DNA of 64,000 nucleotides from Leptotrichia sp. oral taxon 212. Lineage in GTDB: Bacteria; Fusobacteriota; Fusobacteriia; Fusobacteriales; Leptotrichiaceae. Every line of letters starts with the position of its first letter. Position 1 is the stretch's first letter. This document shows positions 1-64,000 of the stretch, piece by piece. The position numbers were made by a program, and so were the translations under genes. The notes under the pieces were generated by a model that was not told the DNA's origin, did no database searches, and worked only from the letters and a program-made list of their open reading frames with translations. The DNA lies in contig NZ_CP012410.1 of NCBI RefSeq assembly GCF_001274535.1, forward strand, positions 1,461,126-1,525,125, written 5' to 3'.

Positions 1-229
1 TTATTCCAAGTATTCTTGCTACCTTTGCCACAGTCAGCTGCAGTTTTCCCAGCAGTTCCAGATCTTCTTCTGTAGCCGCATCAAGATTTTTTATTTCTTT
101 TTTAGGTATTACAAGAACGTGTACTTTTGCTGCAGGATTTATATCATGAAAAGCTAAAAATTCATCATCTTCATAAACTATATTGGCCGGAATTTCCTTA
201 TCTATTATTTTTTTAAATATTGTTGACAT
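1..229 (-). CDS. HIT family (histidine triad) protein, partial
   Basis: The visible 76 residues start MSTIFKKIIDKEIPANIVYE and continue through DDEFLAFHDINPAAKVHVLV, the typical N-terminal half of Hint-type nucleotide hydrolases of the HIT superfamily. These act on purine nucleoside phosphoramidates and are cytoplasmic. The catalytic HxHxH triad lies near the C terminus and falls outside the window, so activity cannot be judged. The start is ATG at 227-229, preceded by a GAGGT ribosome site. The gene is transcribed leftwards and lies about 50 bp downstream of rpiB. Confidence 0.85.
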   Translation of the reverse strand, partial: MSTIFKKIIDKEIPANIVYEDDEFLAFHDINPAAKVHVLVIPKKEIKNLDAATEEDLELLGKLQLTVAKVARILGI

Positions 230-280
230 TCTGTTACCTCCCATTTCATAATTTATCCATTCATGAAATCTGTAAATTAA

Positions 281-715
281 TTATACCTCTTTTTCTATTT
301 TCCCAACTCTTCTTGCATGTCTTCCACCTTCAAATTCAGTGTTTATAAAAGTTTCCACACATGCAATTGCCAATGAATCTCCTAAAACTCTGGCTCCAAG
401 TGCTATAATATTTGCATCATTATGCAGTCTTGAAAGCTTTGCAGTAAATTCGTTATGTGCAAGGGCAGCCCTTATTCCTTTTATTTTGTTTGCAGAGATT
501 GAAATTCCTATACCTGTACCACATATCAGTACCCCGAACTGTGCTTCTCCGCTTAAGACTTTTTCGCTTGCAAGTGCAGCAATATCAGGATAATCTACAG
601 AATCAAGAGTATCTGTACCTACATTAATAACTTCATGACCTTTTTTTCTCAGTTCCTCTTTTACTTTATTCTTCAAGTCAACTCCCGCATGATCATTTCC
701 GATTACTATTTTCAT
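281..715 (-). CDS. rpiB: ribose-5-phosphate isomerase B
   Basis: This 144-residue protein has the full length of the RpiB/LacAB family. It would interconvert ribose 5-phosphate and ribulose 5-phosphate in the cytoplasmic pentose phosphate pathway. Family marks are GNDHAG at 7-12, the proposed base Cys65 within LICGTGIGISISANK, and the LSRLHNDANIIALG segment at 94-107 carrying the ring-opening histidine. It lies downstream of the YbgC-like gene. The leader is odd: the GGAG ribosome site is about 33 nt before the ATG and a small hairpin lies between them (see the site entry). Ribulose-phosphate 3-epimerase (rpe) of the same pathway is at 5.4 kb. Confidence 0.95.
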   Translation of the reverse strand: MKIVIGNDHAGVDLKNKVKEELRKKGHEVINVGTDTLDSVDYPDIAALASEKVLSGEAQFGVLICGTGIGISISANKIKGIRAALAHNEFTAKLSRLHNDANIIALGARVLGDSLAIACVETFINTEFEGGRHARRVGKIEKEV

Positions 716-725
716 AAGTTTCGTT

Positions 726-752
726 AGGGATAAAAATAAAATCCCTGTCTCC
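726..752 (-). promoter_or_regulatory. hairpin between the ribosome binding site and the rpiB start
   Basis: On the minus strand AAGGAAGGAGAC is followed by AGGGAT, a 9-nt loop and ATCCCT, and then 10 nt before the rpiB ATG. Folding the 21-nt hairpin would leave about 12 nt between GGAG and ATG. No T-run follows, so it does not look like a terminator. The bridging role is inferred. Confidence 0.45.
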
Positions 753-765
753 TTCCTTTATAAAA

Positions 766-1173
766 TTACTGTCCTGCTATTTTTTCCAATATTTCCTTAT
801 TTACCCTTTTTAATTTTCCTTTTTCATCAGTAAATACATTTATTGTTTCTGCTGTTACTTTTAATTCCTTCTCTGAATTATAAATTTCATAGTAAAATCT
901 GATTTTTATGCTGTTAATCTCCTTTATTTCTACAAATACTTCTATCTCTTCATCATATCTGGCGGAACTTATATATTCTATATTTAAAGTTTTTACAGGT
1001 AAAATAAATCCCATGTCCTCTATCTGCTTATATGGAAAAATATCTCTAAAATACTCCGTTCTTGCCATTTCCATCCATTTCAGATAATTTGAGTGATATA
1101 CAACTCCCATTTTATCTGTATCATAATAATAAACTCTCAATTTACAGCTTTTTCTCATAAGATTTTTTTTCAC
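766..1173 (-). CDS. acyl-CoA thioesterase, YbgC/4HBT hotdog family
   Basis: This 135-residue single hotdog-fold protein has the family signature near its N terminus: RVYYYDTDKMGVVYHSNYLKWMEMARTE, where Asp18 or Asp20 with Tyr26 and His27 mark the 4-hydroxybenzoyl-CoA thioesterase-like active site. It probably hydrolyses short acyl-CoA or acyl-ACP thioesters; the substrate is unknown. The apparent start is GTG, with AAGGA located inside the end of khpA and only 2 nt between the two genes, so translational coupling is likely. In proteobacteria ybgC belongs to the tol-pal cluster, but no tol gene is present here. Confidence 0.85.
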   Translation of the reverse strand: MKKNLMRKSCKLRVYYYDTDKMGVVYHSNYLKWMEMARTEYFRDIFPYKQIEDMGFILPVKTLNIEYISSARYDEEIEVFVEIKEINSIKIRFYYEIYNSEKELKVTAETINVFTDEKGKLKRVNKEILEKIAGQ

Positions 1174-1175
1174 AA

Positions 1176-1418
1176 TTATAATTCCTTCACTTCAATTTTT
1201 ACTATTTTCTTTTCTTTTTTAGCAATTGAAGAAACAAGCGTTCTAAGGGATGTTATTACCCTTCCGTTTCTACCTATGATTTTACCCATGTCTTCCTGTG
1301 CCACATTTATTATTATATCCACGTACTTTCCTTTTTCATTGCTTTCTATTGTATAGTTTTCAACTGAATCCAGTAAATTTTCCATCCAAAAATTAACTGT
1401 TTCAAAATATTTGCTCAT
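1176..1418 (-). CDS. khpA: KH-domain RNA-binding protein KhpA
   Basis: This 80-residue protein is a single type II KH domain with the GxxG loop in MGKIIGRNGRVI at about 44-55. KhpA-type proteins bind RNA, usually as heterodimers with KhpB, and influence envelope synthesis and division in Firmicutes and related groups. No khpB is in the window. An ATG four codons upstream is unlikely as start because the GGAGGA ribosome site lies inside those codons; ATG at 1416-1418 has ideal spacing. It is followed at 2 nt by the thioesterase gene. In many genomes khpA sits near rpsP; here it does not. Confidence 0.88.
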   Translation of the reverse strand: MSKYFETVNFWMENLLDSVENYTIESNEKGKYVDIIINVAQEDMGKIIGRNGRVITSLRTLVSSIAKKEKKIVKIEVKEL

Positions 1419-1519
1419 TTTTCCTCCCATAATTTGTATATTTTTAATCTTCTGTTTTATATTTATTATTTTTATCCATTTATTTCCTAATAAACTTTAT
1501 ATTTAAAAAATTTCTGATT

Positions 1520-1759
1520 TTACAATATTCCCAGCCATTCCCTCTTTTCAAGTATTTCTATATGAATATCCTTTTTCCTCAATCTTTCGATTGCTTTATC
1601 CATATCTTCAACAAAATAGGAATTTGTAATTATTTTTATCAGTCCTTCATTATTATCAAGTGTTCTGACATTACCCAGACCATCATATGCTTCTACTATT
1701 TTATTAATAAAGTCAATATGTTCTTTCCTAGTCTGAATTATATATTCCCAGCTTTTCAA
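1520..1759 (-). CDS. DUF4911 family small protein
   Basis: This is a 79-residue acidic/basic mixed protein without membrane segments. The pattern of an N-terminal beta strand, HIDFINKIVEAYDGLGNVRT and DNNEGLIKIITNSYFVEDM matches what I know of the DUF4911 family, short proteins of unknown function in anaerobes that often lie near translation genes. The start is TTG at 1757-1759 with GGAG seven bases upstream. It lies 28 bp after rsmA in the same direction, so it is probably in one operon with rsmA. No catalytic motif is visible. Confidence 0.65.
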   Translation of the reverse strand: MKSWEYIIQTRKEHIDFINKIVEAYDGLGNVRTLDNNEGLIKIITNSYFVEDMDKAIERLRKKDIHIEILEKREWLGIL

Positions 1760-1787
1760 TTTTTTACTCCATTCCTTCTGTCATCTT

Positions 1788-2615
1788 TTATTTTTTCAAT
1801 TCTTCTATTAAATTTATGAATTCCTGAACAGAAAATTCTTCTGTTCTTGCAAGTCTTGTTTTTCCAAGTTTCTCAAGGATATCTCCTGTCACTTCCTTAC
1901 TATATCCTTCTCCTGACAGATTATTTGCTATACTTTTTCTTTTATTCGAGAAAGCCGTCTTCAGATATTTAAAATATTCTTCCTCAGAAATCTGTTTTTC
2001 ATATCTTTCATCATCAAACATTTTGATTTTTAAAAATGCAGAATCAACTTTAGGAGCAGGAGTGAATTTTTCCTTTGGAACAGTAAAAAGATATTCTGCA
2101 TCAGCATAAAACTGGACTGCATGAGTTAACAGACTCATATTTTTACTTCCTGCTTCAGATGCAATTCTTTCAGCTACTTCCTTTTGAACCATTAAATAAA
2201 TTTCAGATATATTTTTTCTATATTCAATTAATTTATTTATAATTGGAGAAGTTATATAATATGGAATATTTGCCACTACTTTGATATTTTTCTTTCCATC
2301 TAGAAAAGTCCCTAAGTCTGCTGTCAAGAAATCTTCATGAATTAATGAAAAATTATCCCTGCCTTGAAATTTTTTATTCAATACAGGAATTAAGTCATCA
2401 TCTATTTCAAAAGCCGTCAAATATTTTGATTTTTCTATCAGTTTTCCAGTTAAAAATCCTAAACCCGGACCTATTTCTATTACTTCTGTATCTTTAGATA
2501 CACCTGAAACTTCTATTATTTTTTCTGACAGTTCTGAATCTTCCAGAAAATTCTGACCATATTTTTTTTTTGCTTCATGAATTTCATTTTTATGATTAAA
2601 TTTCTTTTTACTCAA
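1788..2615 (-). CDS. rsmA: 16S rRNA dimethyladenosine methyltransferase RsmA
   Basis: The 275-residue protein corresponds to KsgA/RsmA, which dimethylates two adjacent adenines in the 3'-terminal helix of 16S rRNA using SAM during 30S maturation. KKYGQNFLED near residue 18 is the family opening, VIEIGPGLGFLTGKL at 45-59 is the SAM-binding loop and NIPYYITSP at 116-124 is the N-I/L-P-Y/F target-adenine motif. The start is TTG with AGGAGA at good spacing. Length is normal. It follows hpt by 43 bp, and the DUF4911 gene follows. Confidence 0.95.
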   Translation of the reverse strand: MSKKKFNHKNEIHEAKKKYGQNFLEDSELSEKIIEVSGVSKDTEVIEIGPGLGFLTGKLIEKSKYLTAFEIDDDLIPVLNKKFQGRDNFSLIHEDFLTADLGTFLDGKKNIKVVANIPYYITSPIINKLIEYRKNISEIYLMVQKEVAERIASEAGSKNMSLLTHAVQFYADAEYLFTVPKEKFTPAPKVDSAFLKIKMFDDERYEKQISEEEYFKYLKTAFSNKRKSIANNLSGEGYSKEVTGDILEKLGKTRLARTEEFSVQEFINLIEELKK

Positions 2616-2658
2616 AATTTCTCCTAAATTTTTATTTTTAATTTATTTTTACTAAAAA

Positions 2659-3216
2659 CTATTTCTTATAAAGTTCATCTGCCGCAAGTGCAACATAAGG
2701 AATATTTCTATACTCTTCAATAAAATCAAGCCCATATCCCAGTACAAATTCATTAGGAATTTCAAATCCTACATACTGAACATCAACTTCAACTTCACGT
2801 CTATCAGGTTTATCAAGTAAAGTACATAATGAAATTTTCTTAGGTCCTCTTCCACCTAATACTTTTAAAACTTTTTTCAGAGTCATACCTGAATCTATTA
2901 TATCTTCAACAATAAGGACATGTTTCCCCTGTATACTTCCTTCAAGATCTTTAAGTATCTTTACTTCCCTTGTTGATTCAAATCCTTCTCCGTAACTTGA
3001 AACAGACATAAAGTCCATTACCAGAGGCAATTTTATTTCTCTTACAAGATCAGCCATAAAAATAATAGATCCCTTAAGTAGTCCCACCACAACAAGAGGA
3101 GCGTCATCATCTTTTAAATCTTCTGTTATCTGTCTTCCAAGTTCTCTTATTCTTTGCGCAAGGGCTTCTTTTGTAATCAACTGACTTCTGATACCAAATT
3201 CCCAATCTTTTTTCAT
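2659..3216 (-). CDS. hpt: hypoxanthine phosphoribosyltransferase
   Basis: This 185-residue purine salvage enzyme converts hypoxanthine or guanine plus PRPP to IMP or GMP. The PRPP-binding loop VEDIIDSGMT is at 103-112 and the LKGS loop at 47-50; FVLGYGLDF near 157-165 is the usual base-site strand. Length and motifs agree with bacterial Hpt. It is the first gene of the leftward run toward rsmA and has a good promoter of its own at 3270-3298. It is transcribed divergently from the PASTA gene. Confidence 0.95.
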   Translation of the reverse strand: MKKDWEFGIRSQLITKEALAQRIRELGRQITEDLKDDDAPLVVVGLLKGSIIFMADLVREIKLPLVMDFMSVSSYGEGFESTREVKILKDLEGSIQGKHVLIVEDIIDSGMTLKKVLKVLGGRGPKKISLCTLLDKPDRREVEVDVQYVGFEIPNEFVLGYGLDFIEEYRNIPYVALAADELYKK

Positions 3217-3269
3217 TTTCTACAACTCCATTCTTTGCTAAATTATGTTTGTCTCCTCATATTTTTATG

Positions 3270-3298
3270 ATTATATCATTTTTTTTTTATTAATTCAA
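3270..3298 (-). promoter_or_regulatory. sigma70-type promoter for hpt
   Basis: The minus strand shows TTGAAT, a 17-nt spacer and TATAAT, ending about 54 nt before the hpt ATG. The spacer is nearly all A/T. No other gene start lies between. Confidence 0.7.
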
Positions 3299-3378
3299 GG
3301 TAACAATACAGAGAATTACTCAGTATAAATCAAGTCATAAAAGTTTCTATCTGATTCTCTCTTTTCCATCTGATAATA

Positions 3379-3407
3379 TTGCGTTTTCATACTATTTATG
3401 ATATTAT
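3379..3407 (+). promoter_or_regulatory. sigma70-type promoter for the PASTA-rsgA-rpe operon
   Basis: TTGCGT is followed by a 17-nt spacer and TATTAT, 38 nt before the ATG of the PASTA gene. The next plus-strand genes follow with short gaps, so this may drive the group. Confidence 0.55.
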
Positions 3408-3444
3408 ACTAACAGTAACATAAAAAAATATTTGAGGTGCTAAA

Positions 3445-4452
3445 ATGGCTAAAAAATTTAAATTTAATATTATAAAAACTATCAAAACTTTTCTTGTATT
3501 AGTTTGTTTATTTATACTTTCAACAATTGGAAGAAACGTTTTTATAAGACATTTTTTCAACGACAGGCTTACAGTGATTCCAAATGTCGTAAATCTTAAC
3601 GAAAAGGATGCTATAAACTATCTAAAAAAAGCAGGACTTAATGTCAAAGTAATTAATTCAAAAACTGAGAAAGTTCCACTTGATACAGTATACATACAGT
3701 TTCCTTTGCCAGGAAAATCTGTAAAAGTTAACCGTACTATTCAAATATGGGTAAATAATGGTAAAGGACAGGAAGTTCCTAATATTGTGGGTCTGGAACT
3801 GCTTGAAGCACGTTCTTTGCTTCAAGGGCAGAACATCCAAATTGAAAGGATAGACTATCAGCCTTCCAATCAGAAATACAATACTATATTAGGAGTTTAT
3901 CCTAAACCTGGAACTACCCTTGAAATAAATCAAAAGATATCAATACTGGTTTCTTCTCAGAAAGTTGTTGATCCATCAGTTATGCCAAACTTGATAGGAT
4001 TGGATCTGAATGATGCAAAAGTATTACTGGCTCAAATTGGACTGGAATTAGGAGGAACTTCTAAGTCAAGTGACCCTACACTTCCTGTAAATACTATTAT
4101 TTCAACATCACCTGCTCCAGGACAGAAAGTTACAAAAGGACAGAAAGTTTCAGTTGTTATAAATATTGGAGCACGAGTGAAATCTGATAAACCTTCGGTA
4201 GAAGAAATAATAAATCAGACTAACCAGCAGATTGATGACAAACAGATTGATAACATAATTACTAATACTCTTGAAAAAATTGATAAACGTAACAATGAAA
4301 ACAATGATAATCAGAAAAAGAATTCTAATCAGAAGAACCAGAACAATCAGAACAACAACGGTAATAACAATAATTCTGAAGATTCAAATGACAACAAGCA
4401 AATATTTACAAAGCCTAAAAAACGTGAAATTGATCGTCCTAGCAGCGATTAG
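3445..4452 (+). CDS. membrane-anchored PASTA-repeat protein lacking a kinase domain
   Basis: This 335-residue protein has a short basic cytoplasmic start, one membrane segment at about 13-32 and three PASTA modules at about 44-104, 109-171 and 178-240, each with the P-x-(V/L)-x-G/N-L opening and a P-x-PG turn. The last 80 residues are rich in Asn, Gln and Lys and look disordered. PASTA modules bind muropeptides or peptidoglycan outside the membrane. The next genes are rsgA and rpe, the same order found after the PASTA serine/threonine kinase prkC in Firmicutes, but no kinase domain is present. It may be the sensor half of that locus or a wall-binding scaffold. Confidence 0.85.
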   Translation: MAKKFKFNIIKTIKTFLVLVCLFILSTIGRNVFIRHFFNDRLTVIPNVVNLNEKDAINYLKKAGLNVKVINSKTEKVPLDTVYIQFPLPGKSVKVNRTIQIWVNNGKGQEVPNIVGLELLEARSLLQGQNIQIERIDYQPSNQKYNTILGVYPKPGTTLEINQKISILVSSQKVVDPSVMPNLIGLDLNDAKVLLAQIGLELGGTSKSSDPTLPVNTIISTSPAPGQKVTKGQKVSVVINIGARVKSDKPSVEEIINQTNQQIDDKQIDNIITNTLEKIDKRNNENNDNQKKNSNQKNQNNQNNNGNNNNSEDSNDNKQIFTKPKKREIDRPSSD

Positions 4453-4478
4453 TAAAATATAATTTAGGAGGAATTTTT

Positions 4479-5369
4479 ATTAAAGGAAAAGTTATAAGAA
4501 AAATTAAAGGATTCTACTATGTTTCAGATGAAAAATATAATCATCTAAAGAAAGAAAATATTTATGAATGTAAACTTAAGGGAACTCTAAAAGTTAAAAA
4601 CAACAAAATGAACTGTATCATAGGTGATATTGTTGAATTTGATGAAAATGAAAAAGTTATCACAGGAATTGACGAAAGAAAAAACTTTCTTTACCGTCCT
4701 TTACTTGCTAACATTGATTTTATAGGTATTCTTTTTTCCATAGTTTCTCCGGAATTTAATTTTAATGTATTTCAGAAAATGTTATTAAATGCCTGCTGGC
4801 AAAATATTCCAGCTATATTAATTATTTCAAAAATTGATTTAGTTGAAAAGAATACTTTAGATAAATTTCTAAATGAAATAAAGAAAAATTTTGGGAAGGA
4901 TTTTCCAGTTTTTCCTATTTCTACTGAAAAAAATATTGGATTAACAAAATTAAAGGAATATATAGAAGGAAAATCTGTTACAGTTTCAGGTCCCAGTGGA
5001 GTAGGTAAATCAACACTGATTAATTCCCTCATTGGAGAAGAAATTCTGACTACAAATGAAGTCAGCGAAAAAACTTCAAGAGGCCGTCATACTACAACAG
5101 AAAGTCGTTTTTTCAAAATGGATATAAATACATATATTATTGATACTCCAGGATTTACATCCCTTGATTTTCCAAAGCTGGATAATAAAAAAGAGCTGGA
5201 AACACTCTTTCCTGAATTTCTGAATCATATCCAGAATTGCAAATTTAGAGACTGTCTGCATGATAATGAGCCTCAGTGTGGTATTAAAGCAGCTGTTGAA
5301 AATAATGATATTCCTAGAATGAGATATGATTTTTACTTAAATTCGCTGGAAAATATTTTTAAAAATTAA
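4479..5369 (+). CDS. rsgA: ribosome biogenesis GTPase RsgA, apparent ATT start
   Basis: RsgA is a circularly permuted GTPase that matures the 30S subunit. From the first ATG (4608) the protein would lack its N-terminal OB fold, but the same frame is open upstream and encodes KGKVIRKIKGFYYVSDEK and YECKLKGTLK, the expected first strands. An ATT codon at 4479-4481 sits 6 nt after AGGAGGA and gives a normal length of 296 residues. The permuted G motifs follow: SKID at 117-120 (G4), GPSGVGKST at 171-179 (G1), DTPGF at 222-226 (G3). The zinc site is Cys254, Cys259, His261 and Cys267. The ATT start is inferred from spacing and homology. Confidence 0.92.
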   Translation: MKGKVIRKIKGFYYVSDEKYNHLKKENIYECKLKGTLKVKNNKMNCIIGDIVEFDENEKVITGIDERKNFLYRPLLANIDFIGILFSIVSPEFNFNVFQKMLLNACWQNIPAILIISKIDLVEKNTLDKFLNEIKKNFGKDFPVFPISTEKNIGLTKLKEYIEGKSVTVSGPSGVGKSTLINSLIGEEILTTNEVSEKTSRGRHTTTESRFFKMDINTYIIDTPGFTSLDFPKLDNKKELETLFPEFLNHIQNCKFRDCLHDNEPQCGIKAAVENNDIPRMRYDFYLNSLENIFKN

Positions 5370-5412
5370 ACATTAGATATCGGATAAAATTATTTTAATA
5401 AAGGTGGTTCTT

Positions 5413-6048
5413 ATGGAAAAAAAAATTATTATAGCCCCTTCACTGCTTGCGGCAGACTTTAGCAAGCTGAAGGAAGAAATATCAGAAATAGAAAAATATG
5501 GTGCTGAATATCTACATCTTGATGTTATGGATGGGAACTATGTTCCGAACATAAGTTTTGGAGCTCCTGTTATCTCAGCAATAAGAAAGCACAGCAATCT
5601 TGTTTTTGATGTTCATCTTATGGTTGAAAACCCTGATATGTTTATAAAGGACATGGTAGATGCAGGTGCAGATATCATTACTGTTCATGCGGAAGCTGCA
5701 AAGCATCTTAACAGAACAGTACAATTAATAAAATCCTATGGAAAAAAAGTAGGAATTGCCCTTAATCCGTCAACTCCTCTGGAAATGATAAAATACGATC
5801 TTAAAAATATTGACATGGTGCTTATTATGACTGTCAATCCTGGATTTGGAGGACAGAAGTTTATTGAAGATATGACTGAAAAAATTAGAGAATTGCGTAA
5901 AATCAATAAGGATATTGACATTGAAGTAGACGGTGGAATAAATGCTGAAACTGCAAAAAAAGTAAAAGAAGCAGGTGCAAATATACTTGTTGCAGGATCC
6001 TATGTCTTTAGCGGAAACTATAAAGAAAAAATAGAATCTTTAAAATAA
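5413..6048 (+). CDS. rpe: ribulose-phosphate 3-epimerase
   Basis: This 211-residue TIM-barrel enzyme interconverts ribulose 5-phosphate and xylulose 5-phosphate. Metal and acid/base residues are in LHLDVMDGNYVPN (His35, Asp37) and FDVHLMV (His68), with EVDGGI and the phosphate-binding VAGSYVF towards the C terminus. An in-frame GTG nine bases upstream lies inside the AAAGGTGG ribosome site, so ATG at 5413 is the better start. It follows rsgA by 43 bp, the usual rsgA-rpe order. Confidence 0.95.
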   Translation: MEKKIIIAPSLLAADFSKLKEEISEIEKYGAEYLHLDVMDGNYVPNISFGAPVISAIRKHSNLVFDVHLMVENPDMFIKDMVDAGADIITVHAEAAKHLNRTVQLIKSYGKKVGIALNPSTPLEMIKYDLKNIDMVLIMTVNPGFGGQKFIEDMTEKIRELRKINKDIDIEVDGGINAETAKKVKEAGANILVAGSYVFSGNYKEKIESLK

Positions 6049-6087
6049 TTAATATTTATTAAAATGAATGAAAAGGAAGGTACATTA

Positions 6088-6750
6088 ATGTATTTAGAAA
6101 TTGAAGCATTATTAGATGAATTTTATAAAACATATTATAAAATTGAAGAAATAAACTTAAGTCAGGTAATAAAATGCCTTACTACTACTGAATTACACGT
6201 AATTGAGGCAATTGGAGAAGAATCTCTTACAATGAATGAACTGTCTGATAAGCTGGGAATTACAATGGGAACAGCTTCTGTCGCTGTAAATAAGCTGACA
6301 GATAAATATTTCATAGAGCGTAACCGTTCTGAAAATGACAGAAGGAAAGTTTTTGTACAGTTGTCTAAAAAAGGGCTTCTGGCTTATAAATATCATGGAA
6401 ACTTTCATTCAAATATTCTTGAGAAAGTTACTTCAGAAATTCCTAAGGAAAAACTTGATACTTTTGTCGAAGTTTTCAAGATAATTGTTAATAATCTTAA
6501 CAAAGTAAAAAAAGATATTCAGCCAGAATCCATATTAAGCTTTGAGAAGGGAGATATCGTTCAGGTATCATCTTTTAAAGGAAGTCCTGCAATAAGAAAA
6601 TATCTGAATGAGAAAGGAATCATCATAAAATCCCTTATTAAAATACTTGATATTAATAAACATATTATTATGCTGCTTGTTGATGGAGATGAAAAAGTTA
6701 TCAGTATTGATGATGCTGCTGACATAATGGTCACAAGAAATTATGTATAA
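6088..6750 (+). CDS. MarR-type winged-helix regulator fused to a FeoA-like domain
   Basis: This 220-residue protein has a winged-helix DNA-binding domain at about 33-100 (TMNELSDKLGITMGTASVAV as helix-turn-helix, NRSENDRRKVFVQLS as the wing) and a second domain at 152-215, FEKGDIVQVSSFKG...GDEKVISIDDAADIMV, with the SH3-like FeoA pattern. Such fusions recall DtxR/IdeR-type metal regulators, where a FeoA/SH3 domain helps sense metal, although the helix-turn-helix here looks MarR-like. Target and effector are unknown. An ATG 24 bases upstream is disfavoured because AAGGAAGG lies between it and the ATG at 6088. It follows rpe by 39 bp. Confidence 0.75.
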   Translation: MYLEIEALLDEFYKTYYKIEEINLSQVIKCLTTTELHVIEAIGEESLTMNELSDKLGITMGTASVAVNKLTDKYFIERNRSENDRRKVFVQLSKKGLLAYKYHGNFHSNILEKVTSEIPKEKLDTFVEVFKIIVNNLNKVKKDIQPESILSFEKGDIVQVSSFKGSPAIRKYLNEKGIIIKSLIKILDINKHIIMLLVDGDEKVISIDDAADIMVTRNYV

Positions 6751-6840
6751 TTTAAATACATGCTTTAAATGGATAATATTTTATATAATCTATGTAAGAT
6801 TTTATCCATTTTTATTTATTATTTGAAAGGAATTGTAAAT

Positions 6841-8448
6841 ATGATATATATTGATGGAGTAGGGTTATCTTTTCTAATTAAGGAAATAAAGGAAAAAATA
6901 GTGAATTATAAATTAACTAAAATTTATCAGTATGACCGTTCTTCACTTTCTTTTTTCTTTGGTAAGAATAATCTTCTGTTTCAGGTTAAGGATAACTCCA
7001 CTATTTTTTATTTAAAGGAAGAAAAAGATTTAAATACAGATTTCCAGTCAAAATTTCTTCTTTCCCTGAAAAAGCACCTTCTTAATTCTATCCTTATAAA
7101 TATTAGACAGGAAAGCTTTGACAGAATTGTATATTTTGATTTTGAAAAACTTAATCAGTTTGGCGATGTTGAAAAATTTACTCTTACTATGGAATTAATG
7201 GGAAAAGCAAGCAATATATTCCTGACTTCCTCCAGTGATGAAAAAATCATTTCAGCTTTATATTTTTCTTCTATTGATGAAGGAAACAGGATTATAATGA
7301 CAGGAGCAGAATACACTCTTCCATTTGAAGAAAAGAAAATTTCTCCCCTATATCTGGATGAGGATAATTTTCCTTTTGAATCTCCACAAGATTTCATACA
7401 GAAAGTGGAAGGAGTTGGCAAAATTTTTGCAATACAATGCTATGATAATTATGAAACCTATAAAAAATACATTACAAGCTATGTTCCACTTCTTCATGAA
7501 GCTGAAATTAGAGGAAAATCACAAAAAATACTTACTTACAACCATTTTTCCGATTATAAAGATAAAATTACTTCAACAAAAGAATTTTCAACGTTAAATG
7601 AAGGATTAAACGAATATTTCAGGACAACGATTACATCCAATGTAATTAACGAAAAGAAAAAGAAACTTGTAAAATACGTAGATACACAAATTAAAAAATT
7701 TGAAAAAATACTTAAAAACATAGATATTGACCTGAAAAAAAACGGAAATTATGAAAATTATAAGAATACAGGGGACATACTGGCTGCAAATATGCATTCT
7801 ATTAAGCATGGTATGGACAAAATAACAGCTTTTGATTTTTATAACAACTGCGAAATTAGTATTTCCCTTGACCCACTCCTATCTCCAAATGATAATTTGA
7901 ATTTTTATTATAATAAATATAACAAAGGAAAAAGAACTGAAACAGCTCTTAATGCAAGGCTTCTGGATATAAGAAATGAAATAAAATATTTTGAAGAGAT
8001 AAAACTTTTTCTTGAAAAGGAAACTGACTTTATAGGTATTGAAGAAATAGAAAATGAGCTGAAGTTCAGCAGTAAAAAGAAAATTAATCTTAATAAAATG
8101 AAAAAAAGAGAACTTCTTTCCTTTGAACATAATGGTTTCAAAATATTTGTTGGAAGAAATAATAAGGAAAATGAAGAAATAACATTTAATAAAGGAACTT
8201 CAAGAGATATATGGCTACATGTAAAGGACATTCCAGGAAGTCACGTTTTAATTATAAGAGAGTATAAAGAATTAGATGAAGATACTCTATATTATGCTGC
8301 CAGACTTGCAGGAGAATTCTCGAAAGCTGGAAAAGGAGATAAAGTAACTGTAGATTATTGTGAAAAAAAATTCGTTAAAAAAATAAAAAATTCAAAACCT
8401 GGAAATGTTACATATACTAATTTTAAAACTTTGACAGTTATAGTTTAA
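6841..8448 (+). CDS. rqcH: NFACT family protein, RqcH-like ribosome quality control factor
   Basis: The 535-residue protein has the NFACT-N/FbpA region from MIYIDGVGLSFLIKEI through about 430, with a lysine-rich coiled coil around 270-330, and the NFACT-R domain near 445-530 (FKIFVGRNNKENEEI, DIWLHVKDIPGSHVLI, LYYAARLAGEFS). RqcH/Rqc2 proteins bind peptidyl-tRNA-blocked 50S subunits and add alanine tails; some relatives were described as fibronectin-binding proteins. It is a little shorter than the B. subtilis protein. An upstream in-frame ATG at 6769 is unlikely: it lacks a ribosome site, whereas GAAAGGA precedes 6841. Confidence 0.88.
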   Translation: MIYIDGVGLSFLIKEIKEKIVNYKLTKIYQYDRSSLSFFFGKNNLLFQVKDNSTIFYLKEEKDLNTDFQSKFLLSLKKHLLNSILINIRQESFDRIVYFDFEKLNQFGDVEKFTLTMELMGKASNIFLTSSSDEKIISALYFSSIDEGNRIIMTGAEYTLPFEEKKISPLYLDEDNFPFESPQDFIQKVEGVGKIFAIQCYDNYETYKKYITSYVPLLHEAEIRGKSQKILTYNHFSDYKDKITSTKEFSTLNEGLNEYFRTTITSNVINEKKKKLVKYVDTQIKKFEKILKNIDIDLKKNGNYENYKNTGDILAANMHSIKHGMDKITAFDFYNNCEISISLDPLLSPNDNLNFYYNKYNKGKRTETALNARLLDIRNEIKYFEEIKLFLEKETDFIGIEEIENELKFSSKKKINLNKMKKRELLSFEHNGFKIFVGRNNKENEEITFNKGTSRDIWLHVKDIPGSHVLIIREYKELDEDTLYYAARLAGEFSKAGKGDKVTVDYCEKKFVKKIKNSKPGNVTYTNFKTLTVIV

Positions 8449-8506
8449 AATATTAATTTTAAATAACAAATGTTACGTTTTTTAAAAGATACTATTCAAT
8501 ATTTTA

Positions 8507-8535
8507 TTGACAAATACCCAAAACTATTGTAAAAT
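8507..8535 (+). promoter_or_regulatory. promoter of ptsH
   Basis: A perfect TTGACA, a 17-nt spacer and TAAAAT lie 34 nt before the ptsH ATG, which itself has an AGGAGG ribosome site. This predicts strong constitutive expression. Confidence 0.8.
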
Positions 8536-8568
8536 TAGGTAACATAAATATTTTAGGAGGATAAATAA

Positions 8569-8829
8569 ATGGCAAGTAAAACAGTTGTTATGACAAACCC
8601 TACAGGATTACATACAAGACCAGGTGGTGTGTTTGTAGCTAAGGCAAAAGAATTCGAAAGCGATGTTTTCGTTGAAAATGAAGGAAAAAAAGTAAACGGT
8701 AAATCATTGTTAAAATTATTATCAATAGGAATCAAAAACGGTTCTGAAGTTACTGTTCATGCAGAAGGGGCTGATGCTGATCAAGCAGTTGAAGTTTTAG
8801 GAGAATTACTGGCAACTATTAGAGACTAA
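8569..8829 (+). CDS. ptsH: phosphocarrier protein HPr
   Basis: This is an 86-residue HPr of the sugar phosphotransferase system. It passes phosphate from Enzyme I to sugar-specific EIIA domains such as the one in FruA at 61 kb. His15 in PTGLHTRP is the phosphorylation site; Ser46 in NGKSLLKLLSIG is the regulatory serine used by HPr kinase where that enzyme exists. No ptsI or hprK is adjacent, so ptsH stands alone between its own promoter and a terminator. Confidence 0.97.
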   Translation: MASKTVVMTNPTGLHTRPGGVFVAKAKEFESDVFVENEGKKVNGKSLLKLLSIGIKNGSEVTVHAEGADADQAVEVLGELLATIRD

Positions 8830-8854
8830 TTTATACAACTTAATATTTATTAAA

Positions 8855-8902
8855 CAAAAAAGGAGACAATCAAAATATTTGTTTTGGTCATCTCCTTTTT
8901 TA
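8855..8902. terminator. bidirectional terminator between ptsH and pyrG
   Basis: An AAAAAAGGAGA arm pairs with TCTCCTTTTTT about 25 nt later. Convergent genes end on both sides and both strands carry a T-run after the stem. Confidence 0.8.
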
Positions 8903-8920
8903 TTTTTTATAATTTAATAT

Positions 8921-10534
8921 TTATTTTTCTTTTCTTTTAATCAATGCCGCTTTTACCCATCCTGTAAATAATGGATGAGGTTTTATTGGTCTACTTTTAA
9001 ATTCAGGATGATATTGACAAGCTATAAAATAAGGATGATCCTTTATTTCAATAACTTCCACATAATTTCCGTCAGGTGAAAGTCCTACTATATCCATCCC
9101 TGCCTTTTCAAATTCTTGTTTATATTTATTATTGAATTCATATCTGTGTCTGTGTCTTTCGCTTATGGAAGTTTTTCCATAAACTCTTGCCGCATGACTA
9201 TCGTCTTTTAAAATACATGGGTAAGCTCCCAATCTCATTGTTCCACCTAAATATTTAAGCCCTTCCTGCTCTTCCATAAGGCTTATTATTGGATATTCCG
9301 CATCCTTCTCAAATTCAGTTGAAGTTGCTCCTTCATATCCGAGAACATTTCTGGCAAACTCCACACATGCCATCTGCATTCCAAGACATATTCCAAAGAA
9401 TGGAATCTTATTTTTTCTTGCATATTCTATAGCTTCTATCTTACCTTCTATTCCTCTATCTCCAAATCCTCCTGGAACAAGTATTCCATCATAGTTTGAA
9501 AGCTTTTCTATTTCAAATTCTCCAGCTTTCAGATAATCTATTTCAACTTTTGTATCAAGATTAAATCCTGCATGTTCAATTGATTCATTTATACTTATAT
9601 AGGCATCCTTTAATTCGACATATTTTCCAACTACTGCCACTTTTATAAGTTTCTTAGGATTTTTAAATTTCTCAACCATTTTATTCCATTCAATAAGAGC
9701 CGGTTTTTTATTCTCTATTTTAAAATGTTTACAGATTACATCTGCAAGTCCAAGTCTTTCCATAGTTAAAGGTATTTCATACAGAGTTTCCGCATCAAGG
9801 GATTCTATTACAGCTTCTTCATCTATATCACAAAATATTGATATTTTCTTTTTAATATTCTGGTCTACAGGATGTTCGCTTCTCACTATAATTACATCTG
9901 GAGAAATTCCAAGTCCTTGCAGCATTTTTACACTGTGCTGTGTAGGTTTAGTCTTTAATTCTCCTGCAGCTTTTAGATAAGGCAATAAAGTTACATGTAT
10001 ATAAGCTATATTTTCTCTTCCTACTTCCCTTTTAAGCTGTCTTATCGCTTCTATGAAAGGATCACTTTCTATATCTCCTATAGTTCCTCCTATTTCAGTA
10101 ATAACAATATCAGACTGACTTTCTTCTGCAGCTTTCATAATATTATACTTAATTTCATCTGTTACATGAGGTACAGTTTGAACTGTTCCACCCAAAAATT
10201 CACCCTTTCTCTCTTTAGAAATTATTTTTGACATGATTTTTCCTGTAGTAAGATTGTTATACCTAGTAAGATCTTCATTTATAAATCTTTCATAGTGCCC
10301 TAAATCCAGATCAGTTTCAGCGCCATCTTCAGTTACAAATACTTCTCCATGCTGATAAGGACTCATTGTTCCAGGGTCAACATTTATATAAGGATCAAAT
10401 TTCTGTATAGTTACCTTGTATCCTCTTTCTTTTAGAAGTCTTCCTAATGAAGAAGCCACTATTCCTTTTCCTAATGAAGAAACTACACCTCCTGTGACAA
10501 AAATATATTTTGTCCCGTCAATTTTCGTTCTCAT
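8921..10534 (-). CDS. pyrG: CTP synthase (glutamine hydrolysing)
   Basis: This 537-residue enzyme makes CTP from UTP, ATP and glutamine. The synthetase domain opens with [16 protein letters not shown] and includes [15 protein letters not shown]; the glutaminase domain from about 300 has GGFGDRG and the nucleophile cysteine in [11 protein letters not shown], and ends with [11 protein letters not shown]. Length and motifs are standard. It is transcribed leftwards and faces ptsH across a shared terminator. The ribosome site AGGAGG precedes the ATG closely. Confidence 0.97.
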
Positions 10535-10635
10535 TTTTCCTCCTGAATATATTTTAAATTTATTATTTATTGTGAACTATTCTACATCTGTGATATATAT
10601 TTTAATATAGGAATACATTGCCTGATATCATTTTA

Positions 10636-10668
10636 AATAAAAAAGATGAAAAAAAAAATTTTCATCTG
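10636..10668 (-). terminator. terminator of fba
   Basis: On the minus strand GATGAAAA pairs with TTTTCATC across a T6 loop and is followed by TTTTTTATTT, a typical intrinsic terminator about 100 nt after the fba stop. Confidence 0.6.
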
Positions 10669-10700
10669 TCATGTAACAATTTTACTTTAGTTATTCATCA

Positions 10701-10731
10701 TTCTAAGTCGGTCATAATAACCGACTTAGAA
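10701..10731 (+). repeat. perfect 12-bp hairpin in the fba-pyrG gap
   Basis: TTCTAAGTCGGT and its exact complement are separated by a 7-nt loop. The following T-rich run is on the plus strand, although both neighbouring genes are transcribed from the minus strand. It could be a terminator of an unseen plus-strand transcript, an RNA processing hairpin of the fba message or an operator. Confidence 0.5.
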
Positions 10732-10772
10732 CTTATTTTTTTATTTTTATTTTAAATAATCAATCAAATTGT

Positions 10773-11759
10773 TTATTTTCTTTCAGTACCTTTTTTATAA
10801 GCACCTTCAGATCCAAATACGTCTTTGATTTTTTCCTTATAGTAATTTTTCATGTAATTTTTTGCAGGCCCTAAATATTTTCTAGGATCAAATTCTCCTG
10901 GTTTATTTGCAAATACTTCTCTTATTCCTGCTGTGAAAGCTAATCTTCCGTCAGTATCAACGTTTATTTTAGCAACTGCTGATTTAGAAGCTTTTCTTAA
11001 TTCTTCATCAGGTATACCAATTGCATCTGCTATCTGTCCACCATATTGAGTTATCATTTTAACAAATTGTTGAGGCACTCCTGAAGAACCATGTAATACT
11101 ATAGGGAATCCTGGTATTCTTTTTTCAATTTCAGCAAGGATATCCAATCTTAATTTAGGATCGTCCCCAGGTTTAAATTTATGTGCTCCATGAGAAGTTC
11201 CTATAGCTATTGCTAATGAATCTACTCCTGTTTTAGATACAAAGTCTTCAACTTCATCTGGTTGAGTATAAACATGTTCAGCTGCTACAACATCATCTTC
11301 GATTCCAGCTAACACTCCTAATTCAGCTTCAACTGTTACATCATGTTTATGTGCAAATTCAGCAACTTCTTTTGCTTCTGCAACGTTTTCATCATATGGA
11401 TGATGTGATCCATCATACATTACTGAGGAAAATCCATATTCTATACAATCTTTAGCTGTTGCAAAATTTGGTCCATGATCTAAGTGTAAAGCTACCGGTA
11501 TATCTGATCCAGATGCTTCAACATATGCAGTAGCTGCTTTAGCTAACCAAGGTAACATTTCTTTTCCAATATAATCTCTCGCCCCTGTAGATACTTGAAG
11601 TATTACCGGTGACCCCATTTCAACACATGCTTCTATAATTGCCTGTAACTGTTCCATGTTGTTAAAGTTGAAAGCCGGTACTGAGTATCCTTCCTTGTTT
11701 GCTTTTGCAAACATTTCTTTTGTGTTGCTTAATCCTAAATCTTTAAAATGATATTTCAT
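10773..11759 (-). CDS. fba: fructose-bisphosphate aldolase, class II
   Basis: This 328-residue zinc aldolase cleaves fructose 1,6-bisphosphate to two triose phosphates in glycolysis. LHLDHG (first metal histidine and the acid Asp), YDGSHHPYDENV, VEAELGVLAG, GTSHGAHKF and the phosphate-binding VLHGSSGVP are all present. Length is near that of class IIA/IIB enzymes with a C-terminal extension. It has a clear promoter at 11815-11843 and a terminator, so it is probably monocistronic. The enzyme follows FruA and FruK in fructose use. Confidence 0.96.
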   Translation of the reverse strand: MKYHFKDLGLSNTKEMFAKANKEGYSVPAFNFNNMEQLQAIIEACVEMGSPVILQVSTGARDYIGKEMLPWLAKAATAYVEASGSDIPVALHLDHGPNFATAKDCIEYGFSSVMYDGSHHPYDENVAEAKEVAEFAHKHDVTVEAELGVLAGIEDDVVAAEHVYTQPDEVEDFVSKTGVDSLAIAIGTSHGAHKFKPGDDPKLRLDILAEIEKRIPGFPIVLHGSSGVPQQFVKMITQYGGQIADAIGIPDEELRKASKSAVAKINVDTDGRLAFTAGIREVFANKPGEFDPRKYLGPAKNYMKNYYKEKIKDVFGSEGAYKKGTERK

Positions 11760-11814
11760 TTTAGCCTCCTATATTAAATATTAATTTTTATTAACTATTC
11801 CATTTCTCTAATAC

Positions 11815-11843
11815 ATATTATCAAATTTTACCTAAAATTGCAA
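11815..11843 (-). promoter_or_regulatory. promoter of fba
   Basis: The minus strand shows TTGCAA, a 17-nt spacer and TAATAT, about 55 nt upstream of the fba start, which has a GGAGG ribosome site. Confidence 0.6.
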
Positions 11844-11885
11844 TATTATTTAATTTTTTTGTTTAAAATCATCTTATTCTTACTT

Positions 11886-12620
11886 TTAATTTTTTTCATA
11901 CTTTTCAGATTTTATTTTACTGTTTTCAATAAGCTCTTCAACTGTTCCGTTTCTCAGAACATTTTTATCAGTAAATCCTTGAATTCCTGTTATTCTTCCC
12001 TTATTTGAAACCTGCCATATAATCCATCTATCATCTTCATCAAGTTCAGGAATAAATTTTATATCTCTTATCCATAACTTATTATTAGGGAATTCTCCTT
12101 TTATATATGCATTATATGTATGATAGGTCACATATATTATGACTCTTTTTTTATAATGCCTTTCCAGTTTCTCTATCATATCCTTCAATTCTTTTAAGAC
12201 TTTATTTTTAGGGTACTTAACTGGTATTTCTAAATCGATTACTGGTGGAAGCGCCTTATCTGAATCAGGTACCATGCTTATATAGTAATCTGCCTGTGCC
12301 GCTCCACTGCTAAGCATTGAAAAGAAGTGGTAAGCTCCTACTGTAAATCCATTTAATCTTGCATTATTCCAGTTATAAAGAAAATCACTATCCAAAAAAT
12401 CTTTTCCTTCAGTAGCTTTCATAATAATAAATTTATATTTTTTATCTACTTTTTTCCAGTTTATTCTTATCTGATGATGCGAAACATCCAGTCCTTCAAC
12501 ATTATAACGCAATACTTTGGCAATAATGTCATTATGATATACATATCCTGAAAACTCAAGATAAACTGCTACAGCTCCGAGAATTATAAGAAAAACTAAA
12601 ATTTTTAAAAATTTCTTCAT
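11886..12620 (-). CDS. GH25 family lysozyme (N-acetylmuramidase), membrane anchored
   Basis: The 244-residue protein has an N-terminal signal or anchor helix at about 5-25 and a glycoside hydrolase 25 barrel. Family motifs are GLDVSHHQIRINWKKV at about 43-58, FIIMKATEGKDFLD, VGAYHFF and the catalytic PPVIDLEI at about 125-132, followed by IIWQVSNKGRITGI. GH25 enzymes cut the muramic acid to glucosamine bond of peptidoglycan. There is no lipobox and no wall-binding repeat. It lies 53 bp after serS on the same strand. A role in wall remodelling is likelier than phage lysis, since no holin or phage genes are nearby. Confidence 0.88.
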   Translation of the reverse strand: MKKFLKILVFLIILGAVAVYLEFSGYVYHNDIIAKVLRYNVEGLDVSHHQIRINWKKVDKKYKFIIMKATEGKDFLDSDFLYNWNNARLNGFTVGAYHFFSMLSSGAAQADYYISMVPDSDKALPPVIDLEIPVKYPKNKVLKELKDMIEKLERHYKKRVIIYVTYHTYNAYIKGEFPNNKLWIRDIKFIPELDEDDRWIIWQVSNKGRITGIQGFTDKNVLRNGTVEELIENSKIKSEKYEKN

Positions 12621-12673
12621 CCTATCCCCTCTTCATTTTAAGGATTTTATATTTCTGACATTTTATAATTTTT

Positions 12674-13966
<1,293 letters not shown>

Positions 13967-13971
13967 TTATT

Positions 13972-14787
13972 TTATTTATTTTTTGTAAAAAAATCGTACA
14001 ATTTTTTCTTGCTTTCTGATAAATACTTGTATTCCTTTTTTTCATTAACTTCAAAATTTATTTTTCTGACAGTTTTTATATCGTATTTTTTTATGATTTC
14101 ATCATATTTTTCAATATATATTTTTTTATAAAGCAAATCAGTCTTATTTTCCATAAAATATTTCATATCTGTTTCACTTTCAAAATCTAAAAACTCCCTG
14201 TCTGATTTGATAAAATAATTGACTGTATTCTTTATGATTTCATCCTTAAATATTCTATTTACTGAAAAACTTCCTTTTTCATTTTTGTCAATTTCATCAA
14301 TCATTTTTTCAGCAAAATAAGTTTTTATAAGTTTATTGCTGTCACACGAAACTAAGGAAAAATTGTACATTATTTCAAAAAATACTTTTTTATCCCTATA
14401 CATAAGTTCATTTCCAAGCTTTACCGAATGTTCTGCACTCGCATTAATCAATGCTCTTCTATAACTGTCCTTTAATTTTGAAAATTCAATTTTTGACATT
14501 CTGTCTATACGTTTTTCTTTTTCTTTATAAGTTTCTGAAAATTCCTTTTCTAAAATCTTTTCAATTTCTTTATCCTTATTTTTGTTATTTTCAGCTCCAT
14601 TATAATATATATTTGCAAGTTCCAGTATAAAAGAAGGCTCTTTTCTTATTATTTTAAAATTTTTATCCACTGTAAAGTATTTTCTTTTTGAAAAACAGTT
14701 CCTATATTTTAAAATAAATTGAAAAAAATCAGCAGTTTCTTTAAATATTTCTAACTTTTCCATTTTATTTTTAATTCCCTCTTCCAA
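13972..14787 (-). CDS. uncharacterised 271-residue charged protein
   Basis: I do not recognise a family. The protein is soluble, rich in Lys, Glu, Ile and Phe, mainly helical in appearance, with no membrane segment, signal peptide or known catalytic motif. Blocks such as LGNELMYRDKKVFFEIMYNF and YLSESKKKLYDFFTKNK could be helical repeats. A TTG start nine bases after AAGGAGG fits best; an ATG eight codons later is an alternative. It lies between lpxK (58 bp upstream) and serS (26 bp downstream), all leftward, so it may be expressed with the lipid A gene. Confidence 0.7.
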   Translation of the reverse strand: MEEGIKNKMEKLEIFKETADFFQFILKYRNCFSKRKYFTVDKNFKIIRKEPSFILELANIYYNGAENNKNKDKEIEKILEKEFSETYKEKEKRIDRMSKIEFSKLKDSYRRALINASAEHSVKLGNELMYRDKKVFFEIMYNFSLVSCDSNKLIKTYFAEKMIDEIDKNEKGSFSVNRIFKDEIIKNTVNYFIKSDREFLDFESETDMKYFMENKTDLLYKKIYIEKYDEIIKKYDIKTVRKINFEVNEKKEYKYLSESKKKLYDFFTKNK

Positions 14788-14845
14788 ATAAATAATGCCT
14801 CCTTTTCTATTTTTTAAATATTTTATTTATAAGCTAAAATATTAG

Positions 14846-15814
14846 TCACACTATTCTGAATCCCATTTTTAAAACAAGCAGTTTATCTATTTTTTCAGAA
14901 ATTTTTACTATATCTTTTTCTGTAGTTATAATATAATCGTAATCTTTTCCCTTTTCTGAAATATTGCTTATTTCTTCCGGCTTATAGAGATGATGGTCTT
15001 CAAATTCAACTTTTTCTATCTTAGAAGGTTTCAGCCTTTTTACAGTTTCATAAAAGATTTTAGGATTGGCAATTGATGAAAAAATGAGTATTCTCTTATC
15101 TTCTACTATATTAAGCTCCTTTTCTTCTCCATTCATATTGTAAAAATTCTCTTCATAAAAAGTTGCAACCAATATCTTTTTTTCATATTTTAGTAATTCC
15201 TGTCTTATTTTTTCAAGCGATTCACTATCTACATAATTACTTTTAGTTATTATCAGCTCATCTGCTCTATTTAATGATTTTAATGATTCCCTCAATCTTC
15301 CCTTTGGAAGATATTCATTTCCACCAAAAGGATTTGTAGCATCTATAAGTATGATATTCTTATCTTTTTTCAGTTTCCTATGCTGAAATCCATCATCCAT
15401 AATTATAATATCAACATTACACACATCACGCAAATAAACTGTTCCTTTGTATCTGTCCTTTGACACTGCAACAGGAACTTTAAGATTTAAGGCATGAAGA
15501 AACGCTTCATCTCCTGACTCTACAGATGTTGCCAGTATTTCTTTATCATTTCTCACTAGCAGCAGGTCTTCTTTTCTCTTTCCTTTGTATCCTCTGTTCA
15601 GAACTCCTACTTTTTTACCTTCATTCAAATATTTTTTTACAAAATACTGAACAGCAGGAGTTTTTCCCGTACCGCCTGCAACAACATTGCCTATACATAT
15701 TACTTCTACATTTTCTGCTTTTCTGGATTTCAATATATTCAAGTCATACATCTTATTTCTTATAAAAATTACTGAGCCATAAATAAGTGATAGTATTTTC
15801 AACAATATCTGCAT
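14846..15814 (-). CDS. lpxK: tetraacyldisaccharide 4'-kinase (lipid A synthesis)
   Basis: This 322-residue protein phosphorylates the 4' position of the lipid A disaccharide at the inner membrane. The N-terminal hydrophobic stretch (about 1-20) and the P-loop VICIGNVVAGGTGKTP at about 39-54 are typical, as are GVLNRGYKG, DDGFQHRKLKKD and the later ITTEKDIVK. Its presence shows the organism makes lipid A and therefore has an outer membrane. The ATG directly follows the stop codon of whiA with no spacer, implying coupled translation. Confidence 0.93.
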   Translation of the reverse strand: MQILLKILSLIYGSVIFIRNKMYDLNILKSRKAENVEVICIGNVVAGGTGKTPAVQYFVKKYLNEGKKVGVLNRGYKGKRKEDLLLVRNDKEILATSVESGDEAFLHALNLKVPVAVSKDRYKGTVYLRDVCNVDIIIMDDGFQHRKLKKDKNIILIDATNPFGGNEYLPKGRLRESLKSLNRADELIITKSNYVDSESLEKIRQELLKYEKKILVATFYEENFYNMNGEEKELNIVEDKRILIFSSIANPKIFYETVKRLKPSKIEKVEFEDHHLYKPEEISNISEKGKDYDYIITTEKDIVKISEKIDKLLVLKMGFRIV

Positions 15815-16723
15815 CTAGTTTTCACCTCTGTTTTCAGATAAATTTTTATAGATTTCCTCAAGTCTTCTAAACCTGTTTTTTATTCCTGATTTTGAAATTG
15901 ACATCAGATCAGCAAGTTCCTGTAATGACATTTCTTCATTTTTAAGACGGTTGACTGCTGTTTCCCTCAATACTTCCGACAGTTCTTCCAGTCCAATTTC
16001 TTCATCTATTTTATTTATTATCCTTATCTGTTTTTCTGCAGCTGATAGTTTTTTAGTCTCATTTGCAATTTCCCAGTTCATGTTTCTATTAATTTTATTT
16101 CTTATCTCTTTATTAATAGTTACTTCTTCAAACTCAAAGAAAGAAGTTAAACCGCCAATTAGAAATATAATATCCAGTATGTCTTCAGAATTTCTGAGAT
16201 ACACAAGGCTTTTATTCTTTTTCTCCGTCTGGAAGACTCTCTTTCCCATGTTTTTAAAAAGATAATAAAGATAAGTTGCCGCATCTTCCGTATCTATAAA
16301 GAAATCTAGAGCATACCCCTTTTCAGGAGATTTCACATACCCACAGCAGAGAAAAAATCCTCTTATTATTCCTGTAAGCTCCTTCTCTGATTTTTCTGTA
16401 AAGAAACTCTTGTACGAAAACAGTTTTTTTATAAATTCCCTGTATTCCTTTTCTTCAGTTGCCAGAAGACATATTTCGTAAACCTTATGTACACCCAGCT
16501 TTTTACTCATCAGATATTTCAGCTGGATATCAAGTCCTGTCACAGATTTCAATCCTGAATAAACTCTTCTTGCTAACGATATGTTTTCTGTACTGAAATG
16601 TATTCCTTTTTCAGTTATTACATCCCTGGCAATAAAAATTCCAAAAAGTTCGGCAAGAATTTCCTCTTTATCTATAACTGATTTACCGAAAATCTCTCTT
16701 TTTAAATCTACTGAATAGGACAT
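15815..16723 (-). CDS. whiA: WhiA family DNA-binding regulator
   Basis: This 302-residue protein has the WhiA layout: an N-terminal LAGLIDADG-like domain (about 1-200) that has lost endonuclease function in the family, and a C-terminal helix-turn-helix (about 245-300) with LQELADLMSISKSGIKNRFRRLEEI. WhiA controls sporulation in Streptomyces and affects division and chromosome segregation in Bacillus. Here it sits directly before lpxK with no spacer. Having WhiA in a lipid A-producing bacterium is unusual outside Fusobacteriota-type lineages. AAAGGAGG precedes the ATG. Confidence 0.9.
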   Translation of the reverse strand: MSYSVDLKREIFGKSVIDKEEILAELFGIFIARDVITEKGIHFSTENISLARRVYSGLKSVTGLDIQLKYLMSKKLGVHKVYEICLLATEEKEYREFIKKLFSYKSFFTEKSEKELTGIIRGFFLCCGYVKSPEKGYALDFFIDTEDAATYLYYLFKNMGKRVFQTEKKNKSLVYLRNSEDILDIIFLIGGLTSFFEFEEVTINKEIRNKINRNMNWEIANETKKLSAAEKQIRIINKIDEEIGLEELSEVLRETAVNRLKNEEMSLQELADLMSISKSGIKNRFRRLEEIYKNLSENRGEN

Positions 16724-16784
16724 TTTTGCCTCCTTTCCAGAAAAATTCCAACTATTTTATATATAATTTAATCAATTATCTACT

Positions 16785-17588
16785 TTATCTTATTAAATTC
16801 CCCATTTCATCGTAATATTTCCAGTTTCCTACTTTTCTTCCTTTTTCAATTCTTCCTTCAAATTTCAAAGTTCCATTTTGATTATATCCCTTTACAGTTC
16901 CATCTTTATCATTCATATTTCCTTCGTAGAAAATGGAACCATTGTCATAATATACTGTCATTTTTCCATTAACTATATCATAGCTGTAGTTTATAACTGA
17001 TTTTTTTTGACCATTTTCATACCATTCAGTAAATACTCCCTGTCTGTGTCCATTAGAATAATCACCTGACAGTTTTTTTCTTCCTGAAGAATAATAGCTG
17101 TTCCAGTTTCCTGATTTTTTACCATTTACATAATTTCCAACTGTCTCTTCCACTCCGGTTTTTGTATAGTAATTTACAAATTTACCGTTTAACTGTCCGT
17201 TTCTATATGTATGTTTTTTCCAGAGATATCCTTCTTCAGTATAAGTTTTCCATTCCCCTTCCTTTTTACCGTCTACATATTTACCTGTCATAAACATATT
17301 TCCATTTGCATAATATTCATCATATTTACCATCTATAAGACCTTTGCTTATTTTAGTAACAAGTATTCTTCCGCCTCCATCAGTTATTCTTAAATCTTCC
17401 GAGCCTGTAATTACTTCAGCTCCATTTGCTCTTTTTACACTTACATTGTCACTTATGCCTCTATCATAATTTAATAATTCTATTTTCCCATCATTTATTC
17501 TATAATTTTCTGCATTAATATTTTTACCATATACTGCAAGTGATAAAAAAAACATCAATGTTATTAATAAACTCTCTATCTTTTTCAT
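16785..17588 (-). CDS. exported MORN-repeat (YwqK-like) protein
   Basis: This 267-residue protein has a signal peptide (about 1-21, ending SLAVYG) and then about seven repeats of the form G.Y.NG...G.W..Y...G, for example MTGKYVDGKKEGEWKTYTEE. This is the MORN/YwqK pattern; databases often label such proteins as YwqK antitoxins, but toxin neutralisation is not supported by anything here. The secreted repeats are more likely a beta-sheet surface or periplasmic module. The ribosome site AAGGAG is normal. It is 61 bp downstream of whiA. Confidence 0.8.
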   Translation of the reverse strand: MKKIESLLITLMFFLSLAVYGKNINAENYRINDGKIELLNYDRGISDNVSVKRANGAEVITGSEDLRITDGGGRILVTKISKGLIDGKYDEYYANGNMFMTGKYVDGKKEGEWKTYTEEGYLWKKHTYRNGQLNGKFVNYYTKTGVEETVGNYVNGKKSGNWNSYYSSGRKKLSGDYSNGHRQGVFTEWYENGQKKSVINYSYDIVNGKMTVYYDNGSIFYEGNMNDKDGTVKGYNQNGTLKFEGRIEKGRKVGNWKYYDEMGNLIR

Positions 17589-17748
17589 TATTCTTCTCCT
17601 TATGTGTATAATTTATCTTTTATATTATAGCAAATTTTTTTGTTTTTTTAAACTGAGAATTTATTTATTCAGTATATTTATTTTCCGCAAATCAAACATT
17701 AACAAAATATATCAAAACTTATTTTCTTTCTATTTTTTAAAAAAATTG

Positions 17749-17778
17749 TTGCTTTTTAATAATAAATTGTTGTATAAA
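17749..17778 (+). promoter_or_regulatory. probable promoter of gdhA
   Basis: TTGCTT, an 18-nt spacer and TATAAA lie 64 nt before the gdhA ATG. The rest of the 254-bp gap after the MORN gene start is AT-rich and shows nothing else clear. Confidence 0.5.
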
Positions 17779-17842
17779 ATATGTGTGTGTGAAACTCTTA
17801 GTGATACTGAGAAAATTTTAGAAATTAAGGAGGAAAAATATA

Positions 17843-19093
17843 ATGTCAAAAGAAACATTGAATCCTTTTGAGATTGCTCAAAAGCAAGTAAAAGCGGCTT
17901 GCGATAAATTAAATGCAGATCCGGCTGTATATGAAATTTTAAAGAATCCTATGAGAGTGATGGAAGTCTCTTTTCCAGTTAAAATGGATGATGGTATTGT
18001 TAAAACATTTACAGGATACCGTTCCCAGCATAACAATGCTGTAGGACCTTTTAAAGGTGGGATAAGATTTCATCCAGGAGTAACTAGAGATGAAGTTAAG
18101 GCGCTATCTACATGGATGACTTTTAAATGTTCCGTTGCCGGAATACCTTATGGTGGAGGTAAAGGGGGAATTACCTTGGATCCTAAAGACTATTCAACTG
18201 CTGAACTTGAAAGAATTTCCAGAGCCTATGCAGAAGCCATTGCTCCATTAATTGGTGAAAAAATTGATATACCTGCACCAGATGTAAATACCAATGGACA
18301 AATAATGTCATGGATGGTGGATGCTTACGAAGGTGTAGTTAAAAAATCCGCTCCTGGTACATTTACTGGAAAACCTTTAGGATTTGGAGGATCACTTGCA
18401 AGAACTGAAGCTACAGGATATGGGGTTAATCTTGCCGCAAAACTTGCTCTTGAAAAACTTGGACAGGACATAAAAGGGGCTACTTATGCTGTACAGGGAT
18501 TTGGAAATGTTGGTTATTATACTGCCTATTATGCTTATAAAGCAGGGGCAAAAGTTGTAGCAATTTCAAATGTTGATACTGCTGTCTACAATGAAAATGG
18601 ACTGGATATGGAAAAAATAATTAATGAAGTTGGTTCTAACGGTGTTATTGCTGATGGTGTTTATGGTAAGAAAATAACTAATCAGGAACTTCTTGAACTT
18701 GAAGTTGATGTTTTAGCTCCTTGTGCACTGGAAAATCAGATTACTTCCGAAAATGCAGACAGAATCAAGGCAAAAATAATATCTGAAGGTGCAAATGGAC
18801 CTACTACTCCTGAAGCTGACGAAATTTTAAATAAAAAAGGAATAATAATTATTCCTGATATACTTGCAAATGCAGGTGGAGTTGTAGTTTCATACTTTGA
18901 ATGGGTACAAAATCTTCAGGGATATTACTGGAGTTTTGAAGAAGTTCAGGAAAAAGAAACAAGTGTATTGACAAATTCATTTAATGACATCTGGAATCTA
19001 GCAAAAGAATATAATGTTGATATAAGAACTGCTTCTTATATGACAAGTATCAAAAAAATTGCTCATGCTATGAAATTAAGAGGATGGTATTAA
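17843..19093 (+). CDS. gdhA: glutamate dehydrogenase (Glu/Leu/Phe/Val family)
   Basis: This 416-residue enzyme interconverts 2-oxoglutarate plus ammonia and glutamate. PFKGGIRFHP and CSVAGIPYGGGKGGI carry the substrate and catalytic lysines; AVQGFGNVGYYTAYYAYKAGAKVV is the Rossmann loop. The length is that of hexameric catabolic-type GDHs. A perfect-stem terminator follows, and glnN, its functional partner in ammonia assimilation, is next on the same strand with its own promoter. In peptide-fermenting anaerobes the enzyme may act mainly in glutamate breakdown. Confidence 0.95.
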   Translation: MSKETLNPFEIAQKQVKAACDKLNADPAVYEILKNPMRVMEVSFPVKMDDGIVKTFTGYRSQHNNAVGPFKGGIRFHPGVTRDEVKALSTWMTFKCSVAGIPYGGGKGGITLDPKDYSTAELERISRAYAEAIAPLIGEKIDIPAPDVNTNGQIMSWMVDAYEGVVKKSAPGTFTGKPLGFGGSLARTEATGYGVNLAAKLALEKLGQDIKGATYAVQGFGNVGYYTAYYAYKAGAKVVAISNVDTAVYNENGLDMEKIINEVGSNGVIADGVYGKKITNQELLELEVDVLAPCALENQITSENADRIKAKIISEGANGPTTPEADEILNKKGIIIIPDILANAGGVVVSYFEWVQNLQGYYWSFEEVQEKETSVLTNSFNDIWNLAKEYNVDIRTASYMTSIKKIAHAMKLRGWY

Positions 19094-19118
19094 TTAAATA
19101 AAAATATTTTAATATAAC

Positions 19119-19190
19119 AAATATAGGATATATACTCAAAAACTTAATTAAATTTTATTAAAGTTTAGAAATATATCCTATATTTTTAGT
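19119..19190 (+). terminator. terminator after gdhA
   Basis: Two perfect 13-bp arms, ATATAGGATATAT and its complement, enclose a 37-nt loop and are followed by TTTTTAGTTTT. Confidence 0.75.
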
Positions 19191-19262
19191 TTTATTCTTC
19201 TTATTTTTTAATATTCCTATATCAAATATCTGAGCCAAAATAATGTTTTGATTAAAATAATA

Positions 19263-19291
19263 TTGACATATTGAAGACTTTAATATATTAT
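19263..19291 (+). promoter_or_regulatory. promoter of glnN
   Basis: TTGACA, a 17-nt spacer and TATTAT lie 37 nt before the glnN ATG; GTGAGGAG is the ribosome site. Confidence 0.75.
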
Positions 19292-19327
19292 ATAAAAATA
19301 AATTTAAAAAAGTGAGGAGCCTAAAAA

Positions 19328-21433
19328 ATGGAAAATATTATGAAAGTATTCGGGGAAAATGTATTTACCGAAAGTAACTTAAAAAAAAGAGTTCCAAAGT
19401 CTGTATTCGAAGAATTCAGATTATCTCAGTTAGGATTAACTGAATTATCAAAAGAATCTGCCGAAGTTATTGCAAATGCAATGAAGGACTGGGCGACAAA
19501 AAGAGGGGCAACACATTATTGTCACTGGTTTCAGCCTTTAAATGACCTGACTGCAGAGAAACACGATTCATTTTTAGAGCCTACCGGAGATAAGGAAATC
19601 ATCTATAAATTTTCAGGAAGCAGCCTTATAAAAGGAGAATCAGACGCCTCATCTTTTCCTAACGGAGGTTTAAGAAGTACTTTTGAGGCAAGAGGATACA
19701 CAGTCTGGGATACAAGTTCATATCCATTTATAAGGGAAAACAAAAACGGTGTCACATTATATATACCTACAGCCTTTATTTCATTTACAGGTGAAGCGCT
19801 TGATAAAAAAGTTCCCCTGCTTAGAACAATGAAATATATTGGCAAGCAGGCATTAAGAGTTGTAAAGGCCTTAGGAAATACTACTTCACATCATGTATTT
19901 AACACTCTGGGGGTGGAACAGGAATATTTTCTGGTAAACAAGGATTTATTTGAAGCAAGGGAAGACCTTCTGCTGACAGGAAGAACCTTATTTGGAGCAC
20001 CTGCTCCTAAGGGACAGGAATTAAGTGACCATTATTACGGAAAAATAAAGGAAAAAGTTATAAACTTCATGAGTGATGTAGATGTGGAACTATGGAAATT
20101 GGGTGTGCCTTCAAAAACAAGACATAACGAAGTAGCTCCCAACCAGTTTGAAATAGCACCCCTATTTTCAGTAGCCAATCTGGCTTCCGACCAGAATCAG
20201 ATTATAATGCAGACTATTGAAAAAACTGCGCTTAGACATAATATGGTTGCATTGCTCCATGAAAAACCTTTTGAAGGTGTAAACGGTTCCGGAAAGCATA
20301 ACAACTGGTCACTAAGTACTGATGACGGTAAAAACCTTTTCAGTCCCGGAAAAGATCCCCAGACAAATAAAAGATTTCTTCTATTTGTCTCAGCCGTAAT
20401 TGAAGCTGTAGACAGATATTACCCTCTACTGAGAGCTACAACTGCGACTGCAACAAATGATCACCGTCTTGGAGGGCATGAAGCTCCACCGGCAATTATT
20501 TCTATATTTTTAGGCGACGAGCTGACAACAATACTTGAAAACATTGCATTAGGTAAAAATCTGCCTGTAGCCGCAAGTTTAAAGCTGAACCTTGATGTGG
20601 ATGTTATTCCATCATTAAGAATTGATGCAGGAGACAGAAACAGGACATCTCCTTTTGCCTTTACAGGGAATAAATTTGAGTTCAGAATGCCTGGATCAAG
20701 TTCCACTCCATCTACGACTGCAACTGCAATAAATGCAATTGTTGGGAAGGTTTTAAGCGAATATGCCGACAAGCTTGAAAAAAGTGACAAGGAAGATTTA
20801 GATAAAACCATTGTTGAAATCATAACAGATGCATACAAGAAACATGGAAGAATTATATTCAACGGTAACGGATACAGTGAAGAATGGCAGGAAGAAGCTA
20901 AAAGAAGAGGATTGACTAATGAAATATCTGCAAACACAGCATTAAGAAAATATCTGGATCCTGAAATTCTTAGAGTCACTGAAGAAACTGGAATGCTTAC
21001 TCTGCAGGAATCTGCATCAAGATACAATGCCTATGCTGAAAGATATATCACACATTTATGCATTGAAGCCAGAACATTGATAGACATGGCTAATAAGTAT
21101 ATTATTCCTTTTGGATTAAAATATTCAAATCTTCTGGCTGAAAATATTGAAAGAGTTGAAAAATTCTATCCTGAAGCTGCAAAGGAACAGAGATTGCTTT
21201 TAGAAAGTGTGCTGGCTGATATTTCCAATATACGTAAAGAAACAAAGCTTCTTAAAGCAAAGATAGAAGAAGTAAAAAAAGAGGAAAATCTGGAAAAACA
21301 GACAGACCTTGCCAAGGAATTTTTAGTTGAAGGACTTGAAAATTTAAGAGTTCCTTGTGACAATCTTGAAAAAATAGTTGACAATGAAATCTGGACATTG
21401 CCTACTTATACTGATTTGCTGTTTAAGCTGTAA
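19328..21433 (+). CDS. glnN: glutamine synthetase, type III (GSIII)
   Basis: The 701-residue length is diagnostic of GSIII, the large dodecameric glutamine synthetase of Bacteroides, cyanobacteria and various anaerobes, about 230 residues longer than GSI. It makes glutamine from glutamate, ammonia and ATP. Motifs include GVEQEYFLV (metal site), EVAPNQFEIAPLF, VNGSGKHNNWSL (ATP and ammonia loop) and the GSIII block NDHRLGGHEAPPAI. GDH is just upstream. There is no adjacent glnB or glnR. Confidence 0.95.
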   Translation: MENIMKVFGENVFTESNLKKRVPKSVFEEFRLSQLGLTELSKESAEVIANAMKDWATKRGATHYCHWFQPLNDLTAEKHDSFLEPTGDKEIIYKFSGSSLIKGESDASSFPNGGLRSTFEARGYTVWDTSSYPFIRENKNGVTLYIPTAFISFTGEALDKKVPLLRTMKYIGKQALRVVKALGNTTSHHVFNTLGVEQEYFLVNKDLFEAREDLLLTGRTLFGAPAPKGQELSDHYYGKIKEKVINFMSDVDVELWKLGVPSKTRHNEVAPNQFEIAPLFSVANLASDQNQIIMQTIEKTALRHNMVALLHEKPFEGVNGSGKHNNWSLSTDDGKNLFSPGKDPQTNKRFLLFVSAVIEAVDRYYPLLRATTATATNDHRLGGHEAPPAIISIFLGDELTTILENIALGKNLPVAASLKLNLDVDVIPSLRIDAGDRNRTSPFAFTGNKFEFRMPGSSSTPSTTATAINAIVGKVLSEYADKLEKSDKEDLDKTIVEIITDAYKKHGRIIFNGNGYSEEWQEEAKRRGLTNEISANTALRKYLDPEILRVTEETGMLTLQESASRYNAYAERYITHLCIEARTLIDMANKYIIPFGLKYSNLLAENIERVEKFYPEAAKEQRLLLESVLADISNIRKETKLLKAKIEEVKKEENLEKQTDLAKEFLVEGLENLRVPCDNLEKIVDNEIWTLPTYTDLLFKL

Positions 21434-21539
21434 AAAATTATTTTAAAAATTATAATGTAAAAAAATAAAAACTTAAAATATTTTGAATCCATTTAAAAAT
21501 TTAAGGGTAAAAATTATTTTAAGTTTTTTTATATTTATT

Positions 21540-22292
21540 CTATATCTGATCTTCCAGTTCCCTTACTTTACCTTGCTTTTTCCATAATGCCGCAATATAT
21601 ACAAAAGGTGTATCCATCACTGAAATAAATAATTCCAGGAAATATGTAGAAAAAGCGATTACAAATAATTCACTGATTTTGTATACTCCTGCAAATGCAA
21701 GAATTGTAAATAATGAATTATCAATTACCTGTCCAACTACAGTACTCAGATTATTTCTAATCCATATATCCTTATAGCTTGGACGCCATTTTCTTATAAC
21801 CTGGTAGGCCCATACATCAAATAACTGCGATATTATAAATGCAGTCATACTTGCCGCTGTTATTCTTATAACAGACAGTTCATTTACGGCCAGTCCAAAA
21901 ATAGGTTTCAGATGTTCCTGAAACTGGTCAATAGATGCAGGCTTTATTGCTAATGCCCAGTTCATAACTATTGTAGTAAATACCATTGTAATAAATCCGA
22001 TTGTAACTAACTTTCTTGCATATTTTTTCCCCTCAACCTCAGATAGAATATCCGAGACAAGAAATACTCCTCCAAAGGCTATATTTCCCATTGTTGTTTC
22101 AACTCCAAATAAGTTCATCATTTTTAACACCTGTATATTTGCCAGTACTACTGACAGAGGAACAAATATAAGCAATCCTACTTTACCCCAAAATTTGTAA
22201 GCTATTAAAACTGCAGTATAATTAAATAGCATATACCCCAGCCAGAGCATCTCATTTGTTCCAAATTGAAAATTTTTAAAAAAATCTAACAT
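21540..22292 (-). CDS. yhhQ: queuosine precursor transporter (YhhQ/VUT family)
   Basis: This 250-residue integral membrane protein has about six membrane segments and the family signatures AFGGVFLVSDILSEVEGKKYARK, FDVWAYQVIRKW and the conserved LSTVVGQVIDNSLFTILAF. The family imports preQ0/preQ1 or related deazapurines for tRNA queuosine modification in organisms that salvage the precursor. A preQ1-I-like element and a terminator hairpin lie in its leader, which supports the function. It is transcribed alone. Confidence 0.88.
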   Translation of the reverse strand: MLDFFKNFQFGTNEMLWLGYMLFNYTAVLIAYKFWGKVGLLIFVPLSVVLANIQVLKMMNLFGVETTMGNIAFGGVFLVSDILSEVEGKKYARKLVTIGFITMVFTTIVMNWALAIKPASIDQFQEHLKPIFGLAVNELSVIRITAASMTAFIISQLFDVWAYQVIRKWRPSYKDIWIRNNLSTVVGQVIDNSLFTILAFAGVYKISELFVIAFSTYFLELFISVMDTPFVYIAALWKKQGKVRELEDQI

Positions 22293-22321
22293 TTTACCTC
22301 CACTTTATATTTATTTTTCAC

Positions 22322-22357
22322 AAAAAAAATGTATCATCCCTTTTGACAACGATACAT
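22322..22357 (-). terminator. leader terminator of the queuosine transporter gene
   Basis: On the minus strand TGTATC and GATACA enclose a 15-nt loop and are followed by eight Ts, only about 30 nt before the start codon. Its position in the leader indicates attenuation and not operon termination. Confidence 0.65.
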
Positions 22358-22379
22358 TCTTAAATCTGTTATCCTGTTA

Positions 22380-22415
22380 AAGGTTTTTTTTATGGATGGA
22401 ATCTCCCAAACATCC
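22380..22415 (-). promoter_or_regulatory. candidate preQ1-I riboswitch aptamer
   Basis: The minus strand reads GGATG, a 12-nt loop ending in C, CATCC, then AT plus eight As and CC. A 5-bp P1 stem, a 12-nt loop with a terminal C, an AUAAAAAA tail, and GG in the loop able to pair with CC in the tail reproduce the preQ1 class I pseudoknot layout. Primary sequence in the loop deviates from the common consensus. The downstream gene is a queuosine precursor transporter. Confidence 0.5.
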
Positions 22416-22504
22416 TGTTATTTCTAACTTTTATTATTTTCAATTGTATTTACTGTGTTATATTTTACAATTATTTGACAAAAATTGCAATGGTTTTTAG
22501 CAAT

Positions 22505-22813
22505 TTAATTTAAAAAAGTAGTGTTTTTTACTTTCCACTGTTCCAATTTAATGTGTACCCAGAATGCATAAATTCCAAATGTTACTACTATTAGTAACAG
22601 CCACTTTATCCAGTTTCCAAATAATCCCATCGCAGTACCATTAAATTTTAACCTTTTTCCTTCTATAACAGTATGATTTATTTTCCATCCATAGAACATG
22701 CATATAGCCCAAGGAAAACAAATTCCAAATGTACATGTTGTTATAAAAGAACCTAAAATAATCCAGCCTATATAACTAAGCAGACCTCCATCAAAATAAC
22801 TTTTTTCTTCCAT
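22505..22813 (-). CDS. DUF898-like small membrane protein
   Basis: This 102-residue protein has two or three membrane segments. The paired pattern FDGGLLSYIGWIILGSFITT...FGICFPWA, followed by EGKRLKFNGTAMGLFGNWIK and VTFGIYAFWVHIK, matches the DUF898/YjgN type of membrane protein, here with one repeat unit where longer relatives have two. The function is unknown. It lies alone between the transporter leader and another unknown membrane protein, with a good AAGGAGG site. Confidence 0.7.
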   Translation of the reverse strand: MEEKSYFDGGLLSYIGWIILGSFITTCTFGICFPWAICMFYGWKINHTVIEGKRLKFNGTAMGLFGNWIKWLLLIVVTFGIYAFWVHIKLEQWKVKNTTFLN

Positions 22814-22944
22814 AATTCCTCCTTATAATTTCTAATAAATTTTATCATAATAAATAAATTTATAAAATTGTATACATAAAAAAAATTAGCATTTTTAAAC
22901 ATTTTTATCTATCCCGCACGTTTCCTGTTTAATTTATCAGGAAT

Positions 22945-23460
22945 TTACTCAATATATCCTTTTTCTTGGAAAAATACCAAAAGATTATATAGCGTTTCAA
23001 TAGATTTTTCTCCGTATATTACATGCTTTACAGGATCTTTAAAACTTTGAAAATCTTTTTCCCTTAAAATCAAATAACAAGATTTTGTAACTGATCCAGC
23101 TAATGCACCTAATTTCCCGGCTACTATATATCCTGCCAAAATATTAATTGATTGATTACTGTTATCAGGAATTATTAACTCTACATTATAGTTTCTTATA
23201 TCATCAAATTTTAAAGCTCCGTTCAAAACTTCTATAAATCTTCCATCTTCATTGAATATAAAATAATTCCGTAAAGAATTTGTTTCTATTTCTCTATAAT
23301 TATTGAAACCATTTAACAGTAACGTTCTTTTTAATTCTTTTTTCCTAGTTTTCATCATAATATGTATTGTTATTGGAATTATTAAAGTTATGATAAACGG
23401 TGCTGTAATTATATATAATAGTAATAGAAAAAGTTTCTGATTTATTTTTCTATAATTCAC
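22945..23460 (-). CDS. uncharacterised 171-residue membrane protein
   Basis: I do not recognise a family. One long hydrophobic stretch near the N terminus (about 10-33, LFLLLLYIITAPFIITLIIPIT) is followed by a soluble region, with a second short hydrophobic Gly/Ala-rich patch IIAGYIVAGKLGALAGSVTKS-like around 108-128. The start is GTG with AAGGAG ten bases upstream. It lies 74 bp after the next unknown gene on the same strand and may be cotranscribed with it. Confidence 0.6.
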   Translation of the reverse strand: MNYRKINQKLFLLLLYIITAPFIITLIIPITIHIMMKTRKKELKRTLLLNGFNNYREIETNSLRNYFIFNEDGRFIEVLNGALKFDDIRNYNVELIIPDNSNQSINILAGYIVAGKLGALAGSVTKSCYLILREKDFQSFKDPVKHVIYGEKSIETLYNLLVFFQEKGYIE

Positions 23461-23534
23461 AATTTTTCAACTCCTTTTTCCTAATTTATATCTTTCTTTT
23501 TAATAAATTATTGCATTTATATTATAACCATACA

Positions 23535-24578
23535 TCAATCTTCCCATTTACTTATTTCTCCATTATCTTCTCCAGACTCCCATTCCCAGTCATCTGTTAT
23601 TTCACCTTCATTTCTCAGCATTTCATTATATTCTTCTTTACTGTAGGATTCTGATTTTCCATTTGAATAAGAGCTTCCATAACTATTTCCTGAATTTCTT
23701 CTTCTGTATTCGTATTCCTTAATTTCTCCTAATTTTTCCAGTTCTTCTTTTGAAAAAACAGACCTATAATTATTTTTTTGATAATAATAAATATTTGTTG
23801 CATCTGAATCATCTTTTTTGCCGCTTTCCTTTTTCTTTTCTTCCTCTTTTTTCATTTGTGATCTCAGATTGTCATAAGTATTTGCTTCACTTTTTTGAAG
23901 GTTTTCCATTACCTTTTCTGCAGCTGTAATTTCTTCTAAAGTCATTTCTTTTGAAGATGCTAAATCTGTATAATCAGTTGTTATAAAATTCCTGTATTCT
24001 TCATATTCAGATTTTTTTTCATTGTAAAGTAAAATTTTATTATAATGACTGGAATGATTACTGAAAAGTCTACCATTAATAAGATGTATTCCATAAGGAT
24101 TATAATCTTTTGTTGAGTAAAGTCCATTTTTACTTCTTATTTCAAATCCTCTAAAAAAGTATAGCCATTCATTTTGGGAAATTTTGTATTTTACCATTTC
24201 ATAAGCTTTAAGGTAGATAAATTTATCTGAATATATTACATTTGTAGCAAATGTAAATTTTTTTGAATTTATAATATAATATTTTTCAGCCTTGATTTCA
24301 ACAGGATTTTCAGGATTATCATTTTTTTCTACCGTTACTTTTAAATTTTTGAACTTTTCATCTAAATCTTTTACTTGCTGTTTAATCCACTCATCTTTTT
24401 CTTTTTCTGCTAAAATTTTTTCTTTTCTTGCTTTTTCAATTTTATATTTTTTATATAAGGGAGCAAGATAAATTACCGATACAAATACAGATACGGCTAT
24501 AAGTATAGCCACAGATACTGAAATAAAAACCAATCTAATTTTTCCATTCTTACTTAATTCTTCATTTCTCCATTTCAT
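23535..24578 (-). CDS. uncharacterised single-pass membrane protein
   Basis: This 347-residue protein has one membrane helix at about 15-37 followed by a charged coiled coil (KYKIEKARKEKILAEKEKDEW), a central beta-rich region and a low-complexity tail with Ser/Tyr/Gly repeats and an acidic end (DDWEWESGEDNGE). No enzyme motif is visible. It starts only 11 nt after the res stop codon, so it may be the last gene of that transcript. Whether it has any defence role is unknown. Confidence 0.6.
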   Translation of the reverse strand: MKWRNEELSKNGKIRLVFISVSVAILIAVSVFVSVIYLAPLYKKYKIEKARKEKILAEKEKDEWIKQQVKDLDEKFKNLKVTVEKNDNPENPVEIKAEKYYIINSKKFTFATNVIYSDKFIYLKAYEMVKYKISQNEWLYFFRGFEIRSKNGLYSTKDYNPYGIHLINGRLFSNHSSHYNKILLYNEKKSEYEEYRNFITTDYTDLASSKEMTLEEITAAEKVMENLQKSEANTYDNLRSQMKKEEEKKKESGKKDDSDATNIYYYQKNNYRSVFSKEELEKLGEIKEYEYRRRNSGNSYGSSYSNGKSESYSKEEYNEMLRNEGEITDDWEWESGEDNGEISKWED

Positions 24579-24589
24579 GTTGGGACTCC

Positions 24590-27500
24590 TTATTTTACTT
24601 TAAACTTCCTTTTAAAATCATCGTAACTGTTTACCCAGTCAAATTCTATATTTTTAGAAACAGCTTCAAAGTGTAGTTTACCACATTTTATTTTTCTTTT
24701 CTCAACATCTGATAAGTCTTTTTCTTCCTTGCCTGCCTTTGTTTCAACTATAAAATAAATTCCTACATTATTTTCTTCATTTTCTAAAGAATTTCTATAG
24801 ACAACAGCCCAGTCAGGTGAATAGTTTCCATAAGGCGTGTCTATTACAAAGCCACCCTTTTTCAGTTTTGTAAATAGTAACACATTGTCATTATTTTCAA
24901 GCTTTTCTGCAAATTCTTTTTCTCCATCACTGTCAAGCTTATAATATTCATTTAAGCTGGTACTGTCCTTTTTAGCTTTAAACAGTCTTCTTTTATTATT
25001 CAGGTCTTCTTCGTTTATTTTATCCACTTCAAATATTTTTTCTCTTTCTGTTTCGTATCCGTCTATCACTTCATATTCAAAAACTTCTTCAGCTTTCATA
25101 TTTTTTAATTCTTCCAGTAATATCTCAGTGATATCCTCCAGTACATCCTGAATATTTAAAGCATCTCTCTTATTTTTCTCTAGTCCTCTTATTATTTTCA
25201 ATATTGCCAGTCGAGGCAACATTGTATGATACATAATGTAATTAGCTATTTCAAAATCATTTTTCTTTTCAGTGACAATGTCAGACAATTCGATATCTTT
25301 ACTTGCATCTTTTTCAAGCTTGAATTTTCCTGTATTATCGTATTCTCCTTTAGAATCTGTCAACTCAACTATTTTCTTCAAATCAAAGTTGCTTATATGT
25401 TTATTTATTTTATCTATACTGCTCGAAATATACTTTTCATTATCAATTTTACATTTATAGATAGCTTTCTTGCTAAGATTTTTCCCTAATTCTTCAAAAA
25501 TCTCCTTAAATTCCTTTTCGGAAATAAAACTTCTCTGTTTATTAATAATTGGCTCATTATCTCCGTTTGTTATTTCTATACGTTTTGTTCCTTTTTCTAC
25601 CATATATTTTACAAAATTTTCCATAATTTGTGAAGAATGTTCTTCCAATATTTCATCTGAAAATTTAATTTCCTTAATAGCTTCTGCTATTTTTTCAGTA
25701 TCTTTTAAAAGAATATTATTATTATCCATTATCTTATTATTTACCAGTTCCTGCTTTAAATTATCTGCCAGTTCAGAAGTAACTTTGGATTTAGGAATTC
25801 CTGATTTCTCAAGTGTAACTAAAATAATGTCTGATGTAACTTCATTTATATTTAGATTCCTATTGAAATCTTCCTGTAACATTCTTGAAAAATTTTCATA
25901 GCTGTCATTTGCAATTACAGTAAGTTCATTCACATTTCTGTCTAGACATCTGTTTCCTGTCACATCTACAGGAAGTCTGAGACCCCTACCTATTTCCTGC
26001 TTTTTGGCTATATCACTACTTCCATTTTTCAATGTACACAATGTAAATACATTTGGATTATCCCATCCTTCCCTGAGGGCGGAATGTGAAAAAATAAAGG
26101 CAAGAGGTTCATTAAATGAAATCAGCTCATCCTTTTTTTCCAGAATAAGCTCTATTCCCCTGTCTATATCTTCCTGTGATTTTGCCTTTATAGCACTTTC
26201 TCCTTTATCAGAATTCCAGTCATCTACTTCAACTTCATTTTTCTTTTTATCCAGTGCAAAATAACCTTCCCTTACTAAATTTACATTTTCATAATTTGGA
26301 AAATAATTTTTATATTTCTCAATTTTTTCCCTGTATTTTTCTATAGCCATCACATATTCTTCATCAAATATTTTCAGATATTCCCCTCTTCTGTCCTCTG
26401 CATCATTGTCACGCACTTTTTTAACTTCATCTATGAAAAATAATGTCAGTCCTTTTATTTTTCTTCCTTCATCTAAAATTTCAAACTGCTTTTCAAAATG
26501 ATTTTTTATTGCAAGCCTTATCTGAATACGGATAATTTCCTTATTTTCCAGCTTTTTGTTACTTTCTCCCAGTTCCAGCTCAATATCTTCATTACTGGAA
26601 GAAACTTTTAATGGTTTTACTTTATTTGGCTGTTCCGCAATAAACATATCCTTGTACTGCGATAATCCTCCAGACAGTTCATACAGTGAAACTCCATTTT
26701 CCACATCAAAACTTTTAAACCTGATACTTTCCCCCTGTACCTGAGAAAACATCTCAATTCTTGCCTTCAAATCCTTTGTAAAATGAGTATATCTGATATA
26801 TGGATAATCTTTAGAAATTACTCCATTTATAGTTTTTACCTGTATTTTTTTTACCAGATCCTTTTTATATGCTTCATAGGAATCCAGCTTATACACCTGA
26901 TTGTAGAGATTTTTATGTGTTGCAGAATAACGCAATGTAAATAATGGCTCCAGTTCATCTATTGCCTTTAATGATTGAGATTTTTTCTTTACTGTACCTT
27001 CTATCTTCTGCGGTTCATCAATCAATACAATAGGTCTTATAAATTTTATGTCATTCCATAAAATTCTACCATATTCATCATCCTTACGGATTTTAGTTGA
27101 ATCCCTGTTAAATGCCTGAATATTCAGAACACATATGCTTAAATCATTACTTTCTACAAAATTACTGCTCACTTTTCCTAGATTATTACTATCGTAAATA
27201 AAACTGTATTTTGACAAATCTACATTGTACAGTCTTTTAAAATGTTCTGTTAGCTGTTTTATAGATTTCTCCACGCCTTTACGGATTGCTATGGAAGGAA
27301 CTACAATCATAAATTTTTTGAAGCCATATTCCTTATACAGTTCCAATATTGTACGTAAATACACGTAAGTTTTTCCTGTTCCTGTTTCCATTTCAATAGT
27401 AAAATCCCTCTCATGATTTTTATACGAAATTTCATCTGTAAATAATCCATTTCCCAGCTGTACTTTCTTCAGATTTTGAAGAAGTTTCTCTCCTTTTACA

Positions 27501-27673
27501 ATATCTATATTTCTCACAGGATCTTTTTCTGTAATTCTTGTTTTTCTTATTTTTTCAGCATAAATACTACCTACCTCTTTTGGAAGTCCTCTGAAGAGTT
27601 CCACGACAGACTTTACTGCCTTTTTCTGATATTCCAAATTATCATCAAACTGAAATATTATTTTATTTGACAT
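24590..27673 (-). CDS. res: type III restriction enzyme, Res subunit
   Basis: This 1027-residue protein has the Res layout: a superfamily 2 helicase/translocase with ETGTGKT at 96-102 (Walker A), LIDEPQK at 217-223 (Walker B) and REGWDNPNVF...KQEIGRGLRLPVD (motifs V and VI), then a C-terminal PD-(D/E)xK nuclease with SPDWAVV and YFIVETKAGKE near residues 965-995. With Mod it would cut DNA at unmodified asymmetric sites after ATP-driven motion. The ATG at 27671-27673 follows AAAGGAG; an earlier in-frame codon is disfavoured. An intrinsic terminator lies about 25 nt upstream, and 3.8 kb of foreign-looking genes separate it from mod. Confidence 0.93.
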   Translation of the reverse strand: MSNKIIFQFDDNLEYQKKAVKSVVELFRGLPKEVGSIYAEKIRKTRITEKDPVRNIDIVKGEKLLQNLKKVQLGNGLFTDEISYKNHERDFTIEMETGTGKTYVYLRTILELYKEYGFKKFMIVVPSIAIRKGVEKSIKQLTEHFKRLYNVDLSKYSFIYDSNNLGKVSSNFVESNDLSICVLNIQAFNRDSTKIRKDDEYGRILWNDIKFIRPIVLIDEPQKIEGTVKKKSQSLKAIDELEPLFTLRYSATHKNLYNQVYKLDSYEAYKKDLVKKIQVKTINGVISKDYPYIRYTHFTKDLKARIEMFSQVQGESIRFKSFDVENGVSLYELSGGLSQYKDMFIAEQPNKVKPLKVSSSNEDIELELGESNKKLENKEIIRIQIRLAIKNHFEKQFEILDEGRKIKGLTLFFIDEVKKVRDNDAEDRRGEYLKIFDEEYVMAIEKYREKIEKYKNYFPNYENVNLVREGYFALDKKKNEVEVDDWNSDKGESAIKAKSQEDIDRGIELILEKKDELISFNEPLAFIFSHSALREGWDNPNVFTLCTLKNGSSDIAKKQEIGRGLRLPVDVTGNRCLDRNVNELTVIANDSYENFSRMLQEDFNRNLNINEVTSDIILVTLEKSGIPKSKVTSELADNLKQELVNNKIMDNNNILLKDTEKIAEAIKEIKFSDEILEEHSSQIMENFVKYMVEKGTKRIEITNGDNEPIINKQRSFISEKEFKEIFEELGKNLSKKAIYKCKIDNEKYISSSIDKINKHISNFDLKKIVELTDSKGEYDNTGKFKLEKDASKDIELSDIVTEKKNDFEIANYIMYHTMLPRLAILKIIRGLEKNKRDALNIQDVLEDITEILLEELKNMKAEEVFEYEVIDGYETEREKIFEVDKINEEDLNNKRRLFKAKKDSTSLNEYYKLDSDGEKEFAEKLENNDNVLLFTKLKKGGFVIDTPYGNYSPDWAVVYRNSLENEENNVGIYFIVETKAGKEEKDLSDVEKRKIKCGKLHFEAVSKNIEFDWVNSYDDFKRKFKVK

Positions 27674-27696
27674 TTCATTTTCTCCTTTTGTTCTGT

Positions 27697-27737
27697 AATA
27701 AAAAAGTCTCAATTATCTTTTTTGATAAAAGAGACTA
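27697..27737 (-). terminator. terminator just upstream of res
   Basis: On the minus strand AGTCTC pairs with GAGACT around an inner TTATC/GATAA stem and an A6 loop and is followed by TTTTTTATT. It closes the acetyltransferase gene cluster and lies so close to res that little room is left for a separate res promoter. Confidence 0.75.
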
Positions 27738-27752
27738 TTAAAATCATTATTT

Positions 27753-28355
27753 CTAAAAATTATCTAATCTTAGTATCATTGTTTTTAACTTATTTTCTGA
27801 ACTGAATTTTTTTATCAGGTTAAATCCATAATTTGAATAAAATCTTATCAGTGAACTGTTATCTTCACATTCCAGCCATAAATATTTGGTATTTATAATT
27901 TTTTTCACGATTAATAATAATTCGTGTGCCTGTGATATTATTTCATTACCTGTTATCATATTTTTATCAGAAATATTATAATTTTTTCCTATCTGTGCCA
28001 GCAAAAAACTGTTTACAACATAACTTCCGTCTTTCAATTTTCTTCCACTCTGTGAAAATCTTTTCTGCTGTGTCTTGCTAAGACTAAGAAAATTTTCTTT
28101 TTCAATAATTAAACTCTTATTTGCAAATGTAAAATACCCCAATATTTCCGTTCCCTCTTTATTGTAAATAATATGTGTCGCAGAAAGTGATTTTTTCTCA
28201 AAATCTATAGCTTTATTATGTAAAAAATCCTCAATACTATTTCTATCTCTACTTCTAAAAGTCTTTAAAATTTTTTCTTCTATAAAGTCATCGTCTTTCA
28301 ATTTTTCTCTTAATTTCTGCAACGATATAGTTTCACTCTTTTTTCTTATATCCAA
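27753..28355 (-). CDS. GNAT-fold acetyltransferase, possible toxin
   Basis: This 200-residue protein resembles GNAT acetyltransferases: an N-terminal part with EDFLHNKAIDFEKKSLSATHIIY, the strand EILGYFTFANKSL, then SFLLAQIGKNY, an acetyl-CoA-site-like helix around ISQAHELLLIVKKI, and WLECEDNSSLIRFYSNYGFNLIKKF at the end. It overlaps the preceding small gene by 23 bp, the arrangement of antitoxin-toxin pairs, and GNAT toxins that acetylate aminoacyl-tRNA are known. Target and toxicity are inferred. The start appears to be TTG. It is the last gene before the terminator upstream of res. Confidence 0.7.
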   Translation of the reverse strand: MDIRKKSETISLQKLREKLKDDDFIEEKILKTFRSRDRNSIEDFLHNKAIDFEKKSLSATHIIYNKEGTEILGYFTFANKSLIIEKENFLSLSKTQQKRFSQSGRKLKDGSYVVNSFLLAQIGKNYNISDKNMITGNEIISQAHELLLIVKKIINTKYLWLECEDNSSLIRFYSNYGFNLIKKFSSENKLKTMILRLDNF

Positions 28356-28515
28356 AATTCTTTGCTATCCTCAAAATTTCTTCCGGGTCATCTACAATTT
28401 CAAAATCAACGTCAAGTTTTTTAACTTTCTTTTTACTCTCCATTGCTTCCAGTACTTCATCTGCATATCTTGCAGGAATTCTCAAAGCATCAAGTAATAT
28501 ACTTTCTGTAGCCAT
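28333..28515 (-). CDS. small protein, putative antitoxin partner of the GNAT protein
   Basis: This 60-residue protein begins MATESILLDALRIPARYADE and ends in a lysine-rich tail. I do not recognise its family. Its stop overlaps the start of the downstream GNAT gene, which argues for a translationally coupled two-gene module. ATG at 28513-28515 has GGGAG nine bases upstream; a GTG three codons earlier lies within that site. No ribbon-helix-helix motif is obvious. Confidence 0.6.
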   Translation of the reverse strand: MATESILLDALRIPARYADEVLEAMESKKKVKKLDVDFEIVDDPEEILRIAKNFGYKKKE

Positions 28516-28539
28516 AATTATCACTCCCTTTTATCTGTT

Positions 28540-29073
28540 TTAATTTTTACCATAATATTTCTTTACTAACTTCATAGCTGCTTCATCATCTATATACATT
28601 TCAATATATGATAATTGTTTTGCTCCTAATGTTTTTTTATAATGTTCTATCAAGTTAGTTTTTGCTAAAAATGAAACATAGCCATCATAGCCTTTTTCGA
28701 AACTTATTCTTGCTATTTCAGCAAACAAATGCCCTCCGACTCCTAGATATTCTTTATTTTTTAAAAAATTTTTAGGATTATGAAGATTATTAAACGGAGC
28801 AATTTCAACTAACACAACTTCTAATAATTGTCTTTCCTTATTCTCATAATATTCAACAATTCCTTGTAATCTTTTATCACTTTCAGCAAATAATCCTAAA
28901 ATTTTATTTCCTTTTTTACTTTCCTCAATCCAATTAAACTCCCAATCTTTGAAATTATAATGCTGTGTATTAATTTCTTTTACTTCAGTTTTTACAATTT
29001 TATTATCTTTTGTTCTAATCAGACACTGAGTTAATAAATCTATATCTATTTCTATTAATTTTTTATACCTCAA
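28540..29073 (-). CDS. GNAT-like acetyltransferase, second module
   Basis: This 177-residue protein has the GNAT C-terminal half: GIVEYYENKERQLLEVVLVEIAP, YLGVGGHLFAEIARISFEKGYDGYVSF (acetyl-CoA pyrophosphate loop region) and LIEHYKKTLGAKQLS. The N-terminal third is less clear. The start is TTG after GGTGGG. It lies 16 bp after a 68-residue small gene, and together they look like a toxin-antitoxin-type or modifier pair. The target is unknown. It is not obviously a recent duplicate of the 200-residue GNAT protein downstream. Confidence 0.7.
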   Translation of the reverse strand: MRYKKLIEIDIDLLTQCLIRTKDNKIVKTEVKEINTQHYNFKDWEFNWIEESKKGNKILGLFAESDKRLQGIVEYYENKERQLLEVVLVEIAPFNNLHNPKNFLKNKEYLGVGGHLFAEIARISFEKGYDGYVSFLAKTNLIEHYKKTLGAKQLSYIEMYIDDEAAMKLVKKYYGKN

Positions 29074-29089
29074 TTTAACCCACCCATTT

Positions 29090-29296
29090 TTATTTCACTT
29101 TAAACATTTCCAATTCTTTTTCAGTCAAACCATTTTCAATATGATTTTCTTTAATATATTCGTTAGCTTTACGAATATCGTAATAGACCTCTGTTTCTCT
29201 AGGCAATACGTAGAAGCCAATATCATCAAAATCCTTTATACTTTCAAAATCCATTTTTTCAAAAATTTTTTCAGCTTCAACTCTGTTATTAAACAT
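29090..29296 (-). CDS. small protein preceding GNAT gene, putative antitoxin
   Basis: This 68-residue acidic protein, MFNNRVEAEKIFEKMDFESI onwards, ends LTEKELEMFKVK. The family is not recognised. A longer form from an ATG at 29332 is possible, but that codon lies at the predicted transcription start, while AAGGGGAG is about ten bases before ATG 29294-29296. A strong promoter at 29337-29365 lies directly upstream. Position before a GNAT gene suggests an antitoxin or regulatory partner. Confidence 0.6.
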   Translation of the reverse strand: MFNNRVEAEKIFEKMDFESIKDFDDIGFYVLPRETEVYYDIRKANEYIKENHIENGLTEKELEMFKVK

Positions 29297-29336
29297 TTTT
29301 ACCATTCTCCCCTTTTTTAACTTTATTTTCATTTTT

Positions 29337-29365
29337 ATGATACCATATCTATTTTAGAGTGTCAA
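29337..29365 (-). promoter_or_regulatory. promoter of the acetyltransferase modules
   Basis: The minus strand shows TTGACA, a 17-nt spacer and TATCAT. It would start the transcript of the two small-gene/GNAT pairs, which ends at the terminator near 27.7 kb, so this part of the insert is an independent unit. Confidence 0.75.
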
Positions 29366-29415
29366 TTAGATTTCTAACATATAATCTGAAGATTAAAGCA
29401 ATAAAAGGCTTTTCT

Positions 29416-29577
29416 TTATTCTTCTATCAAATCATGTTCTACTAATTTTGCTTTTCCTGATTCAATATCTGTAATAATTTTTTCTAAATATTTCATGTTA
29501 CTTTCAGAATAAAATAATTCTTCTACTTTTTTTTCTGTATTTTTATCAATATTAGAATTAGTTATTTTTTGTGTCAT
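29416..29577 (-). CDS. short RelB/Phd-like antitoxin remnant or orphan antitoxin
   Basis: This 53-residue ORF reads MTQKITNSNIDKNTEKKVEE and then LFYSESNMKYLEKIITDIESGKAKLVEHDLIEE. The second half resembles the toxin-binding C terminus of RelB/Phd-type antitoxins (a SESN..YLEK...I..GK...EHDLIE pattern). The N-terminal DNA-binding part looks missing and no RelE/ParE-like toxin is adjacent. It has a GGTGA ribosome site. It may be a decayed module or a solitary antitoxin. Confidence 0.6.
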   Translation of the reverse strand: MTQKITNSNIDKNTEKKVEELFYSESNMKYLEKIITDIESGKAKLVEHDLIEE

Positions 29578-29716
29578 GTTAATCACCTTCTTTACTTTTA
29601 AGTGTATTTTATAATCTTGATTTTGTTAATTGTTTTCTTTGCAAAAATATACATTAGTTAAAGTGATTTTGGTTTGTCTCTTTTTATTTAGTTGTCATTG
29701 TCCTTACTTGACTTTT

Positions 29717-30204
29717 TTAAAAATCATTTAAAAATACTAATTCAACTTCATTTTTGAGTAACTCATCATAGAAATCATTAATTTTATGTGATTCTTTCTT
29801 ATATTCCCAAAACAACTCAGATTGGTAATACTTTCCATTTTTGGTAAGAGTATAATTATGATTCTTACAATATTGTTTTATCTCTTTTAAAATTTTATCA
29901 TTCTTTTTTGTAATAGAATATATAAAATATCTATAGAACCAAAATTGTTGTGCCATAACAGGTTGATGAGAATATCTATTGTTAGTTTCAATAAACAATT
30001 TATCTATTTTAGGTAGCAAATCTTCTAATGATTTTTCTATTCTATAAAATAATATTGTTGCTAAAGTTAAACAAAAATCATCACTTTCTATTGAAATTAT
30101 CTTTTGTAAATTTCCTTTATCAAATAAAATATTTGAATTAAATTCAATAGATAAAAGTAAAATTTGATAAAGTTCCTGATTATAGTTGTTTTTCAAATAA
30201 TAAT
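29717..30204 (-). CDS. C-terminal segment of the reverse transcriptase, separate frame
   Basis: From a TTG at 30194-30196 this frame gives 159 residues, rich in helices (ELYQILLLSIEFNSNILFDK, SHQPVMAQQFWFYRYFIYS) with no catalytic motif. The frame stays open upstream across the RT stop codon, and reading back by one base at the A8 tract (30208-30215) joins RT residue 430 to IDYYLKNNYNQEL. The fused product would be about 593 residues, the size of Abi-type and other defence RTs whose C-terminal half is helical. It may be made by -1 frameshifting or slippage, be a separate subunit, or result from a mutation. Confidence 0.65.
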
Positions 30205-31497
30205 CTATTTTTTTTGATACTCTATTTTATTATTACTGAAATATTCATTAACAATTTTTTCAGCATTTTCTCTCTTAAATCCTTTTCTTTTTAATGTTTC
30301 AAATAAATCAATAAATTTATTTGTTAATTTTGAATCCTTTAAAGAAGCATCTAAAATTTTTTCAAAAATATTAAAATTTGTTTTTGAAGAATAAAAACTA
30401 AATATTTCATTTATCTTATTATTTTTAGGATTTATTTTTTTTAAACCTGAAAAAATACATTTTATTGCTCCTTTATTACCTGATGCTTCTTCTGCAATAC
30501 AATAATCTATAAAGTTTTTAATTTTTTCAACCCATTTCTCTATCGTTAATTTTTTTTCAATATTATCAAAATAACCAAAAATTTTTGTTTTATCACTCTT
30601 GTTTAAAAAAGGAAAATTCTCAATTTGAGTCTTATTCTCATTAATCATTAGATTATGTTCTTTACAAATTTTTCTAAATATACTTAAAAATTCTATTTCT
30701 TCACTCTCAAATGAATATGGAAAACAAATATCATCAACGTATCTCGAATATCTAAATCCGTGTTCTTCTATTTTTTTATCAAAATAGCACATATATAGTT
30801 CAGACACTAATCTAGAAATTAAATTGCCTGTAGGAATTCCATATGTTTCATCATATTGACATTTTCTAATTAAAGTATCTAAACTATTTGAAAATCCATC
30901 TTTTTTATTACTTTTTGCATTAACTTTGCCATCAATCATCCAAGGAATACTATGTGTGTATAAAGTATGATAAAAATTTGATAAATCTAAATGCAATCTT
31001 CTTATTCCAGAATATAATAATTTTTGTCTTAACTCATCGGTATCCACAAATCCATAAAAATTAAAAAATTTAGAAGTCGAAAGCTTATTTTTTTCAAATA
31101 TTTTTATAAATTCCTCCTTATTTTTATTAACAAAAAATACTAATAATAAATAACTATAAAGATTGGGCAATTTATATAATCTCCTATTTGATATATTTTT
31201 GGGTATTGAAAAATATATCGGTTCTGTTGCTTTATAGTTATTAATTTTTTTATTATCATCTACGTTAAAAAACTTTTCTTTATCAATATCATTCATATTT
31301 TTAATAAAATTAGCAACTGCAGTCATATTAAAAATTCTTGAAAAAAAAGCATCTGCTGTTCCCTCTGATACTTCATATAAATACCTTTCATCTTTTATAC
31401 TATTTTTTTTCTTTATTGATACATCATAATACCCATATTTTATCAAAAAATCTATCTGAAAAATATGATTATAAATTTTCTTAATTTTATTTTCCAT
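30205..31497 (-). CDS. reverse transcriptase, defence-associated (Abi/UG type)
   Basis: This 430-residue RT has motif A RRLHLDLSNFYHTLYTHSI with Asp171, motif B GIPTGNLISRLVSELY at 220-235, motif C YSRYVDDICF with Asp255 and Asp256, and motif D-like INENKTQI at 285-292. The YTHSIPW block after motif A is what I associate with the unknown-group/Abi RTs linked to phage defence, not with retrons or group II introns. No maturase or endonuclease domain is present. It starts 14 nt after mod with a good AAGGAA site, so it should be cotranscribed with mod. Base composition is very AT-rich (9 G+C of 60 in 30301-30360). The exact subclass is unresolved. Confidence 0.85.
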   Translation of the reverse strand: MENKIKKIYNHIFQIDFLIKYGYYDVSIKKKNSIKDERYLYEVSEGTADAFFSRIFNMTAVANFIKNMNDIDKEKFFNVDDNKKINNYKATEPIYFSIPKNISNRRLYKLPNLYSYLLLVFFVNKNKEEFIKIFEKNKLSTSKFFNFYGFVDTDELRQKLLYSGIRRLHLDLSNFYHTLYTHSIPWMIDGKVNAKSNKKDGFSNSLDTLIRKCQYDETYGIPTGNLISRLVSELYMCYFDKKIEEHGFRYSRYVDDICFPYSFESEEIEFLSIFRKICKEHNLMINENKTQIENFPFLNKSDKTKIFGYFDNIEKKLTIEKWVEKIKNFIDYCIAEEASGNKGAIKCIFSGLKKINPKNNKINEIFSFYSSKTNFNIFEKILDASLKDSKLTNKFIDLFETLKRKGFKRENAEKIVNEYFSNNKIEYQKK

Positions 31498-31511
31498 TAT
31501 TATTCCTTCCC

Positions 31512-33473
31512 TTAAATAAACTCAACCCTATAACTAACCTTACTCTCTCCAGAATTTCTCTCAATCAGACTACTTAACTTCCTAAAAGTCTCATCCTTCA
31601 ATGAAATATTATCCTTAAATGCAGAATCTCTAAATACAAATTTTATTGGTAACGGCTCTAATAAAGCTAATTTTTCCACCATTTGCTCTGTTATTTCTGT
31701 TTCAAGGCAAATCAAGTATGTACTTGCATACAGATAAGTTCTATTTCCAATATCTGTCAACACTTCCAGATTTTCTGACAAAGGAACATCATTCTGTCTT
31801 AACATTATTTCATAAACAATATCAATATCATTGCTTCCAAGCACAAAATCCAATGAATCAGGATCATCAAAAGAATACTGACCATCTTCATTAAAATTCT
31901 CCATGTCATACCATTTTATATTTGTATCATCCACTTTAAATGCTTTAAATCCAATATCTGGAACTTTTTTAGGCTCTTCTCCAAGTTTCAGATTTGAGTT
32001 ATATTCTTCTATTTCCTGTTTTATCTTTTCTCCGGCACGTCCGATTCTCTCTTTTCCAATTTCTGCAATATTTTTATATCCAGCCTTAAATGCTTCTGAT
32101 TTTTCATCAGTTATTTCAGGTAACTGAACCATTATATATTTTCTGTTTCCGTTATCTTCACTGTTTAACTGCATAACAGCATGAGCTGTTGTTGCTGAAC
32201 CTGAAAAAAAATCAAGTATAATGTCATTACAATTTGTACTATTATCCACAAGATGTTTCAATAATTCTTTTGGTTTCGGAGTATCGAATATTTTTTTATT
32301 AGAAAATACTTCTTTTACTTCATTAGTAGCTTTATTATTTAAATAGTCTTTATCTTTCAAAATACTTTTTAATCTTTCTCTTCTTCCCTTTTCAAAATAA
32401 TCTTTTATATAAATAGTTCCATTACTACTTGCATATAACTTATAACTTTCATTTTTTATTTTTTCTTTTCCCCAAGTCCATCTTCCTTCAGTTCCATCTG
32501 ATTTATAAGGATATCTTTCTTCTAGTCCTTCCTTATATTCCAAAAAAACTTCACCACTCTTCAAAGAATAATATAAAGGAAAATATAGTGTTGGAGCATC
32601 TTCTCTTCTACTTCCTTCACCTTTTTTCATTAAAATCCCATCCATTTTATATCTTCCATGATCATCTTTTTTATCAAATTTTTTTAAATATTCTAAACTT
32701 GGAGAAATTCCTTTAAATACAGCATTCTCTGTCTTTTGATAACAAAAAAGATAATCATGATTTAAAGAAAATCCTTTTTTATCTCCTAATCCATTCTTAC
32801 TTTTTTCTACAATACATTGTATCACAAAATTCTCTTCCCCAAAAATCTCATCACACAATCTCTTAAGATTAGCCTGCTCATTATCATCAATACTTATAAA
32901 TATAACTCCATCATCAGTCAGTAAATCTCTAGCCAGTTTCAATCTTGGATACATCATATTCAGCCAGTTTGCATGATATCTATTAGTTGACTTCTGATTT
33001 TTCTGCAGTTTTTCATTATTTTCTGATATTATTTCCTCTGCCTTGTCGCTCTCTTCCTTGTCCATTTTAAAAGTATCATTATAGACAAAATCATTTCCTG
33101 TATTGTAAGGTGGGTCAATATATATCATTTTTATTGAGTTGTAATAATTCTGTCTTAACAGTTTCAATACTTCCAGATTATCTCCTTCGATATATATATT
33201 TTCTGTTGTATCAGTATTTTTACTATCTTTTTCCACAAATTTCAATGTTTTATTTCCAATTCCCTGCTGCACTATTTTCTTTGCATTTTGTTTTCCAGCC
33301 CAATTCAGTTCGTATCTTTCATTTCCTACTTCTTCAAAATCTCCCAGCTCTTCCTTCAATGCCTTTACATCCAGCTGTCCATCCTTTACAGCAGATGGAA
33401 ATAATTGCTCCAGTGCTTTCAAATTGTCATTTACCACATTATTTATATCTCTTTTTATTTTATTATTTTTCAT
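31512..33473 (-). CDS. mod: type III DNA N6-adenine methyltransferase, Mod subunit
   Basis: This 653-residue beta-class methyltransferase has the catalytic motif IDPPYNTG (DPPY at 120-123) before the SAM motif DFFSGSATTAHAV (421 onwards), the order of type III Mod proteins. The stretch between about 215 and 400 should be the target-recognition domain; the site recognised cannot be read from sequence. GGAGG lies eight bases before ATG 33471-33473; a TTG four codons earlier is inside that site. No simple-sequence repeat of the kind that phase-varies mod genes was seen. The partner res lies 3.8 kb downstream, beyond the RT insert. Confidence 0.94.
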   Translation of the reverse strand: MKNNKIKRDINNVVNDNLKALEQLFPSAVKDGQLDVKALKEELGDFEEVGNERYELNWAGKQNAKKIVQQGIGNKTLKFVEKDSKNTDTTENIYIEGDNLEVLKLLRQNYYNSIKMIYIDPPYNTGNDFVYNDTFKMDKEESDKAEEIISENNEKLQKNQKSTNRYHANWLNMMYPRLKLARDLLTDDGVIFISIDDNEQANLKRLCDEIFGEENFVIQCIVEKSKNGLGDKKGFSLNHDYLFCYQKTENAVFKGISPSLEYLKKFDKKDDHGRYKMDGILMKKGEGSRREDAPTLYFPLYYSLKSGEVFLEYKEGLEERYPYKSDGTEGRWTWGKEKIKNESYKLYASSNGTIYIKDYFEKGRRERLKSILKDKDYLNNKATNEVKEVFSNKKIFDTPKPKELLKHLVDNSTNCNDIILDFFSGSATTAHAVMQLNSEDNGNRKYIMVQLPEITDEKSEAFKAGYKNIAEIGKERIGRAGEKIKQEIEEYNSNLKLGEEPKKVPDIGFKAFKVDDTNIKWYDMENFNEDGQYSFDDPDSLDFVLGSNDIDIVYEIMLRQNDVPLSENLEVLTDIGNRTYLYASTYLICLETEITEQMVEKLALLEPLPIKFVFRDSAFKDNISLKDETFRKLSSLIERNSGESKVSYRVEFI

Positions 33474-33489
33474 TTTTTCCTCCAAAATT

Positions 33490-33624
33490 CTAATATTTAT
33501 CCAGTTCTAAAATTATTTCCCTAATCTTTTTATTAATTTCTATTTTTTCGCTATTTTTTATAGCTAATTTTATTTTTTCCTTGTAAATCACAAGATTTTT
33601 AAACTTTTCAAAAATATCATTCAT
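33490..33624 (-). CDS. 44-residue charged ORF between DUF4391 gene and mod
   Basis: The ORF runs MNDIFEKFKNLVIYKEKIKL and then AIKNSEKIEINKKIREIILELDKY. It looks like a short amphipathic or coiled-coil helix with no known family. It fills most of the 178-bp gap between the DUF4391 gene and mod and ends 16 nt before the mod ATG. The ribosome site is weak, so expression is uncertain. It could be a small regulator or a remnant of a larger gene. Confidence 0.4.
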   Translation of the reverse strand: MNDIFEKFKNLVIYKEKIKLAIKNSEKIEINKKIREIILELDKY

Positions 33625-33651
33625 CTTATTTCTGTCATACCATATTAAACT

Positions 33652-34203
33652 TTATAAAATATTTCCTGATTTCTGATAATATTTTTGATTTTTTAAAATA
33701 TAATTTTTTATAAACATTTCAGAATAAAAATTAACCTTATTGGTCCGATTTAAAATTTTGGAGCAGTCTAATGCTCCTTCCACTTCCCTTTTTGCTGAAC
33801 TCGACATTGACAAGTCAAATATTTCAGTCATTACAGTGTCTGTAACTACTATTTCATTTCTGTCATTTTGATTTAGCCTTTTCAAAGCTAATGAATACAC
33901 TTCTTTTGAATTATCATAAAATCTTAATACACATGGAGATTTAATTGCTTCCTGATATAGATTGGCAAGAAATCCTGCCTTTTTTATATCGCTTATTTCA
34001 AATTCAAAATACTGAATTACTGTAAAAATATATCTTTCATCTTCTACACTTGGTATTTCTTCATCATTTATCATAGATTTTAATGTTACTAATTTTACAT
34101 ATTCCTTTATTTTCTTTTTTTCATCAGATTTAAATTCCTTCAGAATAAGATTCTTCAATTTTATTTCCTGATTTACTTCATATCTTTCCGGCATATTTAT
34201 CAT
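33652..34203 (-). CDS. DUF4391 family protein
   Basis: This 183-residue soluble protein follows the helicase stop codon with no spacer (an alternative ATG lies nine bases further). PERYEVNQEIKLKNLILKEF, IKEYVKLVTLKSMIN and CVLRFYDNSKEVYSLALKRL fit the DUF4391 pattern as I know it. Genes of this family are repeatedly found between a helicase gene and a type III mod gene, which suggests an accessory role in that defence operon. No catalytic motif is visible and the molecular function is unknown. Confidence 0.7.
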   Translation of the reverse strand: MINMPERYEVNQEIKLKNLILKEFKSDEKKKIKEYVKLVTLKSMINDEEIPSVEDERYIFTVIQYFEFEISDIKKAGFLANLYQEAIKSPCVLRFYDNSKEVYSLALKRLNQNDRNEIVVTDTVMTEIFDLSMSSSAKREVEGALDCSKILNRTNKVNFYSEMFIKNYILKNQKYYQKSGNIL

Positions 34204-37200
34204 CTAACCCACCACCAGAAAAGAAATTAATTCGAAGTCATCAATCGTATCATTCTTAAAATTATTATTAAATCCTGAAAAATCAAACACTGTCTGAACA
34301 GCCTTTTCTTCCTCTTCACCTTTTATACTGTTTACCGCAGTATTAAGCAATTCTGAATAAAATCCCATTTTCGTAGCATTTTTCGTATCTTTAAAAAATT
34401 CCTTTAAAACTTTTTCCTGAACTTCATTTTTCTCATAGCATAGCTGTCTGAAAAGTTTTATAACTTCCCTTGCCTGACTGTTTTTAAATAAAATTTCTTT
34501 ATTGTTATCCACAAAAATCAGGTAATAGGGATAAAGGGAACTGTCATTCTTAGGTTTAGCATTATTTTTACTATGTTTAAAGCAGAACAGCACTCCCTTC
34601 TGTTCACCTTCAGTTACAGAATAAATTCCTTTAGGTATTTTGTTTATTTCCTTATGATTATTCACATAATTTGAAAGTTCATACAGATATTCGTTCATAT
34701 TAAGGTCTGTCAATGAAATATTTTCATTTGTATCTTCTATATCTATCACTTCATCCTTCAGTTTTTCCAGCTGTCTTTTCCTAAAGTTAAAATCATTCAT
34801 TTCAGGATTAAGCATATCTTCATCCCCAGTAGAAGCGATATTTAATGTTGTCATTTTCCCTTTTACTCTTCTCTCCAAGTCCAAATATTCATTCAGATCT
34901 GCATTCGGAAAGAAATTAATCATCTGTATTTTGTCATTTCTACTTCCTATTCTGTCCACTCTTCCAAATCTCTGAATAAGCGACACAGGATTCCACTGAA
35001 TATCAAAGTTTATTACAGTGTCACAGTCCTGTAAATTCTGCCCTTCTGAAATACAGTCTGTTCCCACTATAATATCTATCTGTTCTTCCTGTGGGATTTC
35101 AATTTTCATTTTGGACTTTGGTGAAAAAGCACTCAGAATACTATGAAAGTCCTCTCTTACTTTTTTATTTGAAGTTTTCACTCCTTTACCTGTAACACTT
35201 GCTATATTAATATCTTTACCAGCGAATTTTTTTAACAGCTCAGAATAGATATAGTTTGCAGTATCAGCAAATGCTGTAAAAATAAGTATTTTTCTATTTC
35301 CTTCATTATATGGTGTATTTTCAACCTTATTTTCCACAATCTTTTCCAGTTCATGAATCTTGTTATCTCTATCTTCTTTCAATAAAATCAATGTTTCATC
35401 ATATATTTTTTTTACAATATCTCTATCATTATACAGCTCCTCAAGATAGGCATTTATTCTCAAATCTTCTACCTTTATTTCATACTTACTTCTTTCAATA
35501 TAGATTTCATCTTCATTTTCCACATCAAGCTCTTCTTCAATCTGCTGTCCTCTCTGTAAGTTATCTATTGTCTTATCAATATTTTCAATCAGTCTTTTCA
35601 ACGTTTCAGAAAAAGAATAAACAGAACTTTCGAGCCTTTTAAATAAGTTCACCCTATGCAGATAAATAAGCCCTTTTGATTGTGTTTCAAAATCCAGTTT
35701 TCCTCCCCTGTTACCTGATAATTTATATTTCTCAATATAATAAGCCAATTTTTCACTTTTTATAAATTTAGTTGGCGTATATACTGATAAATTCAATTCT
35801 TCCAGAAGAGAATTAGTACCTTTAAAGTCTAACAGTTTACCCTCACTGTCAATTTCAGGATGATAAGTTATCGGTTTATTTTTTTGCGGGAATTTCCCTA
35901 TATTCTTTGTTCCGTAATAATTTGTAATATGCTTTCTACTTCTTGATATTGTCATCATTTCCAGCAGTTTATAGAAATCTGATGGCAAGTTATCCAGTAA
36001 CTCATCTTTTTTCTGGCTTCCTTCTTTTTCCCAGTCATTTATAACTTGCGTTGCCTTTTTCAGTATGTATCCAACACTTGAAATTCCTTCTTCATTAAAA
36101 GCACTGTCATCATCCCCTGTTATAATGGAAATCTGATTTTTCAAGTCCACAAGACTATTATTTACTGGTGTTGCTGACAACAAAAGTACTTTCGTATTTT
36201 TCCCATTTTTTATTACATTATGAAGCAGTTTAAAATATCTATTCATTATTAATTCATCATTTTCATCATATTTTGCAATTCTATTTCTGAAATTATGCGA
36301 TTCATCAATAACTACCAAATCAAATTTTGACCAGTCAAATCTGCTCAATTCATATCCTGATTTTGATTCTCCCTTAGTTCTCGATAAATCCGTATGAAAC
36401 ATAATTTTGTAATTAAACATTTCATCCAAAAAGCTATCTTTATAACTTCCAGTAAAAGAACGCCAGTTATCATAAAGTTTTGCCGGTGTAAGAACTAATA
36501 CATTATCATTTCTTATTTCGAAATACTTGATTACTGCCAAAGCTTCAAAAGTCTTTCCTAATCCCACTGAATCAGCAATTATACATCCTCCATATTTCTG
36601 TAATTTCTGTATAGCTGAAACAACACAGTCCTTCTGAAAATCAAAAAGTGAATTCCATATTTCAGTCTTTTTAAATTTATCACTATCTTTTTCAAATCTC
36701 TCAACTCCACTGTCCAGCTTATCTCCAAAAAGTTCATTTAACGTGAAGTAATACAAAAATTCAGGATTATAATTTTTATAAACAAATTCAAGGCTTTCTA
36801 ATAATTCCTGTTTATAATCCTGTGTTACATCATCATTATTCCAAATTTCATCATATATTCTCGACATGTCAAGTATCTGGGATTTTTCTGTTTCTCCTTT
36901 TATTGTTGTATCAAAATCATAGCGATTTGTCCTTTTTTCGTATATTTCAAGTGATGATGTTCCCTGAATCATAAAATCATCATCAATTATAAGAATATTC
37001 CCGTTTACTTTCTGATATGGCTTTACTTTTCTGACATTTATATTGTTTTTTATAAAATCATACATAGCTTTTGCCCTAGCAAAATGCTTTAACTTATTCT
37101 TTTCCTTTATATCATATGAATTGTACAGAATATCATTAGGAGTCATTTCAAACTCTCTTGATATTTCATTATTTTCAGGAATAAATTTCGTGTCTCTTAT

Positions 37201-37377
37201 AATAAAATTTATTTCCTTTACATTTTTTAAGTTTTTTTCTAATGCTGTAAAAACTGATATTGTTAGCTTGTCATTAATGATATTGACTACAGCATTTTCT
37301 TTTTCTGCCAAAACTTCATTTATCTTTTCTATAAATTTTTTTGCTGAATTTCCCATTTTCTTCAATATCCTTTTCAT
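34204..37377 (-). CDS. SNF2-like helicase with degenerate PLD-like N terminus
   Basis: This 1057-residue protein has an N-terminal domain (1-230) with an ILIIDDDFMIQGTSSLE strand like the second half of phospholipase D-like domains but no HKD motif. A superfamily 2 helicase follows: CIIADSVGLGKT ending at 276 (Walker A), VVIDESHNFRN at 356-366 (DESH box), LLLSATPVNNS (motif III) and IVGTDCISEGQNLQDC...LIQRFGRVDRIGS (motifs V-VI). A helical insert separates the two helicase halves. It is the first gene of the operon with DUF4391, mod and formerly res. A DNA-translocating sensor for defence is inferred. The ATG at 37377 and one at 37356 are both possible. Confidence 0.88.
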   Translation of the reverse strand: MKRILKKMGNSAKKFIEKINEVLAEKENAVVNIINDKLTISVFTALEKNLKNVKEINFIIRDTKFIPENNEISREFEMTPNDILYNSYDIKEKNKLKHFARAKAMYDFIKNNINVRKVKPYQKVNGNILIIDDDFMIQGTSSLEIYEKRTNRYDFDTTIKGETEKSQILDMSRIYDEIWNNDDVTQDYKQELLESLEFVYKNYNPEFLYYFTLNELFGDKLDSGVERFEKDSDKFKKTEIWNSLFDFQKDCVVSAIQKLQKYGGCIIADSVGLGKTFEALAVIKYFEIRNDNVLVLTPAKLYDNWRSFTGSYKDSFLDEMFNYKIMFHTDLSRTKGESKSGYELSRFDWSKFDLVVIDESHNFRNRIAKYDENDELIMNRYFKLLHNVIKNGKNTKVLLLSATPVNNSLVDLKNQISIITGDDDSAFNEEGISSVGYILKKATQVINDWEKEGSQKKDELLDNLPSDFYKLLEMMTISRSRKHITNYYGTKNIGKFPQKNKPITYHPEIDSEGKLLDFKGTNSLLEELNLSVYTPTKFIKSEKLAYYIEKYKLSGNRGGKLDFETQSKGLIYLHRVNLFKRLESSVYSFSETLKRLIENIDKTIDNLQRGQQIEEELDVENEDEIYIERSKYEIKVEDLRINAYLEELYNDRDIVKKIYDETLILLKEDRDNKIHELEKIVENKVENTPYNEGNRKILIFTAFADTANYIYSELLKKFAGKDINIASVTGKGVKTSNKKVREDFHSILSAFSPKSKMKIEIPQEEQIDIIVGTDCISEGQNLQDCDTVINFDIQWNPVSLIQRFGRVDRIGSRNDKIQMINFFPNADLNEYLDLERRVKGKMTTLNIASTGDEDMLNPEMNDFNFRKRQLEKLKDEVIDIEDTNENISLTDLNMNEYLYELSNYVNNHKEINKIPKGIYSVTEGEQKGVLFCFKHSKNNAKPKNDSSLYPYYLIFVDNNKEILFKNSQAREVIKLFRQLCYEKNEVQEKVLKEFFKDTKNATKMGFYSELLNTAVNSIKGEEEEKAVQTVFDFSGFNNNFKNDTIDDFELISFLVVG

Positions 37378-37418
37378 TTATAGTCTTTACAACCTCTATT
37401 AACTTTCCCTCTTTCAGA

Positions 37419-37441
37419 ATTAAGCTGGATGCTTAATTTTA
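37419..37441. repeat. left inverted repeat of the promoter switch
   Basis: This 23-bp sequence is the exact reverse complement of 37568-37590. Inside it lies a dyad, ATTAAGC-TGGAT-GCTTAAT, the shape of a tyrosine recombinase core with 7-bp binding arms and a 5-nt asymmetric spacer. It begins 42 bp upstream of the helicase ATG. Confidence 0.9.
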
Positions 37442-37519
37442 CGGAATATTGAAACGGCATAAAAAAAGGAAAATGACTAAAAAATTATTGAAATATTTTA
37501 GCCATATTTAAACAATCTA

Positions 37520-37528
37520 TGGTATAAT
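37520..37528 (+). promoter_or_regulatory. extended -10 promoter inside the invertible segment
   Basis: TGGTATAAT matches the extended -10 consensus TGnTATAAT. The -35 region is weak, as expected for extended -10 promoters. Transcription would begin near 37535 and run through the right repeat to the recombinase gene. Confidence 0.75.
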
Positions 37529-37567
37529 ATATTAGAATTTAATTTGAAAAAAGGATTTTAATGAAAT

Positions 37568-37590
37568 TAAAATTAAGCATCCAGCTTAAT
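37568..37590. repeat. right inverted repeat of the promoter switch
   Basis: This is the exact 23-bp reverse complement of 37419-37441, with the spacer reading ATCCA in the plus direction. Opposite spacer orientation is what a recombinase needs to invert, and not delete, the segment between. Confidence 0.9.
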
Positions 37591-37607
37591 CCTCCACAAA
37601 TAAAAAA

Positions 37608-37653
37608 CTCCCTATAAATATAGTAAAATTAAGAAAAACTAATTTACAGGGAG
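37608..37653 (+). promoter_or_regulatory. stem-loop covering the recombinase ribosome binding site
   Basis: CTCCCTATAAAT (37608-37619) can pair with ATTTACAGGGAG (37642-37653) with one mismatch in 12. The right arm includes the GGGAG of the ribosome site of the recombinase gene, so folding would limit its translation. It is also T-poor after the stem, so it is not a terminator. Confidence 0.55.
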
Positions 37654-37661
37654 GAAAAAAT

Positions 37662-38660
37662 ATGAAAACCAATACTAATCGTAGAAAAAACATTAAATTT
37701 TCAGAATGGATTGATATCTGGCTACAAAACGAAAGACCTTTTATAAAGGAATCTACTTATGCAACATACACAAATATTATTGAAAATCATATAAAATCAT
37801 CTTTAGGCACTAAAAATATAAACCATATCCAAAATAATGACTTACAAAATATGATATTTAAAAAATTAAATTCAGGAAAGCTAAATAACAGAAAGGGGCT
37901 ATCACTAAAAACTGTAAGGGATATTATGACCGTTACTAGATCCTGTCTAAATTCTGCAATGAAAAAAGGAATCATTAAAAGAAAAGTTTTTGAATATAAA
38001 TTTCCTAAAAATATGACAGGTAAAAAGATAAAAATTTTTACTCATACTGAACAGTCCAAACTTTTTGAGTACATAATTTCAAATCTGGATGAAAAATCTC
38101 TCGGAATTCTCATTTCCTTACTGTGCGGTTTAAGAATCGGAGAAATATGTGGCTTAAAATGGTGTGATATCGATTTTAAAAACGAAATGTTATCTGTAAA
38201 CAGGACTATTCAAAGAATTTATATTAAAAAACCTCTTTTAAGAGAAACTAGAATAGTCATTTCTTCTCCAAAGACATCTTCTTCATATAGAAGTATTCCC
38301 CTTAGCAAACATCTAATAAAAATAATGAAAAAATTTCAGAAAGAAGATACCTTTTACCTTATCTCAGGTAACAAAAATTTTATTGAACCCAGAATATACA
38401 GAAAATACTTCTATTCAATACTTTCATCCTTAAATATTTCAAAACTTCCATTTCATTCTTTAAGACACACTTTCGCAACGCAGGCCATTGAACTGGGAAC
38501 TGATTATAAGACTGTTTCTGAAATTTTAGGGCACTCCTCCGTAAATACAACCTTAAATTTATATGTCCATCCAAAAATGGAATACAAGAAAAAATGTCTG
38601 AGCCTTATTTATCAGGAACTTTCTTCTTCATCTAAAAAAATAAAACATAAGACTCCTTAA
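37662..38660 (+). CDS. tyrosine recombinase (invertase candidate)
   Basis: This 332-residue integrase-type recombinase has an N-terminal SAM-like DNA-binding domain (about 12-105) and a complete catalytic domain: Arg158 (CGLRIGEICGLKW), Lys204, His265 and Arg268 (FHSLRHTFA), His291 (LGHSSVNTT) and the nucleophile Tyr301 (LYVHP). It follows the inverted-repeat element directly and shows no phage genes, excisionase or flanking tRNA, so inversion of the adjacent promoter is more likely than prophage integration. Expression would come from the promoter inside the segment in the present orientation. Confidence 0.88.
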   Translation: MKTNTNRRKNIKFSEWIDIWLQNERPFIKESTYATYTNIIENHIKSSLGTKNINHIQNNDLQNMIFKKLNSGKLNNRKGLSLKTVRDIMTVTRSCLNSAMKKGIIKRKVFEYKFPKNMTGKKIKIFTHTEQSKLFEYIISNLDEKSLGILISLLCGLRIGEICGLKWCDIDFKNEMLSVNRTIQRIYIKKPLLRETRIVISSPKTSSSYRSIPLSKHLIKIMKKFQKEDTFYLISGNKNFIEPRIYRKYFYSILSSLNISKLPFHSLRHTFATQAIELGTDYKTVSEILGHSSVNTTLNLYVHPKMEYKKKCLSLIYQELSSSSKKIKHKTP

Positions 38661-38814
38661 AAGCTTTTTTTAGTGAACAGAAATTTCCCATCTGAAGTCT
38701 CTATAGTTCTACTGCAACTTTTTATTTCCTTTAAATCATAAATATTTTTATATTGACAAAATACAAAATAAAACTATATACTAATAAAAAATATTATAAA
38801 AAGGAATGCTCGCT

Positions 38815-39654
38815 ATGGATTTTAAAAAAATTATGTCAGAAATGCTGGATAGTCTCAAAAAGAACGAAATCGATATTTCTACTGAATTTAACAATAATTC
38901 TGAAATAACAGGTAAAAGTAAAATTGGAGGCAGACCTTATCTTCCGGAAGATTTTATCTGGCCGTATTACCAAGGATTTCCTTTATCTTTTTTAGCTCAG
39001 ATTAATTTAGAAGAGGTAAATTCATTTGATAAAGATAAATTACTCCCAAATGCAGGAATGTTATATTTTTTCTATGAACCAGAAACGGAAGAAAGAGGAT
39101 ATAACCTTCAATGTAAAGGTTGTGCCAAAGTTTTTTATTATGAAGTTTTTTCAAGCTTTTCATTAATTGATTTTCCTCAAGATATGGGAGATGACTATAA
39201 AATTCCGGAATTTAGAGTTAATTTTAAATCAAGTATCAGCTTACCTTCTTATGAAAACTTCTATCTTCTTTTAAAAGAACAAGAATTTTTTAAAAATCAT
39301 GACATTTCATTTAAAGATTTTATTCCTATTTACAATGAACTTTTTATTCCTAATCATAATTATACAAAATTACTTGGTTATCCGGAAGTAATTCAAAATT
39401 CTATGGAAATTCAATGTGCAGCTGTAACAATGGGACTTGATCTAGGCAATGGAGTAAACTCACCTGAAGAATATGAAGAAGAATTTAAAAAAGCCAGCAA
39501 AGATTGGATATTACTTTTCCAGATGGATACAATTGAAACTGATGATTATGAATTAATGTTCGGAGATTCCGGACATATCTATTTTTGGATTAGGAAAGAA
39601 GATTTAGCAAATAAAAATTTCGAAAATATTTGGTTAATTTTACAATGTTATTAA
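38815..39654 (+). CDS. DUF1963 (YwqG-like) protein
   Basis: This 279-residue soluble protein has the YwqG/DUF1963 pattern: KIGGRPYLPEDFIWPYYQGFPLSFLAQINLEEV near the start, GMLYFFYEP, KLLGYPEVIQNSMEIQCA and, at the end, DWILLFQMDTIE and GDSGHIYFWI. The family is widespread, often encoded in polymorphic toxin immunity or stress loci, and its function is not established. An ATG nine bases upstream abuts the AAGGA site, so ATG at 38815 was chosen. It lies just outside the recombinase gene and is transcribed alone. Confidence 0.85.
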   Translation: MDFKKIMSEMLDSLKKNEIDISTEFNNNSEITGKSKIGGRPYLPEDFIWPYYQGFPLSFLAQINLEEVNSFDKDKLLPNAGMLYFFYEPETEERGYNLQCKGCAKVFYYEVFSSFSLIDFPQDMGDDYKIPEFRVNFKSSISLPSYENFYLLLKEQEFFKNHDISFKDFIPIYNELFIPNHNYTKLLGYPEVIQNSMEIQCAAVTMGLDLGNGVNSPEEYEEEFKKASKDWILLFQMDTIETDDYELMFGDSGHIYFWIRKEDLANKNFENIWLILQCY

Positions 39655-39848
39655 ATTTTTTCTTTAAATAAAGCCATATAAATTACTATCACTATTACTA
39701 AAACTATTTGACAGCCTATAATGCTCAGTATATCCAAAATATTTTTTCAGCACTATAGAATGTCACAGTAGTTTTATTTTAAAATTATTTTATAATTTGA
39801 TGAGTTGTAAATCAGCTGAATCCCCCTGTGATATTGCACAGATAAATT

Positions 39849-40784
39849 CTACTTCCTTTTACTACGTTTCTTTCCCTTGGTTCCTTTGATATTATTCAAA
39901 GATTTTTTATTCTTTTCTTCTTCTTCCTTAAGCCTTCTCTCGTTCTCCTCATCCATAAACACACTTGCCAGCCTGTATCCTTCATAATATTTTTTATCTT
40001 CCTTCCAGATTAAGTGAGTTGCTTCAAGCTGTGCTTTCTTTTCTTCCTTTGACAGTTCATTTCCATTTTTTATTTTAAAGTACATTTCAGGATCCACTCT
40101 GTTAACAAGTCCTTTTCCCCGCATTTCATAAGCAATTTCAAAATGAAGATGTGGAGCACGTGTACCGCTTGCATTACCTGTAACCCCTGTCTTTGCAATT
40201 ACCTGACCTGCCTTCACTGTATCCCCAACTTTTACATTGACTTCACTGAGATGACAGTATCTCAGATATTTTATCTGCATTCCAGGCTCATAGTTTGAAC
40301 CATAGGTTTCTTCACCTGAACCTGCTTTTGGCTTATAATTTTTTCTCTTTATTTTTTCAAGTTCTTTAGGATCTACTTCCATATAAAAATTTAATCCATA
40401 TCCCAGCTTGTCTACATACAAATCAACAATTTTCCCATCCAGAACTGCAAATACATCTGTTCCAGGAACAGCAAAAATATCTATTCCCTGATGAGCCCTT
40501 ATCCCATTACTTCTTGTCATTCCAAACTTAGCCCAGTCAGGATACTCTTCTCCCCTGAAATTATAGTAAGTAACCTGAGGATTTTTTATGGGATTTATCC
40601 TAAAAATATTATCCTCTTCCTCTTTTTCCTTAACAATGGCTTTTTCCTGTTTATTATTAATATACGTTACAACAGAAAAAATAATTCCGATAACTATCAT
40701 CGGAATTATACAGAAAAACATAACTTTTTTCTTACTAATTCGCAATTTCCTGTTTTTTCTCATATTCGTGTGATTATTTTCCAT
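39849..40784 (-). CDS. M23 family (LytM-type) peptidase, membrane anchored
   Basis: This 311-residue protein has a basic N terminus, a membrane helix at about 20-42 and a lysostaphin-like domain from about 90 to 230: AHQGIDIFAVPGTDVFAVLDG (first zinc His and Asp), RYCHLSEVNVKVGDTVKAGQ and GTRAPHLHFEI (HxH zinc pair). The set of zinc ligands is complete, so it should cut peptidoglycan cross-links in the periplasm. An insertion of about 35 residues (DPKELEKIKRKNYKPKAGSG) separates the motifs. The C-terminal 80 residues are Lys/Glu-rich and may be disordered. Confidence 0.88.
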   Translation of the reverse strand: MENNHTNMRKNRKLRISKKKVMFFCIIPMIVIGIIFSVVTYINNKQEKAIVKEKEEEDNIFRINPIKNPQVTYYNFRGEEYPDWAKFGMTRSNGIRAHQGIDIFAVPGTDVFAVLDGKIVDLYVDKLGYGLNFYMEVDPKELEKIKRKNYKPKAGSGEETYGSNYEPGMQIKYLRYCHLSEVNVKVGDTVKAGQVIAKTGVTGNASGTRAPHLHFEIAYEMRGKGLVNRVDPEMYFKIKNGNELSKEEKKAQLEATHLIWKEDKKYYEGYRLASVFMDEENERRLKEEEEKNKKSLNNIKGTKGKKRSKRK

Positions 40785-40815
40785 AATAGTTAAATTTCAA
40801 AATCTCCTTTTAAAG

Positions 40816-41934
40816 TTATTCAAATTCCCTCAAATATTCTGAAAGTTTTTCCAGTCCCTTTTCAAGGACATCCTTATGTGTACAGTAACCTAGCCGCGCA
40901 TATCCAGGCATATCAAAACGATTTCCCGGAACTAAGAGTACTCCCTTTTCCTTCAGAAGTTTTATGCAGAATTCTTCCGTATCAACAGGAATATCCAGTT
41001 TAATAAAGGAAGTCGACACATATTTAGGAAAAATCAGTGACACCTTAGGTTCATTTTCTACCCATTTTTTTACAATATCTAAATTTTCTGATACTATCTT
41101 CCTATTTCTTTCCAGTATGGCTTCCTTATTTTCCAGTATATATGTTGCAAGATAATCATCAAATACTCCAGCACATATCATCGTATAATCACGATATTTA
41201 CGGAAAATATCACTTAACTCATGATTTGCCGCAACCCATCCTATACGTATTCCTGGAACTGAATATGTTTTTGAAATACTGTTTACTGATATCCCCTTAT
41301 CATATAAATCTACGATTGAAGGAACTTCTATTCCTGTTTCCAGTGATTTATAAACCTCATCAGAAAGAATATAGGCTCCACAGCCTTCAGCAATTTTTAC
41401 CAGTTCTTTCAGAAAATCTTCCTCCATAACTGCACCGGTAGGATTATTTGCATTATTTATACATATCATTTTAGTGTCACTTCTTATAAGTTTCCGTAAT
41501 TCTTCCAGATCTGACATCCAATTCTTTTCTTCCCTTATATGCCACAAATCCACTTCCGCTCCAAAAGAACGGGGAATATCATACAGTTGCTGATAAGTCG
41601 GATACAATGAAATTACATGATCTCCAGGTTCAATCAGGGAATAAAGGGCTAAAAAATTACCTCCTGTTGCTCCGTTTGTCTGTAAAATATCTTCAGGAGA
41701 AACATTTTTGTATAGTAAGCTAACCTGCTTCTTAAATTCAGGCGAACCTTCTATCCATCCATAATTCATTTTTTTTGCCATTATTTCTGAAAAAAATTCC
41801 TTTTCAGTTTTATTTCCTATTTTTATAATTTCTTCCAGAGTAAACGATGCTATCGAACTCCCAGCAATATCATAAATCGCATCATTTTCCCATACATTCA
41901 GCCATTCTTCCACTCCAAAGTTTGCAATTTTCAT
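40816..41934 (-). CDS. class I/II pyridoxal phosphate aminotransferase
   Basis: This 372-residue fold-type I enzyme has NNPTGA (about 162-167), the aspartate in LSDEVYKSL, the Schiff-base lysine in VNSISKTYSVPGIRIGW and the carboxylate-binding arginine in YARLGYCT. The substrate cannot be set from sequence; close relatives are annotated loosely as aspartate-type or capreomycidine synthase-like. ATG at 41932-41934 has GAGGTGA five bases before it; the GTG nine bases earlier is part of that site. It is 32 bp upstream of the M23 peptidase gene and likely cotranscribed. Confidence 0.85.
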   Translation of the reverse strand: MKIANFGVEEWLNVWENDAIYDIAGSSIASFTLEEIIKIGNKTEKEFFSEIMAKKMNYGWIEGSPEFKKQVSLLYKNVSPEDILQTNGATGGNFLALYSLIEPGDHVISLYPTYQQLYDIPRSFGAEVDLWHIREEKNWMSDLEELRKLIRSDTKMICINNANNPTGAVMEEDFLKELVKIAEGCGAYILSDEVYKSLETGIEVPSIVDLYDKGISVNSISKTYSVPGIRIGWVAANHELSDIFRKYRDYTMICAGVFDDYLATYILENKEAILERNRKIVSENLDIVKKWVENEPKVSLIFPKYVSTSFIKLDIPVDTEEFCIKLLKEKGVLLVPGNRFDMPGYARLGYCTHKDVLEKGLEKLSEYLREFE

Positions 41935-42029
41935 ATTACTCACCTCTTTATTATATAAATATAAGGGATATCCATTTTTAAATGAATATCCCTGAATATC
42001 CTGTCTAAATATTATTCTGCATTTTAAAG

Positions 42030-43787
42030 CTATTTTACAAGCATAACCGTTGGAACTTCAGGTATTCTGAAACCATTCTTATCTCCAGGTGAGGAATTTC
42101 CAAGCCAGTCATATATGAACTTTATCTGATCATCATAGTGTCTTATACATTTATGCGATTCAGGATAAGTTCCTATCTTCTTTGCTGTTGCAGCTTTTCT
42201 CTGGTTTCTTGTTTCTTTTGGCTCAAATAATGAAGGAATGCTGTGCATATATCCTCCACCACTAAATCTGACAGCATTTTTGGCATCTCCTGCTACCGTT
42301 TTTCCATCAGAACCTGTATATTGCATTACAGGTTTTGAATAAGCTACCAGAAATGCTCCATAAGGTGTTGCAAATGAACCATTTCCATCCTTACCTGTTG
42401 TTACAAAAGAGCTTGTTATAACATTCCAGTTATTTGATCCCTTATTTTTTTCTATTATCATTTCATTCTGACTATGTCTGTCAACATAAATGAATCTTGA
42501 AATTTCTTCCTTTATTCCTGAATCTTTCAGAAGTCTCTTATTTGATTTCTGAATATAATATTCCTTATCATCATAAATATCTATTTTTACTTTTACATAC
42601 TTATCAGTTTCTTCAGTTATAATCATCATTGATCTGTCAGGAATGTTTATAAACTCTTTAAAGGAGGAACTTAAATATCCTCTTTCACTTTGATTTTCCC
42701 TATTACCATACTTATCCTTGTTTCCACCGCTACCTCCACCTAATGGAGTATAGTCATCCAATACATAGATTTTTTGGTTTTTAGCAACTGCCTCTTTTAT
42801 AAAGTTATTAGTCTTTTCAGCCTTTTTCATCATATCATGCCAGTCAAACTCTCTCTTTATTGCATTTGAAGCTAAAACATATCCAAGTTTTCCATCAAAA
42901 TAAACTTCATACCATTCAGCAGTTCCTCCTGCCACATTCGTTTTAACTTTACCAATAACTTTGTATTTATGACTATAGGCTGCATTTTTTAAAGCTGCTG
43001 ATTTTACATTAGGCTCTTTTCTTACTGTCGTTCCTGTTTTTATAAATATAAACTCATCCATATCCTTAGGAGAATTTTTATCATATCCATAATTAAAAGT
43101 TAAATTTTTAGGTCTTTCTTTTACATAATAGTTAATATAAGTATAAGGGCCTTTTATATTTTTTACAGGCTGTTTTCCTTCATCAACTATATTATCCTTA
43201 GATTTTGTATCTACAGTTTCAGAATCAGATGGCTTTACATCTTTTTCATTTTTCAGATCTTCTGGAACAGGATTTTTTTCAACTGTTTCTGTATCTGCTA
43301 TTTTTTTCTCTTCCGGTTTTTTATCATTTTCTATTTTTGCATTGTTTTCTATCTTTTTATCAGGTTCAATTTTTTTACTATTTTCTGTTTTTATTTCTGT
43401 ACTGGAATTAGAAGTAGATTTTGCAACCTCTTTTTTAGGATAGCTGTCTATAAAGTTTGTCAGAAAATTATTAAAATCATTGTCAAAATTTGACTTTCCA
43501 AATGCTTTCTCGACTTCTTTCCCTTTTATAGCTTTTCCTTTATCATCTGTTACATATGGAATGAATTTAGTTAGAACCTTATCTGGTTCAATCAGATACA
43601 TAACAACCAGTTTATCCTTCTTACCGTCCTTATCTAAATCAGGTTTAAGTTCATTTGATTTCCATTCCTTTTTTGTCTCAGTTTTTTCTGCAACGTTCCC
43701 GGTATTTGCAGGATTTCCTATAACATTTACATATACAGATAAAACTAAAAGAATAAATAATAGAAAAATTTTCTTATTATTTTTCAT
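42030..43787 (-). CDS. L,D-transpeptidase-like exported protein 1
   Basis: This 585-residue protein has a signal peptide, an N-terminal acidic DLDKDGKKDK motif like a calcium-binding or FG-GAP unit, a low-complexity Lys/Glu/Asn stretch (about 110-210), an SH3-like region (TGTTVRKEPNVKSAALKNA) and a C-terminal YkuD-type catalytic domain. The catalytic site reads ESHKCIRHYDDQ, a variant of the usual SHGC(I/V)R, with the upstream His in GGYMHSIPSLF. It should form or modify 3-3 peptidoglycan cross-links in the periplasm or anchor proteins. The paralogue follows 85 bp upstream, so this is a tandem duplication. Confidence 0.8.
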   Translation of the reverse strand: MKNNKKIFLLFILLVLSVYVNVIGNPANTGNVAEKTETKKEWKSNELKPDLDKDGKKDKLVVMYLIEPDKVLTKFIPYVTDDKGKAIKGKEVEKAFGKSNFDNDFNNFLTNFIDSYPKKEVAKSTSNSSTEIKTENSKKIEPDKKIENNAKIENDKKPEEKKIADTETVEKNPVPEDLKNEKDVKPSDSETVDTKSKDNIVDEGKQPVKNIKGPYTYINYYVKERPKNLTFNYGYDKNSPKDMDEFIFIKTGTTVRKEPNVKSAALKNAAYSHKYKVIGKVKTNVAGGTAEWYEVYFDGKLGYVLASNAIKREFDWHDMMKKAEKTNNFIKEAVAKNQKIYVLDDYTPLGGGSGGNKDKYGNRENQSERGYLSSSFKEFINIPDRSMMIITEETDKYVKVKIDIYDDKEYYIQKSNKRLLKDSGIKEEISRFIYVDRHSQNEMIIEKNKGSNNWNVITSSFVTTGKDGNGSFATPYGAFLVAYSKPVMQYTGSDGKTVAGDAKNAVRFSGGGYMHSIPSLFEPKETRNQRKAATAKKIGTYPESHKCIRHYDDQIKFIYDWLGNSSPGDKNGFRIPEVPTVMLVK

Positions 43788-43872
43788 ACTTCACCCCATT
43801 TCCAAATTTATGAAACATTTTTATGATTTTTTTCTGAAATATAATTTTAAAATTTCTAAATCTGATTTTATA

Positions 43873-45408
43873 TTATAATACTACTACTACTACCGGTTCT
43901 TCAGGTATTGTATTATCTTTTTCCATTTTTTTACTGTCTGCATTTATCCAGTTTACTATGTATTCAATCTGGTCATCATAATGCCTTACACATTTATGCG
44001 ATTCTTTATACGTTCCTATTTTACTTGCAGTATAAGCTTTTGTTGATCTTGATGCTCCAAATGATGCAGGAATTCCATGCATATATGCACCACCACTAAA
44101 TCTTACAGCATAACTGGCTTCTCCTGCTATCACAAGTCCTTCCTTTCCTGCACTTTTACGTGTATCACCTTCTTTTGCATGTCCTGTAAATAACATATAT
44201 GGTCTTGTAAACGCAACCAGAAAAGCTCCATGTGGTGTTTCATAGGAAGAGTATCCATTATCTACACCTGTTGTAACAAAAGAATAAGTTACAACATTAA
44301 ATTTATTAGTGTCATCTATTCTTTCAAATATAGCTTCTGCCTGACTTTCAGGATCTATCGCAACAAATTTATTTACTTTTGAAGTTATCTCTGATTTCTG
44401 TATAACATTGTCCTTCTTGTCAATATAATAAGGTCCACCATACATTGGCGTTTCTATTTTTATCATATCATTTTCTTCGCCTAAAACTCTAAGCAGAGTT
44501 CTATCAGGAATATTTATATATTCTCCCTGTTTATTCGACTTTACATAACCTCTTACGCTTTGATTACTTCTATTTCCAAATTTGTCTTTTTTACTGTAAT
44601 AGTCATTTGCCAATGGTTTATATTCAGTCAGAATATAAATATCCTCTTTCTTCTCAAGTGTATCAGATATAAAATTATTTATCTTTTCCATTTTGGAAAC
44701 CATTTTATCCCAGTAAAATCCTCTTCTTATAACCTTTGCGTTTTCCTTAATGTATCCTTTTATTTTTCCTTCTTGACCTAATTCCGCAAAATACCATTTC
44801 TGGCTTGTATTATCTTTTAAAGATGTAAATTCCAGCAATAATCTAGGCTTATCCTTGTATTTCAAAGTTGCAATTCCTGGAGCCGAATTAGTTGGAGCTT
44901 CCCTTAGTACATCAGAATGTCCAATAAAAAGAAAGTTCTCCATATTTTTCAGAGAATTTTTATCATATTTAAGATTTAATGATACATTTTCATTTGTATT
45001 GTCTCCAAACAAATTTACTACTCTTACTTCTCCTTTTTCTATTCCTTTAGAATATTCACTATAAAGATTTTTTATACTTTTCAAAGTTTTCTCAGTATTT
45101 TCAACGGAAAACGCATTTACTTCATTTTTCAATGGAATCTGATAAGTGAGTTCATACTGACCATCCTGTAAAGTGTAAATTGAAGCCAGTCCTCCTGTAG
45201 CAATGACACTGTCACTTTTCTTATTTATTACTATTTTCTCCAGTGTTCCATCATTATCAAAATCATATTCTGTTTCATATACGTCATATCCTTCTATTGT
45301 TATATTTTCTGTATATTCTCTAGGTAATGATATTTTCTCATTTGATTTACCGACAAAATTGAACGCCGTTAAAGCAAATGTAAGCAATGCTAACTTATTT
45401 TTTCTCAT
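43873..45408 (-). CDS. L,D-transpeptidase-like exported protein 2
   Basis: This 511-residue paralogue of the downstream gene has a signal peptide, YDFDNDGTLEKIVINKK in the same place as the calcium-type motif, an SH3-like middle region (DVLREAPTNSAPGIATLKY) and the catalytic ESHKCVRHYDDQIEYIV near the end with YMHGIPASF as the upstream histidine block. It lacks the long Lys/Glu spacer of its neighbour. The two share domain order and the SHKC variant, which points to duplication followed by divergence. The substrate is presumably peptidoglycan stem peptides. Confidence 0.8.
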   Translation of the reverse strand: MRKNKLALLTFALTAFNFVGKSNEKISLPREYTENITIEGYDVYETEYDFDNDGTLEKIVINKKSDSVIATGGLASIYTLQDGQYELTYQIPLKNEVNAFSVENTEKTLKSIKNLYSEYSKGIEKGEVRVVNLFGDNTNENVSLNLKYDKNSLKNMENFLFIGHSDVLREAPTNSAPGIATLKYKDKPRLLLEFTSLKDNTSQKWYFAELGQEGKIKGYIKENAKVIRRGFYWDKMVSKMEKINNFISDTLEKKEDIYILTEYKPLANDYYSKKDKFGNRSNQSVRGYVKSNKQGEYINIPDRTLLRVLGEENDMIKIETPMYGGPYYIDKKDNVIQKSEITSKVNKFVAIDPESQAEAIFERIDDTNKFNVVTYSFVTTGVDNGYSSYETPHGAFLVAFTRPYMLFTGHAKEGDTRKSAGKEGLVIAGEASYAVRFSGGAYMHGIPASFGASRSTKAYTASKIGTYKESHKCVRHYDDQIEYIVNWINADSKKMEKDNTIPEEPVVVVVL

Positions 45409-45556
45409 TTCAACTCCTATTTTCCAAATTATTTCTCAATATATATTCACATATAATTTTATAATAAATTGATAAAAAAATCTACTATATTTTTATTTAC
45501 ATCATATATATATATTATATAATTAGATGTTTATATATTTATATTATATATAAATT

Positions 45557-46243
45557 TTAATATTTTTGAAGACATCCCTTTAAAACACCCAATATTCTCA
45601 AATTATAATAAGTCCCTTTAGGAAATACCATTGTTTCTTCTTTTCCATTTAGAGCCTTTAAAATAATTATATCATTTATATATTCAATATTTTTTATATA
45701 TTTTTTATTTTCATACTCAACAAGGCAATATTTCTTATGTAGTTCTTCAAAATTAATTTTTTTCTGTCTTGAAAAAATTAAAGTGTCCAGATAATGAAAT
45801 TTCGGCTCATAATCATTGGACTTTATGATTATGGAAAAAAGTTCTTCATCATTTTCATCAAATTTTGGAAATACCTGTATTTCTTTTTGATTAAAAAAAT
45901 ATATCTCATTATTTGGAAGAATTTGACCGTCAAGTACAATATTACTTATAGGAAGTTTATGATTTTTCTCCTGTACTGTTTCATCTTTTCTAAAAAGGGT
46001 GATTTCTTCCTGAATTTTTTTTGGTAATTTTCTAAGTTCCTCATATTCTGATATTTTCTTCTTATCCTCAGCAGACACATCAAATATTTTATAAAATTTA
46101 TCCAGAAAATTCTCTGAAGGACCTTTCAGATCATTTATTATATTGCTTATATATTGTGGAGAAACCCCTATCAGCTTAGACAGTTCAACTTGAGATATTT
46201 TTCTTCTGATATATTTTTCCAATATTTCTCCTGTACTTTTCAT
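45557..46243 (-). CDS. XRE-type regulator with degenerate S24 C-terminal domain
   Basis: This 228-residue repressor-like protein has a Cro/CI helix-turn-helix at about 14-50 (ISQVELSKLIGVSPQYISNI) and a C-terminal LexA/CI-like fold (about 130-225). At the place of the catalytic GDSM of S24 peptidases it reads KSNDYEPKFHYLDTLIF, without the serine, so self-cleavage is unlikely, although the lysine region (KKYIKNIEY) is kept. It may be a stable repressor of neighbouring genes. No prophage is seen. It is divergent from nothing and lies 39 bp downstream of metA. Confidence 0.75.
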   Translation of the reverse strand: MKSTGEILEKYIRRKISQVELSKLIGVSPQYISNIINDLKGPSENFLDKFYKIFDVSAEDKKKISEYEELRKLPKKIQEEITLFRKDETVQEKNHKLPISNIVLDGQILPNNEIYFFNQKEIQVFPKFDENDEELFSIIIKSNDYEPKFHYLDTLIFSRQKKINFEELHKKYCLVEYENKKYIKNIEYINDIIILKALNGKEETMVFPKGTYYNLRILGVLKGCLQKY

Positions 46244-46282
46244 AATCTCTCCTCTTGATTCTCAATCCATGTTATTTTGAAA

Positions 46283-47206
46283 TTACATTTTTTCCAGTTC
46301 GTCCAGATTATAAGGCGTTTCCTGATAAACATGATGGTTAATCCAGTTTATGAAAAAAAGATTTGCATGACCTCTCCATTTAAACGGAGGTGTTTTCTCA
46401 GGATTATCTTCCGGATAATAATTAAATGGAACTCTTATTTCCCTCCCTAATCTGATATCTCTCTCATATTCATCTGCAAGTGTCATTCTGTCATATTCCA
46501 TATGACCCGTAACAAATATTTTCCTTTTATCTTTTGTTCTCACAATTGATACTCCTGCTTCAGGAGATTTTGCCAGTATTTCAAGTTCTTCAATTTTATT
46601 TATATCTTCTTCCTTTACTTCTGTATGTCTTGACTGAGGGATATAGAATATTTCGTCAAATCCTCTAAAAAGTGCTATGTTACTATCATTAAGCTCTAAA
46701 GGATATATCCCAAAAAGTTTTTCCTTGAGAGGATACTTTTTTATACCATAGTGATAATAAAGACCGGCCTGTGCACCCCAACATATATACAATGTTGAAA
46801 AAACATGCCTGTTACTCCATTTTAAGATTTCTGTAAGTTCCTTCCAGTAATCAACCTTTTCAAACTCAATCGTTTCCACAGGAGCCCCAGTAATTATAAG
46901 TCCATCAAATTTCTCATTTTTTATGTCATCAAAAGTCTTATAAAAATTTTTCATATGTTCCTCTGAAATATTCCTTGATATATAGCTGTTCATTTTTAAA
47001 AGTGTTATTTCCATCTGTAAGGGAGTGTTACTTAACAGTCTTAAAAGCTGTGTTTCTGTTTCTATTTTTGTAGGCATGAGATTAACTATTACAAATTTTA
47101 AAGGCCGAATATCTTGTGACAATGCCCGTGTCTCGTTCATGACAAAAATATTCTCCTTTGCTAAAATATTTACAGCCGGTAAATTATTTGGTATTTTTAT
47201 GGGCAT
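46283..47206 (-). CDS. metA: homoserine O-acetyltransferase (MetA type)
   Basis: This 307-residue glutamine amidotransferase-like enzyme activates homoserine for methionine synthesis. Cys142 in [16 protein letters not shown] is the nucleophile; His235 in TGHMEYDR completes the triad with a glutamate. Residue 111, in GAPVETIEF, is glutamate, which in characterised MetA proteins favours acetyl-CoA over succinyl-CoA (glycine in E. coli). No SAM riboswitch or other methionine gene is seen nearby. AAGGAGA precedes the ATG. Confidence 0.92.
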
Positions 47207-47390
47207 CGCTAATATTCTCCTTTCCTTAAATTTTTATAGCTTAAATATTATTTTTTATTTAAATATTATATATTTTTTTGTCTTAAATTGCAATACAATT
47301 ATTTCTTTTATAATAACTTATAGAAAACTTAGCAAACACTTATATATATAAAATTTATATAATTATTTCAACAAAATTATAAGAAAACAC

Positions 47391-47419
47391 TTGACAAATC
47401 CTCAGAATATTTATAAAAT
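47391..47419 (+). promoter_or_regulatory. promoter of dtd
   Basis: TTGACA, a 17-nt spacer and TAAAAT lie 37 nt before the dtd ATG. The rest of the 250-bp gap to metA is AT-rich with no other recognisable element. Confidence 0.75.
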
Positions 47420-47456
47420 AAAATAACAGAATTACATTTTTTTACAGGTGATTTTT

Positions 47457-47894
47457 ATGAAACTAATTATACAGAGAGTAAAGTCTGCAAAAATGTCTGT
47501 TAATAGCAATTTTAAATGTGAAATTAACAGAGGGATTGTTGCATATCTAGGAATTACACATGAAGATGACATCAAAGATATTAATTACTGTGTTGACAAG
47601 CTGATTCATTTAAGAATTTTTGATGATGAAAATGGTAAATTAAATTTATCTGTACAGGATGTCAAAGGAGAACTGTTAATTGTAAGCAATTTTACAATTT
47701 ATGGAAATACAAAAAAAGGCAGACGACCAGATTATTTAAATTCAGCACCTGCAGAAAAAGCAAAAAAAATATATGACCTATTTATTGAAAAGCTTGCAGA
47801 ATCAGATGTTCCATTCAAAACAGGAGAATTTCAGGAATATATGGAAATTCAGTCAATAAATGATGGTCCAATAAATTTAATTATAGAGTCATAA
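47457..47894 (+). CDS. dtd: D-aminoacyl-tRNA deacylase
   Basis: This 145-residue enzyme removes D-amino acids from mischarged tRNAs. The two family active-site blocks are present in slightly variant form: SNFTIYGNTKKGRRPDY (for SQFTLYGD..KGRRP) and the C-terminal SINDGPINL (for LVNDGPVT). ATG at 47457 was chosen because the GTG nine bases upstream lies within the AGGTGA ribosome site. A lipoprotein gene follows at 30 bp. Confidence 0.93.
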   Translation: MKLIIQRVKSAKMSVNSNFKCEINRGIVAYLGITHEDDIKDINYCVDKLIHLRIFDDENGKLNLSVQDVKGELLIVSNFTIYGNTKKGRRPDYLNSAPAEKAKKIYDLFIEKLAESDVPFKTGEFQEYMEIQSINDGPINLIIES

Positions 47895-47924
47895 AACTAA
47901 AAACTTCAGAAAGGAAAAGTTGTT

Positions 47925-48593
47925 ATGAAAAAGAAAAACGTTATTCTGATGGCTTCGCTTTCGTTATTTGCTATGAGCTGTTCAACTTTACAGGATAAAT
48001 TCGGCTCGAGAAAAAGAAATCATAAAGTTAAGACAGATTCAAATGTTTCAGACGTAGCTGATGAAAAAGAAAACGACAAGGAATATACATCAGACAGGCA
48101 CAATTTAAAAAGCAGATTTAGTAATGACAGTTTAGTTATTACTAAAATCAATGAATTGCAGGAAAGAAATCAAAGACTTCTGATTAGTGGTACAAGTTCT
48201 GAAATACGTACAGTAAAACTACAGAACGCCCTGTTACAGTCCTTTGAAAACTGGAAAGGAACAAGATATTCATTGGGTGGAGACTCAAGCAGAGGAATTG
48301 ACTGTTCTGCATTAACACGTAGAGTTTACCGTGAAGTATTCAGCTTTGAACTACCTAGAGTAACAAAAGATCAGATTAAAGTAGGCAGAAATGTTTCAAG
48401 ACATAATTTGAAACCAGGAGATATTTTATACTTCAGACCAGAAGGAAAATATAATCATACAGCTGTTTATCTAGGAAATTCGCTATTCATTAATGCTTCT
48501 TCTTCAAAAGGAGTTATATTATCATCATTGGAGCACTCTTACTGGTCAAAATACTTTGTACGTGGTGTAAGAGTAGATAATGCAAATATATAG
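47925..48593 (+). CDS. NlpC/P60 family peptidoglycan hydrolase lipoprotein
   Basis: This 222-residue protein has a lipoprotein signal ending AMSC (Cys19), a charged linker and an NlpC/P60 domain from about 103. The nucleophile is Cys127 in GIDCSALTRRVY and the histidine is His178 in KYNHTAVYLG; LKPGDILYF between them is typical. It probably cleaves stem peptides (gamma-D-Glu bonds) while anchored to a membrane leaflet facing the periplasm. It is cotranscribed with dtd and ends at a strong terminator. Confidence 0.9.
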   Translation: MKKKNVILMASLSLFAMSCSTLQDKFGSRKRNHKVKTDSNVSDVADEKENDKEYTSDRHNLKSRFSNDSLVITKINELQERNQRLLISGTSSEIRTVKLQNALLQSFENWKGTRYSLGGDSSRGIDCSALTRRVYREVFSFELPRVTKDQIKVGRNVSRHNLKPGDILYFRPEGKYNHTAVYLGNSLFINASSSKGVILSSLEHSYWSKYFVRGVRVDNANI

Positions 48594-48603
48594 ACATATA
48601 TAA

Positions 48604-48657
48604 TAAAACTGTTTCAGTCAAATGTTTGAAAATCTGAAAGTCTGAAACAGTTTTTTA
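48604..48657. terminator. terminator between the NlpC/P60 gene and the convergent membrane protein gene
   Basis: AAAACTGTTTCAG pairs with CTGAAACAGTTTT across a 24-nt loop, with T-runs on both strands. Confidence 0.8.
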
Positions 48658-48672
48658 TTTGCTATTTTTTTA

Positions 48673-49485
48673 TTATCCTATTTTATCTTCTAACATATCA
48701 TAAACATCTTCTTCTTTGCCTTTCATATAAGAAAATTTTTCCGGTATTTCGCTTGTATATTCCACATTAAGATAGATAATTGACACTAATATTACTTTAT
48801 ATATACTGATGGCCGTAGCTACAATTGAATTTACCAAAATACCTATAAATCCTAGGCTAACTAGAGCCTGCCCCATTCCAAAATTTATTATTCCTACAAG
48901 AACTAATGGAACAAACATTCTTATTCTGTTTCCTTTTGAAAGATATGAATTATAGCTGAAAGATTCCCAGAATCCTCCTCTTCTTGACATATATATTGGA
49001 ATCAGGTATAAAATACATATCTGTATAATAAGAAATACGGCTATTAAAATTATAATTGGTACTTTCAGTTCAGAAAACATCTCTGTCTGATTCAGTTTTT
49101 GTAATCTTTCCAGTCCAATACTAAAAACATAATGCATAAACATTATGGAAATAAGTAATACAAATAATATTGAAAAAGCTAATAGTACAAATACTCTTAT
49201 AATATTTCCATTATTGTCATATTGTCTTTCCTCTATTTTGAAAATCACTTTTTTATAGAATAGCCATATTCTAGTCACAGCTACAATTGATACTATCCCA
49301 CTAAGCGTGTTTAATAAAGGATTTTTTAAAATAGTGCAAAGTGCCGTTAATAAATACAAAGTAAACAATATTATTATTTCCTTATTATCATTTTTCAACA
49401 TGTCCTTAAACACTTCAAATGCTACTATAAAATATTGTCTAAAATTAAGTTTTCCTTCCTTCAATAGTTTTCTCAATTCATCCAT
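48673..49485 (-). CDS. uncharacterised multi-pass membrane protein
   Basis: This 270-residue protein has about five or six membrane helices (for example IIILFTLYLLTALCTIL, VFVLLAFSILFVLLIS, VPIIILIAVFLIIQICILY) and an acidic C-terminal tail (EEDVYDMLEDKIG). No family was recognised; the layout resembles glycerophosphoryl diester phosphodiesterase-type or DUF-class membrane domains only vaguely. An ATG seven codons upstream is possible, but GAGGAG lies between the two, so the later one is preferred. Confidence 0.65.
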   Translation of the reverse strand: MDELRKLLKEGKLNFRQYFIVAFEVFKDMLKNDNKEIIILFTLYLLTALCTILKNPLLNTLSGIVSIVAVTRIWLFYKKVIFKIEERQYDNNGNIIRVFVLLAFSILFVLLISIMFMHYVFSIGLERLQKLNQTEMFSELKVPIIILIAVFLIIQICILYLIPIYMSRRGGFWESFSYNSYLSKGNRIRMFVPLVLVGIINFGMGQALVSLGFIGILVNSIVATAISIYKVILVSIIYLNVEYTSEIPEKFSYMKGKEEDVYDMLEDKIG

Positions 49486-49630
49486 TAATCCATTTTCTCC
49501 TCTCATAGCTTAAAATTTTTCCTATTAAATTTTATCATTTTTTACTGATTTAATCAATATTTTCTTTACTTCTCTTTATTTAAAGCAAAAGAATGAGGGC
49601 TCTTATTCCCTCATTCAGCTTCAATTTTAA

Positions 49631-51421
49631 TTACTTTGTAGATTTTATAGGTTCTGCCGCTGTAAGTTCAACTAGGTGCATTCCTTTTCCACGCTTTTCA
49701 TATCCGTAAGCCACATCAAAGTTTTTAACCCTTTTATTTACAGGATACAACTGATATCTGTAAGTCAGAGGTACTTCCACTGCCTGATTTATATAATATT
49801 CCTGCCATTTTTTATAGGCTTCAGGCTTATAATTAGGATCTGTCAATGTTTTAGGACTTGTCACTTCAGCCATAAGTTTATCATTTTCATCTGAAGCAAA
49901 TCTTGAATAATTGAACATTGATTTACGTCCTGCTGTTTCGTATGGCCCTAAGTTTGTTCCAACTCCCCACGCCGCAAAATATACATCTATTTCCGGATCA
50001 TCTGCCTCAACTTTGTCATAAAAACTGTTAAATTCTATAAGTCTTCCTGTTGCAAGAACACCTTTTATTCCTATTTCCTTCCATTGCTGTATATAGAACT
50101 GCACTAGCGGTTCTGCTATGTCTCCGCCTGACATTGCAGCGATTTTTATTTCAAATGGTTTTCCATTTTTATCTTCCCTGTATCCGTCACCATTTACATC
50201 TTTATATCCTGCCTCATCTAAAAGTTTTTTAGCCTTTTCAGGATCGTAAGGGAATCCTGCTAAATCTTTTGGATAATATTTTTCAAACACAGGTGGCACA
50301 GAAGAAGTTGCTTTTTCTCTTAATCCATCATAGAAAGCCTTTACCATCTGTTTTATATCAAGTCCATAGGCAAGTGCCTGTCTTAATTTCAAATCTGCCA
50401 CTTTTGCATTTGGATTGACTACATTTTCACCTTTTGTTTTATCATATTTTCCCATCTTGAATCCTAAATATGAATAATAAAGTTCCTGTCTTCCAAGTGT
50501 ATCTATATTGTCAAGGTCTTTATAAGTTTTATACAGCTCTGTAGGGATATCCAGTACTATGTCATACTTTCCGGACTTCATTGCGGCAGTTATTGTCTGT
50601 GAATTTACAATCTGTATTGTAACCTTGTCTGTTTTAGGTTTTCCTTTAAAATAATAAGGATTCCCTTTTAGTTCTATACTTTCTCCAGGCACTATGCTGC
50701 TTATAGTATAAGGCCCTGCCACTACCACTTTACTTCTTATTTTTTCTGATTTTTCAAGATCCTTTATAGGAACATCCTTTAAGTAATGCTTTGGCATTGC
50801 ATATCTTTCCATACCGTTTCCTCCTGTATAGATCCCCTGTCCCATTTCTTTAAAAGAAATCTCCACTGTCTTGTCATCAACTTTTTTAATTCCTGAAATT
50901 GTAGATGCCTTTCCTGCTTTATAATCTTCCATTCCTACTATTTTGGCACTTTCATCACTGTATCTTACCCCTGTATACTCTTTATTACCTATTACTTCAT
51001 AAGTATAGATAATATCATCTGCAACTATTGGCTGACCATCAGACCATTTCATTCCATCTTTTATTTTTATAGTTGCCTTTTTGTTTTCCGGATCTACGCT
51101 TAAAGTGGCTATTCCTGTATCAGTTACTTCAAAGTTTTCATCAATATCCAAAATATAACTTCCTAAAAACCAGTCAATTATATCTCCGTCATAGGCGTCC
51201 TTATACATTGCCTGGTTAAATATTCCTACTAATGGTGAATCCTTAACCATAGCTACACTGAGCACTGCTCCGGGAACTGCATTTCCATTATTCTGAGTTT
51301 CTGTCATAAATTTTATATTTTCAGAACCCTTATCTCCACCTGCACTTTTTTTCTGCCCAGGACCGCACGACATTAACACCATCATCATAATTAACACTGA
51401 AACTACACTTTTAAATTTCAT
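49631..51421 (-). CDS. oppA: oligopeptide ABC transporter binding lipoprotein 1
   Basis: This 596-residue lipoprotein (signal ending LMSC, Cys19) belongs to the family 5 extracellular solute-binding proteins that deliver peptides to Opp/Dpp permeases. Family marks include KDGMKWSDGQPIVADDIIYTYE, LRQALAYGLDIKQMVKAFY and PYDPEKAKKLLDEAGYKD. It is the last of three tandem paralogues after oppDFBC. A terminator lies between it and the broken middle copy, so it may have its own promoter. Peptide specificity is unknown. Confidence 0.93.
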   Translation of the reverse strand: MKFKSVVSVLIMMMVLMSCGPGQKKSAGGDKGSENIKFMTETQNNGNAVPGAVLSVAMVKDSPLVGIFNQAMYKDAYDGDIIDWFLGSYILDIDENFEVTDTGIATLSVDPENKKATIKIKDGMKWSDGQPIVADDIIYTYEVIGNKEYTGVRYSDESAKIVGMEDYKAGKASTISGIKKVDDKTVEISFKEMGQGIYTGGNGMERYAMPKHYLKDVPIKDLEKSEKIRSKVVVAGPYTISSIVPGESIELKGNPYYFKGKPKTDKVTIQIVNSQTITAAMKSGKYDIVLDIPTELYKTYKDLDNIDTLGRQELYYSYLGFKMGKYDKTKGENVVNPNAKVADLKLRQALAYGLDIKQMVKAFYDGLREKATSSVPPVFEKYYPKDLAGFPYDPEKAKKLLDEAGYKDVNGDGYREDKNGKPFEIKIAAMSGGDIAEPLVQFYIQQWKEIGIKGVLATGRLIEFNSFYDKVEADDPEIDVYFAAWGVGTNLGPYETAGRKSMFNYSRFASDENDKLMAEVTSPKTLTDPNYKPEAYKKWQEYYINQAVEVPLTYRYQLYPVNKRVKNFDVAYGYEKRGKGMHLVELTAAEPIKSTK

Positions 51422-51511
51422 ACTAACCTACCTCCAGTTTTTCATTAATTAATATATTTACTTAATTAATTCTAGCACTTTTAATAAATTATATCAATAC
51501 TTTTTTCACAT

Positions 51512-51550
51512 TAAAAAAAACACCGATAAAGCATATTTTATCGGTGTTTG
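51512..51550 (-). terminator. terminator between binding-protein genes 2 and 1
   Basis: AACACCGATAAA and its exact complement form a 12-bp stem with a short loop; the minus strand continues with eight Ts. Confidence 0.85.
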
Positions 51551-51623
51551 AATCACATTTATATCTTTTTTGTTATCTTATATTTTTTATATAATTTTCA
51601 TATATAACAGTTATATTCAACAA

Positions 51624-53425
51624 TTAATTAGTTGCTTTTATAGGTTCTGCAGCTGTAAGTTCCCACTGGTTAACCATTTTACCGTTTAGATACATATCAT
51701 ATCCTACATAATAATTTTTAACTCTTTTATTTACAGGGAAGATTTCATATCTGTAAGTCAGAGGTACTTCTACTGCCTGATTTATATAGTATTCCTGCCA
51801 TTTTTTATATGCTTCTGCTTTATAGTTAGGATCTTCCAATGTTTTAGGACTGGAAATTTCAGCCATAAGCTTATCATTTTCATCTGAAACAAATCTTGGG
51901 AAGTTAAATGGTGATTTTCTTCCTCCACCTTCTATTGGATTCAGGTTTGTTCCAACTGACCATGCTGCAAAGAACACATCTATTTCAGGATCATCAGCCT
52001 GTACTTTATCATAAAAACTGTTAAATTCTATAAGTCTTCCTGTAGAAAGTACACCTTTTATTCCTATTTCCTTCCATTGCTGTATGTAGAACTGTGCCAA
52101 TGGTTCTGCTATATCTCCTCCTGCCATTGAAGCTATTCTTACTTCAAATGGTTTTCCATTTTTATCTTCTCTGTATCCATCTCCATTTACATCTTTATAT
52201 CCTGCTTCATCTAAAAGCTGTTTTGCCTTTTCAGGATTATAAGGGAATCCCGGTATGTCTTTTGAATAATATTTTTTAAATGCAGGAGGTACAGCCATTG
52301 TAGCTCTTTCTCTTAATCCATAATAGAAAGCTTTTACCATCTGTTCTACGTCAAGACCGTAAACAAGAGCCTGTCTTAATTTTAAATCTGCCATTTTTGC
52401 ATTTGGATCTGTTATATTTTCTCCTTTTGCCTTGTCAAATTTTCCTACTTTAAATGCCATATATGAATAATATAATTCCTGTCTTCCAAGTATTTCAAGG
52501 TTATTTAAATCCTTATATGATTTATACAGATCTGTAGGAATACGTAATGCTATATCATATTTTCCTGTTTTTAAAGCTGATACTACAGTATTTGAGTTTA
52601 CTACTTCCACTGTTGCTTTTTCAATTTTTGGTTTACCTCTAAAGTGTATGGGTTTGCTTTAAGTTCTAAACTTTCTCCTTGAACTCCACTAACTATAGTA
52701 TATGCCCCTAAAGTTACCATTTTATTTCTTACTTTTTCTGATTTTTCTAAATCTTTTATAGGTATATCTTTTAAATGGTGTTCAGGTAATGCTGACGCTA
52801 TTAATCCATTTCCTCCAGTGTAAACACCTTGTCCCAGTTCTGTAAATGAAACTTCTACTGTTTTGTCATCAATTTTCTTAAGTCCTGAAATATCCTGTGC
52901 TTTACCTTCATGATATTCCTTCATTCCTACTACTTTTTCATTGTCATCATTATATCTTACACCTGTGTAATCTTTACTTCCTATTACTTTATATGCAAAT
53001 ATAATATCATCAGCTGTCAATGGCTGTCCATCTGACCATTTTACTCCATCTTTTATTTTTATTGTAGCTTTTTTATTTGGAGCATCTACAGATAATGTTG
53101 CCATTCCTGTGTCTGTGATTTCAAAGTTTTCATCTAGATCAAATATTTCATTTCTAAAGAAAGTAGATATTAATTCACCATCATATCCATCTCCCTGACC
53201 TATATTTGAATAGAAAATACCGATTAAAGGAGAATCTTTTACTATCGCAACTCTTAAAACTGCATCTTTTACTGCAGGTGCAGTATTTGTTGTTTCAATA
53301 GGGAATTTTGAAGCATCTACAGTTTCCCCGCCACCTTTCTTACTTTTCTTTTCTCCTGGTCCACATGCTGTAAGCAGCATCATAATAGCAACCAGAAACA
53401 GCATCATTAACTTCTTGCTTTTCAT
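51624..53425 (-). pseudogene. oppA: oligopeptide-binding lipoprotein 2, frameshifted
   Basis: The N-terminal half (53425 to about 52650; lipobox LLTAC, Cys21) and the C-terminal half (from about 52650 to 51624) match the two flanking paralogues end to end but lie in different frames. The break is in ELKANPY followed by CACTTTAGAGG: one extra C (TACCAC for TACAC) would restore NPYHFRGKPKIEKATVE, matching NPYFYKGKPKTEKVTVE of the third copy. As read, the first frame ends soon after at LKKQQWK. This is either a true inactivating deletion or an assembly error. The two halves overlap by 10 bp around 52601-52610. Confidence 0.85.
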
Positions 53426-53544
53426 TTTTTGTAACCTCCTGTATTTTATAAATTTACACATAAAGTTTACCACCTTTTTTTTAATTTAGCAAATCTTTTT
53501 CAAAATTTTTTATAATTTTACCATAATATTAGTAAAAATAACAG

Positions 53545-53594
53545 AAAAACTGCACCTTCAATCTTATTTTTAAGATTAAAAAATGCAGTTTTCT
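53545..53594 (-). terminator. terminator between binding-protein genes 3 and 2
   Basis: AAAACTGCA pairs with TGCAGTTTT, with an inner ATCTTA/TAAGAT hairpin; the minus strand continues TTTTTC. Confidence 0.7.
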
Positions 53595-53653
53595 TATAAT
53601 TTACAAACTCATATTATTATAAAACTAAACAGCCATATGTTACTTACTTAATG

Positions 53654-55447
53654 TTATTTAGTTGATTTTATAGGTTCTGCCGCTGTCAATTCTATTAGGT
53701 GTACTGCCCACTGGCTTTGACTTGCATATGAAATATTATAGTTTTTTACCCTTTTGTTTATAGGGAATACTTCATATCTATATGTTAGAGGTACTTCAAC
53801 TGCCTGATCTATATAGTATGCCAGCCATCTTTTGTATGCTTCAGCCTTATAGTTAGGATCTGTCAATGTTTTAGGGTTTGCAGTATCTTCCATAAGTTTT
53901 GTATTTTCATCAGAAACAAAACGTGGATAGTTAAATGGCGCACGTGGACCTTTTAGCTTCATTGCATTCAGATCACTTCCAGTTCCCCATGCAGCAAAGA
54001 AGACATCTATTTCAGGATCATCGGCTTTTACTTTTTCATAGAAACTGTTAAATTCTATAAGTCTTCCTGTTGTAAGTACAGCTTTTATTCCTATTTCCTT
54101 CCATTGCTGTATATAGAACTGTACTAACGGTTCTGCTATGTCTCCTCCTGCCATTGAAGCTATTCTTACTTCAAAAGGCTTTCCATTTTTATCTTCCCTG
54201 TATCCATCTCCATTTACATCCTTGTACCCTGCTTCGTCTAAAAGCTGTTTTGCTTTTTCAGGATTGTATGGGAACCCTTTTATATCTTTTGTATAATATT
54301 TTTTAAATACAGGAGGTATTGATGTCGTCGCTCTTTCTCTTAATCCGTGATAGAATGCTTTTACCATCTGTTCTACGTCAAGTCCATAAGCAAGTGCCTG
54401 TCTCAATTTTATATCTGACATTTTTGCATTTGGATCTACTACACTCATACCTTTTGCTTTATCAAATTTTCCTACCTTAAATCCCATATATGAATAATAC
54501 AGTTCCTGTCTTCCAAGTATTTGAAGATTATCAAGATCTTTAAATGTTTTATATAAATCTGTAGGTATCTGATAAGCTATATCATATTTTCCTGCCTTCA
54601 AAGCTGAAACTATAGTCTGTGAGTTTACAATTTCTACTGTAACCTTTTCAGTTTTTGGTTTACCTTTATAGAAATATGGATTTGCCTTAAGTTCCAAGCT
54701 TTCTCCATGTACTGTCTTTTCAATTGTATAAGGTCCTGTTGTTACTATTTTCTGTCTTACTTTATCTGATGTTTCAAGATCTTTTATAGGTATATCTTTT
54801 AAATAATGTTTTGGAAGAGCATATCCTATAAGACCATTTCCTATTGTGTACACTCCCTGTCCAATTTCGCTGAAAGAAATTTCAACTGTACTGTTATCCA
54901 CTTTTTTTATTCCTGATATGCTTGAAGCTTTTCCTTCATGATATTCCTTCATTCCTATTATCTTTTCATTATCGTCAGTATATCTTATTCCTGTATAATC
55001 TTTATTTCCAACAATTTCATATGCATAAATTATATCATCTGCAACTAAAGGTTGCCCATCTGACCATTTCATTCCGTCTTTTATTTTTATTGTAACTTTT
55101 TTATTTGGAGCATCTACTGTTAAAGTTGCAATTCCTCCATCTGTAACTTCAAAATTTTCATCTGTTTCAAATATACCTGCACCTAAAAAGTTGTCTATAA
55201 GGATTCCATCATAACCATCTGAATAGAGTGCATCATTTAAAAGTCCTACTAATGGTGAGTCCTTTACTATTGCAACTTTCAAAAAAGCATCCTTTACTGC
55301 CGGTGCATCATTTGCTGTTTCAACTGGAAATGCCACATTTTCATTTACATTCCCACCTGTCTTACTTTTCTTTTCCCCTGGACCACATGCCGTTACTAAT
55401 AACATAACTGTTAATAAAAATAACATAAGCATCTTTCGTCTGTTCAT
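53654..55447 (-). CDS. oppA: oligopeptide ABC transporter binding lipoprotein 3
   Basis: This 597-residue lipoprotein (signal ending LVTAC, Cys21, then GPGEKKSK) is the copy closest to the permease genes and is intact. KDGMKWSDGQPLVADDIIYAYE and LRQALAYGLDVEQMVKAFYHGLRERATTS are shared with the other two copies. It should bind peptides at the membrane surface in the periplasm and feed OppBCDF. A large imperfect hairpin between oppC and this gene may trim or attenuate the transcript and raise binding-protein levels, as is common in such operons. Confidence 0.94.
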   Translation of the reverse strand: MNRRKMLMLFLLTVMLLVTACGPGEKKSKTGGNVNENVAFPVETANDAPAVKDAFLKVAIVKDSPLVGLLNDALYSDGYDGILIDNFLGAGIFETDENFEVTDGGIATLTVDAPNKKVTIKIKDGMKWSDGQPLVADDIIYAYEIVGNKDYTGIRYTDDNEKIIGMKEYHEGKASSISGIKKVDNSTVEISFSEIGQGVYTIGNGLIGYALPKHYLKDIPIKDLETSDKVRQKIVTTGPYTIEKTVHGESLELKANPYFYKGKPKTEKVTVEIVNSQTIVSALKAGKYDIAYQIPTDLYKTFKDLDNLQILGRQELYYSYMGFKVGKFDKAKGMSVVDPNAKMSDIKLRQALAYGLDVEQMVKAFYHGLRERATTSIPPVFKKYYTKDIKGFPYNPEKAKQLLDEAGYKDVNGDGYREDKNGKPFEVRIASMAGGDIAEPLVQFYIQQWKEIGIKAVLTTGRLIEFNSFYEKVKADDPEIDVFFAAWGTGSDLNAMKLKGPRAPFNYPRFVSDENTKLMEDTANPKTLTDPNYKAEAYKRWLAYYIDQAVEVPLTYRYEVFPINKRVKNYNISYASQSQWAVHLIELTAAEPIKSTK

Positions 55448-55493
55448 TTCTTTACCTCCTGATTTTTATTTTTATATTTTTTAGTAGTCTTTT

Positions 55494-55567
55494 TTAAAAA
55501 AACGGAATGTTTAATAATATATGCATTTTAAATATACATTCTTTACTTTAGTTAAACACTCCGTTTC
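55494..55567 (-). terminator. large hairpin between oppC and the binding-protein gene
   Basis: AAACGGAATGTTTAA pairs with TTAAACACTCCGTTT with one mismatch; the minus strand then has TTTTTTTAAAAAAG. It is a terminator or an mRNA-stabilising boundary. Confidence 0.6.
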
Positions 55568-55611
55568 ATATTTTCATTTTCTATTTTTCAATAAATCTAA
55601 TAATATTAAAA

Positions 55612-56532
55612 TTATCCTAATCTCTGTCTTGCATCTGCTGCTCTCTTTAAAGCTTGTCCCACATAGTTGATACAAAGCATCATTATCAGTATCAATATTG
55701 ATGCGGGAAGCCATATCCATAGTTTTGAAGACAGTACTTCCGGATCTGTTGCATATCCTACAAGTGTTCCTAAACTAGGTATTGAAGGCGGTAATCCAAA
55801 ACCAAGAAAACTAAGTCCTGTCTCTATACCTATATTACCTGCTAAAGCCAATGTAGAATCAACTATTATTATTGAACTTATGTTTGGTAGTACTTCTCTG
55901 AAGATTATCTTAAAATCGCTCGTTCCCATTGTTTTTGAAGCGTGAACATAATCCCTTCTGCTTTCTGACAGAGCCTTACTTCTTATAAGTCTTGCTGTTC
56001 CTACCCAGTAGAAAGCTGTCATTATCATAACAAAAGTCATAATATTATATTTTGGCACAATAGTTATGAATACTATTACAAGCATTAATTGCGGCAATAT
56101 CATGATAAAATCTATTAATCTCATTATAAGGTCATCTATCACTCCACCATAATATCCTGCTACAAGTCCTACAACTATTCCTATTCCTGATGTCAGAACT
56201 GTAACAGTAACTCCTATAATAATAGAGTTTCTAGCTCCTATTATAAGCTGTCCCAGAATATCCCTTCCTCCGGAATCTGCTCCAAGATAAAATCCTTCAC
56301 CAGGTGCCGCATATTTATCAAGAAGGCTTATTTTCATTACTGCTTCCTGATTTGTCAGAAACGCTCCAATGAATATTGTTAAAAACAGCACTCCCAAAAT
56401 TATCAGGGAAATTATAGCAAATTTATCTTTTTTTATTTCTCTTAATATTACATTAAATCCCGTTGGTTTTTCACTGACAGTTATATTATTATTTTCTGTA
56501 TTTACATTCTTATCTTTTTCTATTTTACTCAC
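55612..56532 (-). CDS. oppC: oligopeptide ABC transporter permease OppC
   Basis: This 306-residue inner membrane protein has an N-terminal cytoplasmic tail, six membrane helices and the binding-protein-dependent permease EAA-type loop (SRRDYVHASKTMGTSDFKIIFREVLPNI). LGADSGGRDILGQLIIGARNS is the usual OppC/DppC block after the first helix. The start is GTG after AGGTGG. It follows oppB by 10 bp and pairs with it to form the peptide channel. Confidence 0.94.
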   Translation of the reverse strand: MSKIEKDKNVNTENNNITVSEKPTGFNVILREIKKDKFAIISLIILGVLFLTIFIGAFLTNQEAVMKISLLDKYAAPGEGFYLGADSGGRDILGQLIIGARNSIIIGVTVTVLTSGIGIVVGLVAGYYGGVIDDLIMRLIDFIMILPQLMLVIVFITIVPKYNIMTFVMIMTAFYWVGTARLIRSKALSESRRDYVHASKTMGTSDFKIIFREVLPNISSIIIVDSTLALAGNIGIETGLSFLGFGLPPSIPSLGTLVGYATDPEVLSSKLWIWLPASILILIMMLCINYVGQALKRAADARQRLG

Positions 56533-56542
56533 TTTATACCAC

Positions 56543-57505
56543 CTACTCTATTCTGATTCTTGGGTCTACTATACTTAAAATAATATCTGACAGTAAACTT
56601 CCTATTAATGTTAAAAATCCAAATAATAATATTAATGCAGTAACTACACTATAATCCCTTGAACCAATAGATGATATAAATAAATTTCCCATTCCGGGAT
56701 AGCTGAATATTCTTTCTATAAATATTGATCCACTAAGAAGTCCTGTGATTGAATATCCAAAAAATGCAGCTATCGGTAAAATTGAGTTTCTAAATATATG
56801 TCTTGAATATACTACATTTTCAGGAACCCCTTTACTTCTCGCCGTTTTTACATAATCAAGTGATTTTGCATCAATTATCTCATTTCTCAGATACTGTATT
56901 GTACCTGTTGTAGCAAGCAATGCATATGTTATTGCCGGTAGTAGTATATGATGTATTCTGTCAATAAAATATCTAAATGTTCCAGGTGTCAGACCAATTG
57001 TAACTGATCCTGTGGTAGGGAACCATCCTAAAGTATATCCAAAGAACCATACCATTATAAGTGATAATACGAATGTAGGTATAGTATAACTCACATAGTT
57101 ATATAGTGTAACACCTCTGTCAAGAAGTGAATTCTGATATCTTCCTGAAAGTATTCCCAGAGGTATTGCCAGCATATATGTAAGTGTCATACTGAAAAGT
57201 GACAGTATAAATGTATTATTTACCCTCTGTCCTATCAGAGTACTTACAGGCAGTTTATATGTATAGCTCATTCCAAAGTTACCTTTAAAGGCATTTCCCA
57301 TCCATCTTATGTACTGTACATGCCAAGGATCATAAAATCCTGCTTTTCTTCTCAGTTCTTCCAATACAGCCGGACTTGTCTGAGGCGTTATCAATCCAGT
57401 AAAAGGATCTCCCGGCATTTTCTTGGCAAGTATAAATATCAATATACTCAATATGAATAATTGAGGTATCATTACCAATACTCTTCTCAATACTGTTTTC
57501 CACAT
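56543..57505 (-). CDS. oppB: oligopeptide ABC transporter permease OppB
   Basis: This 320-residue permease starts MWKTVLRRVLVMIPQLFILS and has the OppB/DppB marks PGDPFTGL, the helix-rich middle and the EAA loop SLDYVKTARSKGVPENVVYSRHIFRNSILP. It forms the heterodimeric channel with OppC. oppF ends 1 nt upstream, so the genes are tightly coupled. Its GAGGAGA ribosome site lies inside the end of oppF. Confidence 0.94.
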   Translation of the reverse strand: MWKTVLRRVLVMIPQLFILSILIFILAKKMPGDPFTGLITPQTSPAVLEELRRKAGFYDPWHVQYIRWMGNAFKGNFGMSYTYKLPVSTLIGQRVNNTFILSLFSMTLTYMLAIPLGILSGRYQNSLLDRGVTLYNYVSYTIPTFVLSLIMVWFFGYTLGWFPTTGSVTIGLTPGTFRYFIDRIHHILLPAITYALLATTGTIQYLRNEIIDAKSLDYVKTARSKGVPENVVYSRHIFRNSILPIAAFFGYSITGLLSGSIFIERIFSYPGMGNLFISSIGSRDYSVVTALILLFGFLTLIGSLLSDIILSIVDPRIRIE

Positions 57506-57506
57506 T

Positions 57507-58454
57507 TTACTTTTCTCCTCCTTTTACCTTATGTGCCAAGGCAACATAATGAGTATCTGTTAATTTCTGCAGATCATATACTTTTCCGTTCTTATCATAA
57601 TATTCCAGCTCATTTTCCTTATATTCCTTTTCAACTGCAAGTCTTTTTGACTTATTTGACTCCCTGTGATTAGGATTTACTTCAGGAATGGCAGCTATAA
57701 GTCTCTTTGTATATATATGCTGTGGATTATTGTAAATATCATCTCTTTTTCCAGTTTCTACAAAACGTCCCCTGTACATTATGGATATATAGTCACACAT
57801 ATGTTTTACAACTCCAAGGTCATGCGAAATAAATAGATAGCTCAATCCAAACTGCTTCTGAATTTCCTTCATATAATTCAGAACTTGCGCCTGAACTGAC
57901 AAATCAAGAGCTGAAACAGGTTCATCAGCAATAATCAGTTTAGGTTTTATTGCTACTGCCCTTGCAACTCCAATTCTCTGTCTCTGTCCTCCGGAAAATT
58001 CATGAGGATATTTATAAAGTGCATCATCAGTCATTCCAACTATTTCAAGAAGCTCAGATACTCTTTTTCTTTCTTCATTGTCAGTAAGATTTTCAAAATT
58101 TCTTAATGGTTCAGCTATAATATCTATTATTCTCTTTTTTGGATTTAGACTTGAAAGTGAATCCTGAAATATCATCTGAATATTCTGATTATAATCTGAT
58201 TTTCTGCTTCTTCTTTTCTCAATTACTTTTCCTTCATATGTAATTGTCCCGTCCTTTATTTTTTCAAGCCCTATAATTGCTTTTCCAATTGTTGATTTTC
58301 CTGATCCAGATTCTCCTACAAGACCATATGTTTTTCCTTTCTCTATTGTCAAATCTACACCATCTACTGCGTAAACATGATCTACAATTCTATTAAAAAA
58401 ACCGCCTCGAATAGGATAATGAACCTTTAAATTCTTTATATCAATAAAGCTCAT
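57507..58454 (-). CDS. oppF: oligopeptide ABC transporter ATPase OppF
   Basis: This ATPase (315 residues from ATG 58452-58454) has the Walker A GESGSGKST, the signature SGGQRQRIGVARA, Walker B LIIADEPVSALD and the switch histidine in LFISHDLGVV. It pairs with OppD to drive peptide import. An ATG 21 bases upstream is less likely because the GGAGG ribosome site lies between. One nucleotide separates it from oppD. The C-terminal oligopeptide-transporter extension (EVNPNHRESNK) is typical. Confidence 0.93.
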   Translation of the reverse strand: MSFIDIKNLKVHYPIRGGFFNRIVDHVYAVDGVDLTIEKGKTYGLVGESGSGKSTIGKAIIGLEKIKDGTITYEGKVIEKRRSRKSDYNQNIQMIFQDSLSSLNPKKRIIDIIAEPLRNFENLTDNEERKRVSELLEIVGMTDDALYKYPHEFSGGQRQRIGVARAVAIKPKLIIADEPVSALDLSVQAQVLNYMKEIQKQFGLSYLFISHDLGVVKHMCDYISIMYRGRFVETGKRDDIYNNPQHIYTKRLIAAIPEVNPNHRESNKSKRLAVEKEYKENELEYYDKNGKVYDLQKLTDTHYVALAHKVKGGEK

Positions 58455-58455
58455 C

Positions 58456-59490
58456 TTATATTTCCTCCGATTCATGATTATTTATTTTTTGTCCATTGCT
58501 ATCGTCGAAATAGAAATTCTTCCAACATGTACATCTTACGAAATGTCCAGGCGAGATTTCATGCATTTCCGGATTTTCTTCATGTTCTTCATTTCCAATC
58601 CATGGTATTCTAGGGGCAAATCTGCAGCCTGTTCTCTTTAGATTTTTAAGAGATGGTACTGTTCCCTGTATCACATGCAATGTATCTGTTTCCTGATCCA
58701 TCTGCGGTATGGAATTCAGTAATGATCTTGTATAAGGATGTTTAGGATTGTTAAACAACTCATCTACAGGAGCCACTTCAACTACCTGACCTGCATACAT
58801 TACAGCAACTCTATCTGCCATTTCCGCAACTACTCCAAGGTCATGTGTTATCAGTATTATTCCTGCCTGTATTTCTTCCTGAAGCGATTTAAGCAAATCC
58901 AGTATTTGTGCCTGTATCGTAACATCAAGTGCTGTTGTTGGTTCATCAGCAATTATAATTGCAGGTTTACATGAAAGCGCTATTGCTGTCATTACACGTT
59001 GTCTCATTCCTCCTGAAAGCTCATGTGGAAACTGTCGTGCAACTCTTTCAGGCTTGGGTATTCCAACCTGTACAAGCAATTCCTGAACACGTTCTTTTCT
59101 CTGAGCTTTTGTAAGTTTCGTATGATAAATCAGTCCTTCTTCTATCTGTTCTTCCACTCTCATCAAGGGATTTAATGCTGATAAGGGATCCTGGAATATC
59201 ATTCCTATATCATTTCCCCTAACTTCATTATATTCAGCTTCAGTTAAGGTAAGTAAATTTTTTCCCTTGTAGATGATTTCCCCTTCCAATTTTGTATTTA
59301 TTGGATTATGTAGTCCGATGACAGATGTTGCAAGTGTACTTTTTCCGCAACCTGATTCTCCAACTATTGCAAGTATTTCGTTTTTATTAAGTTCAAGCGT
59401 AACATTGTCTACTGCGGGATAATATTCATCTTTAATACGAAAACTCGTATATAAGTTGTTGATTTTTAACAACGTTTTGTTTTCTTCCAC
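58456..59490 (-). CDS. oppD: oligopeptide ABC transporter ATPase OppD
   Basis: This 344-residue ATPase is the first gene of the opp operon. GESGCGKST (Walker A), LSGGMRQRVMTAIAL (signature), IIIADEPTTALD (Walker B) and LITHDLGVV are present. The C-terminal extension keeps GCRFAPR and a late CTC, but the residue usually cysteine in PRCP is isoleucine (PRIPW), so the cysteine set found in many OppD/DppD proteins is incomplete. The start is GTG after GAGGAG. An extended -10 promoter lies about 60 bp upstream. Confidence 0.93.
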   Translation of the reverse strand: MEENKTLLKINNLYTSFRIKDEYYPAVDNVTLELNKNEILAIVGESGCGKSTLATSVIGLHNPINTKLEGEIIYKGKNLLTLTEAEYNEVRGNDIGMIFQDPLSALNPLMRVEEQIEEGLIYHTKLTKAQRKERVQELLVQVGIPKPERVARQFPHELSGGMRQRVMTAIALSCKPAIIIADEPTTALDVTIQAQILDLLKSLQEEIQAGIILITHDLGVVAEMADRVAVMYAGQVVEVAPVDELFNNPKHPYTRSLLNSIPQMDQETDTLHVIQGTVPSLKNLKRTGCRFAPRIPWIGNEEHEENPEMHEISPGHFVRCTCWKNFYFDDSNGQKINNHESEEI

Positions 59491-59550
59491 TTTTCTTTCT
59501 CCTCTTACTCAAAATTATATTTATTACTATTGTTTATCTTTGATTTTTTT

Positions 59551-59559
59551 ATTATATCA
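59551..59559 (-). promoter_or_regulatory. extended -10 promoter of the opp operon
   Basis: The minus strand reads TGATATAAT, matching TGnTATAAT, about 60 nt before the oppD GTG. No good -35 hexamer is seen. The rest of the 313-bp gap to fruA holds the fruA terminator and otherwise AT-rich sequence. Confidence 0.55.
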
Positions 59560-59587
59560 CATTTTGATATTTTTAAATACTATTTTT

Positions 59588-59648
59588 TTAAAAAAACGCC
59601 CCTAAATACTAACTCCATTCTTAGTTATATATTTAGAAAGGCGATTTT
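59588..59648 (-). terminator. terminator of the fru operon
   Basis: On the minus strand GCCTTTCTAAATA pairs imperfectly with TATTTAGGGGC across a 20-nt loop and is followed by seven Ts. Confidence 0.65.
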
Positions 59649-59803
59649 TCCCCGTTTATATATTTTATATATTTTTTCTATATGCTACATTTATCTTTTT
59701 TATTTTCATAGCTTTTATCATTATTTTTTCCTTTAAAGTACCCCTATACTTTATTTTTTACTTAAAACTGTCTTTTCATTTTTTATACTTGAAGCTATCC
59801 CAA

Positions 59804-61741
59804 CTATTCAGTTACTTTTTTTCTTAATATTCCCAAAATTACTGCTGAAACCAAACTTCCAACTAGTATTGCCAGCAGATACAGGAAGAAATTATTACTT
59901 AATGCCATTACAAGTATTCCTCCATGAGGAGCAGGTATTTTTATCTGAAATAATCCTACTAATGCACCTGCTATCGCCGAACCAATTACACTCGCCGGAA
60001 TTACTCTCGTAGGATCTGCCGCCGCATATGGGATTGCTCCTTCCGTTATAAATGATAATCCCATTATGTAGTTAGTTAATCCTGCTTCTCTTTCCTGTGC
60101 AGTAAATTTATTCTTAAATATTTGCGAAGCCATTGCAATTGCTATTGGAGGTACCATTCCACCTGCCATAACTGCTGCCATTGAGAAACTTCCACCAGTT
60201 GTCATAGTTGTTGCAAGTGTACCTGTTCCAAACACATAAGCAACTTTATTTATAGGGCCTCCCATGTCAAGAGCCATCATACCGCCTAATAAAGCTCCTA
60301 ATAATACTGCACTTGTACCTTGCATTGAACCTAATCCATTATTCATCCATACATTCAACTGAGTCGCAATCGGATTAATTACAAGCCACATTATTGAACC
60401 TGTTATTAATACTGAAAATACAGGATAAAATAGAATCATCTTTAATCCGTTCAAAGCCTTAGGTAACCCTTTAAATGCCCACACTAGGAATTTGACAACA
60501 TAACCTGCCAGAAAACCACCTATTAATGCTCCAATAAATCCTGAAACAGGACCATTTTCAACGATAGGAGTACTTGCCATAAGTCCCGCTACAAGTCCTG
60601 AAGTTAAGGCTGCCCTTTCACTTATACTGTATGCTATATATCCACCTAATATTGGCAGGAATAATCCAAATGCAGCTTTTCCCACAGTCATAAATAGTTT
60701 TGCCAGATAACTTGTTGAACCAAAATTACCACCGGCATTTGCATGTCCAGTTATTGTATCCATTAAAAATGCTAGAGCTATCAGTATTCCACCACTTATT
60801 ACTAACGGAAGCATGTATGAAACTCCGCTTAACAGATGCTTGTAAAGTCCTTTTTTCTCGGATGAAGAAGAACTTGATGAAGCTTCTGAAGAACCGTTTG
60901 CATGGAAAGTTGGAGCTTTTCCATCTAAAACCTGTTGAATTAATGCTTTTGCATTATTTATCCCTTCCTTTGCTTCAACTTGAATTAATGGTTTCCCATC
61001 AAATCTGTTTACTTCAATGTTTCTGTTAATTGCCAGAATTACACCTTTAGCTTTTTTTATGTCATCTTCTGTGAGTACATCTTTTCTTCCGTCAGCACCA
61101 TTTGTTTCTACTTTTATTTTTACACCCATCTCATTTGCAGCTTTCTTTAATGCCTCTGCCGCCATATATGTGTGTGCAATCCCTGTAGGACAGGCAGTTG
61201 CAGCTATTATATAAGGTATATCTTCTGAGACTTGAGTATTCCCCGTTTCAGTAGGCATTTCTTTTTTCTCTTCACCTGAAAACTTTTCAGCCTCAGTTTT
61301 ATTAATGATATCCAATACTTCATCAGCAGTTGCCGCATTTTCAAGAGCCGCTTTGAAATCATCATCTAACAAAAGCTGTGATAATCTTGCCAATGTTTCA
61401 ATATGAGTATTATTTGCTCCATCCGGAGCTGCAATCATAAAAAACAATGTTGCAGGTTCTCCATCAAGTGAATCATATTCAATTCCTTCTTTTTTTCTTC
61501 CCATTGCAAGCGCAGGTTCTTTTACAAATTCTGTTTTTGCATGGGGAATTGCAATTCCTTCTCCAATTCCTGTAGAACTTTGTTCTTCCCTAGCCATCAA
61601 GGCTTTCACATATCCTTCATAATCATTCAGAACTCCTGTTTTTTCATGAAGTTTTGCCAATTCTCTTATAATACCTGTTTTATCAGTTGACTGTACATCC
61701 AGATTTATTCTGTCTTTAATCAGTAAATCCGATATTTTCAT
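59804..61741 (-). CDS. fruA: fructose-specific PTS transporter EIIABC
   Basis: This 645-residue fused transporter has EIIA at 1-150 (His67 in GEGIAIPHAK), EIIB at about 175-275 (Cys184 in IAATACPTGIAHTY) and a membrane EIIC from about 300 (GVSYMLPLVISGGILIAL, GFIGALIGGFLAGY). A Ser-rich linker (SSEASSSSSSSEKK) joins IIB and IIC. It imports fructose as fructose 1-phosphate using phosphate from HPr. It follows fruK by 3 nt in the order fruR-fruK-fruA. Confidence 0.95.
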   Translation of the reverse strand: MKISDLLIKDRINLDVQSTDKTGIIRELAKLHEKTGVLNDYEGYVKALMAREEQSSTGIGEGIAIPHAKTEFVKEPALAMGRKKEGIEYDSLDGEPATLFFMIAAPDGANNTHIETLARLSQLLLDDDFKAALENAATADEVLDIINKTEAEKFSGEEKKEMPTETGNTQVSEDIPYIIAATACPTGIAHTYMAAEALKKAANEMGVKIKVETNGADGRKDVLTEDDIKKAKGVILAINRNIEVNRFDGKPLIQVEAKEGINNAKALIQQVLDGKAPTFHANGSSEASSSSSSSEKKGLYKHLLSGVSYMLPLVISGGILIALAFLMDTITGHANAGGNFGSTSYLAKLFMTVGKAAFGLFLPILGGYIAYSISERAALTSGLVAGLMASTPIVENGPVSGFIGALIGGFLAGYVVKFLVWAFKGLPKALNGLKMILFYPVFSVLITGSIMWLVINPIATQLNVWMNNGLGSMQGTSAVLLGALLGGMMALDMGGPINKVAYVFGTGTLATTMTTGGSFSMAAVMAGGMVPPIAIAMASQIFKNKFTAQEREAGLTNYIMGLSFITEGAIPYAAADPTRVIPASVIGSAIAGALVGLFQIKIPAPHGGILVMALSNNFFLYLLAILVGSLVSAVILGILRKKVTE

Positions 61742-61744
61742 ACT

Positions 61745-62662
61745 CTACACACTCTCCTTGATTATTTTTATCTCTTTGTACAGTTTTTCAACAAGCTCCT
61801 TTTCAGCTAATCCATATGAATAAGCTGTCGCACTTCCTGAAGCCACTGCCAGTCTGAAAGAATCTTCTACAGAATATCCCTTCACATGTCCTGCAATAAA
61901 CCCTGCAACCATTGAATCACCTGCTCCAATCGAGTTTATGAGCTCTCCTTCCGGTACACTTGCTTCCAGAACAAATTCCTTATTTACGAGTAAAGCCCCA
62001 TCTCCACCACGTGAAATAATAATATTTTTAACTCTTCTTTCCAAGAAAAACGAACATTTTTTTACTATTTTTTCCTTTGTTTCAAGCTTTTCATTAAACA
62101 TATCCCTTAATTCATGTATATTCGGTTTAATGAAAAAATTTCCATGTATATTATTCTGTAATAAATTTCCCCTTGTATCCAGTACTATTTCTACATCTGC
62201 TTTCACATTTTCTGATAATTCCTTGTATATGCTTTTACTTATACTCTCGGGAATACTTCCTGAAAGTACCAGAATATCCCCATCTTTCAGATGTGAAATT
62301 TTTTCAGTCAGTTCTTTCAATTTTTCGTCTGTAATTTCAGGTGAAAGTCCTGTTAGTTCTGTTTCTTTGTCATTGCCGTTCACTTTTACATTTATTCTTG
62401 TATTCCCTTCCAGCTCTACAAATTCTGCATTAATATTGTCCTTTTTCAGGTCCTCGACAATAAAATCTCCTACAAAACCTGCGACATAACCTATTGCTGT
62501 CGATTCTACCCCAAGATTTTTCAGAACTTTTGACACATTTATTCCTTTTCCTCCTGCTCTGAAATTCACTTTCCTGCTCAGATTCAGATGTTCAGGTTTC
62601 AGTTCATCTTCAAGGTACATGTCATAATCCAGTGCTGGATTCAACGTAAGCGTATAAATCAT
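61745..62662 (-). CDS. fruK: 1-phosphofructokinase
   Basis: This 305-residue PfkB-family kinase converts fructose 1-phosphate to fructose 1,6-bisphosphate. It begins MIYTLTLNPALDYDMYLED, has RAGGKGINVSKVL, and near the end the catalytic GAGDSMVAGF with the anion hole and Asp base. Length is normal for FruK. It lies between fruR (77 bp upstream) and fruA. A tagatose-6-phosphate kinase role is possible for this family, but the neighbours favour FruK. Confidence 0.94.
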   Translation of the reverse strand: MIYTLTLNPALDYDMYLEDELKPEHLNLSRKVNFRAGGKGINVSKVLKNLGVESTAIGYVAGFVGDFIVEDLKKDNINAEFVELEGNTRINVKVNGNDKETELTGLSPEITDEKLKELTEKISHLKDGDILVLSGSIPESISKSIYKELSENVKADVEIVLDTRGNLLQNNIHGNFFIKPNIHELRDMFNEKLETKEKIVKKCSFFLERRVKNIIISRGGDGALLVNKEFVLEASVPEGELINSIGAGDSMVAGFIAGHVKGYSVEDSFRLAVASGSATAYSYGLAEKELVEKLYKEIKIIKESV

Positions 62663-62738
62663 ACTTCCTCCTTTTCCTTTTTATTGCAATACTGCTGCTA
62701 TTAATTAAGATGTGGTAATAAAATACCAGCTGATATTA

Positions 62739-63473
62739 CTAATAAAAATATTTTTTATATCTATTATTTTGCTTAATAGCCTTATTTGTTGTAATTATTT
62801 TACAGTTTCCAAGAGATGAAAATTTTATATTTGATATTTTGTCAAATTTGTCTTCATCGGCAAGTATATATTTTTCTTCCGAAAGTTCCAGCACCTTTTT
62901 CTTTACCATCGCTTCGTTGACTTCAGGTGTTGTAAAACCGGCTTTTATACTTATTCCGTTTGTTCCTAGAAAACATTTATCAAATCGGTACTTATCCAGA
63001 AACTCAGCAGTTTCAATACCTACAACTGCTCCTGTAAGTCCCTTTATTTCTCCACCTGCTATGATTGTCCTTATATTGTTTTTTAATAATTCATCGATAT
63101 GCATAGCCCCATTTGTTATAACCGTTACTTCTGTGTCTTTTAATTTTTCAATAAGATAGAAAACAGTTGTCCCCGCATCCAGATAAATAAAATCTCCTTT
63201 TTTTATCCTTTTAAATGCTTTTTCTGCTATTTCTTTCTTCCCCTCGACATTTTTATTAAATCTATCTGTTATTTTCGGATCAAAATTCAATTTCTGTAAT
63301 TGAGCTATTCCGCCTTTTATTTTTATCAACAGACCATTTTTATACATTTTTTCAATATCTCTTCTTATCGTTGAAGGAGAAACCTTCAATATACTGTCCA
63401 GTTCCTGATATGAAAGCCTGCCCTTCTTTTCCAGTTCATCCAGTATTTTTTCAAATCTGTCTATTTCCAGCAT
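62739..63473 (-). CDS. fruR: DeoR-family regulator of the fru operon
   Basis: This 244-residue repressor has a DeoR-type helix-turn-helix at 1-55 (RLSYQELDSILKVSPSTIRR) and a sugar-phosphate sensing domain with YLDAGTTVFYLIE, TNGAMHI, GGEIKGLTGAVVG and KCFLGTNGI. It probably senses fructose 1-phosphate and controls its own operon. An upstream ATG at 63566 in the same frame lies before the predicted promoter, so ATG 63471-63473, eight bases after GGGAAG, is the supported start. Confidence 0.9.
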   Translation of the reverse strand: MLEIDRFEKILDELEKKGRLSYQELDSILKVSPSTIRRDIEKMYKNGLLIKIKGGIAQLQKLNFDPKITDRFNKNVEGKKEIAEKAFKRIKKGDFIYLDAGTTVFYLIEKLKDTEVTVITNGAMHIDELLKNNIRTIIAGGEIKGLTGAVVGIETAEFLDKYRFDKCFLGTNGISIKAGFTTPEVNEAMVKKKVLELSEEKYILADEDKFDKISNIKFSSLGNCKIITTNKAIKQNNRYKKYFY

Positions 63474-63524
63474 ATTATCTTCCCATTTCATAATTATTTT
63501 AGTTTTTACTCTTTCTACGCCAAT

Positions 63525-63553
63525 ATAATATACTTTTTTTCCGATAATGTCAA
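63525..63553 (-). promoter_or_regulatory. promoter of fruRKA
   Basis: The minus strand shows TTGACA, a 17-nt spacer and TATTAT, about 52 nt before the fruR ATG. Confidence 0.75.
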
Positions 63554-63557
63554 TATG

Positions 63558-63595
63558 TTTTTTCATTTTTTTTCATTTTTTTTCATTTTTTTTCA
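63558..63595. repeat. phased A-tract decamer repeats upstream of the fru promoter
   Basis: Going up from the -35 box the minus strand carries A6 and three A8 tracts separated by TG, exactly 10 bp apart (3.5 copies of the decamer). Such spacing matches one helical turn and predicts curved DNA or an UP-element-like activator. Confidence 0.7.
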
Positions 63596-63710
63596 AATGT
63601 CTTCATTTTACTGTTTTTAATGTTCTAAGAATATATCATTTATAATTCTATCTATTTTCTAATATAAAAAATGTAATATATGTCTATACAAAAAATGAAA
63701 GGAGTTTTTT

Positions 63711-64000
63711 ATGAAATTAAAAAATATTATGATTGCAGGTTTTCTGTTAGCTGCAACAGGCGTATTCGCAAATACTGCAGCACAGACAGGAAATAATACG
63801 AATGTACAGGCATCAGCAAATGTCGTTGACAGAACTCAGGAGGCCTTTTCAAATGTATATGAAAAAACAAAGCACTCGGTAGTTAATATCCGTACAAAAA
63901 AAACAATAATTGTGAATACTTATAATCCGCTTGAAGAATTTTTATTCGGTACTTCAGGAAGAAGACAGGAAAGAAGGGAATCTGGAAGCTTAGGTTCCGG
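63711..64000 (+). CDS. DegP/HtrA-type serine protease, partial (N terminus)
   Basis: The first 96 residues show a signal peptide (MKLKNIMIAGFLLAATGVFA) and the start of a trypsin-like domain: AFSNVYEKTKHSVVNIRTKK, PLEEFLFGTSG and then SGSLGSG, matching the opening of HtrA/DegP proteases, periplasmic quality-control enzymes. The catalytic triad and PDZ domains lie beyond the window. AAAGGAG precedes the ATG. The gene is divergent from fruR. Confidence 0.8.
   Translation, partial: MKLKNIMIAGFLLAATGVFANTAAQTGNNTNVQASANVVDRTQEAFSNVYEKTKHSVVNIRTKKTIIVNTYNPLEEFLFGTSGRRQERRESGSLGS

Follow-up and report, generated by a model that had tools for sequence, protein, structure and literature searches.

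This locus bears on the question of why costly defence systems are retained by bacteria and of how their populations hedge between defended and undefended cells. In a 64,000-nucleotide stretch of DNA from Leptotrichia sp. oral taxon 212 (the window), a leftward defence operon and a rightward tyrosine recombinase gene are separated by a short segment bounded by inverted repeats (Table 1). Judging from the DNA and from the genomes of relatives, we consider it very probable that this segment carries a promoter, that the adjacent recombinase flips it at the 23-bp repeats, and that the defence operon is switched in this way. Promoters that invert next to a recombinase gene are well established, in most cases for surface structures (PMC11892184, PMC11868660). 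Restriction-modification (RM) systems are also known to vary, either through inverted specificity genes or through slipping repeats, and Pgl/BREX varies through a G tract within pglX (PMC4365076, PMC9122589); promoter exchange by recombination in RM systems is touched on in general terms in one review (PMC12707154). Within the partial coverage of our literature search, no invertible promoter has been described upstream of BREX or of this helicase/type III operon, nor a portable one shared by several defence systems of unrelated kinds.

Table 1. Features of the candidate switch and of its flanking genes (window coordinates)
Feature	Coordinates	Strand	Remarks
Whole candidate switch segment	37419-37590		172 bp
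Left inverted repeat (IRL)	37419..37441	+	23 bp, 7/5/7 dyad inside; probable recombinase core site
Invertible spacer (candidate)	37442..37567	.	126 bp
Weak AT-rich hairpin, then U-rich stretch	37473..37505	-	z = -2.5
Extended -10 promoter TGGTATAAT	37520..37528	+	predicted by consensus match; now faces recombinase
Right inverted repeat (IRR)	37568..37590	-	perfect IRL copy, opposite orientation
Recombinase 5' leader hairpin	37609..37653	+	CUCCCU pairs with ribosome-binding site AGGGAG; z = -4.0 in the window
Tyrosine recombinase, putative invertase	37662..38660	+	332 aa; intact ORF, PF00589 + PF14659
SNF2/HKD helicase (PADLOC C3a139), first gene of operon	34204..37356	-	start corrected
DUF4391 protein	33652..34203	-	
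Type III RM methyltransferase (Mod)	31512..33485	-	657 aa; PADLOC MTase_III 1e-178
AbiK-like defence reverse transcriptase (RT)	29717..31497	-	two ORFs, 30205-31497 + 29717-30196
Type III restriction endonuclease (Res), distal in defence cluster	24590..27712	-	PADLOC REase_III 2.5e-187

The repeats, their spacing and the dyad of 7 bp, 5 nt and 7 bp within each had been proposed in an earlier, sequence-only reading of the locus, and their coordinates and identity were reproduced: the arms, ATTAAGCTGGATGCTTAATTTTA and its reverse complement, match perfectly over 23 bp, and both contain ATTAAGC-TGGAT-GCTTAAT. The pair occurs once in the 2.44-Mb genome, and its length is far above chance expectation, the runner-up among spaced perfect inverted repeats of the 64-kb window measuring 15 bp and those in 100 first-order shuffles reaching at most 17 bp. 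The crossover region of Tn1549/Tn916-type integrases is short, and the 5-nt centre of the dyad would suit it. Each arm could also be taken as a stem-loop followed by a U-rich stretch, and each does fold separately (-5.7 and -7.6 kcal/mol), as paired terminators or hairpins bounding two divergent transcription units would do with no inversion taking place; we regard this as extremely improbable, since a scan gave no terminator-like site, the identity of the arms runs through the loop and past the stem, and in the family at large the arms differ in sequence yet stay inverted pairs by the recombinase, while the segment itself occurs inverted in other species. As for the hairpin on the minus strand within the spacer, we can only speculate that it acts as an insulator against leftward transcription when the operon is off. 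The viral contigs searched for the window's repeat contained no match; a looser pattern of the Leptotrichia type gave 20 matches there, at chance level and none of them switch-like, and was discarded.

The predicted extended -10 promoter was likewise located inside the spacer on the plus strand, with a weak -35, and its -10 box is kept at eight of eight related loci (TGGTATAAT at seven, TGATATAAT at one). Inversion would place the box near 37481-37486 on the minus strand, facing the helicase gene. On the other side, the complete recombinase gene described earlier begins 71 bp past the right arm and retains the core-binding and catalytic domains (E = 5e-25 for PF00589), with the R-K-H-R-H-Y set (R158, K204, H265/R268, H291 and Y301) invariant across the 12 members of the family alignment. 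That the nearest solved structure to this recombinase family is Tn1549 Int (6emy, E = 2.7e-26), and that modules of this kind occur at various chromosomal sites and carry various cargo, may suggest a mobile element whose attachment sites are the repeats and whose integrase is the recombinase, the promoter layout being incidental. This we hold to be most unlikely, because the repeats are inverted rather than direct and lie 126 bp apart, which argues for inversion and not excision, because no other mobile-element genes lie between them, and because the arm-binding domain of ICE integrases has been lost from the recombinase (no Pfam match to it). The same loss, together with its putative role as an invertase on two inverted sites, would distinguish the window's enzyme from its Tn1549/Tn916-type relatives. 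Its 5' leader is predicted to fold over the ribosome-binding site, as do the leaders in genomes G025, G032 and G011 with weaker z (-0.9 to -3.7), and such a fold may hold recombinase levels down.

With respect to the operon itself, the parts named by the sequence-only reading (type III restriction, helicase and RT) are all present, but the order has to be amended to SNF2/HKD helicase, DUF4391, Mod, a split AbiK-like RT, small genes and Res. That reading had also begun the helicase gene 41 bp from the left repeat; the homologues in G011, G017, G024 and G010 begin M(G/E)NSAKKF, and the start is therefore probably Met8 at 37356, not 37377, leaving a leader of about 62 bp. Both Mod and Res of the type III system are present and no frame break was seen in the Mod ORF, which sets the locus apart from phasevarions of the slippage type; the candidate control element found here is promoter inversion, not repeat slippage in mod. 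Separately, an A8 run (30208-30215) breaks the frame of the AbiK-like RT, and the two resulting ORFs match successive stretches of the PADLOC AbiK model. The break may reflect slippage, transcriptional frameshifting, decay or a sequencing error, and the run might add another level of phase variation.

Recombinases about 50-56% identical to that of the window were found, among the genomes searched, only in the same bacterial family, and the pairing of recombinase and repeats, intact and adjoining in the window, is seen again in three relatives that share the layout, each with a segment of its own. In G025 the candidate switch fronts a BREX operon (brxA-brxB-brxC-pglX; repeats 22 bp, spacer 365 bp), in G032 a type I RM system (HsdM-HsdS-HsdR; repeats about 18 bp, spacer 386) and in G011 a helicase/DUF4391/Mod/Res operon whose helicase, DUF4391 protein and Res are 95%, 92% and 81% identical to those of the window. 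Arm sequences vary across the family while the inverted pairing beside the recombinase is kept, and G011 carries a G-to-A change (GTTTGTTAC to GTTTATTAC) in each of its two arms, as arms that remain matched should. The 92% nucleotide identity between the operons of the window and G011 ends at 37416, 2 bp outside the left repeat; past this point the two segments, their promoter excepted, are unrelated, and identity on the recombinase side stands at 64%. Furthermore, G032 and G011 share one chromosomal site, as judged by the right-hand genes, and have near-identical switches with different defence cargo. Taken together, this junction and this difference in cargo indicate that switch and cargo are modules that evolve separately and meet at the repeat, and sequence comparison lends good support to the view that an inverton-type phase switch is used interchangeably to control defence systems of unrelated kinds. 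One small portable switch would then precede three or more unrelated defence systems within a single bacterial family.

A variant in G015 (L041:8556-10041) has 29-bp inverted repeats that enclose the recombinase together with a consensus promoter (TTGACA-16-TATAAT, L041:9968-9995), which is aimed at a type I HsdR-HsdM-HsdS operon and is thus assembled in the ON state. A scan of genome contigs gave only clostridial recombinases 34% identical, with no convincing repeats. The helicase operon also occurs in the sister family (39-42% helicase identity), where no recombinase accompanies it, the sequence upstream is ordinary and, with one exception, no such repeats were found; the switch therefore seems to have been added in the family to which the window belongs.

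If the segment inverts, both orientations might be found in related genomes, a comparison that the sequence-only reading had put forward and that we made between species with one genome per species. Homologous loci do show both (G025/G021, G011/G017 and the window/G010), and the breakpoints coincide with the repeats. Once inverted in silico, the G025 segment was colinear with the BREX locus of G021 over 465 bp at 88.6%, as opposed to three fragments when left uninverted; in G021 the 30-bp flank upstream of the recombinase (100%) is in the expected place and is followed by a recombinase remnant, and brxA, B and C of the two genomes are 93-96% identical. Similarly, the G011 segment fits G017, G024 and G010 better when inverted, upstream of the same helicase operon, and the inverted window segment aligned over 200 bp, vs. 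110 uninverted, with the promoter region before the helicase operon of G010. At G017 the promoter faces into the operon and only a C-terminal remnant of the recombinase is left, while at G024 and G010 (94% helicase identity) the promoter also faces in and there is no recombinase; a repeat-like arm at these two loci, AATTAAGCTAATAACTTAATT, resembles that of the window, and a second arm was not found at either. Inversion of a promoter segment between repeats next to a tyrosine recombinase is hence supported by the BREX pair (G025 vs. G021) and by the helicase-operon loci (the window and G011 vs. G017, G024 and G010).

Among loci of the window-type layout, the four that bear a recombinase are all OFF, with the promoter facing the recombinase, and the four that have none are all ON, with the promoter facing the defence operon; C-terminal recombinase remnants persist at two of the latter. 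Across these eight loci the association of recombinase presence with orientation gave p = 0.029 by Fisher's exact test, a value that needs caution because the loci are not all independent, G024/G010 and G032/G011 each sharing ancestry. The earlier view that the present orientation puts the promoter on the recombinase and leaves the defence operon off gains support from the recombinase-less loci, all of which aim the -10 box at the defence operon. One and the same operon therefore exists naturally in an OFF form in some species and in an ON form in their sister species. That every recombinase-bearing assembly was found in a single orientation (4/4) would also fit a fossil switch, one that inverted in the family's past and is now fixed OFF or cryptic in this copy. 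We think this improbable for the window, where the two arms still match perfectly along all 23 bp and the recombinase has an unbroken ORF that keeps the invariant catalytic residues, in contrast to the decayed loci (G017, G021, G024 and G010) with their diverged arms and lost recombinase.

Returning to an active switch, we propose that the recombinase catalyses inversion at the two arms and that transcription would follow the -10 box. In the assembled orientation, the promoter would transcribe the recombinase and the defence operon would have no promoter in the segment; after inversion, the promoter would read across IRL, then through the conserved leader, into helicase, DUF4391, Mod, AbiK and Res, and would no longer serve the recombinase. 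We identified no other recombinase promoter, so ON should be the stabler state, made sticky by the loss of the recombinase's own promoter, a feedback that fits the observed pattern and would explain the loss of recombinase from ON loci. A recombinase silent in ON also means that return to OFF needs another source of the enzyme, and none was found. We tentatively extend this to a self-limiting defence fuse, to which we give somewhat less than even credence: the recombinase would be made in OFF only, a flip to ON would silence it and lock defence on heritably, lineages staying ON would then lose the recombinase, and whole BREX, type I and SNF2/type III operons would be swapped behind such switches, the repeats forming the junctions. 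Whether phage defence is bet-hedged, and whether hedging is lost once a switch locks ON, would be directly testable at these loci, and a defence operon in a genome should not be equated with one that is expressed.

Compared with known invertons (fimS-FimB/E, Bacteroides Mpi/capsule promoters and gut invertons; PMC11892184, PMC11868660), the candidate switch is alike in having a short promoter segment, inverted repeats and a neighbouring tyrosine recombinase and operon, but those invertons control surface structures whereas this one would control anti-phage systems, and its module recurs before unrelated ones. It also differs in that one orientation places the recombinase itself downstream of the promoter that inverts; in the hCom2 survey, recombinases were generally not regulatable by their own invertons, with one possible exception (PMC11892184). 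Inversion-variable RM systems (Mycoplasma pulmonis hsd; Bacteroides and pneumococcal hsdS shufflons; PMC11892184, PMC5729914) likewise alter RM activity by DNA inversion; they flip specificity or coding segments, while the window's switch would flip a stand-alone promoter and leave the genes untouched. Phasevarions based on type III Mod slippage and the pglX G tract (PMC11868660, PMC4365076, PMC9122589) also turn a type III or BREX-type system ON and OFF, but by slippage in a coding tract rather than by the promoter inversion proposed here, through a dedicated recombinase.

Several observations lie beside this argument. A sister clade of the recombinase (L038, L039, L043-L047) adjoins polysaccharide genes (bacterial sugar transferase), with degenerate inverted repeats around the recombinase gene itself at several loci and clear 18-bp arms in L046; we did not include these EPS-linked recombinases in the same architecture, since the likely EPS promoter lies outside the repeats. 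A dispersed repeat (query 83-313), present in tens of copies per Leptotrichia genome and inserted within the invertible segment of G025, G032, G011 and G021 (e.g. L040:7552-7782), takes up much of the Leptotrichia switch; it was rejected as a part of the switch because it is an insertion and the window does not have it. Between the BREX loci of G025 (L063:10054-13770) and G021 (L112:491-4276), pglX is only 56% identical despite the conservation of brxA-C, which looks as if the specificity gene had been replaced. Finally, a small 200-aa gene of no recognised family in the window's defence cluster (27753-28355) is 95.5% identical to L063:6796-7398 inside the BREX cluster of G025, within a region of 872 bp at 93.7% nucleotide identity, and this near-identity suggests movement between defence islands.
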